Positions 1 through 64,000 of a stretch of DNA of 64,000 nt are shown one piece after another. Below the pieces are notes generated by a model that was not told the origin of the DNA, ran no database searches, and was given only the letters and a program-made list of their open reading frames with translations. The stretch is taken from positions 1-64,000 of the forward strand of contig NZ_JAAMFB010000007.1 of NCBI RefSeq assembly GCF_013322225.1. The letters are read 5' to 3'. Both the position numbers and the translations under genes were made by a program. How positions within the stretch are numbered: position 1 is the stretch's first letter; each line of letters opens with the position of its first letter. The stretch is from Agrobacterium larrymoorei (GTDB lineage: Bacteria > Pseudomonadota > Alphaproteobacteria > Rhizobiales > Rhizobiaceae).

Positions 1-38
1 ACTTCAACGCGCTGACGCCAATGATGGTGGCGGCATAA
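1..38 (+). CDS. C-terminal tail of an unidentified protein (partial)
   Basis: Reading from base 3, an open frame gives FNALTPMMVAA and ends at TAA (36-38). The hydrophobic ending would suit the last membrane segment of a permease, but eleven residues cannot identify a family. It could equally be a chance frame. The gene, if real, starts before the window. Confidence 0.25.
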   Translation, partial: FNALTPMMVAA

Positions 39-55
39 TCGAGGCGGAAATCCAC

Positions 56-637
56 TTAGCGAAACGCCCGAAACTGTTCAAACAAACTGAGCCACCTCTT
101 TCCGACCCAATCTGCTCCCGATGCCGAGGGCCGAATGGTGCTCAGGATTAAGGGAAACGATGTATCTGCTGGTGAGGATACGCCCTCGGTGGTTGGGAAA
201 AGCAAAGGCCTAAAGCTGCGATTCTTGATCGCTCCAATTCCATGAGGCAGGTACTCGTCCCATATTCGCAGGCTTTCAATTTCACTAGTTTCCCCGCAAA
301 TTGCGCGCAGTCTCGGTTCGTTGATGTTTCGATAGGCACCGTAAAAGCCTACAAGGTTCGAAACGAGATTTTCTCCGCTGAAGCCTGAATTTGTCGCGAC
401 CGAGAAAGGAAAGCTGGCCTGCATATTCTCGAATGTACGAGACGCAGCCATAAAGCTTCCTAAAGCAGCGCTTTCTTTTTGCTGCGCAGACAGGCCCTTA
501 CGAACCACCCAATGAGCAACCGTAGATACCCTGATGCCCATTCCTCCCATTTCCTGTCCATAGACAACGACAAAAGCTGGCTTTCCATTCAGTCGTACAT
601 CCAGACGCTTCAGTAAGGATGACTTCGGCTCCTCCAA
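56..637 (-). CDS. Hypothetical protein, 193 aa
   Basis: An uninterrupted 193-residue frame with no signal peptide or membrane segment. The only credible start is a TTG at 635-637. The frame stays open a further 17 codons upstream of it, to a TGA, without an ATG or GTG, so the 5' end may be damaged or mis-placed. Residues 86-101 (SGENLVSNLVGFYGAY) look like the conserved core of a family; I see a weak likeness to DUF4056 but cannot confirm it. Base composition is a little more AT-rich than most of the window. Function unknown. Confidence 0.5.
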   Translation of the reverse strand: MEEPKSSLLKRLDVRLNGKPAFVVVYGQEMGGMGIRVSTVAHWVVRKGLSAQQKESAALGSFMAASRTFENMQASFPFSVATNSGFSGENLVSNLVGFYGAYRNINEPRLRAICGETSEIESLRIWDEYLPHGIGAIKNRSFRPLLFPTTEGVSSPADTSFPLILSTIRPSASGADWVGKRWLSLFEQFRAFR

Positions 638-781
638 ATCAATCTGGCTCTTGAGTTCCCGGGCGCTTTCCGGTCGTGCATGACCTCAGTCTATCCAGCC
701 GCAACGGCGCGTATAACTCAACCGTCGCCAACCGCGTTTGTTTGGCATGATGTCATTGCGTCCGGTCATATCAACTCCGCC

Positions 782-1228
782 TCAAAAACTTAATGTGCGG
801 GTCTCAATCGAGAGCTTGCATACGTCCTCGCAGGAGACTTTCGCATAGACGCTTACGCTTTCACCATTTCTGCGTCCGATGCATACGAGATCTGGTTCGG
901 CCTCTCGAAGATCTGTCGCAGGTTCTGAAAGGCCTAATTGGGAGCAGCCGTGCCTCACAGAGCCGATAGCTTCATTACCCGAGCGAAGCGTAATTTCCTG
1001 AAATGCGGTTTCAGGCATAGGGCCATCTGCTTGCTCTATTTCTACGGCTCCGAATGATGTTCCCTGAAGCTTTCCAACGCGAACGATCTCCTGAAGAATT
1101 TCGGCGCTTGTTCCAGAGCTTTTTATACTCCAGCCCATCTGAGCGGATGCGACATGCGTGCAAAGCAGCGAAAAGATAATCAGCGCGATGATGCTGGTCG
1201 CACGTTCCAAGTTCTTTCTAAGCGACAT
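782..1228 (-). CDS. Hypothetical exported protein, 148 aa
   Basis: The protein opens with a typical Sec signal peptide: positive residues (MSLRKNLER), a hydrophobic run from about residue 11 to 26, and an AxA-like site (VASAQ) near residue 29. The mature part has four cysteines (in HGCSQLG, LVCIGR and SCEDVCK), which suggests one or two disulfides in the periplasm. No family was recognised. The ATG at 1226-1228 has only a weak GAGAG-type ribosome site. It stands alone between an unknown gene and a LysR gene transcribed the same way. Confidence 0.6.
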   Translation of the reverse strand: MSLRKNLERATSIIALIIFSLLCTHVASAQMGWSIKSSGTSAEILQEIVRVGKLQGTSFGAVEIEQADGPMPETAFQEITLRSGNEAIGSVRHGCSQLGLSEPATDLREAEPDLVCIGRRNGESVSVYAKVSCEDVCKLSIETRTLSF

Positions 1229-1351
1229 TTCAATCTCTCACGAAAGTCTAGAAGCAATTATGCTTATGCCAAAAGTAGAAATTTTGCGGCAAATGAAAGG
1301 AAAATCCCTCTTTGGTTGAGAATTATGCATTAGCCAGGTCTGACGACTTGA

Positions 1352-2248
1352 TCACTTACCTCTCGGCAACCGCACATGGTCGATGAACGCCCTCAATTTT
1401 GGGGCCAGATTTCGGCGGCTGGGGTAGTAGAGGTAAAAACCTGCAAAACTCGGGCAGTAATCCTCCAGCATGGATATGAGCTGGCCGCTTTCGATGAAGG
1501 GCCGGAAGGTTTCTTCCATGCCGAAGGTGATGCCTGCACCCGAACAGGCGAGCTTGATCATCAACTGCATGTCGTTGGTGGTGAATTCAGGCTCTACCGC
1601 AACGGCAAACTCCGTGCCACCCTCCTCAAATTCCCATCGATAGGGCGCAACGCCGGGGCGCGGACGCCAGCCGATGCATTTGTGGTGGATCAGTTCACGC
1701 GGATGGGCGGGCAGGGGATGACGGGCCGCATAAGCCGGTGAGCAGACGGCAAGCTGGCGTTGCTCGGCGGAAACCGGCACGGCGATCATGTCCTGCTCGA
1801 TCAACTCGCCAAGCCGCACTCCGGCGTCATAATGCTCGGCCACGATATCGAACTCCTCATCCGTTACCGTGATATCCAGTTGGACATGCGGCTGCGCCTG
1901 CGCGAAGCTCGCCAGCAGCGGGCCGGAGAGCGCCCGCTCCGCAATGGATGAGACCGCAAGCCGCAATTGCCCACGCACCACGCCGCCGAGGGAGGACGCA
2001 GCTTCCGCCGCCTGCACCAGACTGCCGATGGAAGGCGAGACGTCGGCATACAATTGCTGACCCGCTTCTGTCAGGCTGACGCTGCGCGTCGTGCGGTGCA
2101 CCAGCGCAATGCCCATCGTCTCTTCCAGCCTTCGGATCGTCTGGCTGACGGCAGAGCGCGTCACGCCAAGCCGGTCGGCTGTGGCGCGGAAGTTACGTTC
2201 GTCTGCCACCATGCAGAAGATCGAGAGAGCGTTCAGATCGATATTCAT
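1352..2248 (-). CDS. LysR family transcriptional regulator
   Basis: 298 residues, the normal length of the family. Residues about 5-65 form the winged helix-turn-helix (the stretch ATADRLGVTRSAVSQTIRR is the recognition region), followed by a periplasmic-binding-like effector domain. It is divergent from the SDR/CMD/Atu4866 operon that starts at 2378, so by the usual LysR arrangement it probably controls that operon and itself from the 130-bp gap. The effector cannot be told from sequence. It belongs to the CrgA/DsdC-like group often paired with SDR or aldo-keto reductase genes. Confidence 0.9.
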   Translation of the reverse strand: MNIDLNALSIFCMVADERNFRATADRLGVTRSAVSQTIRRLEETMGIALVHRTTRSVSLTEAGQQLYADVSPSIGSLVQAAEAASSLGGVVRGQLRLAVSSIAERALSGPLLASFAQAQPHVQLDITVTDEEFDIVAEHYDAGVRLGELIEQDMIAVPVSAEQRQLAVCSPAYAARHPLPAHPRELIHHKCIGWRPRPGVAPYRWEFEEGGTEFAVAVEPEFTTNDMQLMIKLACSGAGITFGMEETFRPFIESGQLISMLEDYCPSFAGFYLYYPSRRNLAPKLRAFIDHVRLPRGK

Positions 2249-2377
2249 TGGTTAGAAAATCTACCCAGCGCGTTAAACATTGAGGCGGTTATAGCGACAA
2301 TGCCATTGAACTATCTTCCTTGCAACAGCGACGCTCTGAGACTGGAGCGGGCTGGTGAACCAAAGGAGATGAACATC

Positions 2378-3109
2378 ATGGCAATGAATAAAGTCGTTCT
2401 CATCACGGGTGCATCCAGCGGTATTGGTGTCGGTATCGCCCGTGAACTTGCCAAGACCGGCGCGAAGCTTGTCATTGGCGCGCGTCGTACGGACCGTCTC
2501 GAAGCGCTGGCGGAGGAGTTGCGCCAGCAAGGTTCCGAAGTGGTCGCCCATCCGCTCGACGTCACGGATCGCGAAAGCTTCGAAGCGTTTGCCGAGGCGG
2601 GCCGCAAGGCCTTCGGCCCCATCGACGTCATCGTCAACAATGCGGGTGTCATGCCGCTTTCGCTGATGTCTTCCATGAAAGTGGAGGAATGGGATCGCAT
2701 GATCGACGTCAACATCAAGGGCGTACTCTATGGCGTCGCCGCCGTACTGCCCGAAATGACGGCCCGCAAATCCGGCCAGATCGTGAATATCGCTTCGATC
2801 GGCGCGCTGTCGGTCGTGCCCACCGCGGCGGTCTATTGCGCGACCAAATTCGCAGTCCGCGCCATTTCAGATGGCCTGCGCCAGGAAAATCAGGACATCC
2901 GTGTGACCTGCATTCACCCCGGCGTGACCGAAAGCGAACTGGCCGATACGATCACCGATCCGGTCGCTGCGGATATGATGAAATCCTACCGCGCCACGGC
3001 TTTGAAACCCGAAGCCATTGGTCGTGCCGTCCGCTTCGCCATTGAGCAACCTTATGATGTTGATGTGAACGAAATCGTCGTTCGCCCAACTGCAAACCAT
3101 GGGAATTGA
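2378..3109 (+). CDS. Short-chain dehydrogenase/reductase (SDR)
   Basis: A classical SDR of 243 residues using NAD(P)(H). The nucleotide-binding motif TGASSGIG is at residues 10-17, NNAG at 87-90, and the catalytic triad is Ser140, Tyr153 and Lys157 (YxxxK). I chose the ATG at 2378 because AAGGAG at 2363-2368 lies nine bases upstream; ATGs at 2369 and 2384 are in frame, and the much longer frame from 1967 is antisense to the LysR gene and not credible. The substrate is unknown. First gene of a three-gene operon: one base separates it from the CMD-like gene. Confidence 0.92.
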   Translation: MAMNKVVLITGASSGIGVGIARELAKTGAKLVIGARRTDRLEALAEELRQQGSEVVAHPLDVTDRESFEAFAEAGRKAFGPIDVIVNNAGVMPLSLMSSMKVEEWDRMIDVNIKGVLYGVAAVLPEMTARKSGQIVNIASIGALSVVPTAAVYCATKFAVRAISDGLRQENQDIRVTCIHPGVTESELADTITDPVAADMMKSYRATALKPEAIGRAVRFAIEQPYDVDVNEIVVRPTANHGN

Positions 3110-3110
3110 G

Positions 3111-3587
3111 ATGATGAAAACGCTTTTCACGACCACGCTTGCCATCGTGACACTGGTGGCAACCACCGCCGTAAACGCCAACCCGGAGCAGCTGGAAAAC
3201 CGGCTGCAAAGGGGAGAACAGGTCATCCTCACCCTTAACAACGGTCAGCCACAGCAGAACCTTGAACGTATGCGGCAGGAGTTTCCCTTCCTCGCCGAGG
3301 CAACCGAAGGCTATGCACTGGGTGAAGTCTGGTCCCGCCCGGGACTGGACCACCGCACCCGCCAGCTCGCCACCGTCGCCGTTATGGCGGCGCTGGGCGA
3401 GAGGGACTTGATGAAGGTCCACGCCGGTTACGCGCTGAATGTCGGCGCAACCGATGAGGAGCTGAAGGAAATGATCTACCTCGTCACCGTGCCCGCCGGC
3501 TTTCCGAAGGCGATTGCCGCATCGCAGACGCTCTCGGACCTATTCGAGGAACGCCGCGCCCAGGCAACCGAAGGAGCCAACGAATGA
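3111..3587 (+). CDS. Exported carboxymuconolactone-decarboxylase-like protein
   Basis: 158 residues with a signal peptide (MMKTLF..., cleavage after about VNA, residue 22). The rest matches the CMD/PcaC fold: residues 78-140 hold the helical core with KVHAGYALNVGATDEEL. It lacks the CxxC pair of AhpD-type peroxidases, so it should not be a thiol peroxidase; a role in redox or aromatic metabolism is only inferred. An ATG at 3099 is in frame but overlaps the SDR stop; 3111 starts just behind it. It overlaps the next gene by four bases, so the two are probably translationally coupled. Confidence 0.8.
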   Translation: MMKTLFTTTLAIVTLVATTAVNANPEQLENRLQRGEQVILTLNNGQPQQNLERMRQEFPFLAEATEGYALGEVWSRPGLDHRTRQLATVAVMAALGERDLMKVHAGYALNVGATDEELKEMIYLVTVPAGFPKAIAASQTLSDLFEERRAQATEGANE

Positions 3588-3937
3588 GCATCCTCATCAC
3601 ATCTCTCGCTGTCGCCACATTGGCGGCAGCCGTTGTTGAAGCCAGTCCATCGAAGGGGGTATCCGTGATGAAAACCAGCTCCACCAGTCAGACCACACAG
3701 CAAAGCCATCCCTATATCGGCATGTGGGTGACGGGCGACGGCCGCATCCGTCAGGAACTTCTACCGGATGGACGATATGACGAAGCCCGAGGCGCTCGCA
3801 AAAGCGCCTATCAGGGTCGATATGAGGTCAATGGCAACCGGATCGAGTATTGGGATGATACGGGATTTACTGCCGATGGCGAGTTTCGGGATGATGTGCT
3901 CTATCATGGCGGCATGGTGTTTTATCGGGAGAGGTGA
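3584..3937 (+). CDS. Atu4866-family beta-barrel protein
   Basis: 117 residues. An N-terminal hydrophobic stretch (MSILITSLAVATLAAAVVEA) looks like a signal peptide, and residues about 43-117 match the Atu4866 family, a small beta-barrel first defined from Agrobacterium: HPYIGMWVTGDGRIRQELL, then GRYDEARG and a WDDTGFTADGEF segment. The molecular role of this family is unknown; it is often encoded beside SDR and CMD-like genes, as here. The start overlaps the CMD gene by four bases (ATGA). Confidence 0.85.
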   Translation: MSILITSLAVATLAAAVVEASPSKGVSVMKTSSTSQTTQQSHPYIGMWVTGDGRIRQELLPDGRYDEARGARKSAYQGRYEVNGNRIEYWDDTGFTADGEFRDDVLYHGGMVFYRER

Positions 3938-3964
3938 GGGCATGTGAGGGAGGCCGAAGCACGA

Positions 3965-4177
3965 CCCCTCACTTGCGATTTCTAACACTTAGCTGACGCT
4001 AAGATGTTGAAATTGCTTTCTCTCATACAAGGGGAGAGATATATCTGCCGCACCTTTGCACCAACTCTTACGGTGAGGTGGGTATCGAAGCGGTGCGCCT
4101 TTTCCTCGCCCCTTTTGGGAGAGGATAGAAAACCTCGATCTTCGCAAAGCGAAGTCCTAGGTTTTCTTGGTGAGGGG
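3965..4177. repeat. Palindromic repeat family A, copy 1
   Basis: A 213-bp element with inverted ends (CCCCTCAC ... GTGAGGGG). Inside each arm are smaller palindromes, such as CTTAGC-TGAC-GCTAAG near 3989-4002 and AAATTGCTTTCTCTC next to it. Copies 2 (7844) and 3 (23263) share the same order of blocks. It fills the gap between two genes that end towards each other (3937 and 4207). Confidence 0.85.
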
Positions 4178-4206
4178 TTTGCCTTTAATCTCTAAAATAG
4201 AACACC

Positions 4207-5781
4207 CTACCGCCGCAAACTCCCCAGAATCCCACGCACGAGCGCCCGCCCCACCGATGTCGCCACCGAGCGCGCCGCACTCTTCATCGCGGCCTCGATC
4301 ACCGTTTCACGCTGATATCCGCCACCGCTTTTTCGCGGCGCCGCGCCGGCGCCCGTTGTGGACGCCTGCTTCGGTTCATCGTCTCCGAAGCCCGGCAGCT
4401 TCCAGCGGCTCGAGGCACTGTCCGGCTGGTTGGCCTGCTCCTCCGCCGCGCGCTTGGCGGCCTCCGCCTCCGCTGCCTTTTGCGCGCGTGCGGCAAGAAT
4501 TTCGAATGCGGATTCTCGGTCTACGTCCTGATCGTAGAGCCCGGCAACGGGGCTCGACGCCATGATGCTGCGGCGCTCGTCATCGCTCACCGGACCGACA
4601 CGGCCAGAGGGCGGGCGGACCAGCGTGCGTTCCACGATGGAGGGCGCGCCTTTTTCCTGAAGCGTCGAGACCAGAGCCTCACCGGTGCCAAGCGTGGTGA
4701 TGGCGTCTGCCGTGTTGATAGCGGGGTTCTGACGGAACGTATCGGCGGCGGTCTTTACCGCCTTCTGCTCACGCGGCGTATAGGCGCGAAGCGCGTGCTG
4801 AACGCGGTTGCCGAGCTGGGCCAGAACGGTTTCCGGCACGTCCAGCGGGTTCTGCGTGACGAAATAAACGCCGACGCCCTTGGAGCGGATGAGGCGCACG
4901 ACCTGCTCCACACGCTCCACCAGCACACGCGGCGCATCGTTAAACAGCAGATGCGCCTCATCGAAAAAGAAGACCAGCTTCGGCTTGGCGGGATCACCCA
5001 CTTCCGGCAGTTCCTCGAACAGTTCCGACAGCATCCACAGAAGGAAAGTGCCGTAGAGGCGCGGGTTCATCATCAGCTTGTCGGCCGCCAGAACGGAAAT
5101 CGTGCCGCGTCCATCGCTGGTGGTGCGCATGATGTCAGAGATTTTCAGCGCCGGTTCACCGAAGAAATGTTCCGCCCCCTGTTGTTCCAGCACCAGAAGC
5201 CCGCGTTGCAGAGAACCGACGGATGACTTGGAAATGAGGCCGAACTGATTGGAAAGCTCGCTCGCGTGCTCGCCCATATAGTTGAGCAGCGATTGCAAAT
5301 CCTTGAGATCCAAGAGCGGCAGGCCGCCCTGATCGGCAATCTTGAAAGCGATGTTGAGAACACCCTCCTGCGCCTCGGATGCATCCATCAGCCGCGCCAG
5401 AAGCAGCGGCCCCATTTCCGCAATGGTGGCACGCACGCGGTGGCCCTTTTCGCCGTAAAGGTCCCAGAAGATCACGGGGAACTGCTCGAAGGAGAGGTCG
5501 GTAAAGCCGATCTGTTCGGCCCGCTTCGTCACCCAGTCCTTGGCCTCGCCGGGCTTTGCGATGCCGGAAAGATCGCCCTTGATATCGGCGCAGAACACCG
5601 GCACGCCCGCCTTGGCGAAACCTTCCGCCAGCACCTGCAAAGACACCGTCTTGCCGGTGCCGGTCGCGCCCGTTATCAGGCCGTGGCGGTTGCCGAAGCG
5701 GAAATCAAGATATTCGCCCTTGTTCAAGCTGTCGTCGGGATTGCGGCTCGTGCCGATATAAAGCTTTCCGTCCTGCAACAT
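4207..5781 (-). CDS. HerA-like helicase/ATPase (DUF853, YjgR type)
   Basis: 524 residues. The Walker A motif GATGTGKT is at residues 38-45, the Walker B stretch KLVFFFDEAH lies near residue 268, and an arginine-finger-like segment follows. This is the FtsK/HerA-type P-loop fold; bacterial members such as YjgR have no settled role, though HerA relatives pump or unwind DNA. Residues about 430-490 are a charged, alanine-rich stretch that is probably disordered. The start ATG (5779-5781) has a GGAGGG-like site. Monocistronic, converging on the Atu4866 operon across repeat A copy 1. Confidence 0.9.
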   Translation of the reverse strand: MLQDGKLYIGTSRNPDDSLNKGEYLDFRFGNRHGLITGATGTGKTVSLQVLAEGFAKAGVPVFCADIKGDLSGIAKPGEAKDWVTKRAEQIGFTDLSFEQFPVIFWDLYGEKGHRVRATIAEMGPLLLARLMDASEAQEGVLNIAFKIADQGGLPLLDLKDLQSLLNYMGEHASELSNQFGLISKSSVGSLQRGLLVLEQQGAEHFFGEPALKISDIMRTTSDGRGTISVLAADKLMMNPRLYGTFLLWMLSELFEELPEVGDPAKPKLVFFFDEAHLLFNDAPRVLVERVEQVVRLIRSKGVGVYFVTQNPLDVPETVLAQLGNRVQHALRAYTPREQKAVKTAADTFRQNPAINTADAITTLGTGEALVSTLQEKGAPSIVERTLVRPPSGRVGPVSDDERRSIMASSPVAGLYDQDVDRESAFEILAARAQKAAEAEAAKRAAEEQANQPDSASSRWKLPGFGDDEPKQASTTGAGAAPRKSGGGYQRETVIEAAMKSAARSVATSVGRALVRGILGSLRR

Positions 5782-5995
5782 CTGGCGTTCCCTCCGTGAG
5801 ATTTGGGCAGTTTTTACCCTTTATCCAATCTTCGCAATATACTTATAGGAACTGTTTCCGACCTCAACAACTGTTTGATAAGCTTGGAATTGAAGGCATT
5901 GGAAAAGCCGTTGCAAGGTCTTTGCGCGGCCTTGAGTCTGCGTTTCATTTGTTTTACGTTGACGTGAACGTCATTTTCGCATTCAGGAGGAATTT

Positions 5996-6388
5996 ATGAG
6001 CGAAATCGTAACCCAGGTCGCCGATAGAGTGGGCATTGCCCCCGATCAGGCAGAAAAAGCCCTCGGCATGATGCTGGGCTTCCTCCAGCGCGAGGCCGAT
6101 GACGCGGCGGTCGCCAAGATGATCGAATCCATGCCCGGCGCACCTGAACTGGTCGCCCGTTTCAACGGCGAGGGCCAGGGCGGCGGCGGTCTGCTCGGCG
6201 GCCTGATGAGCGCCATCGGCGGCGGCGGGATCATGGGGCTTGGCCAGCAGTTGATGAGCCAGGGCCTCGGCATGGGTGAAATCTCCGCCCTCGCCAAGAC
6301 CACGATCTCGATTGCCCGCGAACATGCCGGTGATGAAGTGGTGGACAAGGTTATTGCTTCGGTGCCGGGCCTGAGCCAGTTCGCGTAA
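5996..6388 (+). CDS. DUF2267-like small protein
   Basis: 130 residues, cytoplasmic, built from two helical parts joined by a glycine-rich linker (residues about 61-85: GEGQGGGGLLGG and IGGGGIMGLG). The N-terminal part, IVTQVADRVGIAPDQAEKALGMMLGFLQ, is the typical opening of DUF2267/DUF2780-type proteins. AGGAGG lies just upstream of the ATG at 5996, a strong ribosome site. No enzymatic motif is visible. It ends against the hxlR-type gene with repeat B copy 1 between them. Confidence 0.8.
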   Translation: MSEIVTQVADRVGIAPDQAEKALGMMLGFLQREADDAAVAKMIESMPGAPELVARFNGEGQGGGGLLGGLMSAIGGGGIMGLGQQLMSQGLGMGEISALAKTTISIAREHAGDEVVDKVIASVPGLSQFA

Positions 6389-6395
6389 TACATTT

Positions 6396-6510
6396 CCTCA
6401 TTCCTGTCCTCGTGACAGGAATCCAGTCAGCCCAGTCCTGGGCTGAGAGAGTCTTCCTGCCGCGCAGGCGCGCGGCAACTGGATTCCTGTGACAAGCACA
6501 GGAATGAGGG
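6396..6510. repeat. Palindromic repeat family B, copy 1
   Basis: A 115-bp element with inverted ends CCTCATTCCTGT ... ACAGGAATGAGG. Inside are a second inverted pair (ATCCAGT ... ACTGGAT) and a small palindrome CAGCCCAGTCCTGGGCTG. It fills the gap between two convergent genes (ends 6388 and 6521). A second full copy is at 46766 and a minimal stem at 20431. Confidence 0.85.
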
Positions 6511-6520
6511 AAGATGGCCG

Positions 6521-6955
6521 TTATTTCAGGCGCGGAGAATGCTCTTCAAAAGCCTTCCGCGCCTTTTCTATCTCCGCATGGTGCGTTTCTGCCCAGATCC
6601 ACACGCCGCAAAAGGCGCTACCCAGCGTCTTGCCGAGATGCGTCAAGCTGTAGTCCACATGGGGCGGAATGACGGGATGCACGGTGCGCTTGACCAGTCC
6701 GTCGCATTCCATCTGGCGCAGCGTTTTCGTCAGCATCTTCTGGCTGATATCACCCACGATCCTGCCAATCTGCGTGAAGCGTAAGGTACCGTTATCCTCC
6801 AGCGCTTCAAGGATCAGCATCGTCCATTTGTCGGCCACCTTGGCGATGATATCCTGAACCAGTGCCTCTATCACCGGGTCGGTCTCTTGAGGCGGCGGGT
6901 GCTTGCGTCTGTCTTCGATCTCGGGATCGGCCAAATGCCTTTTCATGTGTGACAC
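6521..6955 (-). CDS. HxlR family transcriptional regulator
   Basis: 144 residues, a single winged-helix domain of the HxlR type: DKWTMLILEALEDNGTLRF followed by ISQKMLTKTLRQME and a wing ending DYSLTHLG. The N-terminal cysteine that redox-sensing members use (as in QorR or HypR) is absent, so sensing by thiol oxidation is unlikely. It is divergent from the SDR gene at 7052, the usual target arrangement; the 97-bp gap holds a spaced inverted pair AAGTA (6968) and TACTT (6990) that could be its operator. Confidence 0.9.
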   Translation of the reverse strand: MSHMKRHLADPEIEDRRKHPPPQETDPVIEALVQDIIAKVADKWTMLILEALEDNGTLRFTQIGRIVGDISQKMLTKTLRQMECDGLVKRTVHPVIPPHVDYSLTHLGKTLGSAFCGVWIWAETHHAEIEKARKAFEEHSPRLK

Positions 6956-7051
6956 TCTCTTTTGGGTAAGTATAAATCTTTCGGGTGCCTACTTTCGATT
7001 GGAGAGCATCTTAGCTAACTTGGTCTCATCCAACAAGAGAGGATAAGCCCG

Positions 7052-7810
7052 ATGAAAATAACCGGTAACACAGTTCTCATCACCGGCGGCGGTTCCGGCA
7101 TTGGCCGGGCGCTGGCCGAAGCCTTTCATGCGCTTGGCAACAAGGTCATCATTTCCGGCCGCCGCCAGACTGCGCTGGATGCGGTAACGCAGGCGAACCC
7201 CGGCATGGTTTCGGTGGTCATGGATGCAACCGAGGCAGACGGCATACGTAGCTTTGCCGATAAACTGACGCGCGACCACCCGGACCTCAACGTCGTCATC
7301 AACAATGCCGGCATCATGAAGAACGAGGACATCAAGGCAGCACCCGATTATCTTGAGACGGCCGAGGAAACCATATCCACCAATCTGCTGGCACCGATCC
7401 GCCTCACAGCAGCTTTGCTTCCGCATTTCCTGCAAAAGCCCGCAGCGGCAGTGCTCACCGTCTCATCCGGGCTCGCCTTCGTGCCGATGGTGGTAACGCC
7501 CACCTACAGCGCGACGAAATCCGCCATCCACGCCTATTCGATGGCGCTGCGCGAGCAGTTGAAAGACACACCGGTCGAAGTCATCGAAATCGTGCCGCCT
7601 TATGTGCAGACGACGCTACAGGGCGAGCATCAGGCCACAGACGAACGCGCCATGCCGCTCGAGGATTATATTTCGGAAGTGATGGATATTCTGACGAACC
7701 GACCGGACGAAAAGGAAGTGGTTGTCGAGCGCTGTAAGCCGCTGAGATTTGCGGCGGAGAGTGGCAATTTCGATCAGGTATTCGGGACGGTGAATGGGAT
7801 GCATGGGTGA
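7052..7810 (+). CDS. SDR oxidoreductase (DltE-like)
   Basis: 252 residues. TGGGSGIG at 11-18, NNAG at 84-87, catalytic Ser139, Tyr152 and Lys156. The sequence resembles the DltE/YbbO group of SDRs that are commonly encoded next to HxlR regulators, as here. Substrate unknown; a reductive detoxification step is the likely role. GAGAGGAT upstream of the ATG serves as the ribosome site. It ends convergently with the aldo/keto reductase gene, with repeat A copy 2 between. Confidence 0.9.
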   Translation: MKITGNTVLITGGGSGIGRALAEAFHALGNKVIISGRRQTALDAVTQANPGMVSVVMDATEADGIRSFADKLTRDHPDLNVVINNAGIMKNEDIKAAPDYLETAEETISTNLLAPIRLTAALLPHFLQKPAAAVLTVSSGLAFVPMVVTPTYSATKSAIHAYSMALREQLKDTPVEVIEIVPPYVQTTLQGEHQATDERAMPLEDYISEVMDILTNRPDEKEVVVERCKPLRFAAESGNFDQVFGTVNGMHG

Positions 7811-7843
7811 GTGCAGCCCGTAAGGTCTGAGCGCGGGGCAAGA

Positions 7844-8060
7844 CCCCTCACTTGCAATTTCTAACACTTAAGCTGCGCTTAAGATGTTGAAATTGCTTTC
7901 TCTCCCACAAGGGGAGAGATATATGTGCTGCGCCGTCGCATCTACTCTCGCCTCTGAGAAGATGTAGCAGCGGCGCGGCAGGTTACCTCTACCCTTGTGG
8001 GAGAGGAAGAAAAATCATGGTCTTAGCTTCAGCTAAGTCATAGATTTTTCAGGTGAGGGG
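7844..8060. repeat. Palindromic repeat family A, copy 2
   Basis: A 217-bp copy with the same inverted ends and the clearest internal palindromes: CTTAAGC-TGC-GCTTAAG on the left arm and CTTAGCTTCAGCTAAG on the right, plus CTCTCCCACAAGGGGAGAG blocks facing each other. It lies between convergent gene ends at 7810 and 8079. Confidence 0.85.
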
Positions 8061-8078
8061 TCGCGCTTCATACGCCAA

Positions 8079-8906
8079 TCAATCATCCCATTCCGGCGCC
8101 AGATGACCCGGATTGACAATCCGGCCATCCTTCTTCGCCAATGCGAAGATCGCCTTCATCTCCTCGTCCGAAAGCTCGAAATCGAAAATGTCGAAATTCT
8201 CGCTCAGGCGGCTTTCGGTGGCGGTTTTGGAGAGGGCGATGATGTCGGGTTGCTGCACGGCCCAGCGCAGTGCGACCTGGGCGGCCGTCTTGCCGTGTTT
8301 GGAGCCGATGTCTTTCAGCACGTCGTCATTCGGTACTTTACCGTCTGCCATCAGATAGTAAGCCGTAATCGAGATACCGTGTCTGCGGGCGGCTTCGATG
8401 ACCTTGGTCTGGTCGAGATAGGGATGATACTCGATCTGGTTGTTGGCAATCGGCGCATCAGAGAGCTTCACGGCCTCATCCATCAGCGCGACGTTGAAGT
8501 TGGAAATGCCGATGTTGCGCACCTTGCCCGCCTTGCGGACTTCGTTCAGCGCGCCGATGCGCTCTGCCAGCGGCACGTCGCTCTGTGGCCAGTGCAGCAG
8601 CAGAAGATCGACGTAATCGGTCTTCAGTTTCGTCAGGCTTTCATCGACAGAGGCGAGGAAGTCGTCGTGTTTGAAACGGTCGACCCAAACCTTCGTGGTC
8701 AGGAAGATATCGCCGCGTGCAATGCCGGAACTGGCGATGGCGTCGCCCACCGCAGCCTCGTTCTTGTAGACCTGAGCCGTATCCACATGGCGGAAGCCGA
8801 GCTTCAAAGCTTGTGGAAGGATGCTATGCACATCGTCTTCCGGCATGCGGAACGTGCCGAAACCGAGGGCCGGAATATTCGCGCCATTGGCGTTCACTGT
8901 CTGCAT
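8079..8906 (-). CDS. Aldo/keto reductase (2,5-diketo-gluconate reductase type)
   Basis: 275 residues, NADPH-dependent AKR fold. The catalytic tetrad is visible: Asp42, Tyr47 (DTAQVYKNE), Lys72 (TTKVW) and His105 (LLHWPQ). The sequence belongs with the DkgA/DkgB group that reduces diketogluconate or methylglyoxal. I place the start at the ATG 8904-8906 (MQTVNANG), which has GGAGAAAA upstream; a longer frame to 9089 would run into the neighbouring gene. It is followed in the same direction by nothing but the repeat, and may be read from the MFS gene promoter. Confidence 0.92.
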   Translation of the reverse strand: MQTVNANGANIPALGFGTFRMPEDDVHSILPQALKLGFRHVDTAQVYKNEAAVGDAIASSGIARGDIFLTTKVWVDRFKHDDFLASVDESLTKLKTDYVDLLLLHWPQSDVPLAERIGALNEVRKAGKVRNIGISNFNVALMDEAVKLSDAPIANNQIEYHPYLDQTKVIEAARRHGISITAYYLMADGKVPNDDVLKDIGSKHGKTAAQVALRWAVQQPDIIALSKTATESRLSENFDIFDFELSDEEMKAIFALAKKDGRIVNPGHLAPEWDD

Positions 8907-8992
8907 GGTGTTTTCTCCATTTTTGGGGAGTTGGCCCCGCAGGTGCGGGGCAGGAAAGGTTCGTTTATTAAGTGTGTCAGGCCGCGTTTGGT

Positions 8993-10174
8993 TCAAGCCG
9001 GTTGCGCAAGATTTGCGCGGCGACGGTCGAGGCTGGCGCTGATCAGCGTCAAAATCAGTGCGCCAGCGACCAGAATTGCGCCGACCCATGGCGTGGCACT
9101 AAGACCAAGAGGCGAGGCGACGACAAGCCCGCCAATCCATGCGCCAACGGCGATGCCGAGATTGAACGCAGCGATGTTCAGCGCCGAGGCCACATCCACC
9201 GCGCCGGGGCGGAAGCGCTTGGCAAGCTGCACCACGTAAAGCTGGAGGCCCGGCACGTTGGCGAATGAAAGGAAGCCGAGTGCAACGAGCGTGACCAGAG
9301 CTGCTGGGGCAGACGGCGCGGTGAAGGTGAATATCAACAGCACCACTGCCTGAAAGGCGAATAGCCAGCTCAGCGCCTTCACCGGGTCACGGTCTGCAAT
9401 GCGCCCACCGCCGAGATTGCCAGCGGCAATGGCCAGGCCATAGAGAACCAGAACGAGGCTGACAGTGCTTTCCGCAAAACCGGTAATTTCCTGCAGAATC
9501 GATGCCAGAAAGGTGAAGGCGACGAATGTGCCGCCATAGCCGAGCGCTGTCATGCCGAAGACCAGCAGCAGCCGACCGGAGGCAAGCACACGCACCTGAT
9601 CCATCAGGCTGGCGGCTGGTGCTTTCTTGAGGTTGGCGGGCAGAAGGGCGGCAATACCGAGAAAGGCGACGACGCCCAATCCGGCGACGGCCCAGAATGT
9701 GGCGCGCCAGCCGAAGGTTTGACCGATCAGCGTGCCAAGCGGGACGCCGGTGACGATGGCAACGGTCAGGCCCATGAACATCATGGCAATGGCCGACGCA
9801 CGGCGGTTTTCCGGCACCAGGTCGGCGGCAATTGTTGCGCCGACGGAGAAGAATACGCCATGCGCGAAGGCTGAGATCACCCGCGCCACGAGCAGCATTC
9901 CATAGCTCGGGCTCAAGGCCGCCGCAGTGTTGCCGACGATGAAGAGCCCCATCAAGCCAAGCAGAAGCGGCTTGCGGTTGATGCCGCCGGTCAACGCGGT
10001 GAGGATGGGCGCGCCAAAGGTAACGCCCAAGGCATAGACCGAGACGATGAGACCTGCGAGCGGGAGCGTGATGTGAAGATCATTCGCGACCGTAGGCAGC
10101 AGCCCAACGATCACGAATTCAGTGGTGCCGATTGCGTAGGCCGCAATCGTCAAAGCAAAAAGAGCCAGGGGCAT
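8993..10174 (-). CDS. MFS transporter (AraJ/YdhP-like drug or sugar efflux)
   Basis: 393 residues with twelve predicted membrane helices. The N-terminus LALFALTIAAYAIGTTEFVI is the signature of the DHA1 subgroup that contains AraJ, YdhP and Cml-type exporters; the A-loop is present between helices 2 and 3. Start at the ATG 10172-10174. A longer in-frame start at 10246 adds an unlikely charged leader. It is divergent from the LysR gene at 10312, and 86 bases upstream of the aldo/keto reductase gene, with which it may be co-transcribed. Substrate unknown. Confidence 0.9.
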   Translation of the reverse strand: MPLALFALTIAAYAIGTTEFVIVGLLPTVANDLHITLPLAGLIVSVYALGVTFGAPILTALTGGINRKPLLLGLMGLFIVGNTAAALSPSYGMLLVARVISAFAHGVFFSVGATIAADLVPENRRASAIAMMFMGLTVAIVTGVPLGTLIGQTFGWRATFWAVAGLGVVAFLGIAALLPANLKKAPAASLMDQVRVLASGRLLLVFGMTALGYGGTFVAFTFLASILQEITGFAESTVSLVLVLYGLAIAAGNLGGGRIADRDPVKALSWLFAFQAVVLLIFTFTAPSAPAALVTLVALGFLSFANVPGLQLYVVQLAKRFRPGAVDVASALNIAAFNLGIAVGAWIGGLVVASPLGLSATPWVGAILVAGALILTLISASLDRRRANLAQPA

Positions 10175-10311
10175 TGTCGTGCCTTTTCTGCCTGCGTCAG
10201 CGCAGGCTTTGAAAGAAGAAGGTGGGTCGGCACGCAATATCGGCATCGAGGACTTGTTTGATAATCCCTATTAATCGATAATCATTTGTGAATTGAAGTC
10301 ACAGGTGAACC
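10175..10311. promoter_or_regulatory. Divergent control region, MFS / LysR
   Basis: The short space between the MFS and LysR starts contains a 7-bp direct repeat GATAATC (10260-10266 and 10277-10283) in an AT-rich stretch, a plausible site for the neighbouring LysR protein. The assignment is inferred from position only. Confidence 0.4.
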
Positions 10312-11238
10312 ATGGATAACCGTGCTGGAGAAATGGAAGTTTTCGTCATGGCGGCAGAGCTGAAGAGCTTTTCCGCCGCAGGGCGACGCTTGAAGCTGTC
10401 ACCTTCTGCCGTCGGAAAGCTTGTCTCGCGCGTGGAGGAGCGGCTGGGAACGCGTCTTCTGGTGCGCTCGACAAGAACACTGGAATTGACACCGGAAGGC
10501 GAGATCTATCTTCGCCGCGCGCGTCGTATTCTCAAAGAGATCGATGAGACTGAGGAGCTTGTCGCGGGCGGGCGGGAAGAGGCGAGGGGCCTGCTGCGCG
10601 TCAATTGCTCCGTGGGCTTTGGAGAGCGCTGCATCCTGCCGCTTGTAGGTGAGTTTTCCGCGCGCCATCCCAGAGTGCGGCTGGATCTGACGCTGACGGA
10701 CGGCGTGATCGACCTCATCGGCGAACGCACCGATATCGCCATTCGCGTCGGACCCATGCGCGACTCCTCGTTGATGGCGCGTCGACTGTTTTCAAGCAAA
10801 CGGGTGATTGTGGCTTCGCCGGATTATCTGGAGAAAAACGGCGTACCGAAAACGCCGGAGGATCTGGACCGGCACAATTGCATCGGCTTCAACTTCCGCC
10901 GCAGTCTCGATGAGTGGCCGTTTCGCAACCCCGGAACGGAGGCAGTGTATACCAGGGCGATCACCGGCAATATTCTGGTTTCCAGCGGCTCCATCAAGCG
11001 GCAATTATGCCTGCTTGGCATCGGCATTGGCCGGATCGGTGAATTCCATGTTCGCCAGGATATCGATGCTGGGCTGCTGGTGCCGGTGCTGGAAGATTAT
11101 AATGGCGGGGACCTGGAACTGGTCCATGCCGTCTATGCGGGACACGAGCATCTTTCTGCCCGCATCCGCGCCTTCATAGACTTCCTGGTGGAGCGGGTCG
11201 ATCAGGCGTTGATCAGCTCGTCAGTCGCGGCGAAGTGA
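10312..11238 (+). CDS. LysR family transcriptional regulator
   Basis: 308 residues. N-terminal winged HTH (residues about 5-64, with SFSAAGRRLKLSPSAVGKLVSR) and a C-terminal effector domain. It falls in the CrgA-like branch commonly found beside MFS efflux genes. It is divergent from the MFS transporter and so probably controls it. Its 3' end overlaps the convergent tadG-like gene by 26 bases. Confidence 0.9.
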   Translation: MDNRAGEMEVFVMAAELKSFSAAGRRLKLSPSAVGKLVSRVEERLGTRLLVRSTRTLELTPEGEIYLRRARRILKEIDETEELVAGGREEARGLLRVNCSVGFGERCILPLVGEFSARHPRVRLDLTLTDGVIDLIGERTDIAIRVGPMRDSSLMARRLFSSKRVIVASPDYLEKNGVPKTPEDLDRHNCIGFNFRRSLDEWPFRNPGTEAVYTRAITGNILVSSGSIKRQLCLLGIGIGRIGEFHVRQDIDAGLLVPVLEDYNGGDLELVHAVYAGHEHLSARIRAFIDFLVERVDQALISSSVAAK

Positions 11239-12502
11239 TCACCCGCTTGAACAGAGCCGACATGGCATCTGTAATACCCTGCGTCGGGCTGACTTCGAAG
11301 AACAGGCCGGGTGTGGCGCATTCCTGCATTTTGGTGGAGATTTGCGACTGGAAGGGCTTGATCCAGCTATTGTACCAGCTGTTGGTCGGCAGCGGCAGAT
11401 AGGTGGTGTAAAGCACGGCGATGCGGAAACCCTTCTGCTTCAACTGGCCGCAGACCTTGGTATCGATAGGCTCCTGACAGCGACCGCCCGTCAGCTTTTT
11501 GGTGCAGCCTGAGGGCTTATAGCTGTCGCCGACACCGTCCGAAACGAAGAAAACGACCTTGTCCGTATCTGCGGTGCTGGTGCCGTTACCGGATTTGCCG
11601 ATCTTGGAGCCGATCTGCTTCAGTGCGCTGTCGAAGTCCGTCTGCTGGTCGTTGTTATAGCCCTGGTAGGGAATCGACATCAAATCGATGCCGCTTGCCT
11701 TCTTCTTCGCCGTTACGAGATCGGAGGTCAGCGGTACGACTTCCAGAAGCTTGGTATCTTCCGCCTTTTCGCCGAAGGTGTAGACGGCCATGCGATATTG
11801 ATCATTGCTTCTGCGTGTACTTGTGGCGGTGTCCATCAGGCTTGCGGTTGCCTGCGCCACCACGTTGATGCGGGTGGTCACGCCCAGCGATTTCGCCTTG
11901 AAATAATAGCTGTTTTTATCCGCCACGCCGTCTTTCACGATGTGGCAGGCAAAAGCGCATTTGTCGCTGGTGTTGGCAACCAGTTTTTCCACGTCCGCAG
12001 GCGTGGCGCCCACGCCCATCGAAGGCGTGTTGTCCAGCAGCAGATAGAAATCGCTGAACATTTCCGTCTCGTATTTCGCCGTCGCCTTTCCACTGACCGT
12101 CACAAATTCCTTGCCGAGCAGTTGTGTCAGCGAGGTCTTGACGGTTGCCTTGAACTCGACCGCCGCCTGCACAACATTGCCCTTCTTTTCAACGGACACC
12201 GCTACATTCTCGACATCGTAGTCTTCTCGACCGGTAGCATCAGATCCGAAAAAATTCATCGCCTCACCGTCCGGCAATTCGATCTTTCCGTCGCCGGACA
12301 TCTTGCGCGCGGCTTCGACCTGCGGCGATGCTTTCGCGACCGCCGAGAGAACGGCGGCATCTGCCGCATTCTGCAAATCGGCCTTCACTGCCATTGCCTG
12401 AGAAATATCGAGGGCCACCCCCGCAGCACCGAAAAGCGGCACCATCAACAGTGCTGAAAGCACGCCGAAGTTTCCTGCCTTATCCTTCAAGAAATGTCGC
12501 AC
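11213..12502 (-). CDS. TadG-like pilus-assembly/vWA protein
   Basis: About 429 residues. The N-terminus has the Tad domain: a short cytoplasmic part, one membrane helix (VLSALLMVPLFGAAGVAL) and the DLQNAADAAVLSA motif. From about residue 155 there is a von Willebrand A domain whose metal site reads DNTPS (canonical DxSxS altered to DxTxS). I prefer the GTG at 12500-12502, which follows GGGGG by five bases; a TTG four codons upstream is the alternative. There is no tad/cpa cluster nearby, so this is a stand-alone copy. It overlaps the LysR 3' end by 26 bases. Confidence 0.85.
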   Translation of the reverse strand: MRHFLKDKAGNFGVLSALLMVPLFGAAGVALDISQAMAVKADLQNAADAAVLSAVAKASPQVEAARKMSGDGKIELPDGEAMNFFGSDATGREDYDVENVAVSVEKKGNVVQAAVEFKATVKTSLTQLLGKEFVTVSGKATAKYETEMFSDFYLLLDNTPSMGVGATPADVEKLVANTSDKCAFACHIVKDGVADKNSYYFKAKSLGVTTRINVVAQATASLMDTATSTRRSNDQYRMAVYTFGEKAEDTKLLEVVPLTSDLVTAKKKASGIDLMSIPYQGYNNDQQTDFDSALKQIGSKIGKSGNGTSTADTDKVVFFVSDGVGDSYKPSGCTKKLTGGRCQEPIDTKVCGQLKQKGFRIAVLYTTYLPLPTNSWYNSWIKPFQSQISTKMQECATPGLFFEVSPTQGITDAMSALFKRVITSPRLTS

Positions 12503-12659
12503 GGCTACCCCCAAGAAAACCGGTTTATCATGCGAGTTATATGATGGATGCCTTTAGGAGATGTTGCTTGAGATAAATAATTTCCTCTAAATATATTGGC
12601 TCGTAAAGTAATTATCCGGTCGATATAAAGTTCACGATGCGGCGTTTCAGGAGGTGAAT

Positions 12660-13367
12660 GTGTCGCGCTCACGGCGTCTTCTTGAACTGTTGCAGATTTT
12701 GCGCGCCCATCGTCACCCTGTTCGCGGGGTCGAACTGGCGGATGCGACGGGTATCAGCCTGCGCACGCTCTATCGCGATATCGCAACGCTTCAGGCGCAG
12801 GGCGCGAATATTGAGGGGGAAGCGGGCGTTGGTTATGTGCTGCGCCCCGGCTATCTGTTGCCCCCGCTGATGTTTTCCGAAGCGGAAATCGAGGCGCTGG
12901 TGCTCGGCTCCCGCTGGGTCGCGGGCAGGGCGGATGGCTCAATGGCGGCAGCGGCCAGCGCCGCCCTTGCCAAGATTTCTGCCGTCTTGCCGGAGGAACT
13001 GGCGGAGGAGCTTGAAAACTCGACCCTTCTCATCGGCCCTGGCAAGATTGTAGAGATGCCCCATATCGATCTTGCAATCATCCGCTCCACCATTCGCAGC
13101 GAAATGAAGGCCACGATAGACTACGCGGATGAAAACGGGCGCAGCAGCCAACGCACCATCTGGCCCTTTGCGCTTGCCTTCTTCGATCAGGTCCGGGTCG
13201 TTCTGGCATGGTGCGAGCTGCGGCAGGATTATCGAAGCTTTCGCGCAGACCGCATATCCTCCTTCCAGCCTCTTGCGCACAGATACTCGAAGCGACGGCA
13301 GAAATTACTCAAGGACTGGCGCGTGATGATGGCGGAACCCCGGGAAAACACTGCTGACATAAACTGA
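12660..13367 (+). CDS. YafY-type HTH/WYL transcriptional regulator
   Basis: 235 residues. Residues 1-60 form an HTH_11 domain (RSRRLLELLQILRAHRHPV, then ISLRTLYRDIATLQ), and the C-terminal half is the WYL domain, with the YADENGRSSQRTIWPFALAFF stretch near residues 147-167. Such proteins sense nucleotide-like or small ligands. The GTG at 12660 has AGGAGG six bases upstream and is chosen over a GTG at 12654 that overlaps that site. It precedes the VOC gene by 45 bases in the same direction, and the pair forms a common regulator/target unit. A second member is at 31222. Confidence 0.88.
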   Translation: MSRSRRLLELLQILRAHRHPVRGVELADATGISLRTLYRDIATLQAQGANIEGEAGVGYVLRPGYLLPPLMFSEAEIEALVLGSRWVAGRADGSMAAAASAALAKISAVLPEELAEELENSTLLIGPGKIVEMPHIDLAIIRSTIRSEMKATIDYADENGRSSQRTIWPFALAFFDQVRVVLAWCELRQDYRSFRADRISSFQPLAHRYSKRRQKLLKDWRVMMAEPRENTADIN

Positions 13368-13370
13368 CAG
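13354..13370. promoter_or_regulatory. CTGACA repeat, possible WYL regulator operator
   Basis: Two CTGACA half-sites in direct orientation (13354-13359 and 13364-13369), straddling the stop codon of the WYL gene and just upstream of the VOC gene. The same word forms a perfect inverted repeat at 31176-31195 beside the second WYL regulator. Operator role is inferred. Confidence 0.45.
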
Positions 13371-13412
13371 TAGCCGATCTTAAAGTCTCCTCATCAACAA
13401 AGGAGACGGAAA

Positions 13413-13781
13413 ATGATCCACCCCAATTTCACACTTCTCTTCGTCGAAGACCCGCGCAGGAGCACCGCGTTTTATCAGGATTTGTTCGGTATGGAGCCGG
13501 TCGAGGCATCAGACACATTTGGTCTGTTCGTCCTCAACGGCGGTTTGAAACTCGGTCTCTGGTCACGCCACACCGCTGAACCCGTCGTTTCCGCGGCGGC
13601 TGGCAGCGCTGAACTGGCCTTTCAGGTGGAAAAGGACGAGGATGTGGACCGCTGGCACGAAGACTGGAAGCGCAGGGGGCTGTCCATCCTCCAGCAGCCG
13701 ACCCTCATGGACTTCGGCCAGACCTTCGTCGCCGCCGACCCGGATGGCCATCGCTTGCGGGTCTATGCGTTTCATGGGTGA
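13413..13781 (+). CDS. VOC family protein (glyoxalase/PhnB-like)
   Basis: 122 residues, one vicinal-oxygen-chelate module: a beta-alpha-beta repeat starting NFTLLFVEDPRRSTAFYQDLFG and ending FGQTFVAADPDGHRLRVYAF. Proteins of this size work as dimers and either bind metal for isomerase/lyase chemistry or sequester a ligand. AAAGGAGAC precedes the ATG. Placed directly behind the WYL regulator, so probably controlled by it. Substrate unknown. Confidence 0.87.
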   Translation: MIHPNFTLLFVEDPRRSTAFYQDLFGMEPVEASDTFGLFVLNGGLKLGLWSRHTAEPVVSAAAGSAELAFQVEKDEDVDRWHEDWKRRGLSILQQPTLMDFGQTFVAADPDGHRLRVYAFHG

Positions 13782-13830
13782 TGGATTTGCAGGGCGTTAC
13801 TGTTAATTATGCGGGCGCTATTTCCCACGA

Positions 13831-13918
13831 CGTCATCCTCGCCCTTGTGGCGAGAATCTGCCCACGTTGAATGAAATCACTAGGTTGCAGATCTTCGGGA
13901 CAAGCCCGAAGATAACAT
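13831..13918. repeat. Palindromic repeat family C, copy 1
   Basis: Built from CGTCATCCTCG at the left, an ATCTTCGGGACAAGCCCGAAGAT hairpin at the right, and a middle block GTTGAATGAAATCA shared with the copy at 51604. It lies between convergent genes ending at 13781 and 13938. Confidence 0.75.
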
Positions 13919-13937
13919 GCGCTGAACCGCAAAAAAG

Positions 13938-14708
13938 CTACTTCTTCACCGCAATCACAAACAGCCGTGGAAAGCGCAGCAATCTCCGCCCGTCCGCCAG
14001 AGGCGGGTAGGCGGCATCGATGCGGCTCTGGTAGTCCGACAGAAATGCATCCCGATTTTCCTCACCTGCTGCCGCCAGATAGGGCCGCAAGCCTGTGCCC
14101 TTCACCCATTCCACGATTGCTCCGGCGTCCTTCATCGGGTGGTTATAGATGGTATGCCACACGTCCACGCGAGCGGATTTGGGCGATAGCCGGTCGAAGT
14201 ATTGGGCGGGTGAGGGCAGCTTCTGGCGGCGCAACCTGGCACCTTCGAAGCTGTTTTTCCATGGGCCGGAAGCACCGGTTTCCTCCATGGCAAGGTGCGT
14301 CGGCTCTTCCAGATTATCCGGCATCTGCACTGCCAGCACTCCGCCTGGCTTCAGGTGGTCCATCAGGCTCACAAGTACGTCGATATGGTCTGGTAGCCAC
14401 TGGAAAACGGCATTGGCATAAAGCAGATCGGCCTTCTGTTTCGGCCTCCACGTGGCAAGATCGGCTTTCTGAAATTCGGTATTGGGCAGGCGTGCCTGCG
14501 CCTTTTCCAGCATGTCCTCATCACTGTCGACACCGGTGACGACGTTGACGCCGTAGCGTTCTGCAAGCAGTTCGGTGGAGTTGCCAGGCCCGCAACCGAG
14601 ATCGTATCCGCTCACGATTTTTTCCAGCGGTACGCGTGCCAGCAAATCCTGGGCAGGGCGGGTGCGCTCGTCTTCGAACTTCAGATATTGCTGAGCCGAC
14701 CACACCAT
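13938..14708 (-). CDS. tam: Trans-aconitate 2-methyltransferase
   Basis: 256 residues, class I SAM-dependent methyltransferase. Motif I is DLGCGPGNS near residues 36-44, the adenine acid is in [11 protein letters not shown], and VFQWLPDH (motif IV region) is characteristic of Tam. The enzyme methylates trans-aconitate, which inhibits aconitase. The first 24 residues of the longest frame contain several cysteines and no conservation; the ATG 14706-14708 ([11 protein letters not shown]) with TTGGAGG upstream is the start. Monocistronic. Confidence 0.9.
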
Positions 14709-14946
14709 GATGCCCTCCAAGGTTAACTGACACCAACAATGGCATGGTGTTCCGTCGCAGACCAGATTGCCACTCATCAAAACCTGTTATGGCGGCATCT
14801 ATGCCGTTTTGAGTTTGCGCAACAAAGGTGCAATCGGGGGCTGTTTACGGCAACAATCCGTCGATTTCATTTTCAAGCAGCATTTAAACTTGACGTCATT
14901 GCTCCGTGGGCATTCATTCCGACGCAATTGCTAAAAGGAGAATGCC

Positions 14947-15831
14947 ATGTCCGTCGATACCGCACCCCGTTCCGCCACCTGGACCTATGTGGATGGTCAA
15001 TGGCTTCCCGGCAACCCTCCGTTGATCGGCCCAACCTCGCATGCCATGTGGCTGGCCTCTACCGTGTTTGATGGTGCGCGCTGGTTCGATGGCGTGGCAC
15101 CCGATCTCGATCTGCACTGCCAGCGCGTCAACCGGTCTGCCGAGAACATGGGTATGAAGCCGACCATGGCGGCCGAGGAAATCGAGCGACTGGCGCTGGA
15201 GGGTGTCACCAAGTTCGACGGCAATACGGCGATCTACATCAAGCCGATGTACTGGGCTGAACATGGTTCTGCCGGAAGCGTGGTTGCACCCGATGCGGTC
15301 TCCACCCGCTTTGCGCTTTGCCTGTTCGAAGCGCCGATGGATGCGGGCAAGTCACTGACACTGACCGTTTCACCCTTCCGCCGCCCATCGCCGGAAACGG
15401 CCATGACGGATGCCAAGGCTGGCAGCCTTTACCCCAACAGTGGCCGCGCCATTCTGGAAGCAAAGTCGCGCGGTTTCGACAATGCGCTGATGCGCGACAT
15501 GAACGGAAACGTCGCCGAATCCGCATCTTCCAACGTCTTCATGGTGAAGGATGGCGTGGTCTATACCCCGGTGCCGAACCGCACTTTCCTCGCCGGTATC
15601 ACCCGCTCCCGCGTCATGACCTTGCTGCGTCAGGCAGGCTTCGACGTGCGCGAGGCAACACTTTCCGTCGAAGATTTCCGCAATGCCGACGAAATCTTCT
15701 GCTCCGGCAATTACTCCAAGGTTTCCCCCGTTACCAAGCTGGACGACATCGATTTGCAGTCCGGTCCCGTCGCCCGCAAGGCGCTCGACCTCTACATGGA
15801 ATGGTCGACCTCTACTGTCGATGCGGAATAA
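14947..15831 (+). CDS. ilvE: Class IV aminotransferase, branched-chain type
   Basis: 294 residues, fold-type IV PLP enzyme. The N-terminus WTYVDGQWLPGNPPLIGPTS and the ESASSNVFMVKDG motif (residues about 195-207) match the branched-chain aminotransferase family, which makes Leu, Ile and Val from their keto acids using glutamate. A strong AAAGGAG lies six bases before the ATG. An efficient hairpin terminator follows (15841). Members of this family sometimes act on D-alanine or aminodeoxychorismate, so the exact substrate is a family inference. Confidence 0.85.
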   Translation: MSVDTAPRSATWTYVDGQWLPGNPPLIGPTSHAMWLASTVFDGARWFDGVAPDLDLHCQRVNRSAENMGMKPTMAAEEIERLALEGVTKFDGNTAIYIKPMYWAEHGSAGSVVAPDAVSTRFALCLFEAPMDAGKSLTLTVSPFRRPSPETAMTDAKAGSLYPNSGRAILEAKSRGFDNALMRDMNGNVAESASSNVFMVKDGVVYTPVPNRTFLAGITRSRVMTLLRQAGFDVREATLSVEDFRNADEIFCSGNYSKVSPVTKLDDIDLQSGPVARKALDLYMEWSTSTVDAE

Positions 15832-15840
15832 GGCATGTAG

Positions 15841-15868
15841 GAGCGTTCTCTGAAAGGAACGCTCTTTC
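15841..15868 (+). terminator. Rho-independent terminator of the ilvE-type gene
   Basis: Perfect 8-bp stem GAGCGTTC / GAACGCTC with an 8-base loop, followed by TTTCGTT, ten bases after the stop codon at 15831. Confidence 0.85.
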
Positions 15869-15895
15869 GTTCATTACCTGTGGGCGCGGCGAAGC

Positions 15896-16288
15896 TCAGT
15901 CGTAGAGATAATGCTTCGCCCACTGCGATTCCGGCACTTTATCTCCCACCTTGTAATCGAAATTTCGAATGCCCAGGCTGGATGAGGCGATCTGGCATTT
16001 GTAGCGCAGCCGGTACCATTCGCCACCACTGCGAAAGACGGCGCCCGTCGCTTTTATGGAATCTTTCGTCACATCCGGATCGCCGAATGCATAGGCGATG
16101 ACCTTGTCCGGCTTCATGCCTTTCTGTTCCTTGGCGATGCGTTCCATGGCTTCGATATCGCAGCGCTGCTCGAGGCGTTCTTCGGGCGCCAGTGCATTCA
16201 GCTGTCTTATGACGCTTGCATCGATGGCGTAAGAGGGGGCGGCCGCGGCAAGGGCGGTGATCAGCGTTAGGGGGAGGAGCTTTTGCAT
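15896..16288 (-). CDS. Exported DUF930 protein
   Basis: 130 residues with a signal peptide (MQKLLPLTLITALAAAAPSYA, cleavage after about residue 21). The mature part is DUF930: VIRQLNALAPEERLEQRCD, KPDKVIAYAFGD and WYRLRYKCQI, with two cysteines likely to pair. DUF930 proteins occur in rhizobia, and their function is unknown. I chose the ATG at 16286-16288 rather than 16324, which would put twelve charged residues before the signal peptide. Confidence 0.85.
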   Translation of the reverse strand: MQKLLPLTLITALAAAAPSYAIDASVIRQLNALAPEERLEQRCDIEAMERIAKEQKGMKPDKVIAYAFGDPDVTKDSIKATGAVFRSGGEWYRLRYKCQIASSSLGIRNFDYKVGDKVPESQWAKHYLYD

Positions 16289-16525
16289 TGACGTATTTTG
16301 GGCTTTCTCAGGTCTTTTTCTCATTCTGGAAGGTGAGAATCATGCCGGTGGATTGCGTGGGCGAAGCAGCGCCCCTGTTCCACATGCAGGCAGAATGTGA
16401 TCGAAACCCGACCAAAATGTGCTCCGCCACACAATGAGTAGGGGACAATGCAACTTGATCGCCTACGCCCGCCGCTCTACATCATTAAAAACGCAGAATG
16501 ATTTTCCCATGAAAGCGAGTTTGCC

Positions 16526-18625
16526 TTGACCATTTTCAAGAACCTGCCGACCCCGCCCGTTGCTGACAAGAAGCCAGTCACGGACACGCATCACGGCGTT
16601 ACCCGCACGGATGATTACGCCTGGTTCCGCGCCGACAACTGGCAGGCCATGTTCAAGGACCCCTCGCTGCTGGACCCCGCCATCCGTACCCATCTGGAAG
16701 CGGAAAACAGCTATATGGAAGCGGCGATGGCCGATACCAGATCGTTGCAGGAAAAGCTGTTCACCGAGATGAAAGGCCGCATCAAACAGGACGATTCTTC
16801 CGTCCCGGTGAATGACGGACCATTTGCCTATGGCACGCTGTTCGTAACTGGCGGCGAGCAGCCGCATTATTTCCGCACACCGCGCGATGGCGGCGAGAAG
16901 CACGTCCTTTTGAACGGCGACAAGGAAGCGGAAGGCAAGGACTATTTCCGCTTGGCCGGACTGGACCAGTCTTCCGACCACTCTCGGGGCATCTGGGGCT
17001 ATGACGACAAGGGCTCTGAATATTACACGCTGCGCATCCGCGATCTGGCGAGCGGGCAAGACCTGTCCGACGTCGTGGAAAACACCGGCGGCGGTGGCGC
17101 ATGGGCACCGGATGGCAAGAGTTTCTTCTACACGCTTCAGGACGAGAACCACCGCCCGTCCAAGGTCTTCCACCACATTATCGGCGAGCCGCAGTCTTCG
17201 GACCGGCTGGTCTATGAGGAGAAAGACCCAGGCTTCTTCATGGGCGTTGGCGCGTCTGTTCTGGACGATTTCATCTTCATCGACATTCACGATCACGAGA
17301 CCAGCGAGTACCGCATTCTCTCCACCAAGGATTTGCTCGCCGAGCCGCAGATCGTGGCGGAGCGCGAAGAGGGTATCGAGTATTCGTTGGCGGAAGGCGG
17401 CGATGTCTTCTTCATTCTGACGAATGACGGCGATGCCAAGGACTTCCGCATCATGGAAGCGCCCGTCACTGCGCCAGCTAAGGAAAACTGGAAGGAAATC
17501 GTGGCCCATGAGCCGGGCCGCCTCATCCTTTCCGTCGATGCCTATGCGCGCCATCTGATCTGGCTGGAACGCCGCGATGGCTTGCCGCGCATCGTGATCC
17601 GCGATCGCAAGACCGGCGAAGAACATGCGATTGCCTTTGCCGAGGAGGCCTATTCGCTGGGTCTGCATGGTGCTGCGGAATATGACACGGACGTCATCCG
17701 CTTCAGCTACTCCTCCATGACGACGCCGAGCCAGCTGTTCGACTATGACATGGTGACCCGCGAGCGCGTTCTCTTGAAAACGCAGGAGGTTCCCTCCGGC
17801 CACAACCCCGATGATTACGTGACGCGACGGGTGATGGCAACATCGCATGATGGCGCGCTGGTGCCGGTTTCCCTGCTTTACCACAAGGACACCCCGCTGG
17901 ATGGTTCCGCGCCCTGCCTTCTTTATGGTTACGGCGCTTACGGAATTTCCATTCCTGCCTCCTTCAGCACCAATAACCTGTCGCTTGCGGATCGCGGCCT
18001 TATCTATGCGCTCGCCCATATTCGTGGCGGCAAGGACAAGGGTTTCGAGTGGTACGAAACCGGCAAGATGGAGCATAAGCAGAACACGTTCAAAGACTTC
18101 ATTGCCGCTGCCGATCACCTCGTCAAGGAAGGCTTCACGTCCTATAGCGGCATCATCGCCGAAGGCGGGTCCGCAGGCGGCATGTTGATGGGCGCGGTCG
18201 CCAATATGGCACCGGAGAAGTTCGCAGGCATCATCGCTGCCGTTCCCTTCGTGGATGTGCTGACGACGATGCTGGACGACACCCTGCCACTGACGCCGCC
18301 GGAGTGGCCGGAATGGGGCAACCCGCTGGAATCCGAGGAAGAGTACCAGTGGATCGCCTCCTACTCGCCTTACGATAATGTCGGTGCGAAACCTTACCCG
18401 CCGATCCTTGCCATTTCCGGCCTGACCGACCCGCGCGTGACCTATTGGGAGCCGACAAAGTGGGTGGCGAAGCTGCGTGAGAAAACCACCGGGGACGCTC
18501 CGATCCTGCTCAAGACCAATATGGCCGCTGGCCACGGCGGCAAGTCGGGCCGCTTCCAGCGGCTGGAAGAGATTGCATTCGAGTACGCGTTTGCGCTGAA
18601 GGTTGCGGGCAAGGACGCTCTATAA
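16526..18625 (+). CDS. ptrB: S9A oligopeptidase B-type serine peptidase
   Basis: 699 residues, the length of oligopeptidase B. An N-terminal beta-propeller (residues about 10-420) is followed by the alpha/beta-hydrolase domain. The catalytic triad is Ser549 (GGSAGG), Asp635 (GLTDPRV) and His670 (AGHGGKSG). The family cleaves short peptides after Arg or Lys in the cytoplasm. The start is a TTG at 16526 (TIFKNLPTPP), with no strong ribosome site. A GC-rich antisense frame covers nearly the whole gene but has no protein-like features. Followed by 730 noncoding bases. Confidence 0.93.
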   Translation: MTIFKNLPTPPVADKKPVTDTHHGVTRTDDYAWFRADNWQAMFKDPSLLDPAIRTHLEAENSYMEAAMADTRSLQEKLFTEMKGRIKQDDSSVPVNDGPFAYGTLFVTGGEQPHYFRTPRDGGEKHVLLNGDKEAEGKDYFRLAGLDQSSDHSRGIWGYDDKGSEYYTLRIRDLASGQDLSDVVENTGGGGAWAPDGKSFFYTLQDENHRPSKVFHHIIGEPQSSDRLVYEEKDPGFFMGVGASVLDDFIFIDIHDHETSEYRILSTKDLLAEPQIVAEREEGIEYSLAEGGDVFFILTNDGDAKDFRIMEAPVTAPAKENWKEIVAHEPGRLILSVDAYARHLIWLERRDGLPRIVIRDRKTGEEHAIAFAEEAYSLGLHGAAEYDTDVIRFSYSSMTTPSQLFDYDMVTRERVLLKTQEVPSGHNPDDYVTRRVMATSHDGALVPVSLLYHKDTPLDGSAPCLLYGYGAYGISIPASFSTNNLSLADRGLIYALAHIRGGKDKGFEWYETGKMEHKQNTFKDFIAAADHLVKEGFTSYSGIIAEGGSAGGMLMGAVANMAPEKFAGIIAAVPFVDVLTTMLDDTLPLTPPEWPEWGNPLESEEEYQWIASYSPYDNVGAKPYPPILAISGLTDPRVTYWEPTKWVAKLREKTTGDAPILLKTNMAAGHGGKSGRFQRLEEIAFEYAFALKVAGKDAL

Positions 18626-19355
18626 GTGCTGGGTGTCGTCATGCTCGGGCTTGTCTCACTGCTGTCCTGATTTAAAAGGTTGATGTGATTTAGATGTACT
18701 TTGCGTCAGCCTTCAACTCAGGTTGGGACATGACAGGGCGTGCCATCGTTTGCTGTGGAGTGAGAACCACCCGGCCTCCGTCATCCTGGGGACAAGCTCG
18801 AGGATGACGCTGAACGAGTGGCTTAGGCAAAAAAACGCTCACATTACGTAACGCAAGCCGCATTCATCGAAGTTTTTTCCACAAATTTACGTTTCTTGCG
18901 TTCGATTTGGTGATCTCGAAATTTTAACAGAATTTTTATTCCGTTAAAATGTATATCTCAAAAAGTACCTAGTAAATATTCAAATTTTTAAAGAATTACG
19001 CTTCGGCTGAAATGGTTCAAAAATACCCTGCATAGCAGCATTGCAACGTTTTTCGTTGCGCAATCATCTTGTCGCCCTATTATAGCCTCCGTTGACATAA
19101 TCTTGCGCCTTTTCGCCGCGTCCATGCGGCATATATTGCCGTGTTTCGCGGTAATTCTTTCGACGGGCATCCGCTCGTCTTTCAGCGCCTTGTCAGTTTA
19201 CCTTCGGGTCTCCATGCTTGTGGAGGCTCGAAGATCATGAGGCATCGCCTTCTGGAAATCACTCGGTTTTCCAGCAGCGATGTTGCGGCGAGTTGGCTTT
19301 GCAGTGCCCCGGCTCGTCTGTTGATAACACTGCATTAGACTTGGGGGTCTTATAA
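18626..19355. other. 730-bp intergenic region upstream of proX
   Basis: No convincing gene. It holds a degenerate and a minimal copy of repeat C (18636-18809), an AT-rich stretch (18860-19010), a TTGACA hexamer at 19093 that could be a -35 element, and a hairpin at 19202-19233 (CTTCGGGTCTCCA against TGGAGGCTCGAAG, two G-U pairs). The last 220 bases are probably the promoter and leader of the proXWV operon. Confidence 0.6.
18779..18809. repeat. Minimal copy of repeat family C
   Basis: A 9-bp perfect stem CGTCATCCT / AGGATGACG enclosing GGGGACAAGCTCG. It follows the oligopeptidase gene and may help end its transcript; the more degenerate CGTCATGCTCGGGCTTGTC at 18636 is a related fragment. Confidence 0.65.
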
Positions 19356-20366
19356 ATGAAGAAACTCCTCGCCTCGACCATTCTCGTAACGGGCTTTATC
19401 GCCGCTGCTGGTGCAGCAACCTCCGCCAACGCCGCTGAAGAATGCGGCAACATCACCATCGCCGAAATGAACTGGGCCTCCGCAGGCGTCGCCGCCTATG
19501 TGGACAAGTTCATCATGGAAAACGGCTATGATTGCACGGTCAATGTCGTGACCGGCGATACCATGCCGACCTTCGCTTCCATGAATGAAAAGGGCCAGCC
19601 CGACATGGCACCCGAATTGTGGGTCAACGCCGTGCGTGATCCGCTGGATGCAGCCATCAAGGAAGGCCGTCTGGTCGAGACCACTAAAATACTGACGGAT
19701 GGCGGTGTCGAAGGCTGGTGGATTCCGAAATTCATCGCCGATGAACATCCCGACATCAAGACGGTGGAAGATGCACTGAAGCATCCTGAACTCTTCCCGG
19801 CACCGGAAGATGCCAGCAAGGGCGCCGTTCATAACTGCCCATCCGGCTGGAACTGCCAGGTGACGACCGCAAACCTCTATAAGGCGCGCAAGGGTAACGA
19901 CAAGGGCTTCCAGCTTGTCGACACCGGCTCCGCCGCGGGTCTGGACGGCTCCATCGCCAATGCTTTCGAAAAGAAGCAGGGCTGGCTCGGCTACTATTGG
20001 GCTCCAACCGCCATCCTCGGCAAATACGAAATGGTGAAGCTGGACGATGGTGCGGAACTCGATCGTGCGCATTTCGATGAATGCACGGCAAAGCCCGATT
20101 GCGCCGACCCAAAGGTCAACGCTTACCCCATCGCGGACGTCTACACGGTCGTAACCAAGGACTTCGCGGAAAAGGCTGGAGCTTCCGCCGACTACGTCAA
20201 GAAGCGCCAGTGGGACAACAAGACGGTGGCTGAAGTCCTTGCATGGATGGATGAGAACCAGGGCACCAACGAGGATGGCGCGGCCTATTTCCTTGAGAAC
20301 CACGAGGACATCTGGACCAAGTGGGTGTCGCCGGAAGTGGCTGAAAAGCTGAAGGCTTCGATTTGA
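19356..20366 (+). CDS. proX: Glycine betaine/choline-type ABC substrate-binding protein
   Basis: 336 residues. A signal peptide ends near ANA (residue 26). The mature protein is of the OpuAC/ProX family, with EMNWASAGVAAYVDKF at the start and VEGWWIPKF in the middle; tryptophans in such segments form the aromatic box that binds quaternary amines in related proteins. It should capture glycine betaine, proline betaine or choline in the periplasm and deliver it to ProW/ProV. Which ligand it prefers cannot be read from sequence. Confidence 0.88.
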   Translation: MKKLLASTILVTGFIAAAGAATSANAAEECGNITIAEMNWASAGVAAYVDKFIMENGYDCTVNVVTGDTMPTFASMNEKGQPDMAPELWVNAVRDPLDAAIKEGRLVETTKILTDGGVEGWWIPKFIADEHPDIKTVEDALKHPELFPAPEDASKGAVHNCPSGWNCQVTTANLYKARKGNDKGFQLVDTGSAAGLDGSIANAFEKKQGWLGYYWAPTAILGKYEMVKLDDGAELDRAHFDECTAKPDCADPKVNAYPIADVYTVVTKDFAEKAGASADYVKKRQWDNKTVAEVLAWMDENQGTNEDGAAYFLENHEDIWTKWVSPEVAEKLKASI

Positions 20367-20430
20367 GGTGAGTAGGTTTGCACGCATGGCCTGAGAAGGC
20401 CGTGCGTGTTTCGGCACGCCTCCCTCTCTT

Positions 20431-20461
20431 CCTCATTCCTGTGACAAGCACAGGAATGAGG
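20431..20461 (+). repeat. Minimal repeat B stem between proX and proW
   Basis: A perfect 13-bp stem CCTCATTCCTGTG / CACAGGAATGAGG with a five-base loop. A second hairpin (GCGTG / CACGC at 20404-20418) precedes it. In a polycistronic message, stems in this place commonly protect the upstream cistron from 3' decay, so that the binding protein is made in excess of the permease. Confidence 0.75.
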
Positions 20462-20556
20462 GAAATGGAGTTTGACGACATCAAACCCATTGTGACCCGT
20501 GTCGGCCGCCTTTTGTCACCCAAGAAATCATTCAAAAACAAGGGAAAACAACAATA

Positions 20557-21465
20557 ATGGCCCTCTGTGACTATGTACCAGGTATGCTGTGCCGTTTTCC
20601 GGCACTCAGCAACAGCACCATGCGCGAAACGCGCAAGACCATCGATGACGGCTTTCGCGATATCGTTCGCAATTATGGAGACATCATCGATACGGTCGTG
20701 CATCCGCTGCAACTGTTTCTGAACTCCGCCGAACGGTTTTTCATCCAGACACCCTGGATCATCATTTTCCTCGGAATACTCGCGCTCGTGCATCTGGCCG
20801 GACGCAGCATCCGCATCACCGTCGGCACCGCCATCTCGCTCTGCCTCATCGGCATGGTCGGGTTGTGGCGCGATGCGATGACGACGCTCTCCATCGTTGC
20901 CATCGCGACGTTGATCGCCGTCATCATCGGCCTGCCGCTCGGTATTCTCATGGCGCGCTCCGAGCGCGTGCAGCGCTTCATCAACCCCACGCTGGACGTG
21001 ATGCAGACGATGCCGAGCTTCGTCTACCTGATCCCCGTCGTGGTGATTTTCGGTATCGGCAAGGTGCCGGGGCTGATTGCGGTGGTGATCTACGCCGTGC
21101 CGCCGATGATCCGTCTCACCAATCTCGGCATCCGTATGGTGGATCGCGAGGTTCTGGAAGCGGCTGATGCCTTCGGTTCATCGCGCCGACAGACGCTGTT
21201 CAACGTGCAGCTGCCTCTGGCACTGCCCACCATCATGACCGGCATCAACCAGACCATCATGATGTCGCTTGCCATGGTCGTGGTTGCTTCCATGGTCGGC
21301 GTTGGCGGCTTGGGCAAGAACGTGCTTCAGGCCATCAACAACCAGTTCTTCACCATCGGCTTCCTCAACGGCTTTGCGCTGGTGGCCATTGCCATCATGT
21401 TCGACCGCGCCAGCCAGGCATTCGGCAAGCGTCTTCAGAAATATCGCGAGGTGAGCCATGGCTAA
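20557..21465 (+). CDS. proW: Glycine betaine/choline ABC transporter permease
   Basis: 302 residues. After an N-terminal cytoplasmic segment of about 60 residues come six to seven membrane helices of the BPD_transp_1 fold. The EAA loop that docks on the ATPase reads REVLEAADAFGSSRRQTL. The N-terminal extension is typical of ProW. The ATG at 20557 follows GGGAAAACAACAATA, with a weak ribosome site. It overlaps proV by eight bases, indicating coupling. Confidence 0.9.
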   Translation: MALCDYVPGMLCRFPALSNSTMRETRKTIDDGFRDIVRNYGDIIDTVVHPLQLFLNSAERFFIQTPWIIIFLGILALVHLAGRSIRITVGTAISLCLIGMVGLWRDAMTTLSIVAIATLIAVIIGLPLGILMARSERVQRFINPTLDVMQTMPSFVYLIPVVVIFGIGKVPGLIAVVIYAVPPMIRLTNLGIRMVDREVLEAADAFGSSRRQTLFNVQLPLALPTIMTGINQTIMMSLAMVVVASMVGVGGLGKNVLQAINNQFFTIGFLNGFALVAIAIMFDRASQAFGKRLQKYREVSHG

Positions 21466-22555
21466 GGGCATCGAAATCAAGCATCTCTACAAGATCTTCG
21501 GCAAACATCCTGAGAGACATCTTCAAGCTGTTAAAGCGGGGATGAGCAAGGCGGAACTGAACGACAGGCAAAACCATGTGCTGGGCCTCAACGACATCAA
21601 CATCACCATGCCGGGCGGCAAGATCACCGTGGTCATGGGGCTGTCCGGTTCGGGCAAATCCACCCTGATCCGCCACATCAACCGGCTGATCGAACCGACT
21701 GCTGGCGAAGTGCTTTATAATGGCGAGGACGTCTGCTCCATGGGCGCAACCGCGCTTCGGGACTTCCGCCGCCACAAGACGGCAATGGTGTTTCAGAAAT
21801 TCGGCCTGCTGCCGCACCGCACCGTGCTGGAAAACAGCGTCTACGGCCTGGATATTCAGGGCGTATCCCGCAAGGACTCGACCGAAAAAGGCCGTTACTG
21901 GCTGGAGCGCGTGGGTCTTGGCGGGTACGAGGATTATTATCCGAACCAGCTTTCCGGCGGCATGCAGCAGCGTGTGGGCCTTGCCCGGGCACTCACCAAT
22001 GATGCGGATATCCTGCTGATGGACGAGGCCTATTCGGCGCTCGATCCACTGATCCGCGTGGACATGCAGACCATGCTTCTCGATCTTCAGCAGGAGTTGA
22101 AGAAGACGGTCGTCTTCATCACCCACGATCTGGACGAGGCGCTGCGCCTCGGCGATCACATCGCAATCCTCAAGGACGGCGAAGTGGTGCAGCAGGGCGA
22201 CGGCCAGAGCATCATCCTCAACCCGGCCGATGAATATGTCGCAGACTTCGTGCGCGATGTGAACCGTGGCCGCGTGCTGCAGGCAACCACAGTCATGGAA
22301 CCGCTGGACAACCAGCCGCAGCCGATGTCCGTGCAGGACACCGACACGCTGGAGACGATAGCCCGCGACATGACGGAGGCAAACGAAACCTCGGCGCAGG
22401 TCGTGAACGAGGAGGGTGAAGCGGTCGGCACCATCGGCATCGAAACGCTGGTGGCGGCCATGGTGACACCCGCGACGCAGGACGCCGAGCCGACCGAACC
22501 TGCTTCCGTCCCAGCTGGAAAGCAAGAGCCGGAACGCGAACGGCTGGACGCCTGA
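21458..22555 (+). CDS. proV: Glycine betaine/choline ABC transporter ATPase
   Basis: 365 residues. Walker A GLSGSGKS lies near residues 62-69, the signature is LSGGMQQR, and Walker B ILLMDEA is followed by FITHDLDEAL. The C-terminal 90 residues are shorter than the tandem CBS domains that give ProV/OpuA osmosensing; the region looks like a single degenerate CBS segment followed by a proline- and glutamate-rich tail, so gating may differ. Last gene of the operon; a structured 3' region follows. Confidence 0.92.
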   Translation: MAKGIEIKHLYKIFGKHPERHLQAVKAGMSKAELNDRQNHVLGLNDINITMPGGKITVVMGLSGSGKSTLIRHINRLIEPTAGEVLYNGEDVCSMGATALRDFRRHKTAMVFQKFGLLPHRTVLENSVYGLDIQGVSRKDSTEKGRYWLERVGLGGYEDYYPNQLSGGMQQRVGLARALTNDADILLMDEAYSALDPLIRVDMQTMLLDLQQELKKTVVFITHDLDEALRLGDHIAILKDGEVVQQGDGQSIILNPADEYVADFVRDVNRGRVLQATTVMEPLDNQPQPMSVQDTDTLETIARDMTEANETSAQVVNEEGEAVGTIGIETLVAAMVTPATQDAEPTEPASVPAGKQEPERERLDA

Positions 22556-22583
22556 GTCTGGAATCGATTCCATTTTTATACAG

Positions 22584-22638
22584 CCGATTCCCTTCGCAAC
22601 TGCCGTTGCGGAGGGAATTCCCGTTAGGGGAATCGGTA
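22584..22638 (+). terminator. Structured 3' end of the pro operon
   Basis: Outer arms CCGATTCCC (22584) and GGGGAATCGG (about 22626) enclose a 12-bp stem TTCCCTTCGCAA / TTGCGGAGGGAA with one G-U pair. There is no long U-run, so it may act as a 3' stabiliser or a Rho-assisted terminator rather than a simple intrinsic one. Confidence 0.6.
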
Positions 22639-22761
22639 AAACAGGCGATTTTTGCTTTTCTCAAGCCCGAAAATACCGAAACGAAGCAGTACTTTATGCC
22701 CTGTCAAGCGGTCACGTCACGCGAATGCGCCATGCCGCAAGTTTCGCGCAAGCTTCGCGGA

Positions 22762-22777
22762 TTAATAAATCGTTAAC
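22762..22777 (+). promoter_or_regulatory. Perfect CtrA box
   Basis: TTAA-TAAATCG-TTAAC matches the full CtrA consensus TTAA-N7-TTAAC without mismatch. It lies 115 bases upstream of the small gene at 22892 and downstream of the pro operon, so that small gene is the likely target. CtrA is the cell-cycle response regulator of alphaproteobacteria. Confidence 0.7.
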
Positions 22778-22891
22778 ACCTGAAGCAGCGGACCGGAATT
22801 TGTGAGCGGTCTTCGGAGTCCCGTTGCCTGAAAGAACACTCGAGCGGCGGCTCCTCCCAAATTATCCGTCGCCTTGAAGATGAGGCTTGCG

Positions 22892-23170
22892 ATGAATATC
22901 GACAACAACATCGGCGGCTCTGCTTATCAAAACCGCTCGCAGCATATTGAAAAGCCGCAGGCTGAGGCACTCGTTCCAGACGCGCCAGTATCCGCCTCAA
23001 ACGGCAGCTCGATTTCCTTCGTCAACGTTTTGCAGTCCACCTCACTCGCCAACGTATTGTGGACGGTAAAGAACGACGCACCGACAGAGGGCGCCGCCCC
23101 GACCATATCTTACGAACCGTCCGCAGTCGCCGAATCGGCGTGGCTGCGTCAGGCTTACACCGAGCATTGA
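22892..23170 (+). CDS. Small hypothetical protein, 92 aa, CtrA-box promoter
   Basis: Polar protein rich in Ser, Ala, Asn and Gln, with no membrane segment, signal peptide or known motif; the central part SISFVNVLQSTSLANVLWTVKN is the most ordered-looking. The ATG at 22892 is chosen because GAGG (22882-22885) is six bases upstream; TTG at 22874 and ATG at 22880 are in-frame alternatives. A perfect CtrA box lies 115 bases upstream. It ends convergently with dmeF, across repeat A copy 3. Function unknown. Confidence 0.65.
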   Translation: MNIDNNIGGSAYQNRSQHIEKPQAEALVPDAPVSASNGSSISFVNVLQSTSLANVLWTVKNDAPTEGAAPTISYEPSAVAESAWLRQAYTEH

Positions 23171-23262
23171 TCAGGCCGCTCGTTTTCTAAAGCGCGTTCG
23201 GATGTTTTGAGCATTTTTATAGTTAATGTTTGATTAAGTTCGTCAGAGCGTCTGAAGCTTGA

Positions 23263-23449
23263 CCCCTCACTTGCAATTTCTAACACTTGAGCCCTACGGG
23301 CTAAGATGTTGAAATTGCTTTCTCTCCCACAAGGGTAGAGATAACGCGGATGCCGCGCCACTGGCGCCTTTTCCTCTCCCCTTGTGGGAGAGGATAGAAA
23401 ATCAAGACCTTAGCTTTAGCTAAGTCTTAGATTTTCTCGGGTAGAGGGG
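23263..23449. repeat. Palindromic repeat family A, copy 3
   Basis: A 187-bp copy with the family ends (CCCCTCAC on the left, a diverged GTAGAGGGG on the right) and the internal palindromes GAGCCCTACGGGCT and CTTAGCTTTAGCTAAG. It lies between convergent genes, and its last 27 bases are inside the dmeF reading frame. Confidence 0.85.
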
Positions 23450-24442
23450 TTCGCTTTTACGCAACGTACTGACCTCAACCGTCACGTGCGACAATTCATG
23501 GATCGCCCCTAATTTCTCACGATAAAACGCCGGGGCCTTTGGCTCAGTCGACTGAATGGCGACGATTGCGGCGTGATGGCCGGGGCCGACTTGCCAGACG
23601 TGCAGGTCGGTGATGCGTTCACCGTCCTCTTCCACGACGTCCCGAATTTCCTGGGACAGCGTTGCATTTTCGGACGAGGCATCCACCAGAACGGAACCCG
23701 TTGAGCGGATTAGCCCCCATGACCAGCGGGCAATGACCAGGCCGCCGACGACGCCCATGGCGGGATCGAGGAACGTCCAGCCATTCCATTTGCCCAGCAG
23801 CAACGCAACGATGGCCAGCACGGAGGTCAACGCATCCGCCACGACATGCAGATAGGCGGCGCGTAAGTTGTTGTCCTTGCCGCCATGATGCGCGTGGACC
23901 CCGTGATGGGCGTGGTTGCCATGTGCATGGCCGTGACCGTGACCGTGATGATGCCCATGCGCGTGCCCGCCATGAGAATGATCATCTCTCAAAAGCCAGG
24001 CGCTGACGATATTGACGGCAAGGCCGATGATGGCGACGACGATCGCCTGGTTGAAGTCGATTTCGACCGGAGACACGAAACGGACGGCACTCTCCCAGCC
24101 GATCAGCAACGCCACGACGCCCAGAACGACCGCGCTGGCGAAGCCCGCGAGATCACCGAACTTGCCGGTACCGAATGTGAAGCGCGGGTTCGACGCCTGT
24201 TTTCTGGCATAAAGATAGGCCAGCGCCGAAATCAGCATCGCCCCCGCATGGGTGGACATGTGCCAGCCATCCGCCGTCAGCGCCATAGAGCCGAACCAGT
24301 GGCCCGCCGCAATTTCCGCCACCATCATGACGGTGGTCAGTGCAATCACCATCCATACGCGCCGCTCGTTGCGCGCATGGTCGGAGCCGAGGAAGACGTG
24401 ATCATGCGTGCCATCCGCATGTGTGTGTGCGGTCATTGCCAT
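23420..24442 (-). CDS. dmeF: Cobalt/nickel/iron cation diffusion facilitator DmeF
   Basis: 340 residues with six membrane helices, a CDF-type metal/proton antiporter. Between helices 4 and 5 is a very long histidine loop (about residues 153-190, repeats of HGH and HAH), typical of DmeF. The metal-site motifs TADGWHMSTHA and HVVADALTSV are present (HxxxD type). I start it at the ATG 24440-24442; a GTG at 24449-24451 is an alternative. The last nine or so codons (PLYPRKSKT) are encoded by repeat A copy 3. It forms an operon with dmeR, whose stop lies ten bases upstream. Confidence 0.92.
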   Translation of the reverse strand: MAMTAHTHADGTHDHVFLGSDHARNERRVWMVIALTTVMMVAEIAAGHWFGSMALTADGWHMSTHAGAMLISALAYLYARKQASNPRFTFGTGKFGDLAGFASAVVLGVVALLIGWESAVRFVSPVEIDFNQAIVVAIIGLAVNIVSAWLLRDDHSHGGHAHGHHHGHGHGHAHGNHAHHGVHAHHGGKDNNLRAAYLHVVADALTSVLAIVALLLGKWNGWTFLDPAMGVVGGLVIARWSWGLIRSTGSVLVDASSENATLSQEIRDVVEEDGERITDLHVWQVGPGHHAAIVAIQSTEPKAPAFYREKLGAIHELSHVTVEVSTLRKSEPLYPRKSKT

Positions 24443-24452
24443 TGCTTTCACC

Positions 24453-24725
24453 CTACCGAATATAAGTTTTTAGAACCTGCGCCAGCTCTTCCGTGGCGCG
24501 GGCGCGTTCTTCATCGTTTTCCGCGTGCAGCACATGTTCGTGCAGGTGCTCCTGCATTACTTCACCCGTCAGCCCGGAAAGCGCGCCTCGTACGGAAGCG
24601 AGCAGTTGCAACACCTCACCACAGGGCTTGCCGCCCTGCAACGCGCGCTCGACCGCCTCCATCTGTCCCTTCATGCGGCGAATGCGGGCCAGCAGCTTAT
24701 CCTTGTCGCGTATCGTATGAGACAT
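24453..24725 (-). CDS. dmeR: Metal-sensing repressor DmeR (CsoR/RcnR family)
   Basis: 90 residues, all-helical. The metal-binding fingerprint is His3, Cys35, His60 and His64, exactly the ligand set of the cobalt/nickel sensor RcnR, rather than the copper set of CsoR. When metal binds, the repressor leaves its operator and dmeRF is expressed. Start at ATG 24723-24725, with GGAG six bases upstream; the upstream ATG at 24735 lies inside the operator. Its operator at 24736-24762 has the matching G6 tract. Confidence 0.95.
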   Translation of the reverse strand: MSHTIRDKDKLLARIRRMKGQMEAVERALQGGKPCGEVLQLLASVRGALSGLTGEVMQEHLHEHVLHAENDEERARATEELAQVLKTYIR

Positions 24726-24735
24726 GACATGCTCC

Positions 24736-24762
24736 ATATAGTATAGGGGGGTATACTATATT
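24736..24762. promoter_or_regulatory. DmeR operator (AT-rich arms around a G6 tract)
   Basis: Inverted arms ATATAGTATA (24736-24745) and TATACTATAT (24752-24761) flank GGGGGG (24746-24751). RcnR-type repressors recognise just this layout, an inverted repeat split by a G/C run that gives A-form character. It overlaps the ribosome-site side of the dmeR start, so binding blocks dmeRF transcription. Confidence 0.9.
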
Positions 24763-24819
24763 ACCGTTGCGATATCGGCAAGTGGTGAAGGCCCTTGAAC
24801 CGAATGACCGGGCAGGCTA

Positions 24820-24840
24820 TATCTCTAGAAGCTATAGATA
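24820..24840. promoter_or_regulatory. MerR-type dyad operator
   Basis: Dyad TATCTCTAG-AAG-CTATAGATA, eight of nine positions paired, ending 12 bases before the GTG start of the MerR gene. It is likely the regulator's own operator. A standard -35/-10 pair around it is not obvious. Confidence 0.6.
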
Positions 24841-24852
24841 TGAGGTGCCACC

Positions 24853-25266
24853 GTGTATTCCATCGGAGATTTGTCGAAGCGAACCGGCGTCAAGGTTCCA
24901 ACCATTCGATATTACGAACAGATGGGCCTCATTCGCGAAGCGGATCGCTCGGAAGGAAACCAGCGTCGCTATGAGAAATCGGACCTCGAGCGGCTGGCCT
25001 TTATCCGCCACGCTCGCGATCTCGGCCTCAACATCGAGGCCATCCGCGAGTTGATCGCACTCAGTCAGCACCGTGAAATGCCCTGCGACGGTGCCGACCG
25101 TATCGCCGCCGACCACCTGACAAACGTACGCGAAAAGATCGCCAGACTGAAGAAGCTTGAGCATGAACTGGAGCGCATCGTCTCCCACTGCGACGGCCAC
25201 TCCATCGAGGACTGCTATGTTATACGGGCGCTATCGGACCATCGGCTCTGCGAGCATGAGCATTGA
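24853..25266 (+). CDS. MerR family metal-responsive regulator (ZntR/CadR-like)
   Basis: 137 residues. Residues 1-70 are the MerR DNA-binding domain (MYSIGDLSKRTGVKVPTIRY). Cys78 sits at the start of the dimerisation helix, and Cys113, His116, Cys121 and Cys133 lie in the C-terminal loop, the pattern of Zn/Cd/Pb sensors rather than copper sensors (CueR). The tail is CEHEH. The start is GTG at 24853. No P-type ATPase or other usual target is encoded beside it; the divergent dmeRF unit has its own repressor, so the target must be elsewhere. Confidence 0.88.
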   Translation: MYSIGDLSKRTGVKVPTIRYYEQMGLIREADRSEGNQRRYEKSDLERLAFIRHARDLGLNIEAIRELIALSQHREMPCDGADRIAADHLTNVREKIARLKKLEHELERIVSHCDGHSIEDCYVIRALSDHRLCEHEH

Positions 25267-25414
25267 GGCGAGGGCTGCTCGCCCCGCGAATCCCCCTTGA
25301 CAGCCTCCCGATTCAAGCGCATTGACGTGGGCATGATCAACGCACGCGCACCCATTTCCTGCACGTATTTTTGGGCCTTCCTTTAAGGGCGGCTCGACAG
25401 ATCATATTGTCAAC

Positions 25415-25441
25415 AAGCCGCCGTCAGGCGGCTTTGTTGTT
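25415..25441 (+). terminator. Rho-independent terminator
   Basis: Stem AAGCCGCC / GGCGGCTT with a GTCA loop followed by TGTTGTTTT. It lies 150 bases after the MerR gene and just ahead of the GNAT gene at 25489, separating the two. Confidence 0.8.
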
Positions 25442-25488
25442 TTCAAACGTCCTGACGGCAGAAATCGAAGAACCCGAGGGACCGAAAC

Positions 25489-25977
25489 ATGACCGAAGAT
25501 AGCCTTCTTACGCTGCCAAGACCGCCGGTTGTCACCATTCGCAGTGCGCGCCCTGCCGATTTGCCTGAGCTCAACGAGATGATTACGCTGCTTGCCGCGC
25601 ACCATGGCGATGCGGCAGCGATTACGCCGAAGAAGCTGGAGCGTGATCTCTTTGGCCAGATCCCCTGGATCACGGCCCTTGTGGCGGAAGCCGATGACGA
25701 GTTGATCGGCTATGCCATCCTCGTTCCGCTATACCGCGCGCAGGAAGGTCGTCGTGGCATGGAGCTTCACCACCTCTTCGTGCGCGATGGTCATCGTGGC
25801 CACGGCACCGGCCAGCATCTGGTGTCTCGCGCACGCGATGTAGCCAGGCGCTGCGGTTGCGACTTCCTCTCCGTTGGTGCGGCTACCGGCAATTTCGCCG
25901 CGCACAAGTTCTATGAAAGCATGGATTTCGTGCCGCGCCCCGTCACCGGCATGCGCTTCATGCAGGCGTTGGCATAA
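25489..25977 (+). CDS. GNAT family N-acetyltransferase
   Basis: 162 residues. The acetyl-CoA-binding motif A reads LFVRDGHRGHGTGQHLV (R/Q-x-x-G-x-G/A), and the C-terminal motif B is NFAAHKFYESMDF. The group resembles spermidine/diamine and aminoalkylphosphonate acetyltransferases, but the substrate cannot be named. AAACATG start with ACCCGAGGGACC upstream. Followed at 28 bases by the PfpI-like gene, possibly one operon. Confidence 0.85.
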   Translation: MTEDSLLTLPRPPVVTIRSARPADLPELNEMITLLAAHHGDAAAITPKKLERDLFGQIPWITALVAEADDELIGYAILVPLYRAQEGRRGMELHHLFVRDGHRGHGTGQHLVSRARDVARRCGCDFLSVGAATGNFAAHKFYESMDFVPRPVTGMRFMQALA

Positions 25978-26005
25978 CCATCTTTTCTCGTAGCGGGAGA
26001 GTAAA

Positions 26006-26572
26006 ATGGCTTCTATCGCTCTGGCCTTGACCGAGGATTTCGCTGACTGGGAACCCGCGCTCATCACATCCGTCGCACGCGGCTATCTCGGCGTGGAAAT
26101 CGTGACCGCATCACCTGACGGCAAGCCTGTGACCTCGATGGGCGGTTTCAGGATCATGCCTGACATGGCCTATGATGCACTTGATCCCGACAGGTTCGAT
26201 GCGCTCGTCATCCCCGGTGGCTTGAGCTGGGAGAAGGGAAGGGCGCCAGATTTTACGGATATTGTGCATCGCTTCCGCGCAGGAAACCGCGTTGTTGCAG
26301 GCATTTGCGCAGCTTCGAGCGCACTGGCGGCAACGGGCGTGTTGAACCACGTTGCCCACACCGGCAATGCGCTTGAATCCCATCGCAAACACGAGGCCTA
26401 TCAAGGTGCGGAGCATTATCGCGACCAGCCACAGGCCGTCAGCGACAAGGGTATCATCACCGCGCGGGGCAGTTCTCCGGTCACCTTTACCGCCGAGATT
26501 TTAAAGGCGCTCGATCTGTGGAGCCCGGAAGCGGAAAGCGAAATTGCCGCTTTTTCCGCCGAGCATCGTTGA
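26006..26572 (+). CDS. DJ-1/PfpI family protein
   Basis: 188 residues. The nucleophile-elbow motif VVAGICAASSALA carries the conserved cysteine (about residue 99), and an IPGG loop is at about residues 70-73. The family includes deglycases, chaperones and class I amidotransferase-like enzymes; YdeA-type members resemble this protein. Ribosome site GCGGGAGAG, about seven bases before the ATG. Same strand as the GNAT gene. Confidence 0.85.
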   Translation: MASIALALTEDFADWEPALITSVARGYLGVEIVTASPDGKPVTSMGGFRIMPDMAYDALDPDRFDALVIPGGLSWEKGRAPDFTDIVHRFRAGNRVVAGICAASSALAATGVLNHVAHTGNALESHRKHEAYQGAEHYRDQPQAVSDKGIITARGSSPVTFTAEILKALDLWSPEAESEIAAFSAEHR

Positions 26573-26574
26573 GA

Positions 26575-26886
26575 TCAGCGATCAAGGACGCGGCAGGCGC
26601 GTGACGGTCCCCGCACATCCGTCAAAGACATGGCCCGACGAATATCCCGGCTGTTGAGATGCAGGCTGCGGTCGGCTGGCAGCTTGAGGCGTTCGATTTT
26701 TCGGGTTGCGGCGACGATAAATACCTGTCTGTTTCGTTCGAAAAATTCAAGACATGTCGACGCGTCAGGCGGCGCGAGGAGAAGCGTTTTGAAGGCCAGC
26801 CGATGCATGGCGCAGAGTGCGCCATGACCGGGAACGGAAAACCGCAGCGCGTCGAGTTCTTCACTCCACTCGGCTGTGCTCTCCAT
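26575..26886 (-). CDS. Unknown protein in the cobalamin-riboswitch operon
   Basis: 103 residues, soluble, no signal peptide or membrane segment. Notable segments are GALCAMHRLAFKTLL and SLHLNSRDIRRAM; two or three cysteines do not form a CxxC. I do not recognise the family. Its ATG (26884-26886) begins one base after the cbtA stop, so the gene is almost surely translated from the cbtBA message and thereby placed under the cobalamin riboswitch. It ends two bases from the convergent PfpI gene. Confidence 0.7.
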   Translation of the reverse strand: MESTAEWSEELDALRFSVPGHGALCAMHRLAFKTLLLAPPDASTCLEFFERNRQVFIVAATRKIERLKLPADRSLHLNSRDIRRAMSLTDVRGPSRACRVLDR

Positions 26887-26887
26887 C

Positions 26888-27598
26888 TTACTTGGCGGTT
26901 TCGAAGCGCTTGAGAACAAGACCGCTCAGCGAACCGAGAAGAACCCAGAACACGAAGCTGGTGACCGTTGCGACCACGATGAAATGGCGCTCGAGCGGAA
27001 GAGGCGCCAGCGCATGTTCACCGTCCGGAGGCAATGGCGCGCCGATGATGTGCGGCGCGACGAACAGCGCCACGGCCAGAACGGCAGCCCAGGGCTCGCC
27101 GCGTTTGAACACCAGAAGCGCGATGCCGCCTGCCGTGGTAGCAACGGTGCCGATCCACCAGATCTGACGTGCGCCCACCGCAGCCGCAGGGCTTCCGGGC
27201 AGTTCCGGCGGCAGTCCTATCAGGGGGGCCAGCATGACGGCTGTAAAACCGGCAAGTCCCCACAACAGGCCATCGCGCCAGCCGCCTTGCGCACCGCGCA
27301 GCGACATCAACGCCGTCAGCACAAGCGCGTAACCGATGGCCGTCAGCACATTGGCGGCGATCGTGTAGATATTGCGCTCGAAGCCATCCGCAGGCGACCA
27401 CGCTTCCAGGTCGTGATGATGGTCTGCCGGTGCCGCTGCATCATGTGTGTGAACGGGCGCTGTTTCACCGCCGCTTTCGAAGGTTTCGGCCTGAAGGATA
27501 AGCGGCGTCGTGCCGAAGGCATGCATGGCGCTGACGGCAAGCCCGGCGATGATGCCGACGAACATTGCCGTGAAAACGATATTTCTGAAAAATGGCAT
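26888..27598 (-). CDS. cbtA: Cobalt transporter subunit CbtA
   Basis: 236 residues with five to six membrane helices. The first one (FFRNIVFTAMFVGIIAGLAV) is followed by a periplasmic histidine cluster (THDAAAPADHHHD), and NGFERNIYTIAANVLTA-like helix 2 is typical of CbtA. CbtA and CbtB are predicted, from riboswitch co-occurrence, to bring cobalt into cells that make B12. Start at ATG 27596-27598 with GGAGAG upstream. Ten bases separate its frame from cbtB. Confidence 0.92.
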   Translation of the reverse strand: MPFFRNIVFTAMFVGIIAGLAVSAMHAFGTTPLILQAETFESGGETAPVHTHDAAAPADHHHDLEAWSPADGFERNIYTIAANVLTAIGYALVLTALMSLRGAQGGWRDGLLWGLAGFTAVMLAPLIGLPPELPGSPAAAVGARQIWWIGTVATTAGGIALLVFKRGEPWAAVLAVALFVAPHIIGAPLPPDGEHALAPLPLERHFIVVATVTSFVFWVLLGSLSGLVLKRFETAK

Positions 27599-27608
27599 CG
27601 GTCTCTCC

Positions 27609-27791
27609 TCAGTGGCAAGGAAAGGCGTTGGCATGGCGCGTATCGTGCGCCGCATTGTGGACCGCTTCGACATGCGAGAAGCCCACAAATCCGACGATGA
27701 ACAGGCCTAGAGCGGCTGCCATCAGCGACTGCATGACTTTGGATGAGTTGGTGGAAACGGCAGTCGATGCCGTATTCTGCTGTGTGGACAT
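27609..27791 (-). CDS. cbtB: Cobalt transporter subunit CbtB
   Basis: 60 residues, one membrane helix (VMQSLMAAALGLFIVGFVGF) followed by HVEAVHNAAHDTRHANAFPCH, the histidine-rich tail that is the family signature and probably presents cobalt to CbtA. The ATG at 27789-27791 has GGGAGAATG upstream; longer frames run into the leader. First gene of the operon behind the riboswitch. Confidence 0.93.
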   Translation of the reverse strand: MSTQQNTASTAVSTNSSKVMQSLMAAALGLFIVGFVGFSHVEAVHNAAHDTRHANAFPCH

Positions 27792-27951
27792 GGTGACATT
27801 CTCCCTTGAGCGGCGGGCGCATTGCTGATCAACGCCGAAACCGCATTCAACATTCACCACGGGGAAAAGATAAACATGGTTTTGGGACGGATTGAGCCGA
27901 CCTGCCAACCGTGCTCTTCCGGACACCCCGCCGGCATTGACGACACTTCAC

Positions 27952-28104
27952 GCAATGGCAGGTCTCCTGGCTCACGGGTCGCAGCTTTGAAAACACCTTC
28001 CCAACTTGTCGAAGTCAGTGGCTCTACGTTTTCAGGCTATCCGCTCACAGTTGCGGGGGCAGCCACGAATGAGAGCGATTGCTCCTGTCGTGTTCCCTTT
28101 TAAT
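27952..28104 (-). ncRNA. Cobalamin riboswitch
   Basis: Read on the minus strand, the order of conserved blocks is complete: AAAAGGGAACACG at the 5' end, GGAGCAATCGC, the GCTGCCCCCGCAACTG core (near 28048-28063), GAGCGG, GCCACTG, TTGGGAAGG, and the B12 box AGCCAGGAGACCTGCC (27957-27972). It sits in the leader of cbtB and should shut the operon down when adenosylcobalamin is plentiful. A TTGACA on the minus strand (28166-28171) is a candidate -35 element for this leader. Confidence 0.95.
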
Positions 28105-28289
28105 CCCCCTTTGAAATCCATAGGGGAAACCATCGTCTCGACTTCATGCGCCCTTGCGAAAACGCTGTCAAGCGTGGGGTTCGCCTACAAGTTGACATCC
28201 CTGTGAAATATCGCAAAGATTGTTTTTTATAAATTAAATAACTTTAGGTTGAATACGGCTATCACTCAAACCCTCAGGAGAGTTTAATC

Positions 28290-28742
28290 TTGGTAGATTT
28301 CACCATCGTCAATCCGTCATCCCGAAGCTTCGATATCGGCCGGAACATCAACAACAAGCTAGAGGTAGGCGTTCTGAAGTTTGGGCTGGACACGCCCGCC
28401 GGAAGCGGAATCTTGTCGACTTTCGTCAGCGATGAGTTTCACGCAAGCGGTGACTACAGCGTCCCGCTGGTAGGCAGTGGCAGCTTTGAAATAAGTGTCA
28501 CTCCCCAGAATGGTCTATTTCAGGTCTCCATCGCCATTACCGGTGTCTTCGCGAGTGAGTCCAGAAATTTCCTAGCGGCTGCAAAACAGGTGGATAAGCA
28601 GACAATCCGTTTCGATGAGCAGAATGGCGATCTCTCCCTGACGCTTGCGCAGGACGGCGGTAACATTACCCACGGCGCGCAAATCGACATCACCATAAGC
28701 TGGAGAAGCATCGGTTTCTACGTGCAGCGCCCTAAGAACTAA
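28290..28742 (+). CDS. Hypothetical protein, 150 aa
   Basis: A beta-rich, soluble protein without signal peptide or cysteine. Alternating hydrophobic strands (FTIVNPSSRSFDIG, FEISVTPQNGLFQVSIAITG, AQIDITISWRSIGFYVQ) suggest a beta-sandwich. The start is TTG at 28290 with CAGGAGAG nine bases upstream. Composition is about 50% GC, lower than its neighbours, which hints at a younger gene. No family recognised. Confidence 0.65.
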   Translation: MVDFTIVNPSSRSFDIGRNINNKLEVGVLKFGLDTPAGSGILSTFVSDEFHASGDYSVPLVGSGSFEISVTPQNGLFQVSIAITGVFASESRNFLAAAKQVDKQTIRFDEQNGDLSLTLAQDGGNITHGAQIDITISWRSIGFYVQRPKN

Positions 28743-28827
28743 CCTCGGCCCGGATGGTCTGGAAGCATTGCTCTCTACTCACGCGCTCTGCTTCCAGCCA
28801 TTTAATTTGGGCATGCGTCCGATCCCG

Positions 28828-29745
28828 TTACCGCGACGGCACGGCTTTCAGATACGCGGCAATCGCATCGCGATCTTCCGATGAAAGCCGGGCCATGTTC
28901 TGCTGGACCTTGACCATGGAGCCGCCTGCGCTGTCGAATTCCGGGGTGAAGCCGGTTTCGAGATAGCTGGCGATATCCGCTGCCATCCAAGAGCCGATGG
29001 CCTGCGAGCCGGGGGTGATATCGGGAATGGTGCCTTCGCCTTCCGGGTTTGGGCCACCCGCAAGCCATTGATCTTTCAGGAAGCCGCCCAAGGCATTGCG
29101 CGGCGTGTGGCATTCGCCGCAATGGCCCGGGCCTTCCACGAGATATTGACCGCGAATGACCGCGGCATCTGCGTTGGCAAGCTGCACGCGGGGTTGACCC
29201 TTGTCGAAATAAAGGAACTTCCAGCCACCCAAGGCCAGCCGAATGTTGAACGGGAAGGGCAGGTCGTGACCCGGCGCGTCATTGGTGCTTGTAGGCAGGG
29301 TCTTGAGGTAGCCGAAGAGGTCGTTGATATCCTGCGGCGTCATCCGCGCATAGGAAGCGTAGGGGAAGGAGGGGAACAGGTGCTCGCCATTTTTCCCGAC
29401 ACCGCGTGTCATGGCGTCGCCGAATTCCGCAACGGTCCAGCTTCCTATGCCGTGCTGCGGATCGGGCGAAATATTGGGCATATGGAATGTGCCGAAAGGG
29501 CTGGGCAGGGCTTGGCCACCAGCGAGCGTTTTCAGCGCATCTCCGGTTGCATCGGGTGCTGCATGGCAGCTTGCACAGCCGCCCGCCCAGAACAGTGTTT
29601 CGCCATTTGCAAGATCCGGTTCTCCGAGATTGGCCCAGTGGCTGGGCGCCTGCCGTTGCGGCGCCGTCACCCACATGAAAATACCGAACCCGGCCAGACC
29701 GGCAATTGCGGCACCCCCTACCAGCTTTGCCCAGATGGAAGCCAT
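28828..29745 (-). CDS. Membrane-anchored diheme cytochrome c
   Basis: 305 residues. An uncleaved N-terminal helix (residues 7-27) anchors the protein, and two c-type heme sites follow: CASCH at 57-61 and CGECH at 209-213. Each domain has its expected Met ligand region. The layout matches the cytochrome subunits of alcohol/gluconate dehydrogenases, but no dehydrogenase gene is adjacent, so its electron partner is unknown. It lies 80 bases downstream of the cytochrome c' gene and is probably in one operon with it. Confidence 0.9.
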   Translation of the reverse strand: MASIWAKLVGGAAIAGLAGFGIFMWVTAPQRQAPSHWANLGEPDLANGETLFWAGGCASCHAAPDATGDALKTLAGGQALPSPFGTFHMPNISPDPQHGIGSWTVAEFGDAMTRGVGKNGEHLFPSFPYASYARMTPQDINDLFGYLKTLPTSTNDAPGHDLPFPFNIRLALGGWKFLYFDKGQPRVQLANADAAVIRGQYLVEGPGHCGECHTPRNALGGFLKDQWLAGGPNPEGEGTIPDITPGSQAIGSWMAADIASYLETGFTPEFDSAGGSMVKVQQNMARLSSEDRDAIAAYLKAVPSR

Positions 29746-29827
29746 CGCCCACTCCGCAAATTCTTTAAAACATGAATTGTGCCGTGCGGCCCGCTGCTGA
29801 ACCAGCGGGCCGCACGGTCCTGGATTG

Positions 29828-30259
29828 TTACTTCTTCAGACGATATGTCTGGTGGCAGGAGCTGCAATCCGCGCCGAGCGTCTTCAGTGCAGCGCCGGTG
29901 CTGGCCTGATCGGTCGGCAACTGTGCCAGAACCGCATCTGCGTCCGCGCCGAGCTTTTCGGACTTTGCCTTGAAGTCCGCAAAGTTCTGCCAGATGGCGG
30001 GGGCAGCAGCGCCGCCTTCAGAGCCTGCCGGGAACTGATCCGGGAAGGCCTTGGCATTGGTGCTGATCGTGGTGACGGCGGTCTTGACGGTTTCCGCGTC
30101 GAACGGCTTCTCGCCCTTCGCAATCGCGCCCAGCGCGCCCATTGCGCCGCCGATCTGCTTCATCAAACCTTCGCGTTTTTCGACCTCGCCAGCAGCGGAA
30201 ACCGCCCCGGCGCAAAGACAGCCTATAAGAATGGATGCGGCAATCGTTTTAAGTTTCAT
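29828..30259 (-). CDS. Periplasmic cytochrome c'/c556
   Basis: 143 residues: a signal peptide to AVSAAG (residue about 23), then a four-helix bundle with the heme site near the C-terminus (CSSCH at 132-136), the hallmark of the c'/c556 family. The start ATG at 30257-30259 (MKLKTIAASIL) has AGGAGAGA upstream; a longer frame from 30391 is an artefact. Met33 or Met40 could be the sixth ligand, as in c556. It precedes the diheme cytochrome gene. Confidence 0.92.
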   Translation of the reverse strand: MKLKTIAASILIGCLCAGAVSAAGEVEKREGLMKQIGGAMGALGAIAKGEKPFDAETVKTAVTTISTNAKAFPDQFPAGSEGGAAAPAIWQNFADFKAKSEKLGADADAVLAQLPTDQASTGAALKTLGADCSSCHQTYRLKK

Positions 30260-30454
30260 GTTCTCTCTCCTGAACCCGGCGCACCGGAGGGGTGTATGCT
30301 TTTGATCTACCTTGCAACTCGGCCACAAGCACAGTTGGTCTCGCATGTCGGTTGCACGAAGCAAACAGTTAGGAAGATGCCCCCAACACATGGCAAAAAG
30401 AAGTCACATTCCGGTGATTTTCGGAGTAAAATCAGTCACCTAAACTTGCCTCTT

Positions 30455-31090
30455 TCAGTTGCCTTTTACGCCTTCCCAAAAGGTGAAGCCCGCCACGACG
30501 ATGAGCAGCAAACCGGCGGCCCTGCCGATGAGGATCGTGGTCCTTGGCGAGGAGATGAGCAGATCGCGGCTCTTGCCAGCCGTCAGCGCAAGCGTACCGT
30601 ATACCGCAAGCTGCGTACCCGCCGTCATCAGGCCCATGATGACGCCTTGAACCCAGATGGGGCCATAGACCGGTTTGAGAAACTGCGGATAGACCGCCAT
30701 CATGAAGAGATAGGCTTTCGGGTTGCTGAGGCAGGTGATGATACCCCGGCGAAACGCTCGCCATGCCGATGTGCTGGCGCTTACCTCATCTCCTTCGATA
30801 ACGATGGAACTGCGTATGAGGCTGATGCCGACCCAGATCATATAGGCCGCACCGAACACCAATAGCGGTGTAAACAGCGCGGGCATGAGCGTTGCGAGCA
30901 GGCCAACGCCGATTGCTCCGTACAGCGAATGCACTACACCGCCCGCCACGATGCCGGATGTTGCGGCAAGCCCGGTGCGCCTGCCACCCGTCAGCGAACT
31001 CGCCAGCACGAAGAGCATGTCGATGCCCGGCAGGATGATGATGCCGAACAAAAGCGTAAAATAGAGCCAGAGATTGTCGCTGTAAGTCAT
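30455..31090 (-). CDS. LysE family translocator
   Basis: 211 residues, six membrane helices of the LysE/RhtB exporter superfamily. The conserved start of helix 1 is FTLLFGIIILPGIDMLFVLASSLTGG (canonical PGP replaced by PGI) and the mid-protein motif is CLSNPKAYLFMM. The family exports amino acids and analogues. ATG at 31088-31090; a longer frame from 31234 is not supported. It is divergent from the WYL regulator at 31222, and the gap holds two palindromes. Confidence 0.88.
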   Translation of the reverse strand: MTYSDNLWLYFTLLFGIIILPGIDMLFVLASSLTGGRRTGLAATSGIVAGGVVHSLYGAIGVGLLATLMPALFTPLLVFGAAYMIWVGISLIRSSIVIEGDEVSASTSAWRAFRRGIITCLSNPKAYLFMMAVYPQFLKPVYGPIWVQGVIMGLMTAGTQLAVYGTLALTAGKSRDLLISSPRTTILIGRAAGLLLIVVAGFTFWEGVKGN

Positions 31091-31127
31091 GTCAGTATTC
31101 CTGAAATATCGAGATGGACGGTAGAAT

Positions 31128-31153
31128 GATTTCGCTTGTTTTCCAGCGAAATC
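31128..31153. promoter_or_regulatory. Perfect inverted repeat, LysE/WYL control region (1)
   Basis: GATTTCGCT (31128-31136) and AGCGAAATC (31145-31153) form a perfect 9-bp inverted repeat with an 8-bp spacer, 38 bases upstream of the LysE gene. Likely an operator. Confidence 0.6.
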
Positions 31154-31175
31154 CACCCGTTTATAGACGCTCGCA

Positions 31176-31195
31176 ACTGACAGCGTTCTGTCAGT
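31176..31195. promoter_or_regulatory. Perfect inverted repeat, LysE/WYL control region (2)
   Basis: ACTGACAG-CGTT-CTGTCAGT is a perfect 8-bp inverted repeat, 27 bases before the WYL gene. Its half-site CTGACA also occurs twice in front of the VOC gene near 13354, beside the other WYL regulator. Confidence 0.65.
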
Positions 31196-31221
31196 AGTCA
31201 TGCCCTGGCTGAAGGAAAAAC

Positions 31222-31929
31222 ATGCGCAAGGCATCCCGGCTTTTCGAGATCATCCAGATACTCAGGCGGGCAAAAAAGCCGGTGACGGCGCAGGCCATCG
31301 CTGGGCAGCTGGAAGTCACCTCGCGCTCGGTCTATCGCGATATCGTCGCGCTGCAGGCGATGCGGGTGCCGATAGAGGGTGAGCGCGGCATCGGTTATGT
31401 GCTGCGTTCCGGTTTCGACCTGCCGCCCCTGATGTTCACCATTGAGGAAACGGAGGCAATCGTGCTGGCACTGGCCATGGTCGAGCGCAGTGGAGACCGG
31501 GAACTGGCGCAGGCGGCAACGCGTGTCAGCGGCAAGATCGCCGCTTCCGTGCCAGCGCCGCTGGGGCGCATTCTCTCCTCCACCGCATTGCACGCCTGGG
31601 GCTTTGCCACCATTTCGGCCTCGGTCGATCTCGCGCTGGTGCGGCGCGCCGTGCGTGATGAGAAAAAGCTGCTGCTTTCTTACCGGGATGAGGAGGGAGC
31701 AGAAACGGAGCGCATCATCCGCCCCATCGCCGTCATCTATTATTCGGAAACGGCCAACATCGTTGCATGGTGCGAGCTTCGGCACGCAATCCGCAATTTC
31801 CGGGCGGATCGCGTTCTGGCCTGCGTGGAAACGGGGTTGGGTTTCAAAGGCGAGGGGGAGCGCCTGCGGCAATTATGGATGGGCGGCTGGCGGATCACCC
31901 CATTGCCGGACGCCTCAAAGAGCCAGTGA
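31222..31929 (+). CDS. YafY-type HTH/WYL transcriptional regulator
   Basis: 235 residues, paralogous along its length with the regulator at 12660 (RLFEIIQILRRAKKPVTAQ, SVYRDIVALQAMRVPIEGE, GIGYVLRSGFDLPPLMF). N-terminal HTH_11 domain and C-terminal WYL domain. It is divergent from the LysE-family gene and probably regulates it. Its last 15 bases overlap the convergent phosphoesterase gene. Confidence 0.9.
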   Translation: MRKASRLFEIIQILRRAKKPVTAQAIAGQLEVTSRSVYRDIVALQAMRVPIEGERGIGYVLRSGFDLPPLMFTIEETEAIVLALAMVERSGDRELAQAATRVSGKIAASVPAPLGRILSSTALHAWGFATISASVDLALVRRAVRDEKKLLLSYRDEEGAETERIIRPIAVIYYSETANIVAWCELRHAIRNFRADRVLACVETGLGFKGEGERLRQLWMGGWRITPLPDASKSQ

Positions 31930-32760
31930 GCGGCTGAACTCCCGGCCGAAACCGCGAATATCGATCCGATCCGCATAGACATCGGCAATGGCGAAACTGT
32001 TCTGGTGCGGCGTGTCCACCATTCCCTTGAAATTCACCAAATGGGTGTTGCCGATCATGCCGTAATTGCCATCGTGATTATGGCCGCAGAACCACGCCTT
32101 GACGCTTTCATGCGCGGCCAGCAGTTTCAGCACCTCCGGCGCATCCCACATGTTATGAGCGTTTTCGGGATAAAGCGGATAGTGGCATAAGACGATCACG
32201 CTTTCATTCGCCGCATCCGCCGCTGCCAGTGTCGCACGCAGCCAGCCCAGCTGTTCATCGCTGAAGGAACCGTTCCAGTCTTGTGCATTCAGCGCGCCCG
32301 TCTGCTTCAACGCATCGAGCCGCTGCTGCGCCAAGGCACGGCGCGGATCTTCCAAAGGTGGCGCGAAAAGGCTGACGTCATTGCCATCGAGCACGACGAA
32401 GCGAAATTGGCCGACAGTGAATGTGTGCCACGGCGTTGTCATATTCAGCCGAGCGTGAACCTTCGGCAGATATTCCGGCTCAATCGCGAAATCATGATTG
32501 CCCGGCAGCAGAACCGAGCGATGCTTCAACCTGTCATAACAGGCAAGGATGGCATCGAAATTCTCCCACCCCCGGTCGATGATATCCCCCAGCGTCACGA
32601 CAAAAGCGAGATTTTCACCGTTGAAGGTGTCGATCGCCCGCGCAAGCTTGTCTTTGCTCGCTGCGAAATACCGGTCCATGTCCGGGCGCGGAGCGATATC
32701 GGCATATTGCGGATCGGCCACGATGCCGAAGGAGAAAAGCGGGATGGATATGTCTGTCAT
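31915..32760 (-). CDS. Calcineurin-like metallophosphoesterase
   Basis: 281 residues. All metal-binding motifs are present: ADPQY (N-terminal Asp), GDIIDRG, GNHDF, a mid-protein CHYP, and GHNHDG. The sequence resembles ADP-ribose/CDP-alcohol diphosphatases of the ADPRibase-Mn type, which hydrolyse nucleotide-linked pyrophosphates. ATG at 32758-32760; the 26 residues of the longer frame are not conserved-looking. Ends overlapping the WYL gene. Confidence 0.88.
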   Translation of the reverse strand: MTDISIPLFSFGIVADPQYADIAPRPDMDRYFAASKDKLARAIDTFNGENLAFVVTLGDIIDRGWENFDAILACYDRLKHRSVLLPGNHDFAIEPEYLPKVHARLNMTTPWHTFTVGQFRFVVLDGNDVSLFAPPLEDPRRALAQQRLDALKQTGALNAQDWNGSFSDEQLGWLRATLAAADAANESVIVLCHYPLYPENAHNMWDAPEVLKLLAAHESVKAWFCGHNHDGNYGMIGNTHLVNFKGMVDTPHQNSFAIADVYADRIDIRGFGREFSRSLAL

Positions 32761-32831
32761 GGTGGCTTCCGCATATGGGGATGCGGTGACAGCTGTGTGA
32801 CAGGGGGCTTCATGACTTTGAGCCCAAAGAC

Positions 32832-32860
32832 AAAACACCCGGCACGAAGGCCGGGTGCTT
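32832..32860 (-). terminator. Rho-independent terminator of sodB
   Basis: On the minus strand: GCCGGGTG paired with CACCCGGC? read as stem CACCCGGC / GCCGGGTG (32836-32857), loop ACGAAG, followed on the minus strand by TTTTGTC. It lies about 25 bases after the sodB stop. Confidence 0.85.
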
Positions 32861-32883
32861 CGCTTCCGTCGAAGCGGAAAAAC

Positions 32884-33486
32884 TTACTTTGAAGCGGCTT
32901 CGTAGCGCTCCAGAACGTAATCCCAGTTGATGAGATTATCGACGAAAGCTTCGAGGTACTTCGGACGCAGGTTGCGGTAGTCGATGTAGTAGGAGTGTTC
33001 CCATACGTCGACGCCGAGGATCGGCTCTGCGCCGTGAACCAGCGGGTTTTCACCGTTCGCGGTCTTGGAGATTTCGAGCTTGCCGTTCTTGACGGAAACC
33101 CATGCCCAGCCGGAGCCGAACTGCGTGGTGCCAGCTGCGATGAAGTCAGCCTTGAACTTGTCGAAACCGCCGAGGTCGGATTGGAAAGCCTGCTCCAGCT
33201 TGCCCGGAAGCTTGTTTCCGCCGCCGTCCTTCTTCATCCACTTCCAGAAATGAACGTGGTTGTAGTGCTGGGCTGCATTGTTGAAGAGGCCAGCATTGGT
33301 GCCGAAGGACTTCTTCACGACTTCTTCGAGAGACAGGTCTGCAAGACCGGCTTCAGCAGCCAGCTTGTTGCCGTTGTCCACATAGGCCTTGTGGTGCTTG
33401 TCGTGGTGAAACTCCAGCGTTTCGCGGGACATGTAAGGTCCAAGCGCGTCGTAATCGTAAGGGAGTTCGGGAAGTTCGAAGGCCAT
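32884..33486 (-). CDS. sodB: Superoxide dismutase, Fe/Mn type
   Basis: 200 residues, the normal length. The metal ligands are visible: His in LEFHHDKHHKAYV, His in NHVHFWKWM, and Asp and His in DVWEHSYYIDYRN. The family dismutates superoxide in the cytoplasm. Residues near the metal (FNNAAQHYNHVHFW, GSGWAW) resemble the iron type of alphaproteobacteria, but metal choice is not certain. Start at ATG 33484-33486 (MAFELPELPY) with AAGGAGT upstream; the 69 extra residues of the longer frame are noncoding leader. Confidence 0.95.
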   Translation of the reverse strand: MAFELPELPYDYDALGPYMSRETLEFHHDKHHKAYVDNGNKLAAEAGLADLSLEEVVKKSFGTNAGLFNNAAQHYNHVHFWKWMKKDGGGNKLPGKLEQAFQSDLGGFDKFKADFIAAGTTQFGSGWAWVSVKNGKLEISKTANGENPLVHGAEPILGVDVWEHSYYIDYRNLRPKYLEAFVDNLINWDYVLERYEAASK

Positions 33487-33708
33487 GGTTTTACTCCTTG
33501 TTGCAGCGGCGTTGCCGCTCCTTGAAACCTGTGGGCGGACCATAAAAGCGGACGTTGATGGAGGCAACCTGTGAATTATCAAAATGTTCCGGCAATTGAG
33601 AAAATTCCACTCATGCCTCGGCAAAAACATGTTTCCTGCCCAAGGTTGCGTACCGATTTTGGATGATCCGTTCGCTTGTCCCTCAAGTTTCACCGAAAGG
33701 ACACTGCA

Positions 33709-34041
33709 ATGAAACGAGTGTTTCTGGCTCTTGGCCTCACAGCCTTCACGACGCTGCCCGTCGCGGCCTCTTCCGATGGCGCATGGGAGGAATTCGTTGC
33801 CGATGTTCAGGCCAAATGCCTCTCAGCCGCCGCTCCGCTTCTTGACGATGCAAAAGCGGTCGTCGATCCCACCGGCAGCGAAAATTACGGTCTCGCCGTC
33901 CTGACCGGAAAGGCCAAGGGCACAGACGCCACCATCAGCCATATCTGCGTTTACGACAAGAAAACCAAAGCCGTTGAACTGGGCAGCGAGCTTTCCGCGG
34001 ATACGGTGAAGGCAGAAGTGCCGGGCTCGACGAAGCCCTGA
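33709..34041 (+). CDS. Hypothetical periplasmic protein, 110 aa
   Basis: A signal peptide (MKRVFLALGLTAFTTLPVAA, cleaved near residue 20) precedes a 90-residue domain with two cysteines (VQAKCLSAA and ISHICVYD) that likely pair. Related small exported proteins are common in Rhizobiaceae, with no known role. The ATG at 33709 with AAAGGACAC upstream is better than the in-frame ATG at 33676. Confidence 0.7.
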   Translation: MKRVFLALGLTAFTTLPVAASSDGAWEEFVADVQAKCLSAAAPLLDDAKAVVDPTGSENYGLAVLTGKAKGTDATISHICVYDKKTKAVELGSELSADTVKAEVPGSTKP

Positions 34042-34091
34042 CAGGGTCATAAACTAAGATTGCATTTTGGAAAACGTGCACGTAAAAATAA

Positions 34092-34120
34092 AGGGCAGCG
34101 CCCGAAGGCCTGCCCCTGAT
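34092..34120 (+). terminator. Possible terminator
   Basis: Stem GGGCAG / CTGCCC with an 11-base loop followed by CTGATTTTG, 50 bases after the stop of the small periplasmic protein. The U-tract is short, so efficiency is uncertain. Confidence 0.5.
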
Positions 34121-34186
34121 TTTGTCTGCAGTAGATATACCCGAAGGCAGTGATCTGCTCCGCAGCGCATTTATTGAAAGCAGAGG

Positions 34187-34432
34187 TCAGCTTTGGCGCT
34201 GAATTGACCTGCTAATCTCTGCAAGGATTCCTAACGCAACTGCGCATACTATTATAGTGACCGTTCCGTCAATTATTTCTCCCATCGGTTTAGAGCCGAG
34301 GTATCGCGATTTTAGTATAGCGGCGCGAACTGGATCAGCTAAGGTCGCGATCCAAATCGCTATGACCAATCTTAACCCGCCCATGATTAGCACGAGCCAA
34401 GCCCCTACGAATCCAATTTTTGTAAGCATCAT
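34187..34432 (-). CDS. Small membrane protein, 81 aa
   Basis: Two hydrophobic segments (residues about 4-29, IGFVGAWLVLIMGGLRLVIAIW, and about 55-72, TVTIIVCAVALGILAEI) with a basic loop between them. No family recognised. The local sequence is AT-richer than the flanking genes and neighbours are unrelated, so it may be a recent arrival. Start at one of two adjacent ATGs. Confidence 0.5.
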   Translation of the reverse strand: MMLTKIGFVGAWLVLIMGGLRLVIAIWIATLADPVRAAILKSRYLGSKPMGEIIDGTVTIIVCAVALGILAEISRSIQRQS

Positions 34433-34542
34433 TACCCCACCGCGCTGATATTGATAGGTAGCGTTCTGAAAAGTCTCTCGTCAAGGGATACGCAAATCTG
34501 CAACCTAACGTATTTTTGGGCTACGCCTACCGATCATGGCCA

Positions 34543-35082
34543 TCAAAATCGAGGCGTCGTATCCGCTTCTCCCAGCGGTCGCTGCATGAGTACGATGTCC
34601 AGCCAGCGGCCATGTTTCCAGCCGACGGATTTCAACGTACCGACCATTTCGAAACCTGCGGCGCGGTGAACGCCGACTGAGGCGGCATTGTCGGAATCAC
34701 CCACCACGGCCACCATCTGGCGAAAGCCTCTGGCTGTGGCGTCTTCGATCAACGCCAGCAGCAGCGTCTTGCCGATGCCCAGTCCCTTGCGATTGGGGTC
34801 GACATAGATGGAATCTTCCACCGTCGCGCCATAGGCCGGGCGCGCGCGGTGTGGTCCGGCATAGGCGTATCCGGCAACCGCGCCTTCCACTTCCGCGACG
34901 ATATAGGGAAAGCCGCCAGTCACCAGTGCCGCGCGCCGCTCGATCATCGTTTGGCATGCGGGAGGTTCGATTTCGAAGCTTGCGCTACCGTGAAGCACGG
35001 CATCGCGGTAAATTTCGGTAATGGTGGGGATGTCGGCTTCTTCGCAGGGGCGGATGGTGACAACAGGCTTTAAGCTATGCAT
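34543..35082 (-). CDS. GNAT acetyltransferase, phosphinothricin-acetyltransferase-like
   Basis: 179 residues. Hallmarks of the PAT/YncA branch are IYRDAVLHGSASFEIEPP, GYAYAGPHRARPAY, DSIYVDPNRKGLGIGKTLL (acetyl-CoA loop) and VGWKHGRWLDIVLMQR. In genomes this branch mostly acetylates methionine sulfone, methionine sulfoximine or related compounds; real herbicide resistance is not implied. A second member is at 42501. Confidence 0.87.
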   Translation of the reverse strand: MHSLKPVVTIRPCEEADIPTITEIYRDAVLHGSASFEIEPPACQTMIERRAALVTGGFPYIVAEVEGAVAGYAYAGPHRARPAYGATVEDSIYVDPNRKGLGIGKTLLLALIEDATARGFRQMVAVVGDSDNAASVGVHRAAGFEMVGTLKSVGWKHGRWLDIVLMQRPLGEADTTPRF

Positions 35083-35160
35083 TTCAATATCCTGACGGGT
35101 ATGCGTAATCCTTTCGACTTTGCACGAGAGCCATTCTCATGACAACCGAAATTGCCGCCA

Positions 35161-35769
35161 TCAACCACCCGTCAGAAGCTTGACCGCAATCAGCCACATG
35201 GTCAGCGCGATGATGCCTTCCAGAACTCGCCAGGCGGAGGGGTTGGCAAAGACTGGTCGAAGAAAGCGGGCACCATAACCCAGCGTGAAGAAGAACACGC
35301 AGGATGCCGTCATTGCCCCTATGGCGAATTCGGTCTCGGCACCCGGAAACTGCGTGGACAGGGTGCCGATCAGCACCACCGTGTCCAGATAGACATGCGG
35401 GTTCAGCCATGTCAGCGCAAGGCAGGTTATCAGCGTCGTGGAAAGGTGCGCTGCCGCGCCCGATGCTGCCACGAGCACCTGCGATGACTTCAGCGCCGAT
35501 TGCAGGCTTTTTGCGCCGTACCATAGCAGAAAGGCGGCACCGGCATAGCGCATCGCTGGTTCCAGTGCGGGCAATATTGCGGCAATTTGCCGGAAGGCGG
35601 TCACGCCAACCAACATCAGGATTGCGTCAGAAAGCGCACAGACGAGACATACGGCAAAGACATGATCTCCTCGCAAGCCCTGCCGCAGCAGAAATGCATT
35701 CTGCGCGCCGATGGCAACGATCAATGTCAGCCCCATGGTGAAGCCCGTAAGATATGTCGAAAAATCCAT
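35161..35769 (-). CDS. LysE/ArgO family amino acid exporter
   Basis: 202 residues, six membrane helices. GLTLIVAIGAQNAFLLRQGLRG in helix 1 and ALTWLNPHVYLDT in helix 4 are the LysE/ArgO signatures. It exports basic amino acids, chiefly lysine or arginine, when they accumulate. ATG at 35767-35769 (MDFSTYLTGF). Divergent from the argP-type regulator at 35862, the classical lysE-lysG arrangement. Confidence 0.92.
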   Translation of the reverse strand: MDFSTYLTGFTMGLTLIVAIGAQNAFLLRQGLRGDHVFAVCLVCALSDAILMLVGVTAFRQIAAILPALEPAMRYAGAAFLLWYGAKSLQSALKSSQVLVAASGAAAHLSTTLITCLALTWLNPHVYLDTVVLIGTLSTQFPGAETEFAIGAMTASCVFFFTLGYGARFLRPVFANPSAWRVLEGIIALTMWLIAVKLLTGG

Positions 35770-35861
35770 GTCCTGCCCCCTTGTGCGGCTTCGGAATAGG
35801 TAGCGCATGAAGATTAATCCAGTTAAACAACCTTACTCAGATTAAGCAGGATTAATTCGCG

Positions 35862-36764
35862 ATGGATTATGCAGCGCTTCGTGCGGTGGCGATGGTTGTG
35901 CAAACGGGCAGCTTCGAGAAAGCCGCACTTGCGCTTCATGTCACGCCGTCAGCCGTCTCCCAGCGGGTAAAGCAGTTGGAGGAGCGTCTGGGCGCGGTAC
36001 TGATCCTGCGCGGCAATCCCTGCACTGCGACCGAAAAAGGCGAATGGGTCTGTCGCCACATGGAGCATGTGGGAATGCTGGAAACGGAGCTTTTCAGCCA
36101 GCTTCCCGCGCTGCTTTCGCCGGATGAGCCGGGTCGGCAGGTGACGCTGCATGTCGCCACCAATGCCGATAGCCTCGGCACGTGGTTTTTGAAAGCGGTA
36201 TCTGGTTTCACCAACGCGTCGGGTTATCTTCTCAATGTCGCGGTGGACGATCAGGATCACACGGCGGAATGGTTACAGCGCGGGCGCGTGCTGGCCGCTG
36301 TGACCAGCCTTGAAAAGCCGGTGCAGGGCTGCCGTGTGCTGCCCCTTGGACACCTGCGATACCACGCAACGGCAAGTCCTGATTTTATCGAGCGCTATTT
36401 TGCCGGGGGTGTCACGGAGGCAAGGCTTGCGGAAGCGCCCGCTATTACATTCAATCAGAAGGACCGTTTGCAACATCAATGGATTACCGAGGTTTTCGGC
36501 GCGCCGGTGGTGCATCCGACCCATTGGTTGCCGTCTACCCAGAGCTTCGTGGATGCCGCGCTGCTGGGCATGGGCTGGGGCATGAACCCGCATCTTCTGG
36601 TTAAGGATCATCTCACCGCCGGCCGTCTGGTCGAGCTGGTGCCGGGCGCGCATCTCGATATTCCGCTGTTCTGGCAGGTCAACCGGCTGGCGGCGGATAG
36701 GCTGAGGCCACTGACCGAAGCCGTGATCGCCGCCGCCCGCAAAGAGCTTGTGACAGAGGCATAA
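35862..36764 (+). CDS. argP: ArgP/LysG-type LysR regulator
   Basis: 300 residues. HTH at about residues 3-60 (SFEKAALALHVTPSAVSQRVKQLEE), followed by the effector domain. ArgP/LysG proteins activate the divergent exporter gene when lysine or arginine is in excess, and the adjacent LysE/ArgO gene supports this. The 92-bp gap between them is AT-rich and contains the TTAATCC...GGATTAA dyad near 35815 and 35846. Confidence 0.9.
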   Translation: MDYAALRAVAMVVQTGSFEKAALALHVTPSAVSQRVKQLEERLGAVLILRGNPCTATEKGEWVCRHMEHVGMLETELFSQLPALLSPDEPGRQVTLHVATNADSLGTWFLKAVSGFTNASGYLLNVAVDDQDHTAEWLQRGRVLAAVTSLEKPVQGCRVLPLGHLRYHATASPDFIERYFAGGVTEARLAEAPAITFNQKDRLQHQWITEVFGAPVVHPTHWLPSTQSFVDAALLGMGWGMNPHLLVKDHLTAGRLVELVPGAHLDIPLFWQVNRLAADRLRPLTEAVIAAARKELVTEA

Positions 36765-36866
36765 CCGTTGCTATTCTGCAACCATATCTGACTGATTTCC
36801 TTTCGTTATTGCCGATACCTGCTTTGCCGCTTAACTCTCCTGCTGAGGGTTTTGAGGGTCAGGCAT

Positions 36867-37787
36867 ATGAGCGGCAGGTTTCATGGGTTATCGGCATTTC
36901 CGCTGACACCGGCGGATGAGAACGGGCAGGTCGATGTTGAGGCGCTTTCCCGGCTGCTCGAGCGGCTGGATGCGGCGGGCGTCGATTCCATCGGTCTTCT
37001 GGGCAGCACCGGAAGCTATGCTTATCTCTCACGGGCGGAAAGGGATCGTGCCGTGAAAGCGGCGGCGGAAGCCTTGAAGGGCAAGCCAACGCTAATGGTT
37101 GGCGTCGGCGCGTTGCGAACGGATGAGGCGTCAGCGCTGGCGAAGGATGCGGAAAATGCAGGCGCCGACGCGCTTCTGCTTGCGCCCGTGTCATACACGC
37201 CGCTGACGCAGGAAGAGGCCTATCACCATTTCGCGGCAGTTGCGGGCTCCACCTCCCTTCCGCTCTGCATCTACAACAACCCGTCCACCACCCATTTCAC
37301 CTTCAGCGATGAACTGCTGGTGCGGCTCGCCTACATTCCGCACGTGCTTTCCGTAAAGATGCCTTTGCCCGCTAGCATGGAATTCAAGCCGGAGCTGGAA
37401 CGGCTGCGACCGCGCCTCGGGGATGATTTCGCAATCGGTTATAGCGGAGATTGGGGATGCGCGGATGCCGTGCTGCAAGGCGCGGATGCATGGTATAGCG
37501 TCATCGGTGGACTGTTGCCGGTGTCATCGCTGCGTCTGCTGCGCGCAGCGCAGGCGGGCGATGCAGGGGAGGTTCAACGCCTGCAAAGCTATTTCGAACC
37601 CCTGTGGACCCTGTTCAGGGAATTCGGCAGCTATCGCGTCATCTATGCCGCAGCCAACCTGCTTTCGCTCACGCATCGTCAGCCGCCGCTGCCGGTCATG
37701 CCACTGAGTATCAGCGATACGCAGCGGGTGGAGGAGGCATTGGCAAAACTTGCCGAGCTGGATGGTTTGCCCGCTGCCACGCCATAA
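36867..37787 (+). CDS. Dihydrodipicolinate synthase family protein
   Basis: 306 residues, TIM barrel of the DapA/N-acetylneuraminate lyase superfamily. The Schiff-base lysine is in HVLSVKMPLP, the tyrosine in CIYNNPSTT, and the GSTGSYAYLS loop replaces the GTTGE loop of true DapA. The substitution suggests an aldolase acting on another keto acid rather than lysine synthesis. Start at ATG 36867 behind GAGGGTC; a TTG at 36852 is the alternative. Confidence 0.85.
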   Translation: MSGRFHGLSAFPLTPADENGQVDVEALSRLLERLDAAGVDSIGLLGSTGSYAYLSRAERDRAVKAAAEALKGKPTLMVGVGALRTDEASALAKDAENAGADALLLAPVSYTPLTQEEAYHHFAAVAGSTSLPLCIYNNPSTTHFTFSDELLVRLAYIPHVLSVKMPLPASMEFKPELERLRPRLGDDFAIGYSGDWGCADAVLQGADAWYSVIGGLLPVSSLRLLRAAQAGDAGEVQRLQSYFEPLWTLFREFGSYRVIYAAANLLSLTHRQPPLPVMPLSISDTQRVEEALAKLAELDGLPAATP

Positions 37788-37845
37788 TTCCGGCGCTTTG
37801 CAGGCGGCATTCAATGCTCATTCCATTTTGAAAGTATCACCGCAA

Positions 37846-38583
37846 ATGTTGAAGCATCTTCATATTGCCGCGCTGATCTTCGCCTTCGCTTCTCCCGCGC
37901 TTGCAGGATCTGGTCTCGTGGAGCCAACCTTGAAAATGGAAGGCTTGAACACGCAGCGGAAGGGAGCGCCGATCCGCGTTGCCATCACGCTCGATGCCTG
38001 TATGGGCAAGACGGATTTTCGCATTCTCGATACGCTGGTGAATGAGAAAATCCCTGCGACGATCTTCGTCACGGGCAGGTGGCTGAAACACAATCCGGAC
38101 GCGCTCGCCATCCTTCTGGCGCATCCCGATCTGTTCGAGATCGAAAATCACGGCGAAAATCATATGCCTGCCGTCGATATACCCGTTTCGATCTACGGCA
38201 TCGCCGCTGCGGGTTCGGAGCCTGCGGTGATCCAGGAAGTCGAGGGCGGAAAGCAGGCCATCGTAGCCGCCACCGGCCACCAGCCGCACTGGTTTCGCGG
38301 CGCAACGGCGAAATACACCCAGTCCTCGATGGTAACGATCAACCAGCTTGGCGAGCGTGTGGCTGGCTATTCCGTCAACGGCGACGGCGGCTCACTGCTT
38401 GGTGCGGCAGAGACCACAAAACACATCGCCTCCGCCAGAGATGGCGATGTCGTCATCGCGCACATTAACCAGCCTACCCACGAAGCCGGTGAGGGCGTCG
38501 TGAAGGGCCTTCTGGCACTGAAGGCCAAAGGTGTAGCCTTCACTCGCCTTGATGACCCGGCTTTTCATCTGCCGTCGAATTAG
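37846..38583 (+). CDS. Exported polysaccharide deacetylase-like protein
   Basis: 245 residues with a signal peptide (MLKHLHIAALIFAFASPALA). The NodB-type fold is recognisable by ITLDACMG (the usual TFDDG with the second Asp replaced by Ala), IFVTGRWLK, IENHGENHMP (the metal His-x-x-x-His site) and WFRGATAKY. The changed first motif makes full deacetylase activity uncertain. It follows the DapA-like gene by about 60 bases. ATG at 37846 has no clear ribosome site; TTG at 37828 is in frame. Confidence 0.8.
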   Translation: MLKHLHIAALIFAFASPALAGSGLVEPTLKMEGLNTQRKGAPIRVAITLDACMGKTDFRILDTLVNEKIPATIFVTGRWLKHNPDALAILLAHPDLFEIENHGENHMPAVDIPVSIYGIAAAGSEPAVIQEVEGGKQAIVAATGHQPHWFRGATAKYTQSSMVTINQLGERVAGYSVNGDGGSLLGAAETTKHIASARDGDVVIAHINQPTHEAGEGVVKGLLALKAKGVAFTRLDDPAFHLPSN

Positions 38584-38627
38584 AACATTTCCGCGTTTCC
38601 AAGAAACGGCGCGAATGCCCCTTGGTT

Positions 38628-38957
38628 TCAGGATACTGCTTTTTCCAAAGCCGACGTTACCCATTTGTTGAGGCTGACGCCGTCTTTTCTGGCGGCAGTG
38701 GAAATTGCCCTGTGCAACTGCGGCTCGGCGCGAACAACGAACTGGCCTGAAAACGGCTTTTCCGGCTCTTCGCCTCGTTCCTTGCAGAAGGATATGTAGT
38801 CTTCGACAGAATCTGCTAGCGCCTGTTTCAGCTCAGCCGCGGATGTTCCCTGAAACGTAATGACATCGCGCAGATTGATGACCTCGCCGTGGAAAATCTC
38901 CGCGTCCTCATCAAAATCGATGATCGCCTCATACCCCTTGTAATGCATGACGGTCAT
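38628..38957 (-). CDS. hicB: HicB family antitoxin
   Basis: 109 residues. The N-terminal part (YKGYEAIIDFDEDAEIFHGEVINLRDVITFQG) is the partially degraded RNase-H-like HicB fold, and the C-terminus (GQFVVRAEPQLHRAISTAARKDGVSLNKWVTSAL) is a ribbon-helix-helix DNA-binding domain. It neutralises HicA and represses the operon. Overlaps hicA by four bases (ATGA) with toxin first, as is normal for hicAB. Confidence 0.92.
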   Translation of the reverse strand: MTVMHYKGYEAIIDFDEDAEIFHGEVINLRDVITFQGTSAAELKQALADSVEDYISFCKERGEEPEKPFSGQFVVRAEPQLHRAISTAARKDGVSLNKWVTSALEKAVS

Positions 38958-39214
38958 GGAATTATCCCTGCTTCACCCAAAAAGCGGCGCACTGATTTGA
39001 CCGCTCCCTTGTCTGTCTCTTTTTGCGGATGTGGCCGATGAAAAACAGCACGCACTCCATTTAGCGCCACACGAATGCGCGAGCCGCTTCCTTCCGAAAT
39101 CTCTGCGCCACAGGCAATAAAAAGGGCTTCTATATCTCGCCATTCTATTCCAGCCCGGACAGGATCGGAAAACACCGCATCCAGAACGTTCCTGTGCTTC
39201 CTGGCTAATTCCAT
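38954..39214 (-). CDS. hicA: HicA family mRNA-cleaving toxin
   Basis: 86 residues. The dsRBD-like HicA fold is seen in IEWRDIEALFIACGAEISEGSGSRIRVALNG; the active-site histidine is in VFHRPHPQKE, followed by KGAVKSVRRFL. HicA cuts mRNA and blocks translation. Start at ATG 39212-39214; the longer frame to 39283 would cross the operator repeats. At 86 residues it is somewhat longer than the shortest HicA proteins because of an N-terminal helix that also occurs in longer forms. Confidence 0.9.
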   Translation of the reverse strand: MELARKHRNVLDAVFSDPVRAGIEWRDIEALFIACGAEISEGSGSRIRVALNGVRAVFHRPHPQKETDKGAVKSVRRFLGEAGIIP

Positions 39215-39217
39215 ATA

Positions 39218-39310
39218 GTATCGCTTTTTGATATCGCTTTCAATATGCTGGCGCGGCAACTCTTCTGACGCTGAGCCATACATTCAACCATATGTAGAAA
39301 AGCGATATCG
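39218..39310. promoter_or_regulatory. hicAB control region with TATCGCTTT repeats
   Basis: TATCGCTTT occurs twice in tandem (39219-39227 and 39232-39240), and its inverse AAAGCGATA follows at 39299-39307. Ribbon-helix-helix antitoxins bind such short repeats co-operatively, so this is the probable HicB operator. The repeats bracket the likely promoter of hicA. Confidence 0.7.
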
Positions 39311-39319
39311 TCAAGGCAA

Positions 39320-40489
39320 TCAGGACGGCAGGTTTGGCACGACCTTGCGGGATGGGAACAGTTCGCGGGCAATCGTCATGCCGATGAGCGAGAGGGGCAG
39401 GGCCAGCATTGCGCCAGCGGCACCCCACATCCATGTCCAGAAGACGATTGCGACGAAGACCAGGAAGGGGTTGATCTCGAGATTCTTGCCGACAACCGCC
39501 GGGAAGACCAGGTTTTCCATCAAAAGGTGTATCGTAAAGAACACGATGGATGGCAGCAGGCCGAGCAGCAGACTGTCATGGGTTATGATGCCAGCGACCG
39601 CCAATGAAAGGGTCATCGCGGTGATGCCGAGGAAGGGCACAAAGCTGGAAAGAAAGGCAAACAGCCCCCACAAAAACGGCATTGCCAGCCCGCCGAGATA
39701 GGCAATGACGACCATGGAAACGCCTAGCCCGGCATAAAGCAGCGACGCGGTTGCGAAGTAAGAGCTCAGCACGGTTTCAATAGAGGCGATGGTGCGGATG
39801 GTTCTCAGCCGCTGGTGGCGCTGCGGAAAGGCCATGATAACCGCCTTGCGAAGCCTGACGCGGCTGTAGAGAAACAGCAGCAAAGCCGCAAAGAACATCA
39901 GCCCCTGAATAATGGCGGGCGTGAGGTTGGACCCCACGACGGCGATCACTTCGCTGCTTCGCGACAGGAAGGATTCCATCGTCATCGAGCCCATATTGAA
40001 TGTGGCAGCAGAAATGTTCAGCCATCCCCAGTTCTGGAGATAGGGGAGAAAACGGTCCAAACTCCGCTGCAACAGGCCGGGTCCCTCCGCCGCAAGTGCA
40101 GAGAGCGGTTCAACCAGCGAATTGGCCACGATGAACATTACCAGCGCCACAGCGGAAGACAGGATGACGGCGACGCCGAAACCGGGAATGCCATAGGAAC
40201 CCAGTTTTTCAGCGGCAACACCGAGAATCATGCCGACGACGATTGCCAGCACGATGGGGATGAGGACCAGCGACAATGCATGGATGACGCCCATGAAGAC
40301 GATGAGGAATAGCCCGACGATCGACCAGGCAACGGCGACATCGAGAGCTTCACGGCCCAAGGGCTGCTGGCTTCTTGCGTCATCGTGAGCGGTTGCCAGT
40401 GCACCCTTTATCAACGGATCGTGGTGGTGATCCGTATTTGGCAGATGCGCCTGGGCCTTCCTTTTATGTACCGGACTTTGTTCGTTCAT
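39320..40489 (-). CDS. AI-2E family transporter
   Basis: 389 residues with about eight membrane helices. The family motif VFPAVVGKNLEINPFLVFVAIVF near residue 340 is well conserved, as are the preceding LPSIVFFTIHLLMEN and following WGAAGAMLALPLSLI. Although named for autoinducer-2 export (TqsA), most members transport other solutes or ions. The N-terminal 45 residues are polar and histidine-rich. It ends ten bases short of the hicAB control region. Confidence 0.88.
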   Translation of the reverse strand: MNEQSPVHKRKAQAHLPNTDHHHDPLIKGALATAHDDARSQQPLGREALDVAVAWSIVGLFLIVFMGVIHALSLVLIPIVLAIVVGMILGVAAEKLGSYGIPGFGVAVILSSAVALVMFIVANSLVEPLSALAAEGPGLLQRSLDRFLPYLQNWGWLNISAATFNMGSMTMESFLSRSSEVIAVVGSNLTPAIIQGLMFFAALLLFLYSRVRLRKAVIMAFPQRHQRLRTIRTIASIETVLSSYFATASLLYAGLGVSMVVIAYLGGLAMPFLWGLFAFLSSFVPFLGITAMTLSLAVAGIITHDSLLLGLLPSIVFFTIHLLMENLVFPAVVGKNLEINPFLVFVAIVFWTWMWGAAGAMLALPLSLIGMTIARELFPSRKVVPNLPS

Positions 40490-40595
40490 TTTACCGTGCC
40501 CCCATCAGGACGCTATAACGCACGGAAAACTCGGCAGTTCCGGCAATTCTAAAATATGCTTCGAGATGGATTGGCTGTCCCAAATCCGCCCTCGC

Positions 40596-41456
40596 TCAGG
40601 CCGAGAGCTTCAACCCGATGCCCCATGGGTCTTTGAGCGAAATCCCGTCGCCGTGCCGCTCGGTTGCGATTTCCAGACGGTCGAGTGCGGCGACAGCCCT
40701 GTCCAGCGTTTCCTTCTCGTTGAAGGTCAATGAATAGCCGGAGAGCCCCGCCATATCGTCGGTTCTTGCCTCAGCACCCCTGCTGTTCCAGATGTTGGCG
40801 GCGACATGGTGGTGATACTTGCCATAGCCAAAGAAGCTCGCGCCGGGATACCGGGCCATGATATTGAGGCCGAGAACATCCTGATAAAACGCATCGGCCT
40901 GCGGAATATTGCCGACCTGCAGGTGAATATGCCCGATCGCCGTGCCCGCCGCCGCATGACGGAACGGTGTCTTGGGCGCGCTGTCATAAAGCCCCTGAAG
41001 ATCGAGGGGTAAGGTTGCCATTTCCACCTTGCCGTCCGGCTGGTAATTCCATTCCTCGTGCTGGCGGTCCCGATAGACCTCGATGCCGTTGCCTTCCGGG
41101 TCTGCCAGATAGATCGCCTCGCTGACGAGATGGTCCGACGCCCCCTGAAGCGACACATTATTATGGGCGACATGGGCCAGCCACTGCGCCAGATCATTTC
41201 GGCTCGGCATCAGAAATGCGGTGTGAAACAGCCCTGCCGCGCCGCGCGGGGCGCGAAGAACGTTATCGGCTGTGGTGAGTGTGAGGAGGGGTTTGCCATC
41301 CACGCCCAGCACCTCACCGCTTTTCGAACGTTCGATTACCGTTAGCCCGATGATTTTTTGATAGAATTCGGAAACCCGCGCCAGATCATGCACGACCAGA
41401 TGCGCCTGCCCGACATATCCGGGCCTTGTAAAAGCAAATTGCGTCTCATCGGTCAT
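40596..41456 (-). CDS. Two-domain VOC dioxygenase (catechol 2,3-dioxygenase-like)
   Basis: 286 residues with two VOC modules. The N-terminal one begins YVGQAHLVVHDLARVSEFYQ, the C-terminal one IGHIHLQVGNIPQADAFYQ. Metal-ligand candidates are His in HIHLQV and the Glu and His in GNGIEVYRDR and YHHHVAANIW. The closest named relatives are CatE-type extradiol dioxygenases, but substrate is not assured. Start ATG 41454-41456 with GGAGAAG upstream. Confidence 0.85.
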   Translation of the reverse strand: MTDETQFAFTRPGYVGQAHLVVHDLARVSEFYQKIIGLTVIERSKSGEVLGVDGKPLLTLTTADNVLRAPRGAAGLFHTAFLMPSRNDLAQWLAHVAHNNVSLQGASDHLVSEAIYLADPEGNGIEVYRDRQHEEWNYQPDGKVEMATLPLDLQGLYDSAPKTPFRHAAAGTAIGHIHLQVGNIPQADAFYQDVLGLNIMARYPGASFFGYGKYHHHVAANIWNSRGAEARTDDMAGLSGYSLTFNEKETLDRAVAALDRLEIATERHGDGISLKDPWGIGLKLSA

Positions 41457-41739
41457 GATCTTCTCCATGTGCTTCCATAAGTGAAGCGGTTCTAAGCGCG
41501 GGCACCCGCGCCCCTGTAGGCAAATATGGCCCACCTGCACCGTTACGGAAATATCTCCTGACCACGATGCAGTGTTGAAGATTTGTTGACGATGCCCGTT
41601 GCGATATGTGCTTGAATGAGCAAAAGCATGCGGCGAATATGATCGGGTCTCAATGTAACGCTGCCGAATGTAAAGTGATTGCCTGCGTCTTGTTACCGTC
41701 GCATATTATTTGCATCATCCCGGAAAAGGATGCAGAAAA

Positions 41740-42408
41740 ATGAGTGAAATCTGGCGATTTGGCCGCCGTTACGATCTACATGAAATTGTTGCCGATGGCA
41801 TCGTCCACGGCGTCGGTATCGTGTTTGCGCTTGTCGGCGCGACTGCGCTCATCTTCTATGTCACGCTTTGGGGCAGCCTGAGCTCGATTGCTGCGGCATG
41901 GATTTATGCGCTGGGTCTCATTCTGTGCCTTTCGATCTCCTTCACCTACAACATCTGGCCGCACTCCAACGTCAAATGGTTTTTGCGCAGGCTGGATCAC
42001 TCGGCTATTTTCATATTGATCGCAGCGACTTACACGCCATTCCTGCAACGTGGCATCGAAGACCCGCTGATTGCGTTGACGCTGGCCGGGATCTGGTTGG
42101 CGGCGATTGCAGGCATATTCATCAAATGTTTCTATCCCGGTCGCTATGACCGGCTGGCGATCCTGCTCTATCTTGGAATGGGGTGGAGCGGCGTCATGGT
42201 GGCAGAGCCGCTGTCCAATCATCTTGCACCCGTCACTCTCTGGCTTATCATCATTGGCGGCGTGATCTATTCCATGGGCGTGATCTTCCACGTCTGGGAG
42301 CGCCTGCGTTTCCAGAACGCAATCTGGCACGGGTTCGTCGTCGTCGCTGCAGCCGTGCATTATTCAGCGGTGATGACCAGCTTCAGCCTGCCTCCGGTCG
42401 CTGCATAA
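41740..42408 (+). CDS. Hemolysin III family membrane protein (TrhA/YqfA)
   Basis: 222 residues with seven membrane helices of the PAQR/hemolysin III fold. The metal-site motifs are HEIVADGIVHGVG in helix 1, SFTYNIWPHSNVKWFLRRLDHSAIF in helix 2-3, and HVWERLRFQNAIWHGFVVVAAAVHY at the C-terminus. Bacterial members influence membrane fluidity and fatty-acid homeostasis; haemolysis is not implied. ATG at 41740 follows GGATGCAGAAAA. Confidence 0.9.
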   Translation: MSEIWRFGRRYDLHEIVADGIVHGVGIVFALVGATALIFYVTLWGSLSSIAAAWIYALGLILCLSISFTYNIWPHSNVKWFLRRLDHSAIFILIAATYTPFLQRGIEDPLIALTLAGIWLAAIAGIFIKCFYPGRYDRLAILLYLGMGWSGVMVAEPLSNHLAPVTLWLIIIGGVIYSMGVIFHVWERLRFQNAIWHGFVVVAAAVHYSAVMTSFSLPPVAA

Positions 42409-42500
42409 TGATCCGGCATCCATGTCCGTAAAATTGCTTCACAGGCGAAAGCGCCACGCCTATTGTCGCGGCAGGCACTTATTTGCAGCGGATAAAAAGC

Positions 42501-43001
42501 ATGAGCATGACATTGCGCGACGCCACCGTCGAAGACCTTCCCGGCATCATGGAAATTTACAATGATGCGGTGGAGAACACGACCGCCATCTGGAACGAAA
42601 CACTGGTGGATCTGGACAACCGCAAGGAGTGGTTCAAGCTGCGCACGGAGCGAGGCTTCCCGGTCATCGTCGCAATCAAGGACGACGCTCTGGTCGGCTA
42701 CGCCTCCTTCGGAGACTGGCGACCCTTCGATGGATACCGGCACACGCGCGAACATTCGGTCTATGTCCACAAGGATGCCCGCGGCCACGGCATCGGCAGG
42801 CTGCTGATGCTGTCCCTCATCGAGCACGCGAAAGCCGCAGGCGTCCACGTGCTGATCGGCGCAATCGAATCGCAGAATACTGCCTCCATCCGCCTCCACG
42901 AAAGGCTGGGCTTTCGCGTGGCGGGGCAATATTCCGAAGTCGGCAAGAAGTTCGGCCGCTGGCTGGACCTCACCAGTATGGAACTCAGGGTTCCTTCCTG
43001 A
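42501..43001 (+). CDS. GNAT acetyltransferase, MnaT/YncA-like
   Basis: 166 residues, same branch as the protein at 34543: IYNDAVENTTAIWNE, GYASFGDWRPFDGYRHTREHSVYV, RGHGIGRLLM (acetyl-CoA loop) and KKFGRWLDLTSME. Substrates in the family are methionine analogues and other amino acids. The ATG at 42501 has no strong ribosome site; ATG at 42507 and TTG at 42483 are alternatives. Confidence 0.87.
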   Translation: MSMTLRDATVEDLPGIMEIYNDAVENTTAIWNETLVDLDNRKEWFKLRTERGFPVIVAIKDDALVGYASFGDWRPFDGYRHTREHSVYVHKDARGHGIGRLLMLSLIEHAKAAGVHVLIGAIESQNTASIRLHERLGFRVAGQYSEVGKKFGRWLDLTSMELRVPS

Positions 43002-43015
43002 GACGGTCCTCGCAA

Positions 43016-43045
43016 AACCGAGGCGGCCCTTGCGCCGTCTCGGTT
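43016..43045. terminator. Bidirectional terminator between GNAT gene and msrB
   Basis: A 12-bp stem AACCGAGGCGGC / GCCGTCTCGGTT with one G-U pair and a six-base loop. It lies between two convergent genes, and the msrB stop codon (43044-43046) falls on its last bases. Confidence 0.75.
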
Positions 43046-43454
43046 AATCCTGCGGTTCGAACACCATGGAATGGCCGTTGATGCAGTAACGCAGACCTGT
43101 GGGAGGTGGGCCGTCTGGGAAAACGTGGCCCAGATGACCGCCGCAATTGGCGCAGCGGATTTCGGTGCGCACCATTCCGTAGCTGACGTCACGGTGTTCA
43201 GTCACCGCATCGGGCTTCACCGGCTCGAAATAGCTCGGCCAGCCGCAGCCCGCGTCGAACTTGGTGTCGGAGATGAAGAGCGGTTCATCACAGGCGGCGC
43301 AGCGGTAAAGTCCTTTTTCCGAGCTGTTCCAGTAGGGGCCTGTGAAGGCGCGTTCGGTGCCGTGTTCGCGCAGTATGTGATACTGTTCGGGCGTGAGCTG
43401 CTCGCGCCATTCGGCATCGGTTCTGGTGAGTTTGGGAGATTTTAGATCGCTCAT
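43044..43454 (-). CDS. msrB: Peptide-methionine (R)-S-oxide reductase
   Basis: 136 residues, the usual size of MsrB. Zinc cysteines: CAACDEP and CANCGGH. Catalytic cysteine: RYCINGHSM near residue 125. The [11 protein letters not shown] and [21 protein letters not shown] segments are family hallmarks. It repairs oxidised methionine with thioredoxin. The protein starts at ATG 43452-43454; AAAGGGACAT upstream. Confidence 0.96.
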
Positions 43455-44280
43455 GACGATGTCCCTTTCTGTTGGCCGGGATATAATGTTCCGCGTGCTC
43501 CATTATAAGGGGAGGGTGCGTCCCCATGACGCAGTCGGTTGAATTATACTCCGGGTTATACGAGCCCTACTGCTCATATGCACATTCTATCCCACGGTTT
43601 CTTGCTGTTGTTTTTGGCAATCGACCTGTCTCTAACTTGTCTGGTTGCGCAGACTGGTTTTCCGTTTCTAAAAGACGTTGAAGCACGCCCCGTATATTTC
43701 GCAGGAAAATCCCATATTCTATAGGCATGTCCGCGGTTTTACGCGAAGCCGGAGAATGTTGCGAAACAAACTTTAAGTTGATTTACGATTTCGTGGGATG
43801 ATAAACTAGGTCATAATTTCGGCATATATTCTTTCTTTATTACCTATGATTTTTTGTAAGTAGAATAAGCCGTTTTCGTCTGAATTGATCCAAAATACTA
43901 ATTGGACTTTTTTTGGTTTGATGTTATCCACCTTTTGTAAAGTTGCTGATATTGATTTGTGGCTTGCGTAAACGGAATTCCATTAGACATTGAATTGCTG
44001 GCTAAACTGGCTTTTTTAGAGATTAATTGGCATTCCGTTTTGCCAGTCGTCATCGCCGACAGAATTTCTCCGTATTTCTCGAAGAAATCCGAAAGGTAAA
44101 TCGCATCGTCGCCGCGCGGTCTTTTTAAGATCCGCGCTGCGGAATTGAAGGGTTAAGGCAGGATTTGGGGTGAAGCCGGATGCTTCTCGCCGTCCTGTCT
44201 GGTGGGCTTGGGGATAACTTTGCTTCATTGGTAAAGGGGTTGTCCCGGCGCCACAGAAGACATGAACAGGAGACACTTAT
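43455..44280. other. 826-bp AT-rich region upstream of ros
   Basis: No convincing gene. A 61-codon TTG-started frame at 43539 lacks coding signals. The stretch 43720-44030 is the most AT-rich in the window, with many T-runs, and resembles the curved DNA that MucR/Ros proteins favour; autoregulation of ros is established in Agrobacterium. Ros sites may lie here, for instance around CATATATTC near 43821. Confidence 0.5.
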
Positions 44281-44712
44281 ATGACGGAAACTACATACGG
44301 CGGCGCTCAAGACCTTCTGGTCGAGCTTACGGCGGATATCGTTGCTGCCTATGTTAGCCACCACGTTGTTCCGGTCGCGGAATTGCCAAGCCTGATTTCC
44401 GACGTACACACTGCGCTTAGCGGCACCTCCGCGCCTGCGGTTGCGGCTGTCAGCGTTGAAAAGCAGAAGCCTGCCGTCTCCGTACGAAAGTCTGTCCAGG
44501 ACGATCAGATCATCTGCCTGGAATGTGGTGGTTCCTTCAAGTCGCTGAAGCGTCACCTGACGACGCATCACAGCATCTCTCCCGAAGAATATCGTGAGAA
44601 GTGGGACCTTCCGGTAGATTACCCGATGGTCGCACCTGCCTATGCGGAAGCGCGCTCGCGCCTTGCAAAGGAAATGGGACTTGGCCAGCGCCGCAAGTCC
44701 GGTCGCGGCTGA
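44281..44712 (+). CDS. ros: Ros/MucR zinc-finger transcriptional regulator
   Basis: 143 residues, the full length. The prokaryotic zinc finger is C-x2-C-x9-H-x3-H-like: [19 protein letters not shown] (residues about 79-97), followed by the MucR signature [27 protein letters not shown]. Ros represses virulence, exopolysaccharide and other genes and itself, and shapes the chromosome. AGGAGACAC precedes the ATG. Ends with an efficient terminator. Confidence 0.97.
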
Positions 44713-44732
44713 TCTGCTTCGACTATCACATG

Positions 44733-44761
44733 AAAGCCGGTCCTCGTGGCCGGCTTTTTTG
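44733..44761 (+). terminator. Rho-independent terminator of ros
   Basis: Stem AAAGCCGG / CCGGCTTT with a nine-base loop and a six-T run, 20 bases after the stop codon. Confidence 0.9.
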
Positions 44762-45030
44762 TTTGTGAAGGCCGCCATCACGCCTTGTCGATACGCTTAG
44801 TGCCACCTGCTGGACGCGCGGTCGCTGCAAACCGTCTTGATGATTACATGTGGGTTGCGCTGTCGACACTCCCCTTGCGACGCCCTCGTTCGACAAAATT
44901 CCCTTCGCTGACGTGGCGATCTCGGCATTTTCGATCCCGATATAGAAATATGAATATTTTCCTATTAAGGACTTTCCGCCTCCGCCAAGTTGATATATGA
45001 ATTAATTCCTACAACGTCAGGAGTAAGTTC
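44762..45030. other. Promoter region of the DnaA-like / DUF6456 operon
   Basis: About 270 bases without a gene. The last 100 turn AT-rich (GATATAGAAATATGAATATT near 44938-44957) and end with TCAGGAG nine bases before the ATG at 45031. The AT-rich block just behind ros may itself be a Ros/MucR target. Confidence 0.45.
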
Positions 45031-45483
45031 ATGCCTCATTTACCCGCGCCGCCGCCTGCTGACCCTCAAGGGCCGCCGTTTCTCTTGGCTACTGATTCTG
45101 TATCGGTAGTCCTGCCGTCGCCGGTGTCGGCGGAAGCTTATGTGTCATCGCTCAACCGGCAAATATGCCATATCGTGCGTCAATGCACGCTCGAGATGTA
45201 TTGCCTCATCGCGCAGGAAACGCCGCAGGGCCGCAACGGTCGCCACGCCGCAAAGCACATCCGGCAGATCGCGATCTATGTCTGCCATGTCGGATTGTCT
45301 CTTTCCATTACGCAGGTCGCGCTTTGCTTCGGCAGAGATCAGGCGACCATCCGCTCCTGCTGCCTGATCGTGGAGGAGCGGCGGGAAAATCCGGGCTTCG
45401 ATGAGTTCGTAACCGCCATCGAGCGGCTGTCGAAAAGCATATACGGCATCATGAAGGAGGCTGGAGATGACCTCCAAAATTAA
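45031..45483 (+). CDS. DnaA domain IV-like helix-turn-helix protein
   Basis: 150 residues. The N-terminal 40 are proline-rich and disordered. Residues about 78-130 (KHIRQIAIYVCHVGLSLSITQVALCFGRDQATIRSCCLIVEER) resemble domain IV of DnaA, the part that binds DnaA boxes, where FGRDHSTV is replaced by FGRDQATI. There is no ATPase domain. It may bind DNA near origin-like sites or simply be a repurposed HTH. Overlaps the DUF6456 gene by 17 bases, so the two are one unit. Confidence 0.75.
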   Translation: MPHLPAPPPADPQGPPFLLATDSVSVVLPSPVSAEAYVSSLNRQICHIVRQCTLEMYCLIAQETPQGRNGRHAAKHIRQIAIYVCHVGLSLSITQVALCFGRDQATIRSCCLIVEERRENPGFDEFVTAIERLSKSIYGIMKEAGDDLQN

Positions 45484-46294
45484 AAACGCCAAGGGCAAGT
45501 CCGAGAGAATGGCGATGGTGCGCCTGCTTCGCTTCGTGGGCAAGGGGCCGATCCGCCTTGTCGATGGGCCGGAGACGATCCGGCTTTGCCAACCAATGAC
45601 GGATGCGAGCAAAGACGTTTCCCCTGTTCTGCTCCATGCGGCGGTTGCGGCTGGCCTGCTTTGCAGGAAGGCCGATTTCGTGGAGCCGACATCGGCGACC
45701 TCCGCCTTTCTCAGGCGCGCCATGACGCCGGAGCGGGAAGAGATATTTCTGGAGCAGCACCGCGAGAATGAAGCAGTGGCCGTGCAGTTGAACGGGGAGT
45801 GGGTGACGGCGCAACGCAACGCTCTCTCGTCGCCATTGCAGGCTCTGGTCCGGCTGAAAGACAAGAACGGCGAGGCCTATTTTCCCGTCGATGCCCTGGA
45901 GGCGGGAGAGCGTTTTGCGAGTGATTTTCAGCGCGGCAATCTTAGCCCCCGCGTCACGGCAAGCTTTGAGCCGAGGCTTTCCAACCGTGTGAAAGGGCAG
46001 GCGGGTGGTGCACAGGAAATTACCGATGTCGCCATGGCCGCGCGCCTGCGCTTCTCCAGGGCTGCGGATGCCATGGGGCCGGAACTCTCTGGTGTGGCCA
46101 TCGATATCTGCTGCTTTGAAAAAGGGCTGGAAGTGGTGGAGCGGGAGCGTCAATGGCCCGCCCGTTCCGCCAAGCTTATGCTACGCGCAGCCCTTCAAAG
46201 CCTCGCTCGCCACTACGCGCCGCCGGAAACGGTGCGAAAGCGAAACAGCCACAGTTGGGGTGCGGAGGATTACCGACCGGTTTTCCAGACTTGA
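45467..46294 (+). CDS. DUF6456 domain protein
   Basis: 275 residues, cytoplasmic. The N-terminus (KSERMAMVRLLRFVGKGPIRLVDGPETIRL) looks like a winged-helix-type start; the C-terminal half (NRVKGQAGGAQEITDVAMAARLRFSRAADAMGPELSGVAIDICCFEKGLEVVERERQWPARSAKLMLRAALQSLARHY, positions about 170-246) is the DUF6456 core, found in alphaproteobacteria. Function unknown; the constant pairing with the DnaA-domain-IV-like protein suggests a joint role. It converges on sufE. Confidence 0.85.
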   Translation: MTSKIKNAKGKSERMAMVRLLRFVGKGPIRLVDGPETIRLCQPMTDASKDVSPVLLHAAVAAGLLCRKADFVEPTSATSAFLRRAMTPEREEIFLEQHRENEAVAVQLNGEWVTAQRNALSSPLQALVRLKDKNGEAYFPVDALEAGERFASDFQRGNLSPRVTASFEPRLSNRVKGQAGGAQEITDVAMAARLRFSRAADAMGPELSGVAIDICCFEKGLEVVERERQWPARSAKLMLRAALQSLARHYAPPETVRKRNSHSWGAEDYRPVFQT

Positions 46295-46312
46295 GAGCAA
46301 AAAGGGCACCGC

Positions 46313-46729
46313 TCAAGCCGCCAGAAGCCTTGCCTCTTCCCGGATGCGGTTGACCATGGAGCGCAAGCCGTTGGCGCGTTGAGAAGACAGATGTTCTACG
46401 AGCCCGATCTTGCCGAACACGTCGATCGCATTGAGGGCTGCAATCTCGGAGGCCTTTTTGCCGGAATAGGTGGCGAGTACGATCGCCACCAGTCCGCGCA
46501 CGATATGCGCGTCGGAATCGCCCTCGAATGTCAGCACCGGATCGTCCGCGCCATCGCTGTGGCTCACCACCCAGACCTGGCTGGCGCAGCCCTGCACCTT
46601 GTTTTCGGGTGTCTTCTTGTCGTCCGCAAGGTCGGGCAGCTCCTTGCCGAGTTCGATCACATAGCGATAGCGGTCCTCCCAATCGTCGAGAAAGGAGAAA
46701 TCGTCCATGATCTTGTCGAGAGAAGCCAT
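46313..46729 (-). CDS. sufE: SufE family cysteine desulfuration protein
   Basis: 138 residues. The persulfide-accepting cysteine lies in KVQGCASQVWVV (about residue 48), and LGKELPDLADDKKTPENK and the C-terminal GLVEHLSSQRANGLRSMVNRIRE are typical of SufE. It takes sulfur from the cysteine desulfurase SufS and passes it to Fe-S cluster assembly. The suf operon itself is not in the window, so this copy is unlinked. Start ATG 46727-46729. Confidence 0.93.
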   Translation of the reverse strand: MASLDKIMDDFSFLDDWEDRYRYVIELGKELPDLADDKKTPENKVQGCASQVWVVSHSDGADDPVLTFEGDSDAHIVRGLVAIVLATYSGKKASEIAALNAIDVFGKIGLVEHLSSQRANGLRSMVNRIREEARLLAA

Positions 46730-46765
46730 TCGCTGTCATCCGTTGTTTAACGCGGCATCCCCACC

Positions 46766-46884
46766 CCCTCATTCCTGTGCCTGTCACAGGAATCCAGTCA
46801 GCTCAAGTCCTTGGGCTGGAAAAGAGTCCTTCGTCGCGCCGACGCGCGCCGACTGGATTCCTGTCACAAGGACAGGAATGAGGG
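46766..46884. repeat. Palindromic repeat family B, copy 2
   Basis: A 119-bp copy with ends CCCTCATTCCTGT ... ACAGGAATGAGGG and inner arms ATCCAGT ... ACTGGAT. Unlike the other long repeats, it lies between two genes pointing the same way (sufE and DUF5330, both minus). Confidence 0.85.
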
Positions 46885-46948
46885 AGGTAGAACCGTGACC
46901 GCCATATAAGCCAAACCCCGCCCGAATTGAACCACCACGCATCAAGAA

Positions 46949-46986
46949 AAAAGCCCCGTAATGAAGCCAAAGCGTCATTACGGGGC
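46949..46986 (-). terminator. Strong terminator, minus strand
   Basis: Stem CCCCGTAATGA / TCATTACGGGG (11 bp, perfect), loop of ten bases. On the minus strand the stem is followed by CTTTTTTCTTG, a good U-tract. It ends a transcript coming from 47 kb, presumably the DUF5330 message with a 160-base 3' region, or a small RNA encoded at about 46990-47140. Confidence 0.8.
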
Positions 46987-47149
46987 GGAGTCGGGCAGTC
47001 TGGCCGCCGCATCTATAGCGGGATGCGGCTGCAAGTGGGTGTGAGAGGGGGTTCTCGAAATTCTGTATTACGAGGCGTCTGGTCCTTACGGTTGCCTTAC
47101 GGCCTGTTCAAGAATTGCAGCCGACGAGCGGCGATTGTTGAACGGGCCA

Positions 47150-47557
47150 TCAGAGCGTCGGGCGCTTCTGCGGCAGTGGAATTGTGCTCTCCGTCTTGAT
47201 CGTGCCGGTCTTGATATCGTCGCTGACCTGAGTGTGTTCGGCGGTGACTGCTTGCAGTTGCGCATCGGCGACCTTCTCGTCGTTCGTGGCAAGCTGCGCG
47301 TCGATCAGTTCATAGGCAACCTTTGCGCCTTCGCGGGCTCTCTCACCCAGAGCGTGGAAGGTTTCAGCACCCTTTACGCAAACATCCGGCTTTTCTACGC
47401 AGATGGCACTGACATAACGGTAGGCTTCGCTGGCGGCGGATACCGCGCCTGCGACATTCATCTGTGAGTTCTGCGTTTCCGCGCTGTTACCGCTCAGGTA
47501 GGAAAGAGCGACCAGAACCATCGAAAACCAGAACGATCCTTTGATCAGAAACCACAT
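47150..47557 (-). CDS. DUF5330 protein
   Basis: 135 residues. An N-terminal membrane helix or signal anchor (FLIKGSFWFSMVLVALSYLSG) is followed by a helical domain with a cysteine pair (AICVEKPDVC) and a charged, proline-ending tail. The family is restricted to rhizobia and their relatives; function unknown. AGGGTAGTCTCGCA precedes the ATG (47555-47557). Confidence 0.8.
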   Translation of the reverse strand: MWFLIKGSFWFSMVLVALSYLSGNSAETQNSQMNVAGAVSAASEAYRYVSAICVEKPDVCVKGAETFHALGERAREGAKVAYELIDAQLATNDEKVADAQLQAVTAEHTQVSDDIKTGTIKTESTIPLPQKRPTL

Positions 47558-48027
47558 TGCGAGACTACCCTGTTTGACCGGCGTCCTTTCGGATCATCCG
47601 TGGTTGCCCTGTTGTTCGGGCTTGGTGTCACCCTAGACCCCAACAGACCAACAGCCATTTGAAAAAATCAGCGAGATTTAATTCAAATTGTAGCTATTTG
47701 TTCCGCTCCAAGACGATGAATGCCATTTCGTTAGAATTTTAACGGCCGATGTTAAGCATAATTGCGGCGCTTTCCACGGAATGCAGGGGATAACGGACGT
47801 CAGGCCTGCCACAAAGGTTAACACAAAGGGAAAAATCTAACGAAATCCTTCGCTTACCCGCCGTTAACCATGATCTTTGAAGTCTCGGTGAATTGCCTCG
47901 AAATGAGACTCCCATGGCTTTTAGGGGGCGTTCCGAGCCCTCCTTTTATCCTTTCCTTAAGCCGCATCGCCATATTGTCGGCCATGGTTAAGGGCTTATC
48001 GGCCTCTGTAGATTCGGTGTTTGGGTA
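47558..48027. promoter_or_regulatory. Control region of the histidine kinase gene, with CtrA half-sites
   Basis: 470 noncoding bases. The eight-base CtrA site TTAACCAT occurs at 47864-47871 on the plus strand and at 47984-47991 on the minus strand (ATGGTTAA). A further TTAAC is at 47817. The set lies within 165 bases of the kinase start. Also present: TTAGAATTTTAACGG near 47730, an AT-rich start region. Regulation by CtrA is inferred from the motif. Confidence 0.5.
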
Positions 48028-49560
48028 TTGCGTAACATAACGGAAAAAGCGATTGCGCTGATCGATCATGCGGCTGGCACCTGGCTGGCGCGCATGGAAG
48101 AAGACGCAAGCGAACGCGTGGCGACGGTCCATGCGCTGCGGCGTCTGGTGACGCTTGGCAGCGCTGCGCTTTTCGTCGTGCCCGCCGTTTTCTGCCTGGT
48201 CTTTCCGGTCTCGCTCGCGCTGCCTCTTGGCGTCACGGTGGTCTTTGCACTGTTTCTGGCAGCGGCAGCTATGTTGTTGACGCTGCACAAGCCAGCCCGA
48301 GAAATGTCCGCGACACAGACTGCCAGGCCGGAGCTTCTGGCGACACAGATCCCCGGCATGCTGCTCTTTTTTAATGAGCTTGGCGTGGTGCAGGGCGTTG
48401 CCGGTCGCGATCAGCATCAGTTTCCCGCGCACGTCAACAATTGCATCGGCCACGTCTTTGCAGAGCGGGTGCATGTCTCGGACCGCATCGGCCTGATGCA
48501 GGCTTTCGATGCGCTGCGACAGGGGCAGGAAACCGTCGTCGCCGATGTGCGCTTTGAAAATGCGGGCAATCGTCAGGCACAGTTTCTTTACGCACGCATG
48601 GACCTCACCGCCGAGCGTGATGGCTTCGGCAGACTGGTACGCATCGTCGGTCAGTTGCGCGATGTCACCGACAAGGAAATGCTGCGCCGCGAAGTGGCGC
48701 GTAAGGCAGAAGAAGCGGAATCGGCCAACGATGCCAAGTCGCGTTTCCTCGCTGCCGTCAGCCACGAGTTGCGCACGCCGCTCAATGCCGTTCTCGGCTT
48801 TTCCGATATCCTCGCGGGGGAATATTTCGGCAAGCTGGAGAATGACCGCCAGCGCGAATATGTGATGCTGATCCGCCAGTCGGGCGCGCATCTGTTGTCC
48901 GTCGTCAACACCATGCTGGACATGAGCAAGCTGGAAGCGGGCCGCTACGAACTCCAGATGGAGCCGTTCCGCATCGGTGATGTCGTTTCCGCCTGCGAAG
49001 GCATGCTCGGACTTCAGGCCAAGCAGAAGGGCCTGACGCTGACGAGCCGCATGCAGCGGGATATGGGCGAAGTCGTTGCCGATCAGCGCGCCATCCAGCA
49101 GGTTCTCATCAATCTGGCTGGCAATGCCATAAAGTTCACCGAATCCGGTGGTGTCGTCTCCATCGACGCCGCCATGCAGGGAACTTTGCTGAAACTCACC
49201 GTCAGCGACACCGGCATCGGCATTGCCGAAGACAAGATCGAACTTCTGGGCCAGCCATTCATGCAGGTTCAGAATGAATATACCCGTCGCTATGAAGGCA
49301 CGGGTCTGGGGCTTTCGCTGGTAAAGGCTCTGGTGGAGTTGCATGGCGGCAGCTTTGCGATTGCCAGCCGTCCGGGCGAAGGAACGGTTGTGACCGTGCT
49401 CCTGCCCGCTGATGGCTCCGGCCATCAGGTGGCCGGCAATGGCGATCTGATAGAGCCGGTGGAGTTTCCGCCGCGCCTTAAAACGCAAAGCCCTGTTGCA
49501 GACGTGATGATGACGAGGAAGGAAACTGCGGATGGCCGCTCCAAAGCGAAAATCGCCTAG
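48028..49560 (+). CDS. Membrane sensor histidine kinase
   Basis: 510 residues. Two membrane helices (about 45-90), then a PAS-like sensor region (about 110-225), a short coiled coil and the kinase core. The phosphorylated His246 is in VSHELRTPLN; the N box is NLAGNAIKFT, G1 is DTGIGI and G2 is GTGLGLS. The HisKA sequence (FLAAVSHELRTPLNAVLGFSDIL) belongs to the PleC/DivJ/PdhS group that governs CtrA through DivK in alphaproteobacteria. Start TTG at 48028. It overlaps the next gene by 29 bases. No response regulator is adjacent. Confidence 0.88.
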   Translation: MRNITEKAIALIDHAAGTWLARMEEDASERVATVHALRRLVTLGSAALFVVPAVFCLVFPVSLALPLGVTVVFALFLAAAAMLLTLHKPAREMSATQTARPELLATQIPGMLLFFNELGVVQGVAGRDQHQFPAHVNNCIGHVFAERVHVSDRIGLMQAFDALRQGQETVVADVRFENAGNRQAQFLYARMDLTAERDGFGRLVRIVGQLRDVTDKEMLRREVARKAEEAESANDAKSRFLAAVSHELRTPLNAVLGFSDILAGEYFGKLENDRQREYVMLIRQSGAHLLSVVNTMLDMSKLEAGRYELQMEPFRIGDVVSACEGMLGLQAKQKGLTLTSRMQRDMGEVVADQRAIQQVLINLAGNAIKFTESGGVVSIDAAMQGTLLKLTVSDTGIGIAEDKIELLGQPFMQVQNEYTRRYEGTGLGLSLVKALVELHGGSFAIASRPGEGTVVTVLLPADGSGHQVAGNGDLIEPVEFPPRLKTQSPVADVMMTRKETADGRSKAKIA

Positions 49561-50461
49561 GAAAAAACCGACCGTTAAAGAGCCCGCGCTGGCGCTTGTT
49601 GCTGCGCAGGCTGTTGGACAACACATTCTGCGCCATCCGAAACTGGTTGGCGGCTGCACGGCCTTTTTCGTCCTGTTCGGCTTCGTTGCCGCCAATGCAC
49701 TGTGGTATCAGCCCGGCCACCATCCATCGCCGTTCCTGCGAACGCGCGATGAGGAAGACCCCAACGGCATTGCCGGTTATCGCGTGACGTCCCAGCTTGG
49801 CCAGAGCGGCAACGTCACCACCTTCCGCATAGAGCGGCAGACGGAGACACCGCAGCCGACCGTGCCCGATGGCTATCAAATCGCCACGCCTGCGCCGAAT
49901 GCTGCCCAGCAGACCGACCACCCGCCGTCCGAACTCGTGGCTGAAATCCAGCGCGAACTGACGAAGCGCGGCCTTTATGAAGGTCCGGCGGATGGCCTGC
50001 GCGGCCCGCGCACCACGGCGGCCATTCTGTTCTTCGAAGAAACAGTCGGCATGGAGCAGACGGGCGAACCCACCAGTCGTATCCTCTCGGCGCTCAAGAT
50101 CGACAGCGCAACGACCGTCGCTGCCATCCCGAAACCCGTGCCGCAGGATCGCCCCGCAGCCGCAAACACCGGCGGCGTCGCAATCGACCCCGTTGCTGCC
50201 GCCATCCGCAACGCGGAAACGAACGTGCCAAAGGCACAGCCCGCCTCGCTTTCCACGTCAAAGCCAGCGGGCAAGGACATGGTCTCGAAAATCCAGCAGG
50301 GCCTCGTCAACATCGCCTATGCCGATGTGAAGGTGGATGGCGTTGCCGGAGACCAGACACGCCAGGCCATCCGCAATTTCGAAAAGCACTACCGACTGCC
50401 CGAAACCGGAGAGCCGAACGAGGCGGTACTGAAGAAGCTGAAGTCTATCGGGGCGCTTTGA
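49532..50461 (+). CDS. Membrane protein with two peptidoglycan-binding domains
   Basis: 309 residues. A basic N-terminus, one membrane helix (about 49-66, CTAFFVLFGFVAANALWY), a linker, then two PG_binding_1 repeats (about 131-185, ELVAEIQRELTKRGLYEGPADGLRGPRTTAAILFFE, and about 250-305, SKIQQGLVNIAYADVKVDGVAGDQTRQAIRNFEKHY). An anchored, periplasmic wall-binding protein. Translated in overlap with the kinase, so wall status and the kinase may be linked. Confidence 0.87.
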   Translation: MAAPKRKSPRKKPTVKEPALALVAAQAVGQHILRHPKLVGGCTAFFVLFGFVAANALWYQPGHHPSPFLRTRDEEDPNGIAGYRVTSQLGQSGNVTTFRIERQTETPQPTVPDGYQIATPAPNAAQQTDHPPSELVAEIQRELTKRGLYEGPADGLRGPRTTAAILFFEETVGMEQTGEPTSRILSALKIDSATTVAAIPKPVPQDRPAAANTGGVAIDPVAAAIRNAETNVPKAQPASLSTSKPAGKDMVSKIQQGLVNIAYADVKVDGVAGDQTRQAIRNFEKHYRLPETGEPNEAVLKKLKSIGAL

Positions 50462-50472
50462 CGCCTGTTCTC

Positions 50473-50877
50473 CTATCCGATTTTCTTCGGGCGTCCGCCT
50501 TTCGCACCATTGGCACGGCTCGCTGCGACTTTTGCAGGCGAGCGCGACTGCCCGCCGCGGCGCTGCACGTCCATGAACGCCTTTGTGCCGAATATTCCAC
50601 TCATGAGGCCAGCAATCGAGTAATCAACGTCGAGGCTTTCCCAATGCAGGCCGGTTTCCCCTAGAAGCTCGACCTCTGCCAGTTGCTGAGCCGTCGCTTC
50701 CTGTAATCCTTCTAGGGAGCGGGCAGGGACCATAAAGGCTGCGCCGTTGGTGAACTCGACGATTATCCGTTCCGACTGTGTGTCCAAACGAACGGAGGAG
50801 GGAATAGGCCTCTCGGCGCGTTCTGCCTGCCAACGCTGTTTTGCCTGGGCAAGTTCTGCATCCGTGATCTCAACCAT
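50473..50877 (-). CDS. DUF2442 domain protein (antitoxin-like)
   Basis: 134 residues. The central RIIVEFTNGAAFMVPARSLEGLQEATAQQL part is DUF2442; the C-terminus is basic (SPAKVAASRANGAKGGRPKKIG), resembling an AT-hook-like tail. It overlaps the DUF4160 gene by eight bases. DUF4160-DUF2442 pairs behave as toxin-antitoxin-like two-gene units by genome context; which partner is toxic is not settled here. Confidence 0.8.
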   Translation of the reverse strand: MVEITDAELAQAKQRWQAERAERPIPSSVRLDTQSERIIVEFTNGAAFMVPARSLEGLQEATAQQLAEVELLGETGLHWESLDVDYSIAGLMSGIFGTKAFMDVQRRGGQSRSPAKVAASRANGAKGGRPKKIG

Positions 50878-51097
50878 GATATTTTCTCCATGCCTCGAGA
50901 AATGATTGTTGGTTCGCCTCTATGGTCGCCGCTGCTCGTCTAACGTCGCGGTCAGACATTCCGCCTTGGGTGATAACGGACATTTTGACGATATCGATGC
51001 GCGCTTCGCCTTCCCCGAAAACATGTACGTGAGGCGGTTCGTGGTCGGCAGTATAGATAACGAAACGCATGCCATGTTGGCGAAAGACAGTGACCAT
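50870..51097 (-). CDS. DUF4160 domain protein
   Basis: 75 residues. GMRFVIYTADHEPPHVHVFGEGEARIDI is the family signature, with a HxPPHxHV-type histidine cluster. Start at ATG 51095-51097 (MVTVFRQHGM). It pairs with the DUF2442 gene downstream in a tight overlap. Confidence 0.82.
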   Translation of the reverse strand: MVTVFRQHGMRFVIYTADHEPPHVHVFGEGEARIDIVKMSVITQGGMSDRDVRRAAATIEANQQSFLEAWRKYHG

Positions 51098-51201
51098 AGT
51101 CGAGAGTAACCCAACAGCTTGGGTATATCAATCGGCAACGTGTTACCTGCGACCTCATAAAACAGTGGCACTCAGGAGCGCGCGCCCCTATAAATCACCT
51201 C

Positions 51202-51546
51202 ATGCGCCTGAAATCCGATATATTCGTTTCCGCCCTTATCCGCCGTGTCTTCGCGGCGGGAGATTTCGCGGCTGTGGAGCGCAAGGGTGCGGAGGCCGCA
51301 GGGGCTGTCTTCATCCGCCAGCGGCTGCGTGGGGGTTTCGAAAATCTCTATGGTCCCGCGCCGCAAAGCTTTGCCGAGGATGACGAGGTGAGGGCAGAGC
51401 GGCAGTTCGAATTGCGGCTCGAAGGTGCGGAAGCGGGGGCCGTGGAAGCGCTTCTGGAGAAGGAGCACCGTTTCGATAGCGATCTTTGGGTGGTGGAACT
51501 GGAGACGGAGACGGTGGGCGACCTGATCAACGTGGTCGGATCGTAA
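51202..51546 (+). CDS. DUF1491 family protein
   Basis: 114 residues. MRLKSDIFVSALIRRVFAAGDFAAVERKGAEAAGAVFI is the defining start of DUF1491, an alphaproteobacterial family. Cytoplasmic, no catalytic residues known. It ends 57 bases before repeat C copy 2 and converges on cheW. Confidence 0.87.
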   Translation: MRLKSDIFVSALIRRVFAAGDFAAVERKGAEAAGAVFIRQRLRGGFENLYGPAPQSFAEDDEVRAERQFELRLEGAEAGAVEALLEKEHRFDSDLWVVELETETVGDLINVVGS

Positions 51547-51603
51547 GGCAAGGGTGGACGCGCTTCTGTGCATGGAAGAGGCTGGCGTAAAAGCCTTGAA
51601 CAC

Positions 51604-51708
51604 ACCCTCTGCCGTCATCCTCAGGCCTGTCCCGAGGATCTAACCACGTCGAATAAAATCAAGCCCTAGCAGATCCTCGGGACAAGCCCGAGGTTGACAG
51701 CAGAGGGT
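51604..51708. repeat. Palindromic repeat family C, copy 2
   Basis: A 105-bp copy: outer inverted ends ACCCTCTGC / GCAGAGGGT, then GTCATCCT and TGAC, with hairpins CCTGTCCCGAGGATC and GATCCTCGGGACAAGCCCGAGG, and the middle block GTCGAATAAAATCA also seen at 13868. It lies between convergent genes ending at 51546 and 51800. Confidence 0.8.
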
Positions 51709-51799
51709 GCATTTATCCCTTCATCCGAACAGCGACCGTTCTTCGAAGCGCAGCCCTTTTGTACCGGATGGCCTTGGCTCAAGGCCGATGTTGGACCTC

Positions 51800-52288
51800 T
51801 CAGGCGGCGGTTTCCGCGTCCCATCTGGACGGATCGGCGGTCGCGAAGATTGCATCCAGGTTGAGGAAGCAGATCATCATCTTGTCCTTGGCGAAAATAC
51901 CCTCGGCGAAGCCCGTAGCGGCAATGCCTGCTGCAACGGGAACCGGCTGAAGATCGGCGGCGGACACGGTGAGAATGTCCGAAACGCGGTCAACCATCAG
52001 GCCCACCGTCCTGTTCTTCACACTGGTCACGACGATGGCGCTGCGTTCGGTCGCCTCAGTGGGTGCCATGCCCAGCTTCGTCGAAAGATCGACGATGGGA
52101 ATGACCGTGCCCCGCAGGTTCATGACGCCCAAAACTTCCGGTGGTGTGTGGGGTATCGGCGTCACCGGAGCCCATCCGCGAATTTCGCGGATGGAGGTGG
52201 TGCGAACGGCAAACTGCTGTTCGTGCAGCATGAATGCTATGATTTCCAGGGTGGTATCCGTGCCGACTGACGATGGAGCGATGTTCAT
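51800..52288 (-). CDS. cheW: Chemotaxis coupling protein CheW
   Basis: 162 residues. The CheW SH3-like double barrel is shown by LEIIAFMLHEQQFAVRTTSIREI, the central VLGVMNLRGTVIPIVDLSTKLG, and NRTVGLMVDRVSDIL. It couples receptors to CheA. ATG 52286-52288 overlaps the receptor stop codon by one base (TGATG), so the two are translationally coupled. A main che operon is not in the window, so this is an accessory pair. Confidence 0.93.
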   Translation of the reverse strand: MNIAPSSVGTDTTLEIIAFMLHEQQFAVRTTSIREIRGWAPVTPIPHTPPEVLGVMNLRGTVIPIVDLSTKLGMAPTEATERSAIVVTSVKNRTVGLMVDRVSDILTVSAADLQPVPVAAGIAATGFAEGIFAKDKMMICFLNLDAIFATADPSRWDAETAA

Positions 52289-54243
52289 CAGAACTCCTCC
52301 CAATTGTCCTTGGAGGGGGCGAGGGCAGCGTTGCCGGAAAAGGCTGCACTTATCTTCCGGCCAAGTGCGCGGGCAGGGGACGCCGCCGGTCTGTCCGACG
52401 AGGATGCGGTACGCACGCTGGCCGCCGCCACACTGCCTGCACCGGCATAGCTGCCTTCCTGTAGCTTGAACTGGGCCAGAACCTGGTTGAGTGAGTAGAC
52501 TTCGCGGGCAAGCCCGTGGCTTGCCGCATTGCTTTCCTCGACCATCGCCGCGTTCTTCTGCGTGTCCTGATCCATCTGGTTCACAGCGGTATTGATCTGC
52601 TGCAAGCCGGAAGACTGCTCCTGCGCGGACTCGGAAATGGCTGCGACGTGGCGGTTGATTTCCTGGACTTCGGTCACGATGGTTTCCAGCGCGCGGCCCG
52701 TCTCGCCCACCAGCGCTACGCCTTCCTGAACCTGCGTGTTGGAGGTTGTGATCAAGCCCTTGATATCTTTTGCGGCATTGGCCGAACGCTGTGCCAGTTC
52801 ACGCACTTCCTGCGCAACCACCGCAAAGCCCTTGCCTGCCTCACCGGCACGCGCTGCTTCCACACCCGCATTCAGCGCCAAAAGATTGGTCTGGAAGGCG
52901 ATTTCATCGATGACGCCGATGATGTTGGAAATTTCGTTGGCCGACTTGGAGATCTGCTCCATCGCGGACACGGCCTTGCGAACCACGTTGCCGGACTGCT
53001 CTGCACCCAGCTTCGCACGGCTGACCAGTTCGCCCGCTTCTTGCGCACGGCGCGTTGCGTCCTTCACGGTGGTGGTGATCTCTTCCAGCGCCGCTGCGGT
53101 TTCCTCCACCGCTGCTGCCTGCTGTTCCGTGCGCTTGGCAAGGTCGTCGGCAGCGGACTTGATTTCGTTTGCACCGGAATCGATGGCGCGCGCGTTTTGT
53201 GCCACCTTGGTCAGTGTGGACTGCAGCTGCTCCGCCGCCCGGTTGAAATCGACGCGGATACCATCGAGGCTCGGGGCGAAAGCCTGCTCGATACGGTGGG
53301 TCGTATCACCCTGCGCGATCTTGGAAAGGGCTGTCGCCAGATTGTCTACCGCAAACTGAACCTCTGCGGCTTCCTTCGCCTTCTGCCTGTCGCGCTCGAT
53401 GCGCTCCTGTTCGGAAAGCGAGCGGTTGGCCTGGGTTTCCTGCTCCAGACGAATGCGCTCGAGGGCGTTTTCACGGAAGGTCTGGACGGTATCGGCCATC
53501 TGGCCAACCTCGTCCCGGCGGTCACGGCCGTCGATCTCGGCGGCGGTATCGCCTGCGGCAAGCGCGGTCATCCGTTCGCGCAGACGCGAAATCGGCTGGG
53601 TTATGCCGCGGGAGGTGATGTAGAGGCCAAGACCGATCACCAGCAGCGAAAGACAAATGAGGCCAATGACGGCATTCAGCACGGTCTGGCTGGTTTTTGC
53701 GCTCAGCCGCTCGTTGCCGTCTTTCAACGCCTGAATGAGTTGATCGTTGCCGCCGCTGATCTTAGGCGACACTTCGCCAAGCTTGACGAGAAGGCTGAGC
53801 GCGGTCTGCTGCGCCTCGGCCCGCTGTCCGGCCTGTGCCTGCGCAATGGCGCGGTCTGCGATCGCTTCCATCTCGGTAACACCCTTGACGATCTCGCGAG
53901 AGATTTCCGTGCGGGCGGGGAATAGTTGGATGACGAGGTTCTGGCGCTCTTCGAGCTGTTTGCGATCCGCCTTGAAAGTCTGCACCGCCTTGGCAAAATC
54001 GGCACTGGCGGGATCGTTCAGCGATGCGCGCAACGTCTGCATGCCAAGCGCATTGAGGTTGCCGCTGGTACGGGCGTTGAGAATTCCTGCAAGTGCGGTT
54101 TCGTTGATGAACTTGCCGTATTCGTCGTCAGTTTGATTGTAATTCCAGCTGACATATCCGACGCCAATCAGAGAGGCGATGCTCATCAGCGTTATGACGG
54201 AGATAACCTTCGTCTGTATCTTCGTGTTCTTCAAGAATGACAT
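52288..54243 (-). CDS. Methyl-accepting chemotaxis protein
   Basis: 651 residues. Helix 1 (about 13-33), a periplasmic four-helix sensor domain, helix 2 (about 190-212), a HAMP domain, and the signalling domain whose hairpin tip is IGVIDEIAFQTNLLALNAGVEAARAG. The protein ends NWEEF, a pentapeptide of the xWxxF type that tethers CheR and CheB, which marks it as an abundant, high-adaptation receptor. Ligand unknown. Start ATG 54241-54243; the 27 extra residues of the longer frame are leader. Confidence 0.93.
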   Translation of the reverse strand: MSFLKNTKIQTKVISVITLMSIASLIGVGYVSWNYNQTDDEYGKFINETALAGILNARTSGNLNALGMQTLRASLNDPASADFAKAVQTFKADRKQLEERQNLVIQLFPARTEISREIVKGVTEMEAIADRAIAQAQAGQRAEAQQTALSLLVKLGEVSPKISGGNDQLIQALKDGNERLSAKTSQTVLNAVIGLICLSLLVIGLGLYITSRGITQPISRLRERMTALAAGDTAAEIDGRDRRDEVGQMADTVQTFRENALERIRLEQETQANRSLSEQERIERDRQKAKEAAEVQFAVDNLATALSKIAQGDTTHRIEQAFAPSLDGIRVDFNRAAEQLQSTLTKVAQNARAIDSGANEIKSAADDLAKRTEQQAAAVEETAAALEEITTTVKDATRRAQEAGELVSRAKLGAEQSGNVVRKAVSAMEQISKSANEISNIIGVIDEIAFQTNLLALNAGVEAARAGEAGKGFAVVAQEVRELAQRSANAAKDIKGLITTSNTQVQEGVALVGETGRALETIVTEVQEINRHVAAISESAQEQSSGLQQINTAVNQMDQDTQKNAAMVEESNAASHGLAREVYSLNQVLAQFKLQEGSYAGAGSVAAASVRTASSSDRPAASPARALGRKISAAFSGNAALAPSKDNWEEF

Positions 54244-54697
54244 GATGTCCCCTAGACAGTCCGTTGCGAAACCGGCTTGCAAATTCTGATCAGCAGTCGG
54301 TAAAACATCGCGCGTAGCCACTCCCGCTCATCGGGCAGCAAGCAGCCATCACTTCGCATCTTTCAGGATGCGACCGTCCGCTTGGGTCTACTGGCCCCGC
54401 ACTTCCAGGAGCCTGCTCTTACGGAATGTCATCATATCTCTAAATTAAACGTTACAAATTCAGTGTAAGGAGTTGCGTCCTATTTGATTATGTTTATCCA
54501 AGTATTTGAATAATATTTTATATTTAAGAATGCTTATTTTACTGTAGGTGATCGAATTGTCGTGGTTGACCGAAAAGGGTCGAACTGTCGGATCTAGGAG
54601 CCAGAATGATAAGGCACGTCGCACAATACTCGTCCGTGCAACCTGCTTGATCTCGATTTCGCATGGGCTGAGCCCTTCATCTTAAGCGAAAACGCCT
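54244..54697. other. 454-bp leader/intergenic region of the chemoreceptor
   Basis: No gene. On the minus strand it carries a structured leader (54310-54425): a perfect stem CGCATC / GATGCG (54355-54372), a CCCG / CGGG hairpin (54323-54335) and a GGCC-rich block near 54395. Next to it is AT-rich DNA (54430-54545) that probably holds the promoter. A short TCGTGGTTGACCG...AGGGTCGAACTG repeat-like stretch lies at 54558-54596. Confidence 0.5.
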
Positions 54698-55678
54698 TTA
54701 GCGGCGAATGACCAGTCTTTCCGCGTTCTGGCTCTCTTTAGGCAGTGTCGTTTCTTCCGGGGATGGGCTGAGGGTGTAGCGGTCTGCACGCCGCCAGCTC
54801 TCCACCCGCTCCTCGCATTGTGCCGGGTCGAGACTGTCCAGCATCAATTCGGCTCCGGTCATGTCGCCCTTGCGCGCTTTCAGATGCGGATAGAAGCATT
54901 CGATGACGAAGGCCGCATCGCCAAATTCCATGCCCAGACCCGTCAGCGTGGTCGCCAGTTGCTGGCCGGAAATGTCGAGCATGATCCGCTCCGAAAGCCA
55001 GTGGCTGGCGGATAGCGAATCTGACAACGCCACTGAAAACTGGCGGGCGTTTCGTTCCCGCGCAAAGCGCACCAACAGCGCTTCCTGAACGTCGGTCAGC
55101 CGGCGTATGCCCAGATTGTCTCCCGCAGTACGGCGGAACTGGTGCGCCATGGTGCGCAACTGGCGACGCAGGCTCTCCTCGCGCTCGGCAATGGCCTGTT
55201 CGGTTACCTGTATTTGATGGGTCGTCGTCGTTTCCAGCTCTTCGCTCGGTCTTACCGGCGCGCTGCGAGAATGGCGAAGTCCGACCAGCGCGTCGACGAC
55301 GGTGGGAGAAAGATCGTCTCGGCGCACGATGGCGCGGGCATGTGCCGAGCCCTGGGTGCGGGCAATGGCGATCAATGTTTCGTCACGCAGTGCTTTGGAA
55401 GATACGAGAAAGGGCGCGGCCAGCGAAATGGGCTGGCTTGCGATGAAGAAGGCCACTGCGGAAGGCACATTAGGATTTTGCGACAGTGCCGCTATCGCTT
55501 CTCTCTTGGCCTCAATCGTGGATGCGGAAAACACCGGCAGAAACAGCTCTGCAAACTGGCGCAATTCCGATTTGGTTGGATGAGAAAGCCCTTCAAAACT
55601 CGATACCGTGGCCATCAGCACCACATCTTTCTTCCGTTCGGCGCTTGGCCTTTCAAGTTCTCGAAACCGGTCTGTCAA
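54698..55678 (-). CDS. DUF2336 protein
   Basis: About 326 residues, helical, soluble. HPTKSELRQFAELFLPVFSASTIEAKREAIAALSQNP and FFIASQPISLAAPFLVSSKALRDETLIAIART are the HEAT-like repeats that define DUF2336, an alphaproteobacterial family without known function. I start it at TTG 55676-55678 (LTDRFRELERPSAERKK) because the conserved-looking sequence begins there; ATG at 55613-55615 is the next option. A near-consensus CtrA box lies at 55735. Confidence 0.8.
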   Translation of the reverse strand: MTDRFRELERPSAERKKDVVLMATVSSFEGLSHPTKSELRQFAELFLPVFSASTIEAKREAIAALSQNPNVPSAVAFFIASQPISLAAPFLVSSKALRDETLIAIARTQGSAHARAIVRRDDLSPTVVDALVGLRHSRSAPVRPSEELETTTTHQIQVTEQAIAEREESLRRQLRTMAHQFRRTAGDNLGIRRLTDVQEALLVRFARERNARQFSVALSDSLSASHWLSERIMLDISGQQLATTLTGLGMEFGDAAFVIECFYPHLKARKGDMTGAELMLDSLDPAQCEERVESWRRADRYTLSPSPEETTLPKESQNAERLVIRR

Positions 55679-55734
55679 CGCACTACCCAACAAGACGCAA
55701 AACAATACAATTCGCGCAAATTAGAACAAACGTG

Positions 55735-55750
55735 TTGACGTCCTGTTAAC
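55735..55750. promoter_or_regulatory. Near-consensus CtrA box upstream of DUF2336
   Basis: TTGA-CGTCCTG-TTAAC matches TTAA-N7-TTAAC with one mismatch (A to G). It lies 57 bases before the likely DUF2336 start on the minus strand. Confidence 0.55.
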
Positions 55751-56193
55751 CACCCACGGGGCAAAGCCCGTTTTTCGAACTATGCACAACAATTTTTTAA
55801 GAAAGAATTTTCGGGAAAGGCATCGCGTGGCGGGCAGCGGAAGGTTTCGTGCCGCGCTGTAAGATCACTCGCGCCGTCTGCTGCTCGATATTGACAATCT
55901 GCGCCAGTGAATAAGCGGGGTACGCCGTTGCACGATAATAATGTGAAGACGACCCCTGACCGTCATCATGGCGGCTGAAAAACCTTAAATCTGAGTCTTC
56001 AGCGGTCCGTCAAAAGCCTATCCACTCAAGATCTGACGGGTCATATCCTGTGCAATCGAAAATTGCCTATCGATTACAAAGACTTCTCTTCGGTTGATGC
56101 TGGCTGGCTGAGCGATTGCGAAATCTGGCCTCTAAAAATCATCTTAGCGCGTAGGCAAAATTTTAACGTGCTTCTGCCCTCGTCATATTAGCG

Positions 56194-56209
56194 TTAACGA
56201 AGGATTAAC
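56194..56209 (+). promoter_or_regulatory. Perfect CtrA box
   Basis: TTAA-CGAAGGA-TTAAC matches the consensus without mismatch, 240 bases upstream of the small gene at 56449. Confidence 0.7.
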
Positions 56210-56330
56210 CTGTCCGTGATTGTAATCTGTGTGCAGACGCTGGATTCGGTGCTAATTTAGTACCTTGCTAAGCGGCGCAAGAAGCAACAATATCGTCTAT
56301 GTCCGTGAGGCTGTAGCTGCTGTTGCGACA

Positions 56331-56378
56331 CATGCCAGTTCGTGGACTGGAATACCCGATGGTTGGGTTTATGGCATG
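56331..56378 (+). promoter_or_regulatory. Three-way-junction-like leader structure
   Basis: Outer stem CATGCC / GGCATG encloses two hairpins, AGT-TCGTGG-ACT (extendable by CC/GG) and ACCC-GATGGTT-GGGT. It lies 70 bases before the start at 56449 and just behind the CtrA box, so it would be part of the transcribed leader. Confidence 0.4.
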
Positions 56379-56448
56379 CTGCGTTGGTGAATACCGGCGC
56401 TCTTTATCAAAAAACAAAACACGTCATGCCTTGCGAAAGGAGAAGATC

Positions 56449-56646
56449 ATGGCAGACATCATATCGTTTCAGGCGGCACTACGCCGTTTTCACAAGGTTG
56501 CCGACGCGGTAAATCCGCCTGCGGGGCCGGCCCAGCTTCTGTTCTTCACCGGTGTACGCTATGAGCGCAGGGAAGTGGAAGCCGCGAAGAAGTCACGCAA
56601 GCGCAAGACGGCCATCAGCGGAGCGGATGCGGCAGCGCATTCCTGA
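56449..56646 (+). CDS. Small basic protein, 65 aa
   Basis: MADIISFQAALRRFHKVADAVNPP, then LLFFTGVRYERREVEAAKKSRKRK; basic at the C-terminus, no membrane segment. The ATG at 56449 has AAAGGAGAAG five bases upstream, a strong site; upstream ATGs (56323) are inside the leader. Family not recognised. It follows a perfect CtrA box and a structured leader, and converges on the DUF1254-like gene. Confidence 0.7.
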   Translation: MADIISFQAALRRFHKVADAVNPPAGPAQLLFFTGVRYERREVEAAKKSRKRKTAISGADAAAHS

Positions 56647-56667
56647 GCGGCAGACATTTTTGAGTTC

Positions 56668-57216
56668 TTACCGCCACGGCGTCGGCTCGCACTTCGCCTC
56701 GCTTAAAAACCTGTTTGCTTCTTCCACGAAGCTTGCCTGTGGCACCATGCTGCGCAACACGGCATAGCCCTTTTCCCGATCTGCTTCCACGAGAATGGAT
56801 TTCGATAGCCTTTCCGGCTGGGCCTTGCGAATGCTCGCAAGCTGCACCTGGCTTGCAATCAGGATATCCAGTTCGCCGCCCGCTGATGTGCGGTCATTCA
56901 TGCTGAATATCTCATTCGATGCGCTATCGAAAATGGCGACGGACCAGAACGGGACCGCGCCGAACCCTGCGAGCCGGACCGGCTGTTCCTCGACATCGAA
57001 AGTGCATATCGCGACGCGCATGAAGGGGTCGCCGCTGGTCAGTTGCGCCCTGTCGGTTGTGTCGTCCAGCAGGTGGAAACGATGCTGCGGCCCTTCCGAC
57101 AAGGCGCGCGTATAGGCATCCCTGTTGGAAAAATGCGGAATAGAAAACAGGATGACCAGATGCAGCACGGCCGCGCCCACAAGGCCGGTAAAGATCGCAA
57201 ACAGAACCCTAAGCAT
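56668..57216 (-). CDS. DUF1254-like membrane-anchored protein
   Basis: 182 residues. One N-terminal membrane helix (VLFAIFTGLVGAAVLHLVILF) and a periplasmic domain with DPFMRVAICTFDVEEQPVRLAGFG and FWSVAIFDSASNEIFSMNDR, as in the short DUF1254 proteins of rhizobia. It overlaps the upstream DUF1214-like gene by eight bases. The pair is conserved; its job is unknown. Confidence 0.8.
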   Translation of the reverse strand: MLRVLFAIFTGLVGAAVLHLVILFSIPHFSNRDAYTRALSEGPQHRFHLLDDTTDRAQLTSGDPFMRVAICTFDVEEQPVRLAGFGAVPFWSVAIFDSASNEIFSMNDRTSAGGELDILIASQVQLASIRKAQPERLSKSILVEADREKGYAVLRSMVPQASFVEEANRFLSEAKCEPTPWR

Positions 57217-57796
57217 TGCCGCATCCTGTCTTGCGAATTTCAGGCATGGCGATGTCGATCAGCCCGGTGCTGCTCGCAACCGGCGTATCCAGCAATGTCA
57301 GAACAAGCTTGAAATTGCCGTTTTTCGGCACTGCCAGCCAATTATAGGTCTGCGCATCGGAAGCAACGGTAAGCGTCATGCCGCTTTCCTGCCCATGCAG
57401 CAGCGTTCGGGAATTCAGCGCCACCGGTCGCCCGGAGCCATCATCAAGAAGGTTGCCCTGTTGATCTGCCACATAAAGCGTCCAGAAACGGGAAGGGGGA
57501 ACGGTTCCCTTCAGGCTGTAGTGGCACCCGCCGCTCAAGCGCTGGCCGTCGCTGTCATTGCTTGCGGTAAAAGTCAGGCCTTCGGCCGTCCCATACAAAA
57601 GCTTGCCTGCATCCGCCCTGTGCGACTTGGCATAGGGGTCGGCCTCCAGCGTCTGTGCTTCGGGAAAGGCATCCCACGCGCCGATCTTGATCGAACCGAA
57701 CCCGGTTGTAGCCTCGAGCGCGGCGAAGGTGGAAAAAACTCCACCGCCGAATGCTATGATGAGCGAGATGGCAACAAGAAATGGAACTCGAAACAC
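57209..57796 (-). CDS. DUF1214-like exported protein
   Basis: 195 residues. An N-terminal membrane helix or signal anchor (FRVPFLVAISLIIAFGGGVFSTF), then the DUF1214 domain: GLTFTASNDSDGQRLSGGCHYSL, FWTLYVADQQGNLL and a C-terminal PKNGNFKLVLTLLDTP. First gene of the DUF1214/DUF1254 pair. DUF1214 domains often follow DUF1254 domains in one chain; here they are separate genes. Confidence 0.85.
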   Translation of the reverse strand: MFRVPFLVAISLIIAFGGGVFSTFAALEATTGFGSIKIGAWDAFPEAQTLEADPYAKSHRADAGKLLYGTAEGLTFTASNDSDGQRLSGGCHYSLKGTVPPSRFWTLYVADQQGNLLDDGSGRPVALNSRTLLHGQESGMTLTVASDAQTYNWLAVPKNGNFKLVLTLLDTPVASSTGLIDIAMPEIRKTGCGNA

Positions 57797-57845
57797 ACTG
57801 TTTTCCCGTTTTGAAACAGCGTCAGGGTTAGCATTGATTCTAAAG

Positions 57846-57938
57846 CATGTCGCGCAAAAGTGTGTAGTGGTTTTGCGATAACGACATGCTTGGGCAAAGA
57901 TTCATGTCGCGCAAAAGTGTGTAGCGGTTTTGCGATAA
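57846..57938. repeat. Direct pair of 36-bp repeats with internal palindrome
   Basis: The same 36 bases occur at 57846-57881 and 57903-57938 with one mismatch (T/C). Each contains the palindromic pair CGCAAAA / TTTTGCG. This word (GTCGCGCAAAAGTGTGTAG...) is a rhizobial repeat type. It lies upstream of the DUF1214 gene and downstream of the small exported protein gene at 57980. Confidence 0.75.
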
Positions 57939-57979
57939 GGAGGTGAATTGCCGCGCGAAAAGACGCGCGGCAGCCGGGC

Positions 57980-58315
57980 TTATTCGTGGATAGTGTAGGA
58001 GCCCATTTCGCAGAGATCCTGCTTGTCGGTGGTGGTGTCGAGGTCTGAACCCTCTTCGAATTCGAAGCGCATGTCATAGCGGCAGACGCTGCGGCCATCC
58101 GCAATGGTGATTTCGATGCTTTCGCCCGGTTCCAGCACCTGCTCACCGAAGACATCGTCTTCCCACTCGTTAACGCCAACCGGAGAAGTATAAAAGCGGG
58201 TAAGAACGGAATTCGTACCGTTTTTCAGCGTGAAGGTAAGGTCTTCAGCTTTGGCGACTGCAGAAATCGAAAGCAGAATTGCCGATGTTGCGAGAAATAT
58301 GCGGGCCTTCTTCAT
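57980..58315 (-). CDS. Small exported protein, 111 aa
   Basis: Signal peptide MKKARIFLATSAILLSISAVAKA, then a beta-rich domain (LTFTLKNGTNSVLTRFYTSP, EDDVFGEQVLEPGESIEITIADGRSVCRYDMRFEF) with two cysteines. The asparagine-rich, C2-like look is shared by small periplasmic proteins of rhizobia that databases sometimes mislabel argininosuccinate lyase; it lacks that enzyme's motifs. Role unknown. Confidence 0.7.
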   Translation of the reverse strand: MKKARIFLATSAILLSISAVAKAEDLTFTLKNGTNSVLTRFYTSPVGVNEWEDDVFGEQVLEPGESIEITIADGRSVCRYDMRFEFEEGSDLDTTTDKQDLCEMGSYTIHE

Positions 58316-58527
58316 GTTTTCCCCCAGAAAACAAAATGGATATCAGAAATAAGAACTCCATTTAGAGAGGGCGAAGGCAAAAAGTAAAGTATGCGTGATA
58401 TGAATATTCAACGATATCGTTAAAATCGCAGGCTCACATGGTCCGGCTCCGTACCGCTTTGCGGACTGGTAGGCGTGGCGCATTTTTGTTAGCGTCCCCC
58501 ACGTTTCAGTAGAATCGAGGTGCCGGT

Positions 58528-58998
58528 ATGCCCAAAAGCAGTTCGCACGAAAACGAGACCAAAACGCCTTCGACAAACCTTCCCGATGCTTCGGCTGGGG
58601 GCGCTGACCATCCGGCCTCCCGGCTGATCGATGAGCGGATCGCCGAATTGAAGGACTGGCGTGGCGACACACTCGCCCGCATCCGCGCCCTCATTCACGA
58701 AGCAGACGCACAGGTGGAAGAAGACTGGAAATGGCGTGGCGTCCCTGTTTGGTCCCACGCGGGCATCATCTGCACCGGCGAGACGTACAAATCCGTGGTG
58801 AAGCTCACCTTTGCCCACGGCGCATCGCTGGACGATCCGTTGAACCTGTTCAACTCCAGTCTCGAAGGCAACACGCGCCGCGCCATCGACATTCATGAGG
58901 GGGAAGAGATTGAGGCGCAGGGCTTCAAGGAGCTAGTCATGGCCGCCATCCAATTTAACGAGAAGAAAGCGGCCACTAAGTGGAAGAAGCAGGTTTGA
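58528..58998 (+). CDS. DUF1801 (YdhG-like) protein
   Basis: 156 residues. The N-terminal 35 are polar and disordered; residues about 40-150 are DUF1801: ERIAELKDWRGDTLARIRALIHEADAQVEEDWKWRGVPVWSHAGIICTGETYKSVVKLTFAHGA. A small alpha/beta fold with a presumed ligand pocket, no known activity. ATG at 58528. Confidence 0.85.
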   Translation: MPKSSSHENETKTPSTNLPDASAGGADHPASRLIDERIAELKDWRGDTLARIRALIHEADAQVEEDWKWRGVPVWSHAGIICTGETYKSVVKLTFAHGASLDDPLNLFNSSLEGNTRRAIDIHEGEEIEAQGFKELVMAAIQFNEKKAATKWKKQV

Positions 58999-59040
58999 TA
59001 GCGAGGGGTCATCCTCAATTGCTCAGATGACCCTCACTTC

Positions 59041-60552
59041 TCAATTCGCAGGCACGGTTTGCCCCGGCGTTGCTGGGGCGGGCGCTGCCGGTGCAGGCTG
59101 CACGGGATTCGTTATTGGCGGCGTCGCAGGTGCACTTTCTGCGGGCGCCGCGGCCGGAGCGCTGGCGGCAACCCCTCCCGAAATATCATCCGTCGCAATC
59201 GGCGTCGGCGTTACCGCGCCATCTGCGGCGGCCACGCGCCACACCGTGTTTCCGGCATCGTCGGCCACCAGCAGCGCGCCGGTGCCATCGATGCCGACGC
59301 CCACGGGGCGGCCTCTGGCCTTGTCGCCCTGAATGAAGCCGGTCACGACATCCTGCGTTTTACCGGTCGGTTTGCCGTTTTCGAACGGCACGAAGGTCAC
59401 GCGATAACCGTTGAACGCAGTGCGGTTCCAGCTGCCATGTTCACCGATGAAAGCGCCGTTCTGGTAAGGTGCGGGCAGGGCGGAGTTGAGCGAGAAGGTG
59501 AGCCCAAGCGCCGCGACGTGGCTGGAAAGCGCGTAATCGGGCTTGATCGCCTTTTCCACCATGTCAGGCCGTGGCGGATAGACGCGGGCGTCCACATGGT
59601 TGCCGTAATAACTCCATGGCCAGCCGTAAAAGCCGCCTTCCTTCACCGAGGTCATGTAGTCGGGAACGAGGTTCGGCCCAAGCTCGTCACGCTCGTTGAT
59701 GACGGCCCAGAGCTCCTTGCTTTCCGGGTTAAAAGCAAGGCCGTTGGGGTTGCGCAGGCCAGAGGCGAACAGTCTGAACGCGCCGGTCTGCCGGTCCACC
59801 TCAAGGATGGCGGCGCGGTTCTTCTCCGCTTCCAACCCATTTTCGGTGATGTTCGAGTTCGAGCCGACCGATACATAAAGCTTCGTTCCATCCGGGCTCA
59901 GCGCCAGATCTTTCGTCCAGTGGTGGTTGATCGGCCCACCCGGAAGCGGTGTCAAAACCCGCGGCTCGGCGGTAATCTCATTCTGGCCAAGCTGATAGGG
60001 ATAGGCGAGGATTTCGTTGGAGGTCGCCACATAAAGCGTATTGTCGGCAAAGGCGACGCCAAATGGGGAATCGAGCTTGGTCAGAAGATCGTGCCGCTCA
60101 TCCACCGTGCCGTCCCGGTTGGTGTCGCGCAGCAGCGTGATGATGTTGCTTTCCTTTGGCGTGCCGCCCGTTTCGCCATGGGCAATGGACATGATCCAGC
60201 CGCGGATGATGTCTTTCGGGCGCGAAGAGGATTGCCCACCCTCCGGCGCACGCGATTGCACCACCAGCACATCGCCATTGGGCAACGTGTGAACCGTGCG
60301 CGGATTGACCAGATCCTTCTGGTAGACCGTTACCTTCAAGCCATCCGGTACGGTCGGCGTCTCGCCATCCTTCCAGCCGATCACCTCGGCCACCTTTAGG
60401 TCCGGGATCAATGTGCGCGAGGGTTCCGGTAGAACCGGGTCCGCGCCTACCTGCGTGGAGGTATCGAAATTGCCGTTATCCTCGCTGCACGCGGGAAGAA
60501 TAAGTGCGACGCCGGTCAGGAGCAGGGCGGGAACAAGTATACGGGAATTCAT
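59041..60552 (-). CDS. Sorbosone dehydrogenase-like lipoprotein (PQQ type)
   Basis: 503 residues. A lipobox (LILPAC, Cys near residue 21) anchors it. Residues about 40-440 are a six-bladed propeller of the soluble glucose/sorbosone dehydrogenase family, with GLKVTVYQKDLVNPRTVHTLPNGDVLVV, HWTKDLALSPDGTKLYVSVGSNSN and GFIQGDKARGRPVGVGIDGTGALLVADDAGNTVWR. It probably oxidises aldoses or aldehydes with PQQ in the periplasm. The last 50 residues are alanine/proline rich (APAAAPAESAPATPP), a flexible tail. Overlap with the DUF2231 stop begins at 60555. Confidence 0.85.
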   Translation of the reverse strand: MNSRILVPALLLTGVALILPACSEDNGNFDTSTQVGADPVLPEPSRTLIPDLKVAEVIGWKDGETPTVPDGLKVTVYQKDLVNPRTVHTLPNGDVLVVQSRAPEGGQSSSRPKDIIRGWIMSIAHGETGGTPKESNIITLLRDTNRDGTVDERHDLLTKLDSPFGVAFADNTLYVATSNEILAYPYQLGQNEITAEPRVLTPLPGGPINHHWTKDLALSPDGTKLYVSVGSNSNITENGLEAEKNRAAILEVDRQTGAFRLFASGLRNPNGLAFNPESKELWAVINERDELGPNLVPDYMTSVKEGGFYGWPWSYYGNHVDARVYPPRPDMVEKAIKPDYALSSHVAALGLTFSLNSALPAPYQNGAFIGEHGSWNRTAFNGYRVTFVPFENGKPTGKTQDVVTGFIQGDKARGRPVGVGIDGTGALLVADDAGNTVWRVAAADGAVTPTPIATDDISGGVAASAPAAAPAESAPATPPITNPVQPAPAAPAPATPGQTVPAN

Positions 60553-60554
60553 GA

Positions 60555-60986
60555 TCATACTCTCCAAGCCAGACGCGCATATTTGCCGGTGGACGACGCA
60601 ACGGCCATCAACGAAACCGCGAAGGTGACGGCGGACAGGATCAACCCATAAGGCACCACCGCCGTCCACCCATCACCCGCGTGAACAAGGCTATTTGCAA
60701 AGGCCAGCACCAGCATCACGACAAACAGCAGAATGGACAGAAACGAAGGCCGCATAGGCCGCGTGCGTCGACGTAACAGGTCAAGCAACCCCGCCACTAT
60801 CGCCAACCCACCGGCGACCAGTCCCGCAAACAGGAGCCACGCCGAAAAACTCGACCACATCAGATTGGCCGTCTGCCAAAACGCAACATCCGTCGCCAGC
60901 GCCAGCGAAAAACACACGAATGGAAAAGGCACGAAAAGAGACTGAAATGGATAGGCAGATGCTTCTCTGCGAGACACGTCATTCAT
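60555..60986 (-). CDS. DUF2231 membrane protein
   Basis: 143 residues with four membrane helices (about 13-31, 37-57, 77-97, 105-125). HPF-type opening replaced by YPFQSLFVPFPFVCFSLALATDVAFWQT; the DUF2231 family holds two or more helices with a conserved aspartate. It directly precedes the dehydrogenase-like gene (three bases apart) and is probably its partner. ATG 60984-60986. Confidence 0.85.
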   Translation of the reverse strand: MNDVSRREASAYPFQSLFVPFPFVCFSLALATDVAFWQTANLMWSSFSAWLLFAGLVAGGLAIVAGLLDLLRRRTRPMRPSFLSILLFVVMLVLAFANSLVHAGDGWTAVVPYGLILSAVTFAVSLMAVASSTGKYARLAWRV

Positions 60987-61193
60987 GTCTGGGCTCCAAC
61001 CGGGAAGGAAATGAACGCCCAAGTGCTTGAGGGGCTTGGCCGTTTTGGTGTCGAGATGAACGGTTGGGGAGGGGATTTGGTTGCGGTATCGAGCTTGAGC
61101 GTTTCAGAAACGCAAGCTTACTGTAGCCACTGACGAAAACACTGTCGCGAGTATGGAGAATCATATTATCCATGGCTCGGACAGGGGTTGGTC

Positions 61194-61601
61194 ATGCGGA
61201 TACTTTACGAGCTACTGAAAATCGCAGTTGGCGTTGCCGTTGGTGCTTGCCTAGTGGTATTTTTAAACGTGAACCTCCATTTATTTAGTGATGGGGCAAG
61301 TGTTCAAAGTGTCGGGTTGAGTTACGCCGACCTAGCAGCGATCAATTTAACGGTCGCCACAGTGGTACTAGGCGCAGTAGCTCTAATAGTCGGTGTGGTA
61401 GCGGTATTTGGTTTTCAAATTATCCGTTCTGAGTCTGTGTCGAATGCTGAGCAACGTGTTTTGAAAGAAATGCCCCAAATGGTTGAGCGAGAGCTTGGTA
61501 GAATGGAGAAAAATGGTGGCTTAGGCCGCGCGATGGAACGCGTTATTTACTCCGGTGGTTCAGACCATGACGATGGGAGTCAAACGACTCCTGAAGCATA
61601 A
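61194..61601 (+). CDS. Small membrane protein with cytoplasmic tail, first gene of the AT-rich operon
   Basis: 135 residues. Two membrane helices (about 5-28, LYELLKIAVGVAVGACLVVFLNVN, and about 53-77, LTVATVVLGAVALIVGVVAVFGFQI), then a charged cytoplasmic helix (VSNAEQRVLKEMPQMVERELGRMEKNGG) that could form a coiled coil. No family recognised. ATG 61194 has AGGGG upstream; TTG 61188 is in frame. About 45% GC by eye, against about 60% in neighbours. Twelve bases separate it from the ImmA/IrrE gene. Confidence 0.72.
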   Translation: MRILYELLKIAVGVAVGACLVVFLNVNLHLFSDGASVQSVGLSYADLAAINLTVATVVLGAVALIVGVVAVFGFQIIRSESVSNAEQRVLKEMPQMVERELGRMEKNGGLGRAMERVIYSGGSDHDDGSQTTPEA

Positions 61602-61613
61602 AGAGGTCTAAAA

Positions 61614-62117
61614 ATGGCAACTAAAACGAAAGAGTGGCAAAAGATTAAGCATGCCGACCGTGATATTATCGAGAAGTATTTGAATCAAGTGCCCGTGAAA
61701 TTAGGCGCGATTGCTAGAGAATTAGGAATTGACGTTAAGTTGTCCTCACTTCCTATGAATGTATCCGGCCAAATTGCGAAAACATTAGACGGGTATGAGA
61801 TAAAGATTAATAGGCATGAGAGTCGTCAAAGGCAGCGCTTTACTCTTGCTCACGAAATAGCACACTTTTTGATACATCGTGAAACTATAGATAGGCTGGG
61901 TGGTACATTAACTGACAATGTGCTTTACCGGTCGGGAGCATCAGAAAGTATCGAATATGAGGCTAATCGGCTCGCATCTCAGATAGTTATGCCCGATAGT
62001 GCTTTAGAGGAAGCGTATTCACGCTACGGCGCTAACATCAGCGAGAGTGTAGTAGAAGCTCTTGCGGAGCAGTTCGGAGTTTCCAAAGCGGCGATGGAAA
62101 TACGAATGGCGGCTTGA
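61614..62117 (+). CDS. ImmA/IrrE family metallo-endopeptidase
   Basis: 167 residues. The zinc motif HEIAHFLIH carries the two histidines and catalytic Glu (HExxH, residues about 79-83), with the third ligand in EYEANRLASQIVMPD. ImmA degrades the ICE repressor ImmR, and IrrE regulates stress genes in Deinococcus by cutting a repressor. The N-terminus is a short helical HTH-like segment (VKLGAIARELGIDVKLSS) rather than a full HTH domain. It follows the membrane protein at 12 bases and precedes the beta-family gene at 22 bases. Low GC. Confidence 0.9.
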   Translation: MATKTKEWQKIKHADRDIIEKYLNQVPVKLGAIARELGIDVKLSSLPMNVSGQIAKTLDGYEIKINRHESRQRQRFTLAHEIAHFLIHRETIDRLGGTLTDNVLYRSGASESIEYEANRLASQIVMPDSALEEAYSRYGANISESVVEALAEQFGVSKAAMEIRMAA

Positions 62118-62139
62118 GTCTGTTAGCAAAAGGTGGGCA

Positions 62140-63222
62140 ATGGCAGTCGATATATCAAATCTCAATTACGTTCCTACGCTTGCCGTTAGGTCAAGCGAAA
62201 TGAATGGATTGGAGCGGCTTCCAGCTGCGTCAAAGGATCGATTGCAACCGACTTTCTTATTAGCGCCGTGGCCAAATGCGACAGAACTCATGCGGACAGT
62301 TGATCGTGTTCAAAGGGCGTTTCCAAGTAGGCCTTTCTTTCTAGATATAGATAGAGACTACGAAATTACCAATATGGATGCTGCCGCGCAGCAGCATTGG
62401 CTTGAGCTACAGGATCCGGCTAACAGTTACGCAAATTGGATTGGGTTTGTTGAAGGTGTTACAACTGCTAGTCCATGTCTCCAAATTGCTGGTCTAACGC
62501 ACGCCTCAATTGCTGAGCAAATTGGCGCATTTCAGGAGATGGGCAGGACATTTGCTCTTCGTATTGAGCTGCAGAGATTTCCGCCAAATCTCAGCCAAGC
62601 TATCACTGCGATTAATGAGATTGGTTCAGCAGATTATGCCGTAATCTTAGATGCAGGGTGGATACACGATACTCAACCAACTAGGTTGAGGATAGCTAAT
62701 TTGATTAGCAACCAGCTAAGTGGCATCGACGCCGAAATTCCTTTGGTAGTTTCGTACACCACTATACCAAAGGGTTTTGCGGAGGTCGAGGGCGCGGAGT
62801 TCGAGGCGTTCGATAACCGACAATGTATTTCTGAACTCGTTCAACTAACAAACCGACAACGCATAATTTACGGGGATTGGGGCAGCACGAGGCCGCGTGA
62901 AAGAGGCATTGCTAGTAGGCCAAAGCCCAGGATTGATTTAGCTCTTCGGGATGGTTGGCTGTCTGCGCGTAATAAGCCGGAAGACTGGGACTACGACGAT
63001 GCCGCAAATCAAGTGCTAAGCAATCCTCGATGGCAAGAAGTTGATGGTCTAGGCGTTTGGGGAGAGTTTATGATTCGCCAAACGGCAATTAGTCCTAATC
63101 TAGGAATAAATTCACCGCAAAAAAACGTGGCTGCTAGGGTAAATCTTCATCTGCATACTCAAGCCTTTTATAACGATGGTGACATAAGGGGAATTAATCT
63201 TGACGAACAGTGGGAGGATTAA
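62140..63222 (+). CDS. Beta family protein, third gene of the AT-rich operon
   Basis: 360 residues, no membrane segment. YVPTLAVRSSEMNGLERLPAASKDRLQPTFLLAPWPNA is the characteristic start of the beta-protein family (Pfam Beta_protein), and alternating strand-helix units (PFFLDIDRD, YAVILDAGW, IPLVVSYTTIPKGF, RIIYGDWGS) suggest a TIM-barrel-like fold. Function unknown; I infer only that it works with the peptidase. Start at ATG 62140 behind AGGTGG; the longer frame from 62062 overlaps the previous gene. Ends 46 bases from the convergent PBP gene. Confidence 0.85.
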   Translation: MAVDISNLNYVPTLAVRSSEMNGLERLPAASKDRLQPTFLLAPWPNATELMRTVDRVQRAFPSRPFFLDIDRDYEITNMDAAAQQHWLELQDPANSYANWIGFVEGVTTASPCLQIAGLTHASIAEQIGAFQEMGRTFALRIELQRFPPNLSQAITAINEIGSADYAVILDAGWIHDTQPTRLRIANLISNQLSGIDAEIPLVVSYTTIPKGFAEVEGAEFEAFDNRQCISELVQLTNRQRIIYGDWGSTRPRERGIASRPKPRIDLALRDGWLSARNKPEDWDYDDAANQVLSNPRWQEVDGLGVWGEFMIRQTAISPNLGINSPQKNVAARVNLHLHTQAFYNDGDIRGINLDEQWED

Positions 63223-63267
63223 CGGTGTGTTTGGTGGGCACCTTAGAGTTCCGCACCGAGTTCAAAC

Positions 63268-64000
63268 CTACCGCTTCACCCCATCCGTCCCAACTTCTGC
63301 CACCCTCTGCGTCGTCAGCGAAGGCGCAGACGCCTCCTTCAACTGCTTGCCAATCGAACGAATGACCCTTGTCGCTTCTGCCGAAAGCGAGCGTGGGCGG
63401 GTCAGCGCTGGCAGGGCGTTGGCGTCTGCGGAGGCTATCGCTGCGCCGGCTGCTGGTTGTGGGCGCGAGCCGGTGGGCAGAGGGTTCTGGATGCCGGGGA
63501 TGGGGCGCAGCTCCATGCCCTGGTGGGCGTAGTCCATCAGGCGTTTGAAGGTCATGGCGGGCAGCGCGCCGCCGGTCATGTTGTTCATCGAGGTGAACTC
63601 GTCGTTACCGAACCAGACGGCGGTGGTGTAGTTGCCGGTAAAGCCGACATACCATGCGTCGCGGTACGCCTGAGAGGTGCCGGTCTTGCCGCCGGAGACG
63701 ATGCCGTTTTCCAGAGCGCCGCGTCTGGCGGTGCCTTCCACCGGGATCGTCACCAGCATGCGGTTCATCTTGGAGTTGGCTTCTTCCGAAAGAACGCGGT
63801 GCGCAGGCTGCTCGTCTCGGTCGAAATCGTAGAGAACCTTGCCCTCGTAATCCAGCACCTGCTCGATGCCATGTCGGCGGGACTGCATGCCGTTTGCCGG
63901 AAATACCGCATACGCCGTTGCCTGATCCAGCACCGTCACTTCCGATGTGCCGAGCGGAATCGTCTTGTCCGTGCGCAGCGGTGTGGCGACACCCATGGCT
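63268..64000 (-). CDS. Penicillin-binding protein 1A (C-terminal part, partial)
   Basis: The last 243 residues of a class A PBP; the gene continues past the window's end. The transpeptidase KTGT motif is in VSGGKTGTSQAYRDAWYVGFTGNY, and the upstream TVLDQATAYAVFPANG and the following WFGNDEFTSMNNMTGGALPA are typical. The C-terminal 70 residues are a disordered, alanine/proline/serine-rich tail. It makes and cross-links peptidoglycan in the periplasm. The gene is usually long (over 800 residues), so only the 3' quarter is here. No symbol is given because ponA and mrcA naming differs between species. Confidence 0.92.
   Translation of the reverse strand, partial: AMGVATPLRTDKTIPLGTSEVTVLDQATAYAVFPANGMQSRRHGIEQVLDYEGKVLYDFDRDEQPAHRVLSEEANSKMNRMLVTIPVEGTARRGALENGIVSGGKTGTSQAYRDAWYVGFTGNYTTAVWFGNDEFTSMNNMTGGALPAMTFKRLMDYAHQGMELRPIPGIQNPLPTGSRPQPAAGAAIASADANALPALTRPRSLSAEATRVIRSIGKQLKEASAPSLTTQRVAEVGTDGVKR

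What the first reader, a model, noticed from the sequence alone, without database searches (positions are those of the whole stretch)
61194..63222. AT-rich three-gene operon: membrane protein, ImmA/IrrE peptidase, beta-family protein
The three genes are tightly spaced (12 and 22 bases), share one direction, and are clearly poorer in GC (about 42-47% by eye) than both flanks (about 60%). They sit between two housekeeping-type genes. ImmA/IrrE enzymes are known to cleave repressors when triggered, and the beta-family protein is uncharacterised. A membrane sensor with a coiled-coil tail next to a triggerable protease and an unknown effector is the layout expected of a stress-response or anti-phage module. 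That function is inference: there is no integrase, no recognised defence gene and no repressor gene nearby.
Basis: partly seen in the sequence, partly recalled or inferred. Interest (0 to 1): 0.8.

Follow-up and report, generated by a model that had tools for sequence, protein, structure and literature searches.

The report
Three-gene phage-defence module with protease
This is a mobile three-gene unit, found in many alphaproteobacteria, that links known anti-phage suicide systems by pairing a small membrane protein and a metalloprotease with a relative of the phage P4 antitoxin 'beta'; its function has not been tested.

Summary
In detail: three co-directional genes (12- and 22-base gaps) with the lowest GC in the window (46.4%; GC3 0.41-0.42 against a median of 0.68). 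They are a conserved unit: membrane protein - ImmA/IrrE (M78) peptidase - beta stands in 64 of 71 counted genome loci found with beta. At this site 14 of 14 fetched genus relatives carry other cargo. Beta is not an unknown: it is the phage P4 antitoxin family of the validated gop-beta-cII system, related to component C of the validated PD-lambda-2 system. The membrane protein sits where the toxin Gop sits, but homology to Gop is not shown. Ten bridging loci (membrane protein-M78-beta plus cII) connect the layouts; all 91 M78 proteins found beside beta keep HExxH. Best reading: a toxin-antitoxin-like anti-phage module in which the membrane protein kills and M78 and beta gate it. Membrane protein-M78 pairs without beta also exist, so M78 may be the antitoxin and beta the phage sensor. 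Function, trigger and protease substrate are inferred, not shown. New variant of a known kind.

The parts
61194..61601 (+). T: 135-aa membrane protein, two predicted hydrophobic helices, long helical tail, acidic C-terminus; probable toxin/effector
   Evidence: AlphaFold model helices 2-34, 44-106, 109-120, mean pLDDT 82.3, pTM 0.48; profile match to T of six cII-bearing loci (hhalign 99.3%) but not shown homologous to P4 Gop (48% over 34 columns)
61614..62117 (+). M78: 167-aa ImmA/IrrE metallopeptidase, no N-terminal Xre domain
   Evidence: Pfam Peptidase_M78 E 2.5e-21; PADLOC CapP E 3.9e-29, RmrA 6.6e-11, PD-Lambda-2_B 6.7e-8
61851..61865 (+). HEIAH zinc-site motif of the peptidase (residues 80-84)
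   Evidence: sequence; H80, E81, H84 invariant in 42 aligned members; HExxH in 91 of 91 M78 proteins counted beside beta
62140..63222 (+). beta: 360-aa protein of the phage P4 beta family, predicted alpha/beta barrel
   Evidence: Pfam Beta_protein E 4e-46; PADLOC beta E 5.1e-45; 29.6% identity over 99% to P4 beta; AlphaFold pLDDT 94.6, pTM 0.93; general TIM-barrel matches
63196..63219 (+). acidic-aromatic C-terminal tail of beta (last 8 residues)
   Evidence: such a tail in 93 of 99 betas with a membrane-protein partner, 1 of 9 with a long (mostly Xre-fused) M78 partner, 2 of 6 with only cII seen, 1 of 1 with M78 alone; not independent of phylogeny
60555..60986 (-). left flank of the variable site: DUF2231 membrane protein (not part of the module)
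63268..63999 (-). right flank of the variable site: 3' end of a penicillin-binding protein gene (not part of the module; name recalled)

Best explanation
The trio is a three-component toxin-antitoxin-like anti-phage (abortive infection) module. The 2-helix membrane protein T is the toxin and damages the inner membrane when free. In uninfected cells it is held silent by the M78 peptidase protein and beta. Phage infection is sensed by the beta/M78 pair, and M78 proteolysis (of beta's tail or of T's cytoplasmic tail), or its loss, switches T on, so that the infected cell dies before phage release. Shown here: the unit, its conservation, its patchy and site-changing presence, the intact protease motif, the membership of beta in a family used by two validated defence systems, and the positional match of T to the toxin Gop. 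Inferred: the toxicity of T, the control by M78 and beta, the protease substrate and the trigger.
For: Order T-M78-beta in 64 of 71 counted genome loci and 5 of 23 viral-contig loci; all 64 T proteins match the T profile, 22 of 22 that were not used to build it. Window beta hits P4 beta over 99% of its length. In P4 the gene just upstream is gop, 133 aa with two hydrophobic stretches and a polar tail. Gop is toxic without beta, and gop-beta-cII protects against lambda and P1 (PMC9122126, passages). Bridging loci with T-M78-beta plus cII: 10 in the combined set. PD-lambda-2 joins a HigB-like gene, an Xre-ImmA/IrrE fusion and a P4-antitoxin relative needed for defence (PMC9519451, passages); P4 beta matches PADLOC PD-Lambda-2_C at 8e-14. 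RosmerTA pairs an ImmA-domain antitoxin with toxins of which one depolarises membranes (PMC10440598, passages). A three-component toxin-antitoxin system with a COG2856 (ImmA-type) protease was predicted in 2009 (PMC2701414, passages). Foreign composition and variable site.
Against: No experiment. T has no detected homology to Gop and no PADLOC match at E <= 1. T-M78 pairs without beta stand in 10 of 12 regions that I picked and fetched, so beta cannot be the only control of T everywhere. One locus (L008) has M78-beta and no T beside it. In PD-lambda-2 the Xre-peptidase itself was toxic and was rescued by the HigB-like gene, so roles may not follow the names. No clear enrichment of defence genes beside the unit.
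Confidence: 0.55

Rival explanations
1. T-M78 is a RosmerTA-like toxin-antitoxin pair complete in itself (M78 is the antitoxin), and beta is an added phage sensor or recruiter needed for defence but not for neutralising the toxin, as reported for PD-lambda-2C.
For: T-M78 pairs without beta in 10 of 12 picked regions of family genomes; the ImmA domain is a hub antitoxin domain, and one RmrT partner depolarises membranes; PD-lambda-2C not required for neutralisation but required for defence.
Against: Beta of the trio lies nearer to P4-type betas, where beta is reported to neutralise the toxin, than to betas of Xre-M78 loci; M78-beta without T exists; P0001 matches no RmrT model. Two of the ten T matches are weak.
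Confidence: 0.3
2. A stress-response regulator: the peptidase cleaves a repressor elsewhere in the genome (as ImmA/ImmR, IrrE/DdrO, CapP/CapH), the membrane protein is a sensor and beta an enzyme; no role against phages.
For: ImmA/IrrE peptidases cleave Xre repressors, with ssDNA activation for PprI and, as cited there, CapP (PMC10904395, abstract and passages). The predicted barrel of beta has invariant charged residues.
Against: Beta belongs to the family of two validated defence systems; patchy presence, 5 of 39 genus genomes, and changing sites fit defence cargo better than core regulation. I noticed no repressor gene travelling with the unit, but made no search for one.
Confidence: 0.1
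3. A plain addiction or prophage-maintenance toxin-antitoxin locus without a defence role.
For: Present in 5 of 23 viral-contig loci; toxin-antitoxin-like make-up.
Against: Present in chromosomes of several alphaproteobacterial families with the protease motif intact; relatives validated as defence.
Confidence: 0.05

Closest known systems
gop-beta-cII of satellite phage P4 (Rousset 2022, PMC9122126, passages; Ghisotti 1990 is cited there and was not seen)
   Same: beta homologue over its whole length (29.6% identity); small membrane protein upstream of it in the same direction; acidic tail of beta
   Different: P4 has no M78 gene beside beta; the window has no cII beside beta; T is not demonstrably homologous to Gop; trio betas and P4-type betas form separate groups
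PD-lambda-2 (Vassallo 2022, PMC9519451, passages)
   Same: toxin-like gene, ImmA/IrrE peptidase, P4-antitoxin relative, in that order; P0002 matches PD-Lambda-2_B at 6.7e-8
   Different: There the first gene is HigB-like and the peptidase is fused to an Xre domain; here a membrane protein and a bare M78. P0003 itself gave no PD-Lambda-2_C match at E <= 1
RosmerTA (RmrT/RmrA; PMC10440598, passages)
   Same: ImmA-domain protein beside a toxin; one RmrT depolarises membranes; RmrA model match 6.6e-11
   Different: No RmrT match for T, no Xre part in M78, and beta is extra
CapP/CapH of CBASS
   Same: best PADLOC model for the peptidase, CapP E 3.9e-29 over positions 4-151 of 242
   Different: flanks are a DUF2231 gene and a penicillin-binding protein gene, not CBASS genes; lacks the model's last third

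Membership tests
gop-beta-cII | beta gene | tested here: met
   PADLOC beta E 5.1e-45; P4 beta 29.6% over 99%
gop-beta-cII | gop gene (by sequence) | tested here: not met
   no PADLOC match for P0001 at E <= 1, while P4 Gop matches the gop model at 4.8e-70; profile comparison 48% over 34 columns only
gop-beta-cII | small membrane protein upstream of beta | tested here: met
   but an M78 gene lies between
gop-beta-cII | cII (sce7726) gene beside beta | tested here: not met
   no match to the cII profile within 2.5 kb of the window's beta
PD-lambda-2 | HigB-like first gene | tested here: not met
   P0001 is a membrane protein with no Pfam match over cut-off and no PADLOC match
PD-lambda-2 | Xre domain fused to ImmA/IrrE peptidase | tested here: not met
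   M78 is 167 aa and matches only positions 292-369 of 402 of PD-Lambda-2_B
PD-lambda-2 | P4-beta-like third component | tested here: met
   but no direct match of P0003 to the PD-Lambda-2_C models at E <= 1
RosmerTA | ImmA-domain antitoxin with cognate RmrT toxin | tested here: inconclusive
   RmrA models match the peptidase part (6.6e-11), no RmrT match
CBASS CapH/CapP | CapP with CapH and a CBASS operon | tested here: not met
   CapP-like peptidase only; neighbours are T, beta, a DUF2231 gene and a penicillin-binding protein gene
anti-phage system | protects a host from phage | not testable with these tools
   needs an experiment

The most novel reading that the evidence does not exclude
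T-M78-beta is an undescribed defence family that unites gop-beta-cII, PD-lambda-2 and RosmerTA into one modular design: a swappable toxin (membrane protein, HigB or other), an ImmA/IrrE peptidase gate and a barrel-fold beta protein that senses infection. The P4 system would then be a reduced form that lost the peptidase.
Probability: 0.4. Interest if true: 0.75.

Novelty: new variant of a known kind. Interest (0 to 1): 0.55.

Why it matters
Separately named defence systems share parts, and this layout holds the link: it has the membrane partner and beta of P4 and the peptidase-beta pair of PD-lambda-2. It gives a simple, testable setting for what an ImmA/IrrE peptidase does when no repressor gene lies beside it. 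It would also make these loci visible to defence-finding tools, since a definition that asks for gop, beta and cII would miss them (inference; the tools' own rules were not seen).

Tried and rejected
Gop homology for T: not proven. Beta as a wholly unknown protein: rejected. CBASS CapP membership: rejected, no CBASS genes beside it. Solved-structure relatives of beta by sequence: none convincing (best E 0.21). Structure search: general TIM-barrel enzymes and other unrelated enzymes in the PDB (best E 8.9e-5, TM-scores of about 0.2-0.5) and one uncharacterised Gordonia phage protein in the viral library (E 2e-14), so no enzyme function is claimed.

Defence-island enrichment: I took the nearest long ORF (150-900 aa, picked by length, so some may not be genes) on each side of the 64 T-M78-beta genome loci, 116 in all, and 89 outer ORFs as a control. 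PADLOC at 1e-10 listed 58 families for the nearest set (25 shown, many being models of the same protein) and 10 for the outer set. The tool gives no count of proteins, so I claim no enrichment. Pfam Resolvase was in 5 and Phage_integrase in 2 of the 116 (25 of 97 families shown); neither is among the 25 of 65 families shown for the 89 outer ORFs, where single-member families are cut off: weak at best.

The link between beta's acidic tail and a membrane partner rests on only 3 independent pairs on the tree and has no statistical support. Promoter- and terminator-like sites were no more frequent than in shuffles. One 'membrane protein' (L153, phylum sample) is a 240-aa nuclease-like protein (my reading) and was dropped.

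Literature: PF14350 gave no paper. Searches on 'beta family protein', gop with other words, PD-lambda-2, CapP/CapH, COG2856 and RosmerTA/ImmA/IrrE listed no paper on this trio; the lists were capped, and searches were mostly off-topic. The library holds no bioRxiv and few subscription papers.

Full report
What is there. The window holds three + strand genes at 61194-61601, 61614-62117 and 62140-63222, 12 and 22 bases apart. The trio has 46.4% GC, and none of 620 windows of its size in the 64 kb is at or below that; GC3 is 0.41-0.42 against a median of 0.68 over 46 long ORFs. The second gene is a Peptidase_M78 (ImmA/IrrE) protein (E 2.5e-21), the third a Beta_protein (E 4e-46); the first has no Pfam match over a cut-off. 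PADLOC names the third 'beta' (E 5.1e-45) and places the second near CapP (3.9e-29), RmrA (6.6e-11) and PD-Lambda-2_B (6.7e-8); the first has no PADLOC match at E <= 1.

The site. In the 39 genomes of the genus a beta relative is present in 5, the window's included. The DUF2231 gene of the left flank has a match in 17 of 39 genomes, two of them weak. In the 14 relatives with a strong match I fetched the stretch to the penicillin-binding protein gene. All 14 have other cargo between the flanks, in gaps of 1.0 to 5.1 kb, and no T, M78 or beta match in the fetched stretches. Of ten proteins given to Pfam, seven of them named as cargo in three or more of these stretches, two are CdiI immunity proteins and two CdiA-CT RNase A toxins (L158, L166, L170). 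In G031, G021 and G009 the unit (T-M78-beta in the first two, M78-beta without T in G009) lies beside an esterase gene, a second site; the gap there to the next gene is 0.6-0.73 kb in 16 of 30 relatives' loci. On the beta tree the genus members fall in different places: the window with Rhizobium sp. 18065 (81% identity), G029, G009 and the pair G031/G021 elsewhere. This fits repeated acquisition.

Conservation of the unit. An alignment of six betas found 74 loci in genome contigs and 23 in viral contigs. Three of the 74 repeat places of genus genomes and were dropped. Of the 71 left, 64 have membrane protein-M78-beta in that order, 5 of them with cII as well (the membrane protein was called by ORF and hydropathy). 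All 64 membrane proteins match the T profile at 1e-3, including 22 of 22 that were not in it. Of the other seven, L039 and L057 are cut by contig ends before M78 could be seen, L083 is a partial beta at a contig end, L071 has a broken beta with an M78 ahead of it, L078 and L080 have a membrane protein and cII but no M78, and L085 has cII only. Of 23 viral loci 5 have the trio, 16 are membrane protein-beta with cII (P4-like), 1 is membrane protein-beta (cut by the contig end) and 1 beta alone. This search used patterns from alphaproteobacterial betas and P4, so it leans to such relatives.

A less biased sample. With the Pfam model instead, M78 (bare or in a longer protein) lies beside beta in 8 of 9 counted loci of the family sample (15 loci; 4 repeats or fragments and 2 without a beta ORF dropped) and in 9 of 13 of the phylum sample (16 places; the window's own and two fragments dropped). 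PF14350 was over its cut-off in 13 of 297 family genomes and 13 of 398 phylum genomes. All 91 M78 proteins counted beside beta have HExxH.

What beta is. tblastn of the window's beta finds the beta gene of satellite phage P4 at 29.6% identity over 99%. P4 carries gop, beta and, on the other strand, cII. Gop, 133 aa, has two hydrophobic stretches by the looser of my two hydropathy settings (one by the stricter) and a polar tail. The paper's passages say that gop is toxic without beta and that gop-beta-cII protects against lambda and P1 (PMC9122126). P4 beta also matches PADLOC's PD-Lambda-2_C at 8e-14. In PD-lambda-2 the first component is HigB-like, the second an Xre-peptidase fusion, the third related to a P4 phage antitoxin and needed for defence against lambda-vir (PMC9519451, passages). 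One fetched locus, L174, has a small HigB-like ORF (my reading of the sequence), an Xre-M78 fusion and beta; others have a long M78 protein and beta with other or no clear upstream partner. The predicted beta structure is confident (pLDDT 94.6, pTM 0.93) and resembles TIM barrels only in a general way. Ten columns are invariant in 67 betas.

The membrane protein. The model has helices 2-34, 44-106 and 109-120 and a low-confidence end (pLDDT 82.3, pTM 0.48). Its family matches the membrane protein of six bridging loci (T-M78-beta with cII; hhalign 99.3%) and, less well, of four more (92.7%), but P4-type Gop only at 48% over 34 columns. So the match to Gop is by place, size and build, not by proven descent.

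A fact against the simplest story. A profile of T matched 15 of 297 family genomes at 1e-3; five of these have a beta over cut-off. I fetched 12 regions chosen from the T and M78 matches of genomes without beta beside them, not a random sample. In 10 of 12 T and M78 are adjacent in the same direction with no beta match in the region; two of these ten T matches are weak (E 2e-3 and 8e-4), and one T is only 82 aa. A two-gene T-M78 unit thus exists, much like RosmerTA, where an ImmA-domain antitoxin faces a toxin that in one case depolarises the membrane (PMC10440598, passages). This raises the rival in which M78 is the antitoxin and beta the sensor.

Evolution. On a quick tree of 111 betas, those with a membrane partner and those with long M78 or cII-only partners split (support 97; the long-branched L153 stands on the first side). 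P4-type betas form one group (99, 18 rows) and M78-bearing betas with a membrane partner another (99, 77 rows). In the latter the cII-bearing forms lie outside the large set without cII (98, 67 rows), and G031/G021, without cII, lie among them. Three long-branched rows with M78 (L121, L151, L152) lie outside both groups, which would fit loss of M78 in the P4 line, but long branches make this unsure. Betas with a membrane partner mostly end in an acidic-aromatic tail (93 of 99), those with a long M78 rarely (1 of 9), cII-only 2 of 6, M78 alone 1 of 1, ten fragments left out. This is one or few events on the tree (3 independent pairs), so it is a hint only.

Verdict. A new variant of a known kind: a likely anti-phage toxin-antitoxin-like module that combines parts of gop-beta-cII, PD-lambda-2 and RosmerTA. 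It fails defining features of the first two (no gop by sequence, no cII, no HigB, no Xre fusion) and lacks an RmrT match, so it is not filed as a member of any. I found no paper on this trio in the searches listed under Tried and rejected. Function is untested.

Noticed in passing
window 60986-63268; L158, L166, L170: In relatives the same site holds CdiA-CT RNase A-type toxin and CdiI immunity genes: a small hotspot for toxin/immunity cargo.
   Followed up: partly
L225-L232, L235, L236: Two-gene units of a small membrane protein and an M78 peptidase without beta, in 10 of 12 picked regions.
   Followed up: partly
L008 8289-9856: M78-beta pair with no membrane-protein gene before it; protease motif and beta tail are kept.
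   Followed up: partly
L008, L009, L010, L237-L266: A second insertion site between an esterase gene and a PRC-barrel-like gene (both names recalled), used by three genus members in two orientations; the gap is 0.6-0.73 kb in 16 of 30 loci read.
   Followed up: partly
L036 about 6900-10600: Apparent repeat of the unit: three M78 ORFs and two beta ORFs in a row.
   Followed up: no
L171-L177: Long M78 proteins, several with an Xre-like domain, upstream of beta, some with cII, with varied or no clear upstream partner.
   Followed up: partly
Gordonia phage Powerball A0A5J6TRS2: An uncharacterised actinophage protein has a predicted structure like beta (Foldseek E 2e-14).
   Followed up: no
window 56-637 (-): An ORF with GC3 0.51, the next lowest among the long ORFs after the trio's.
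   Followed up: no
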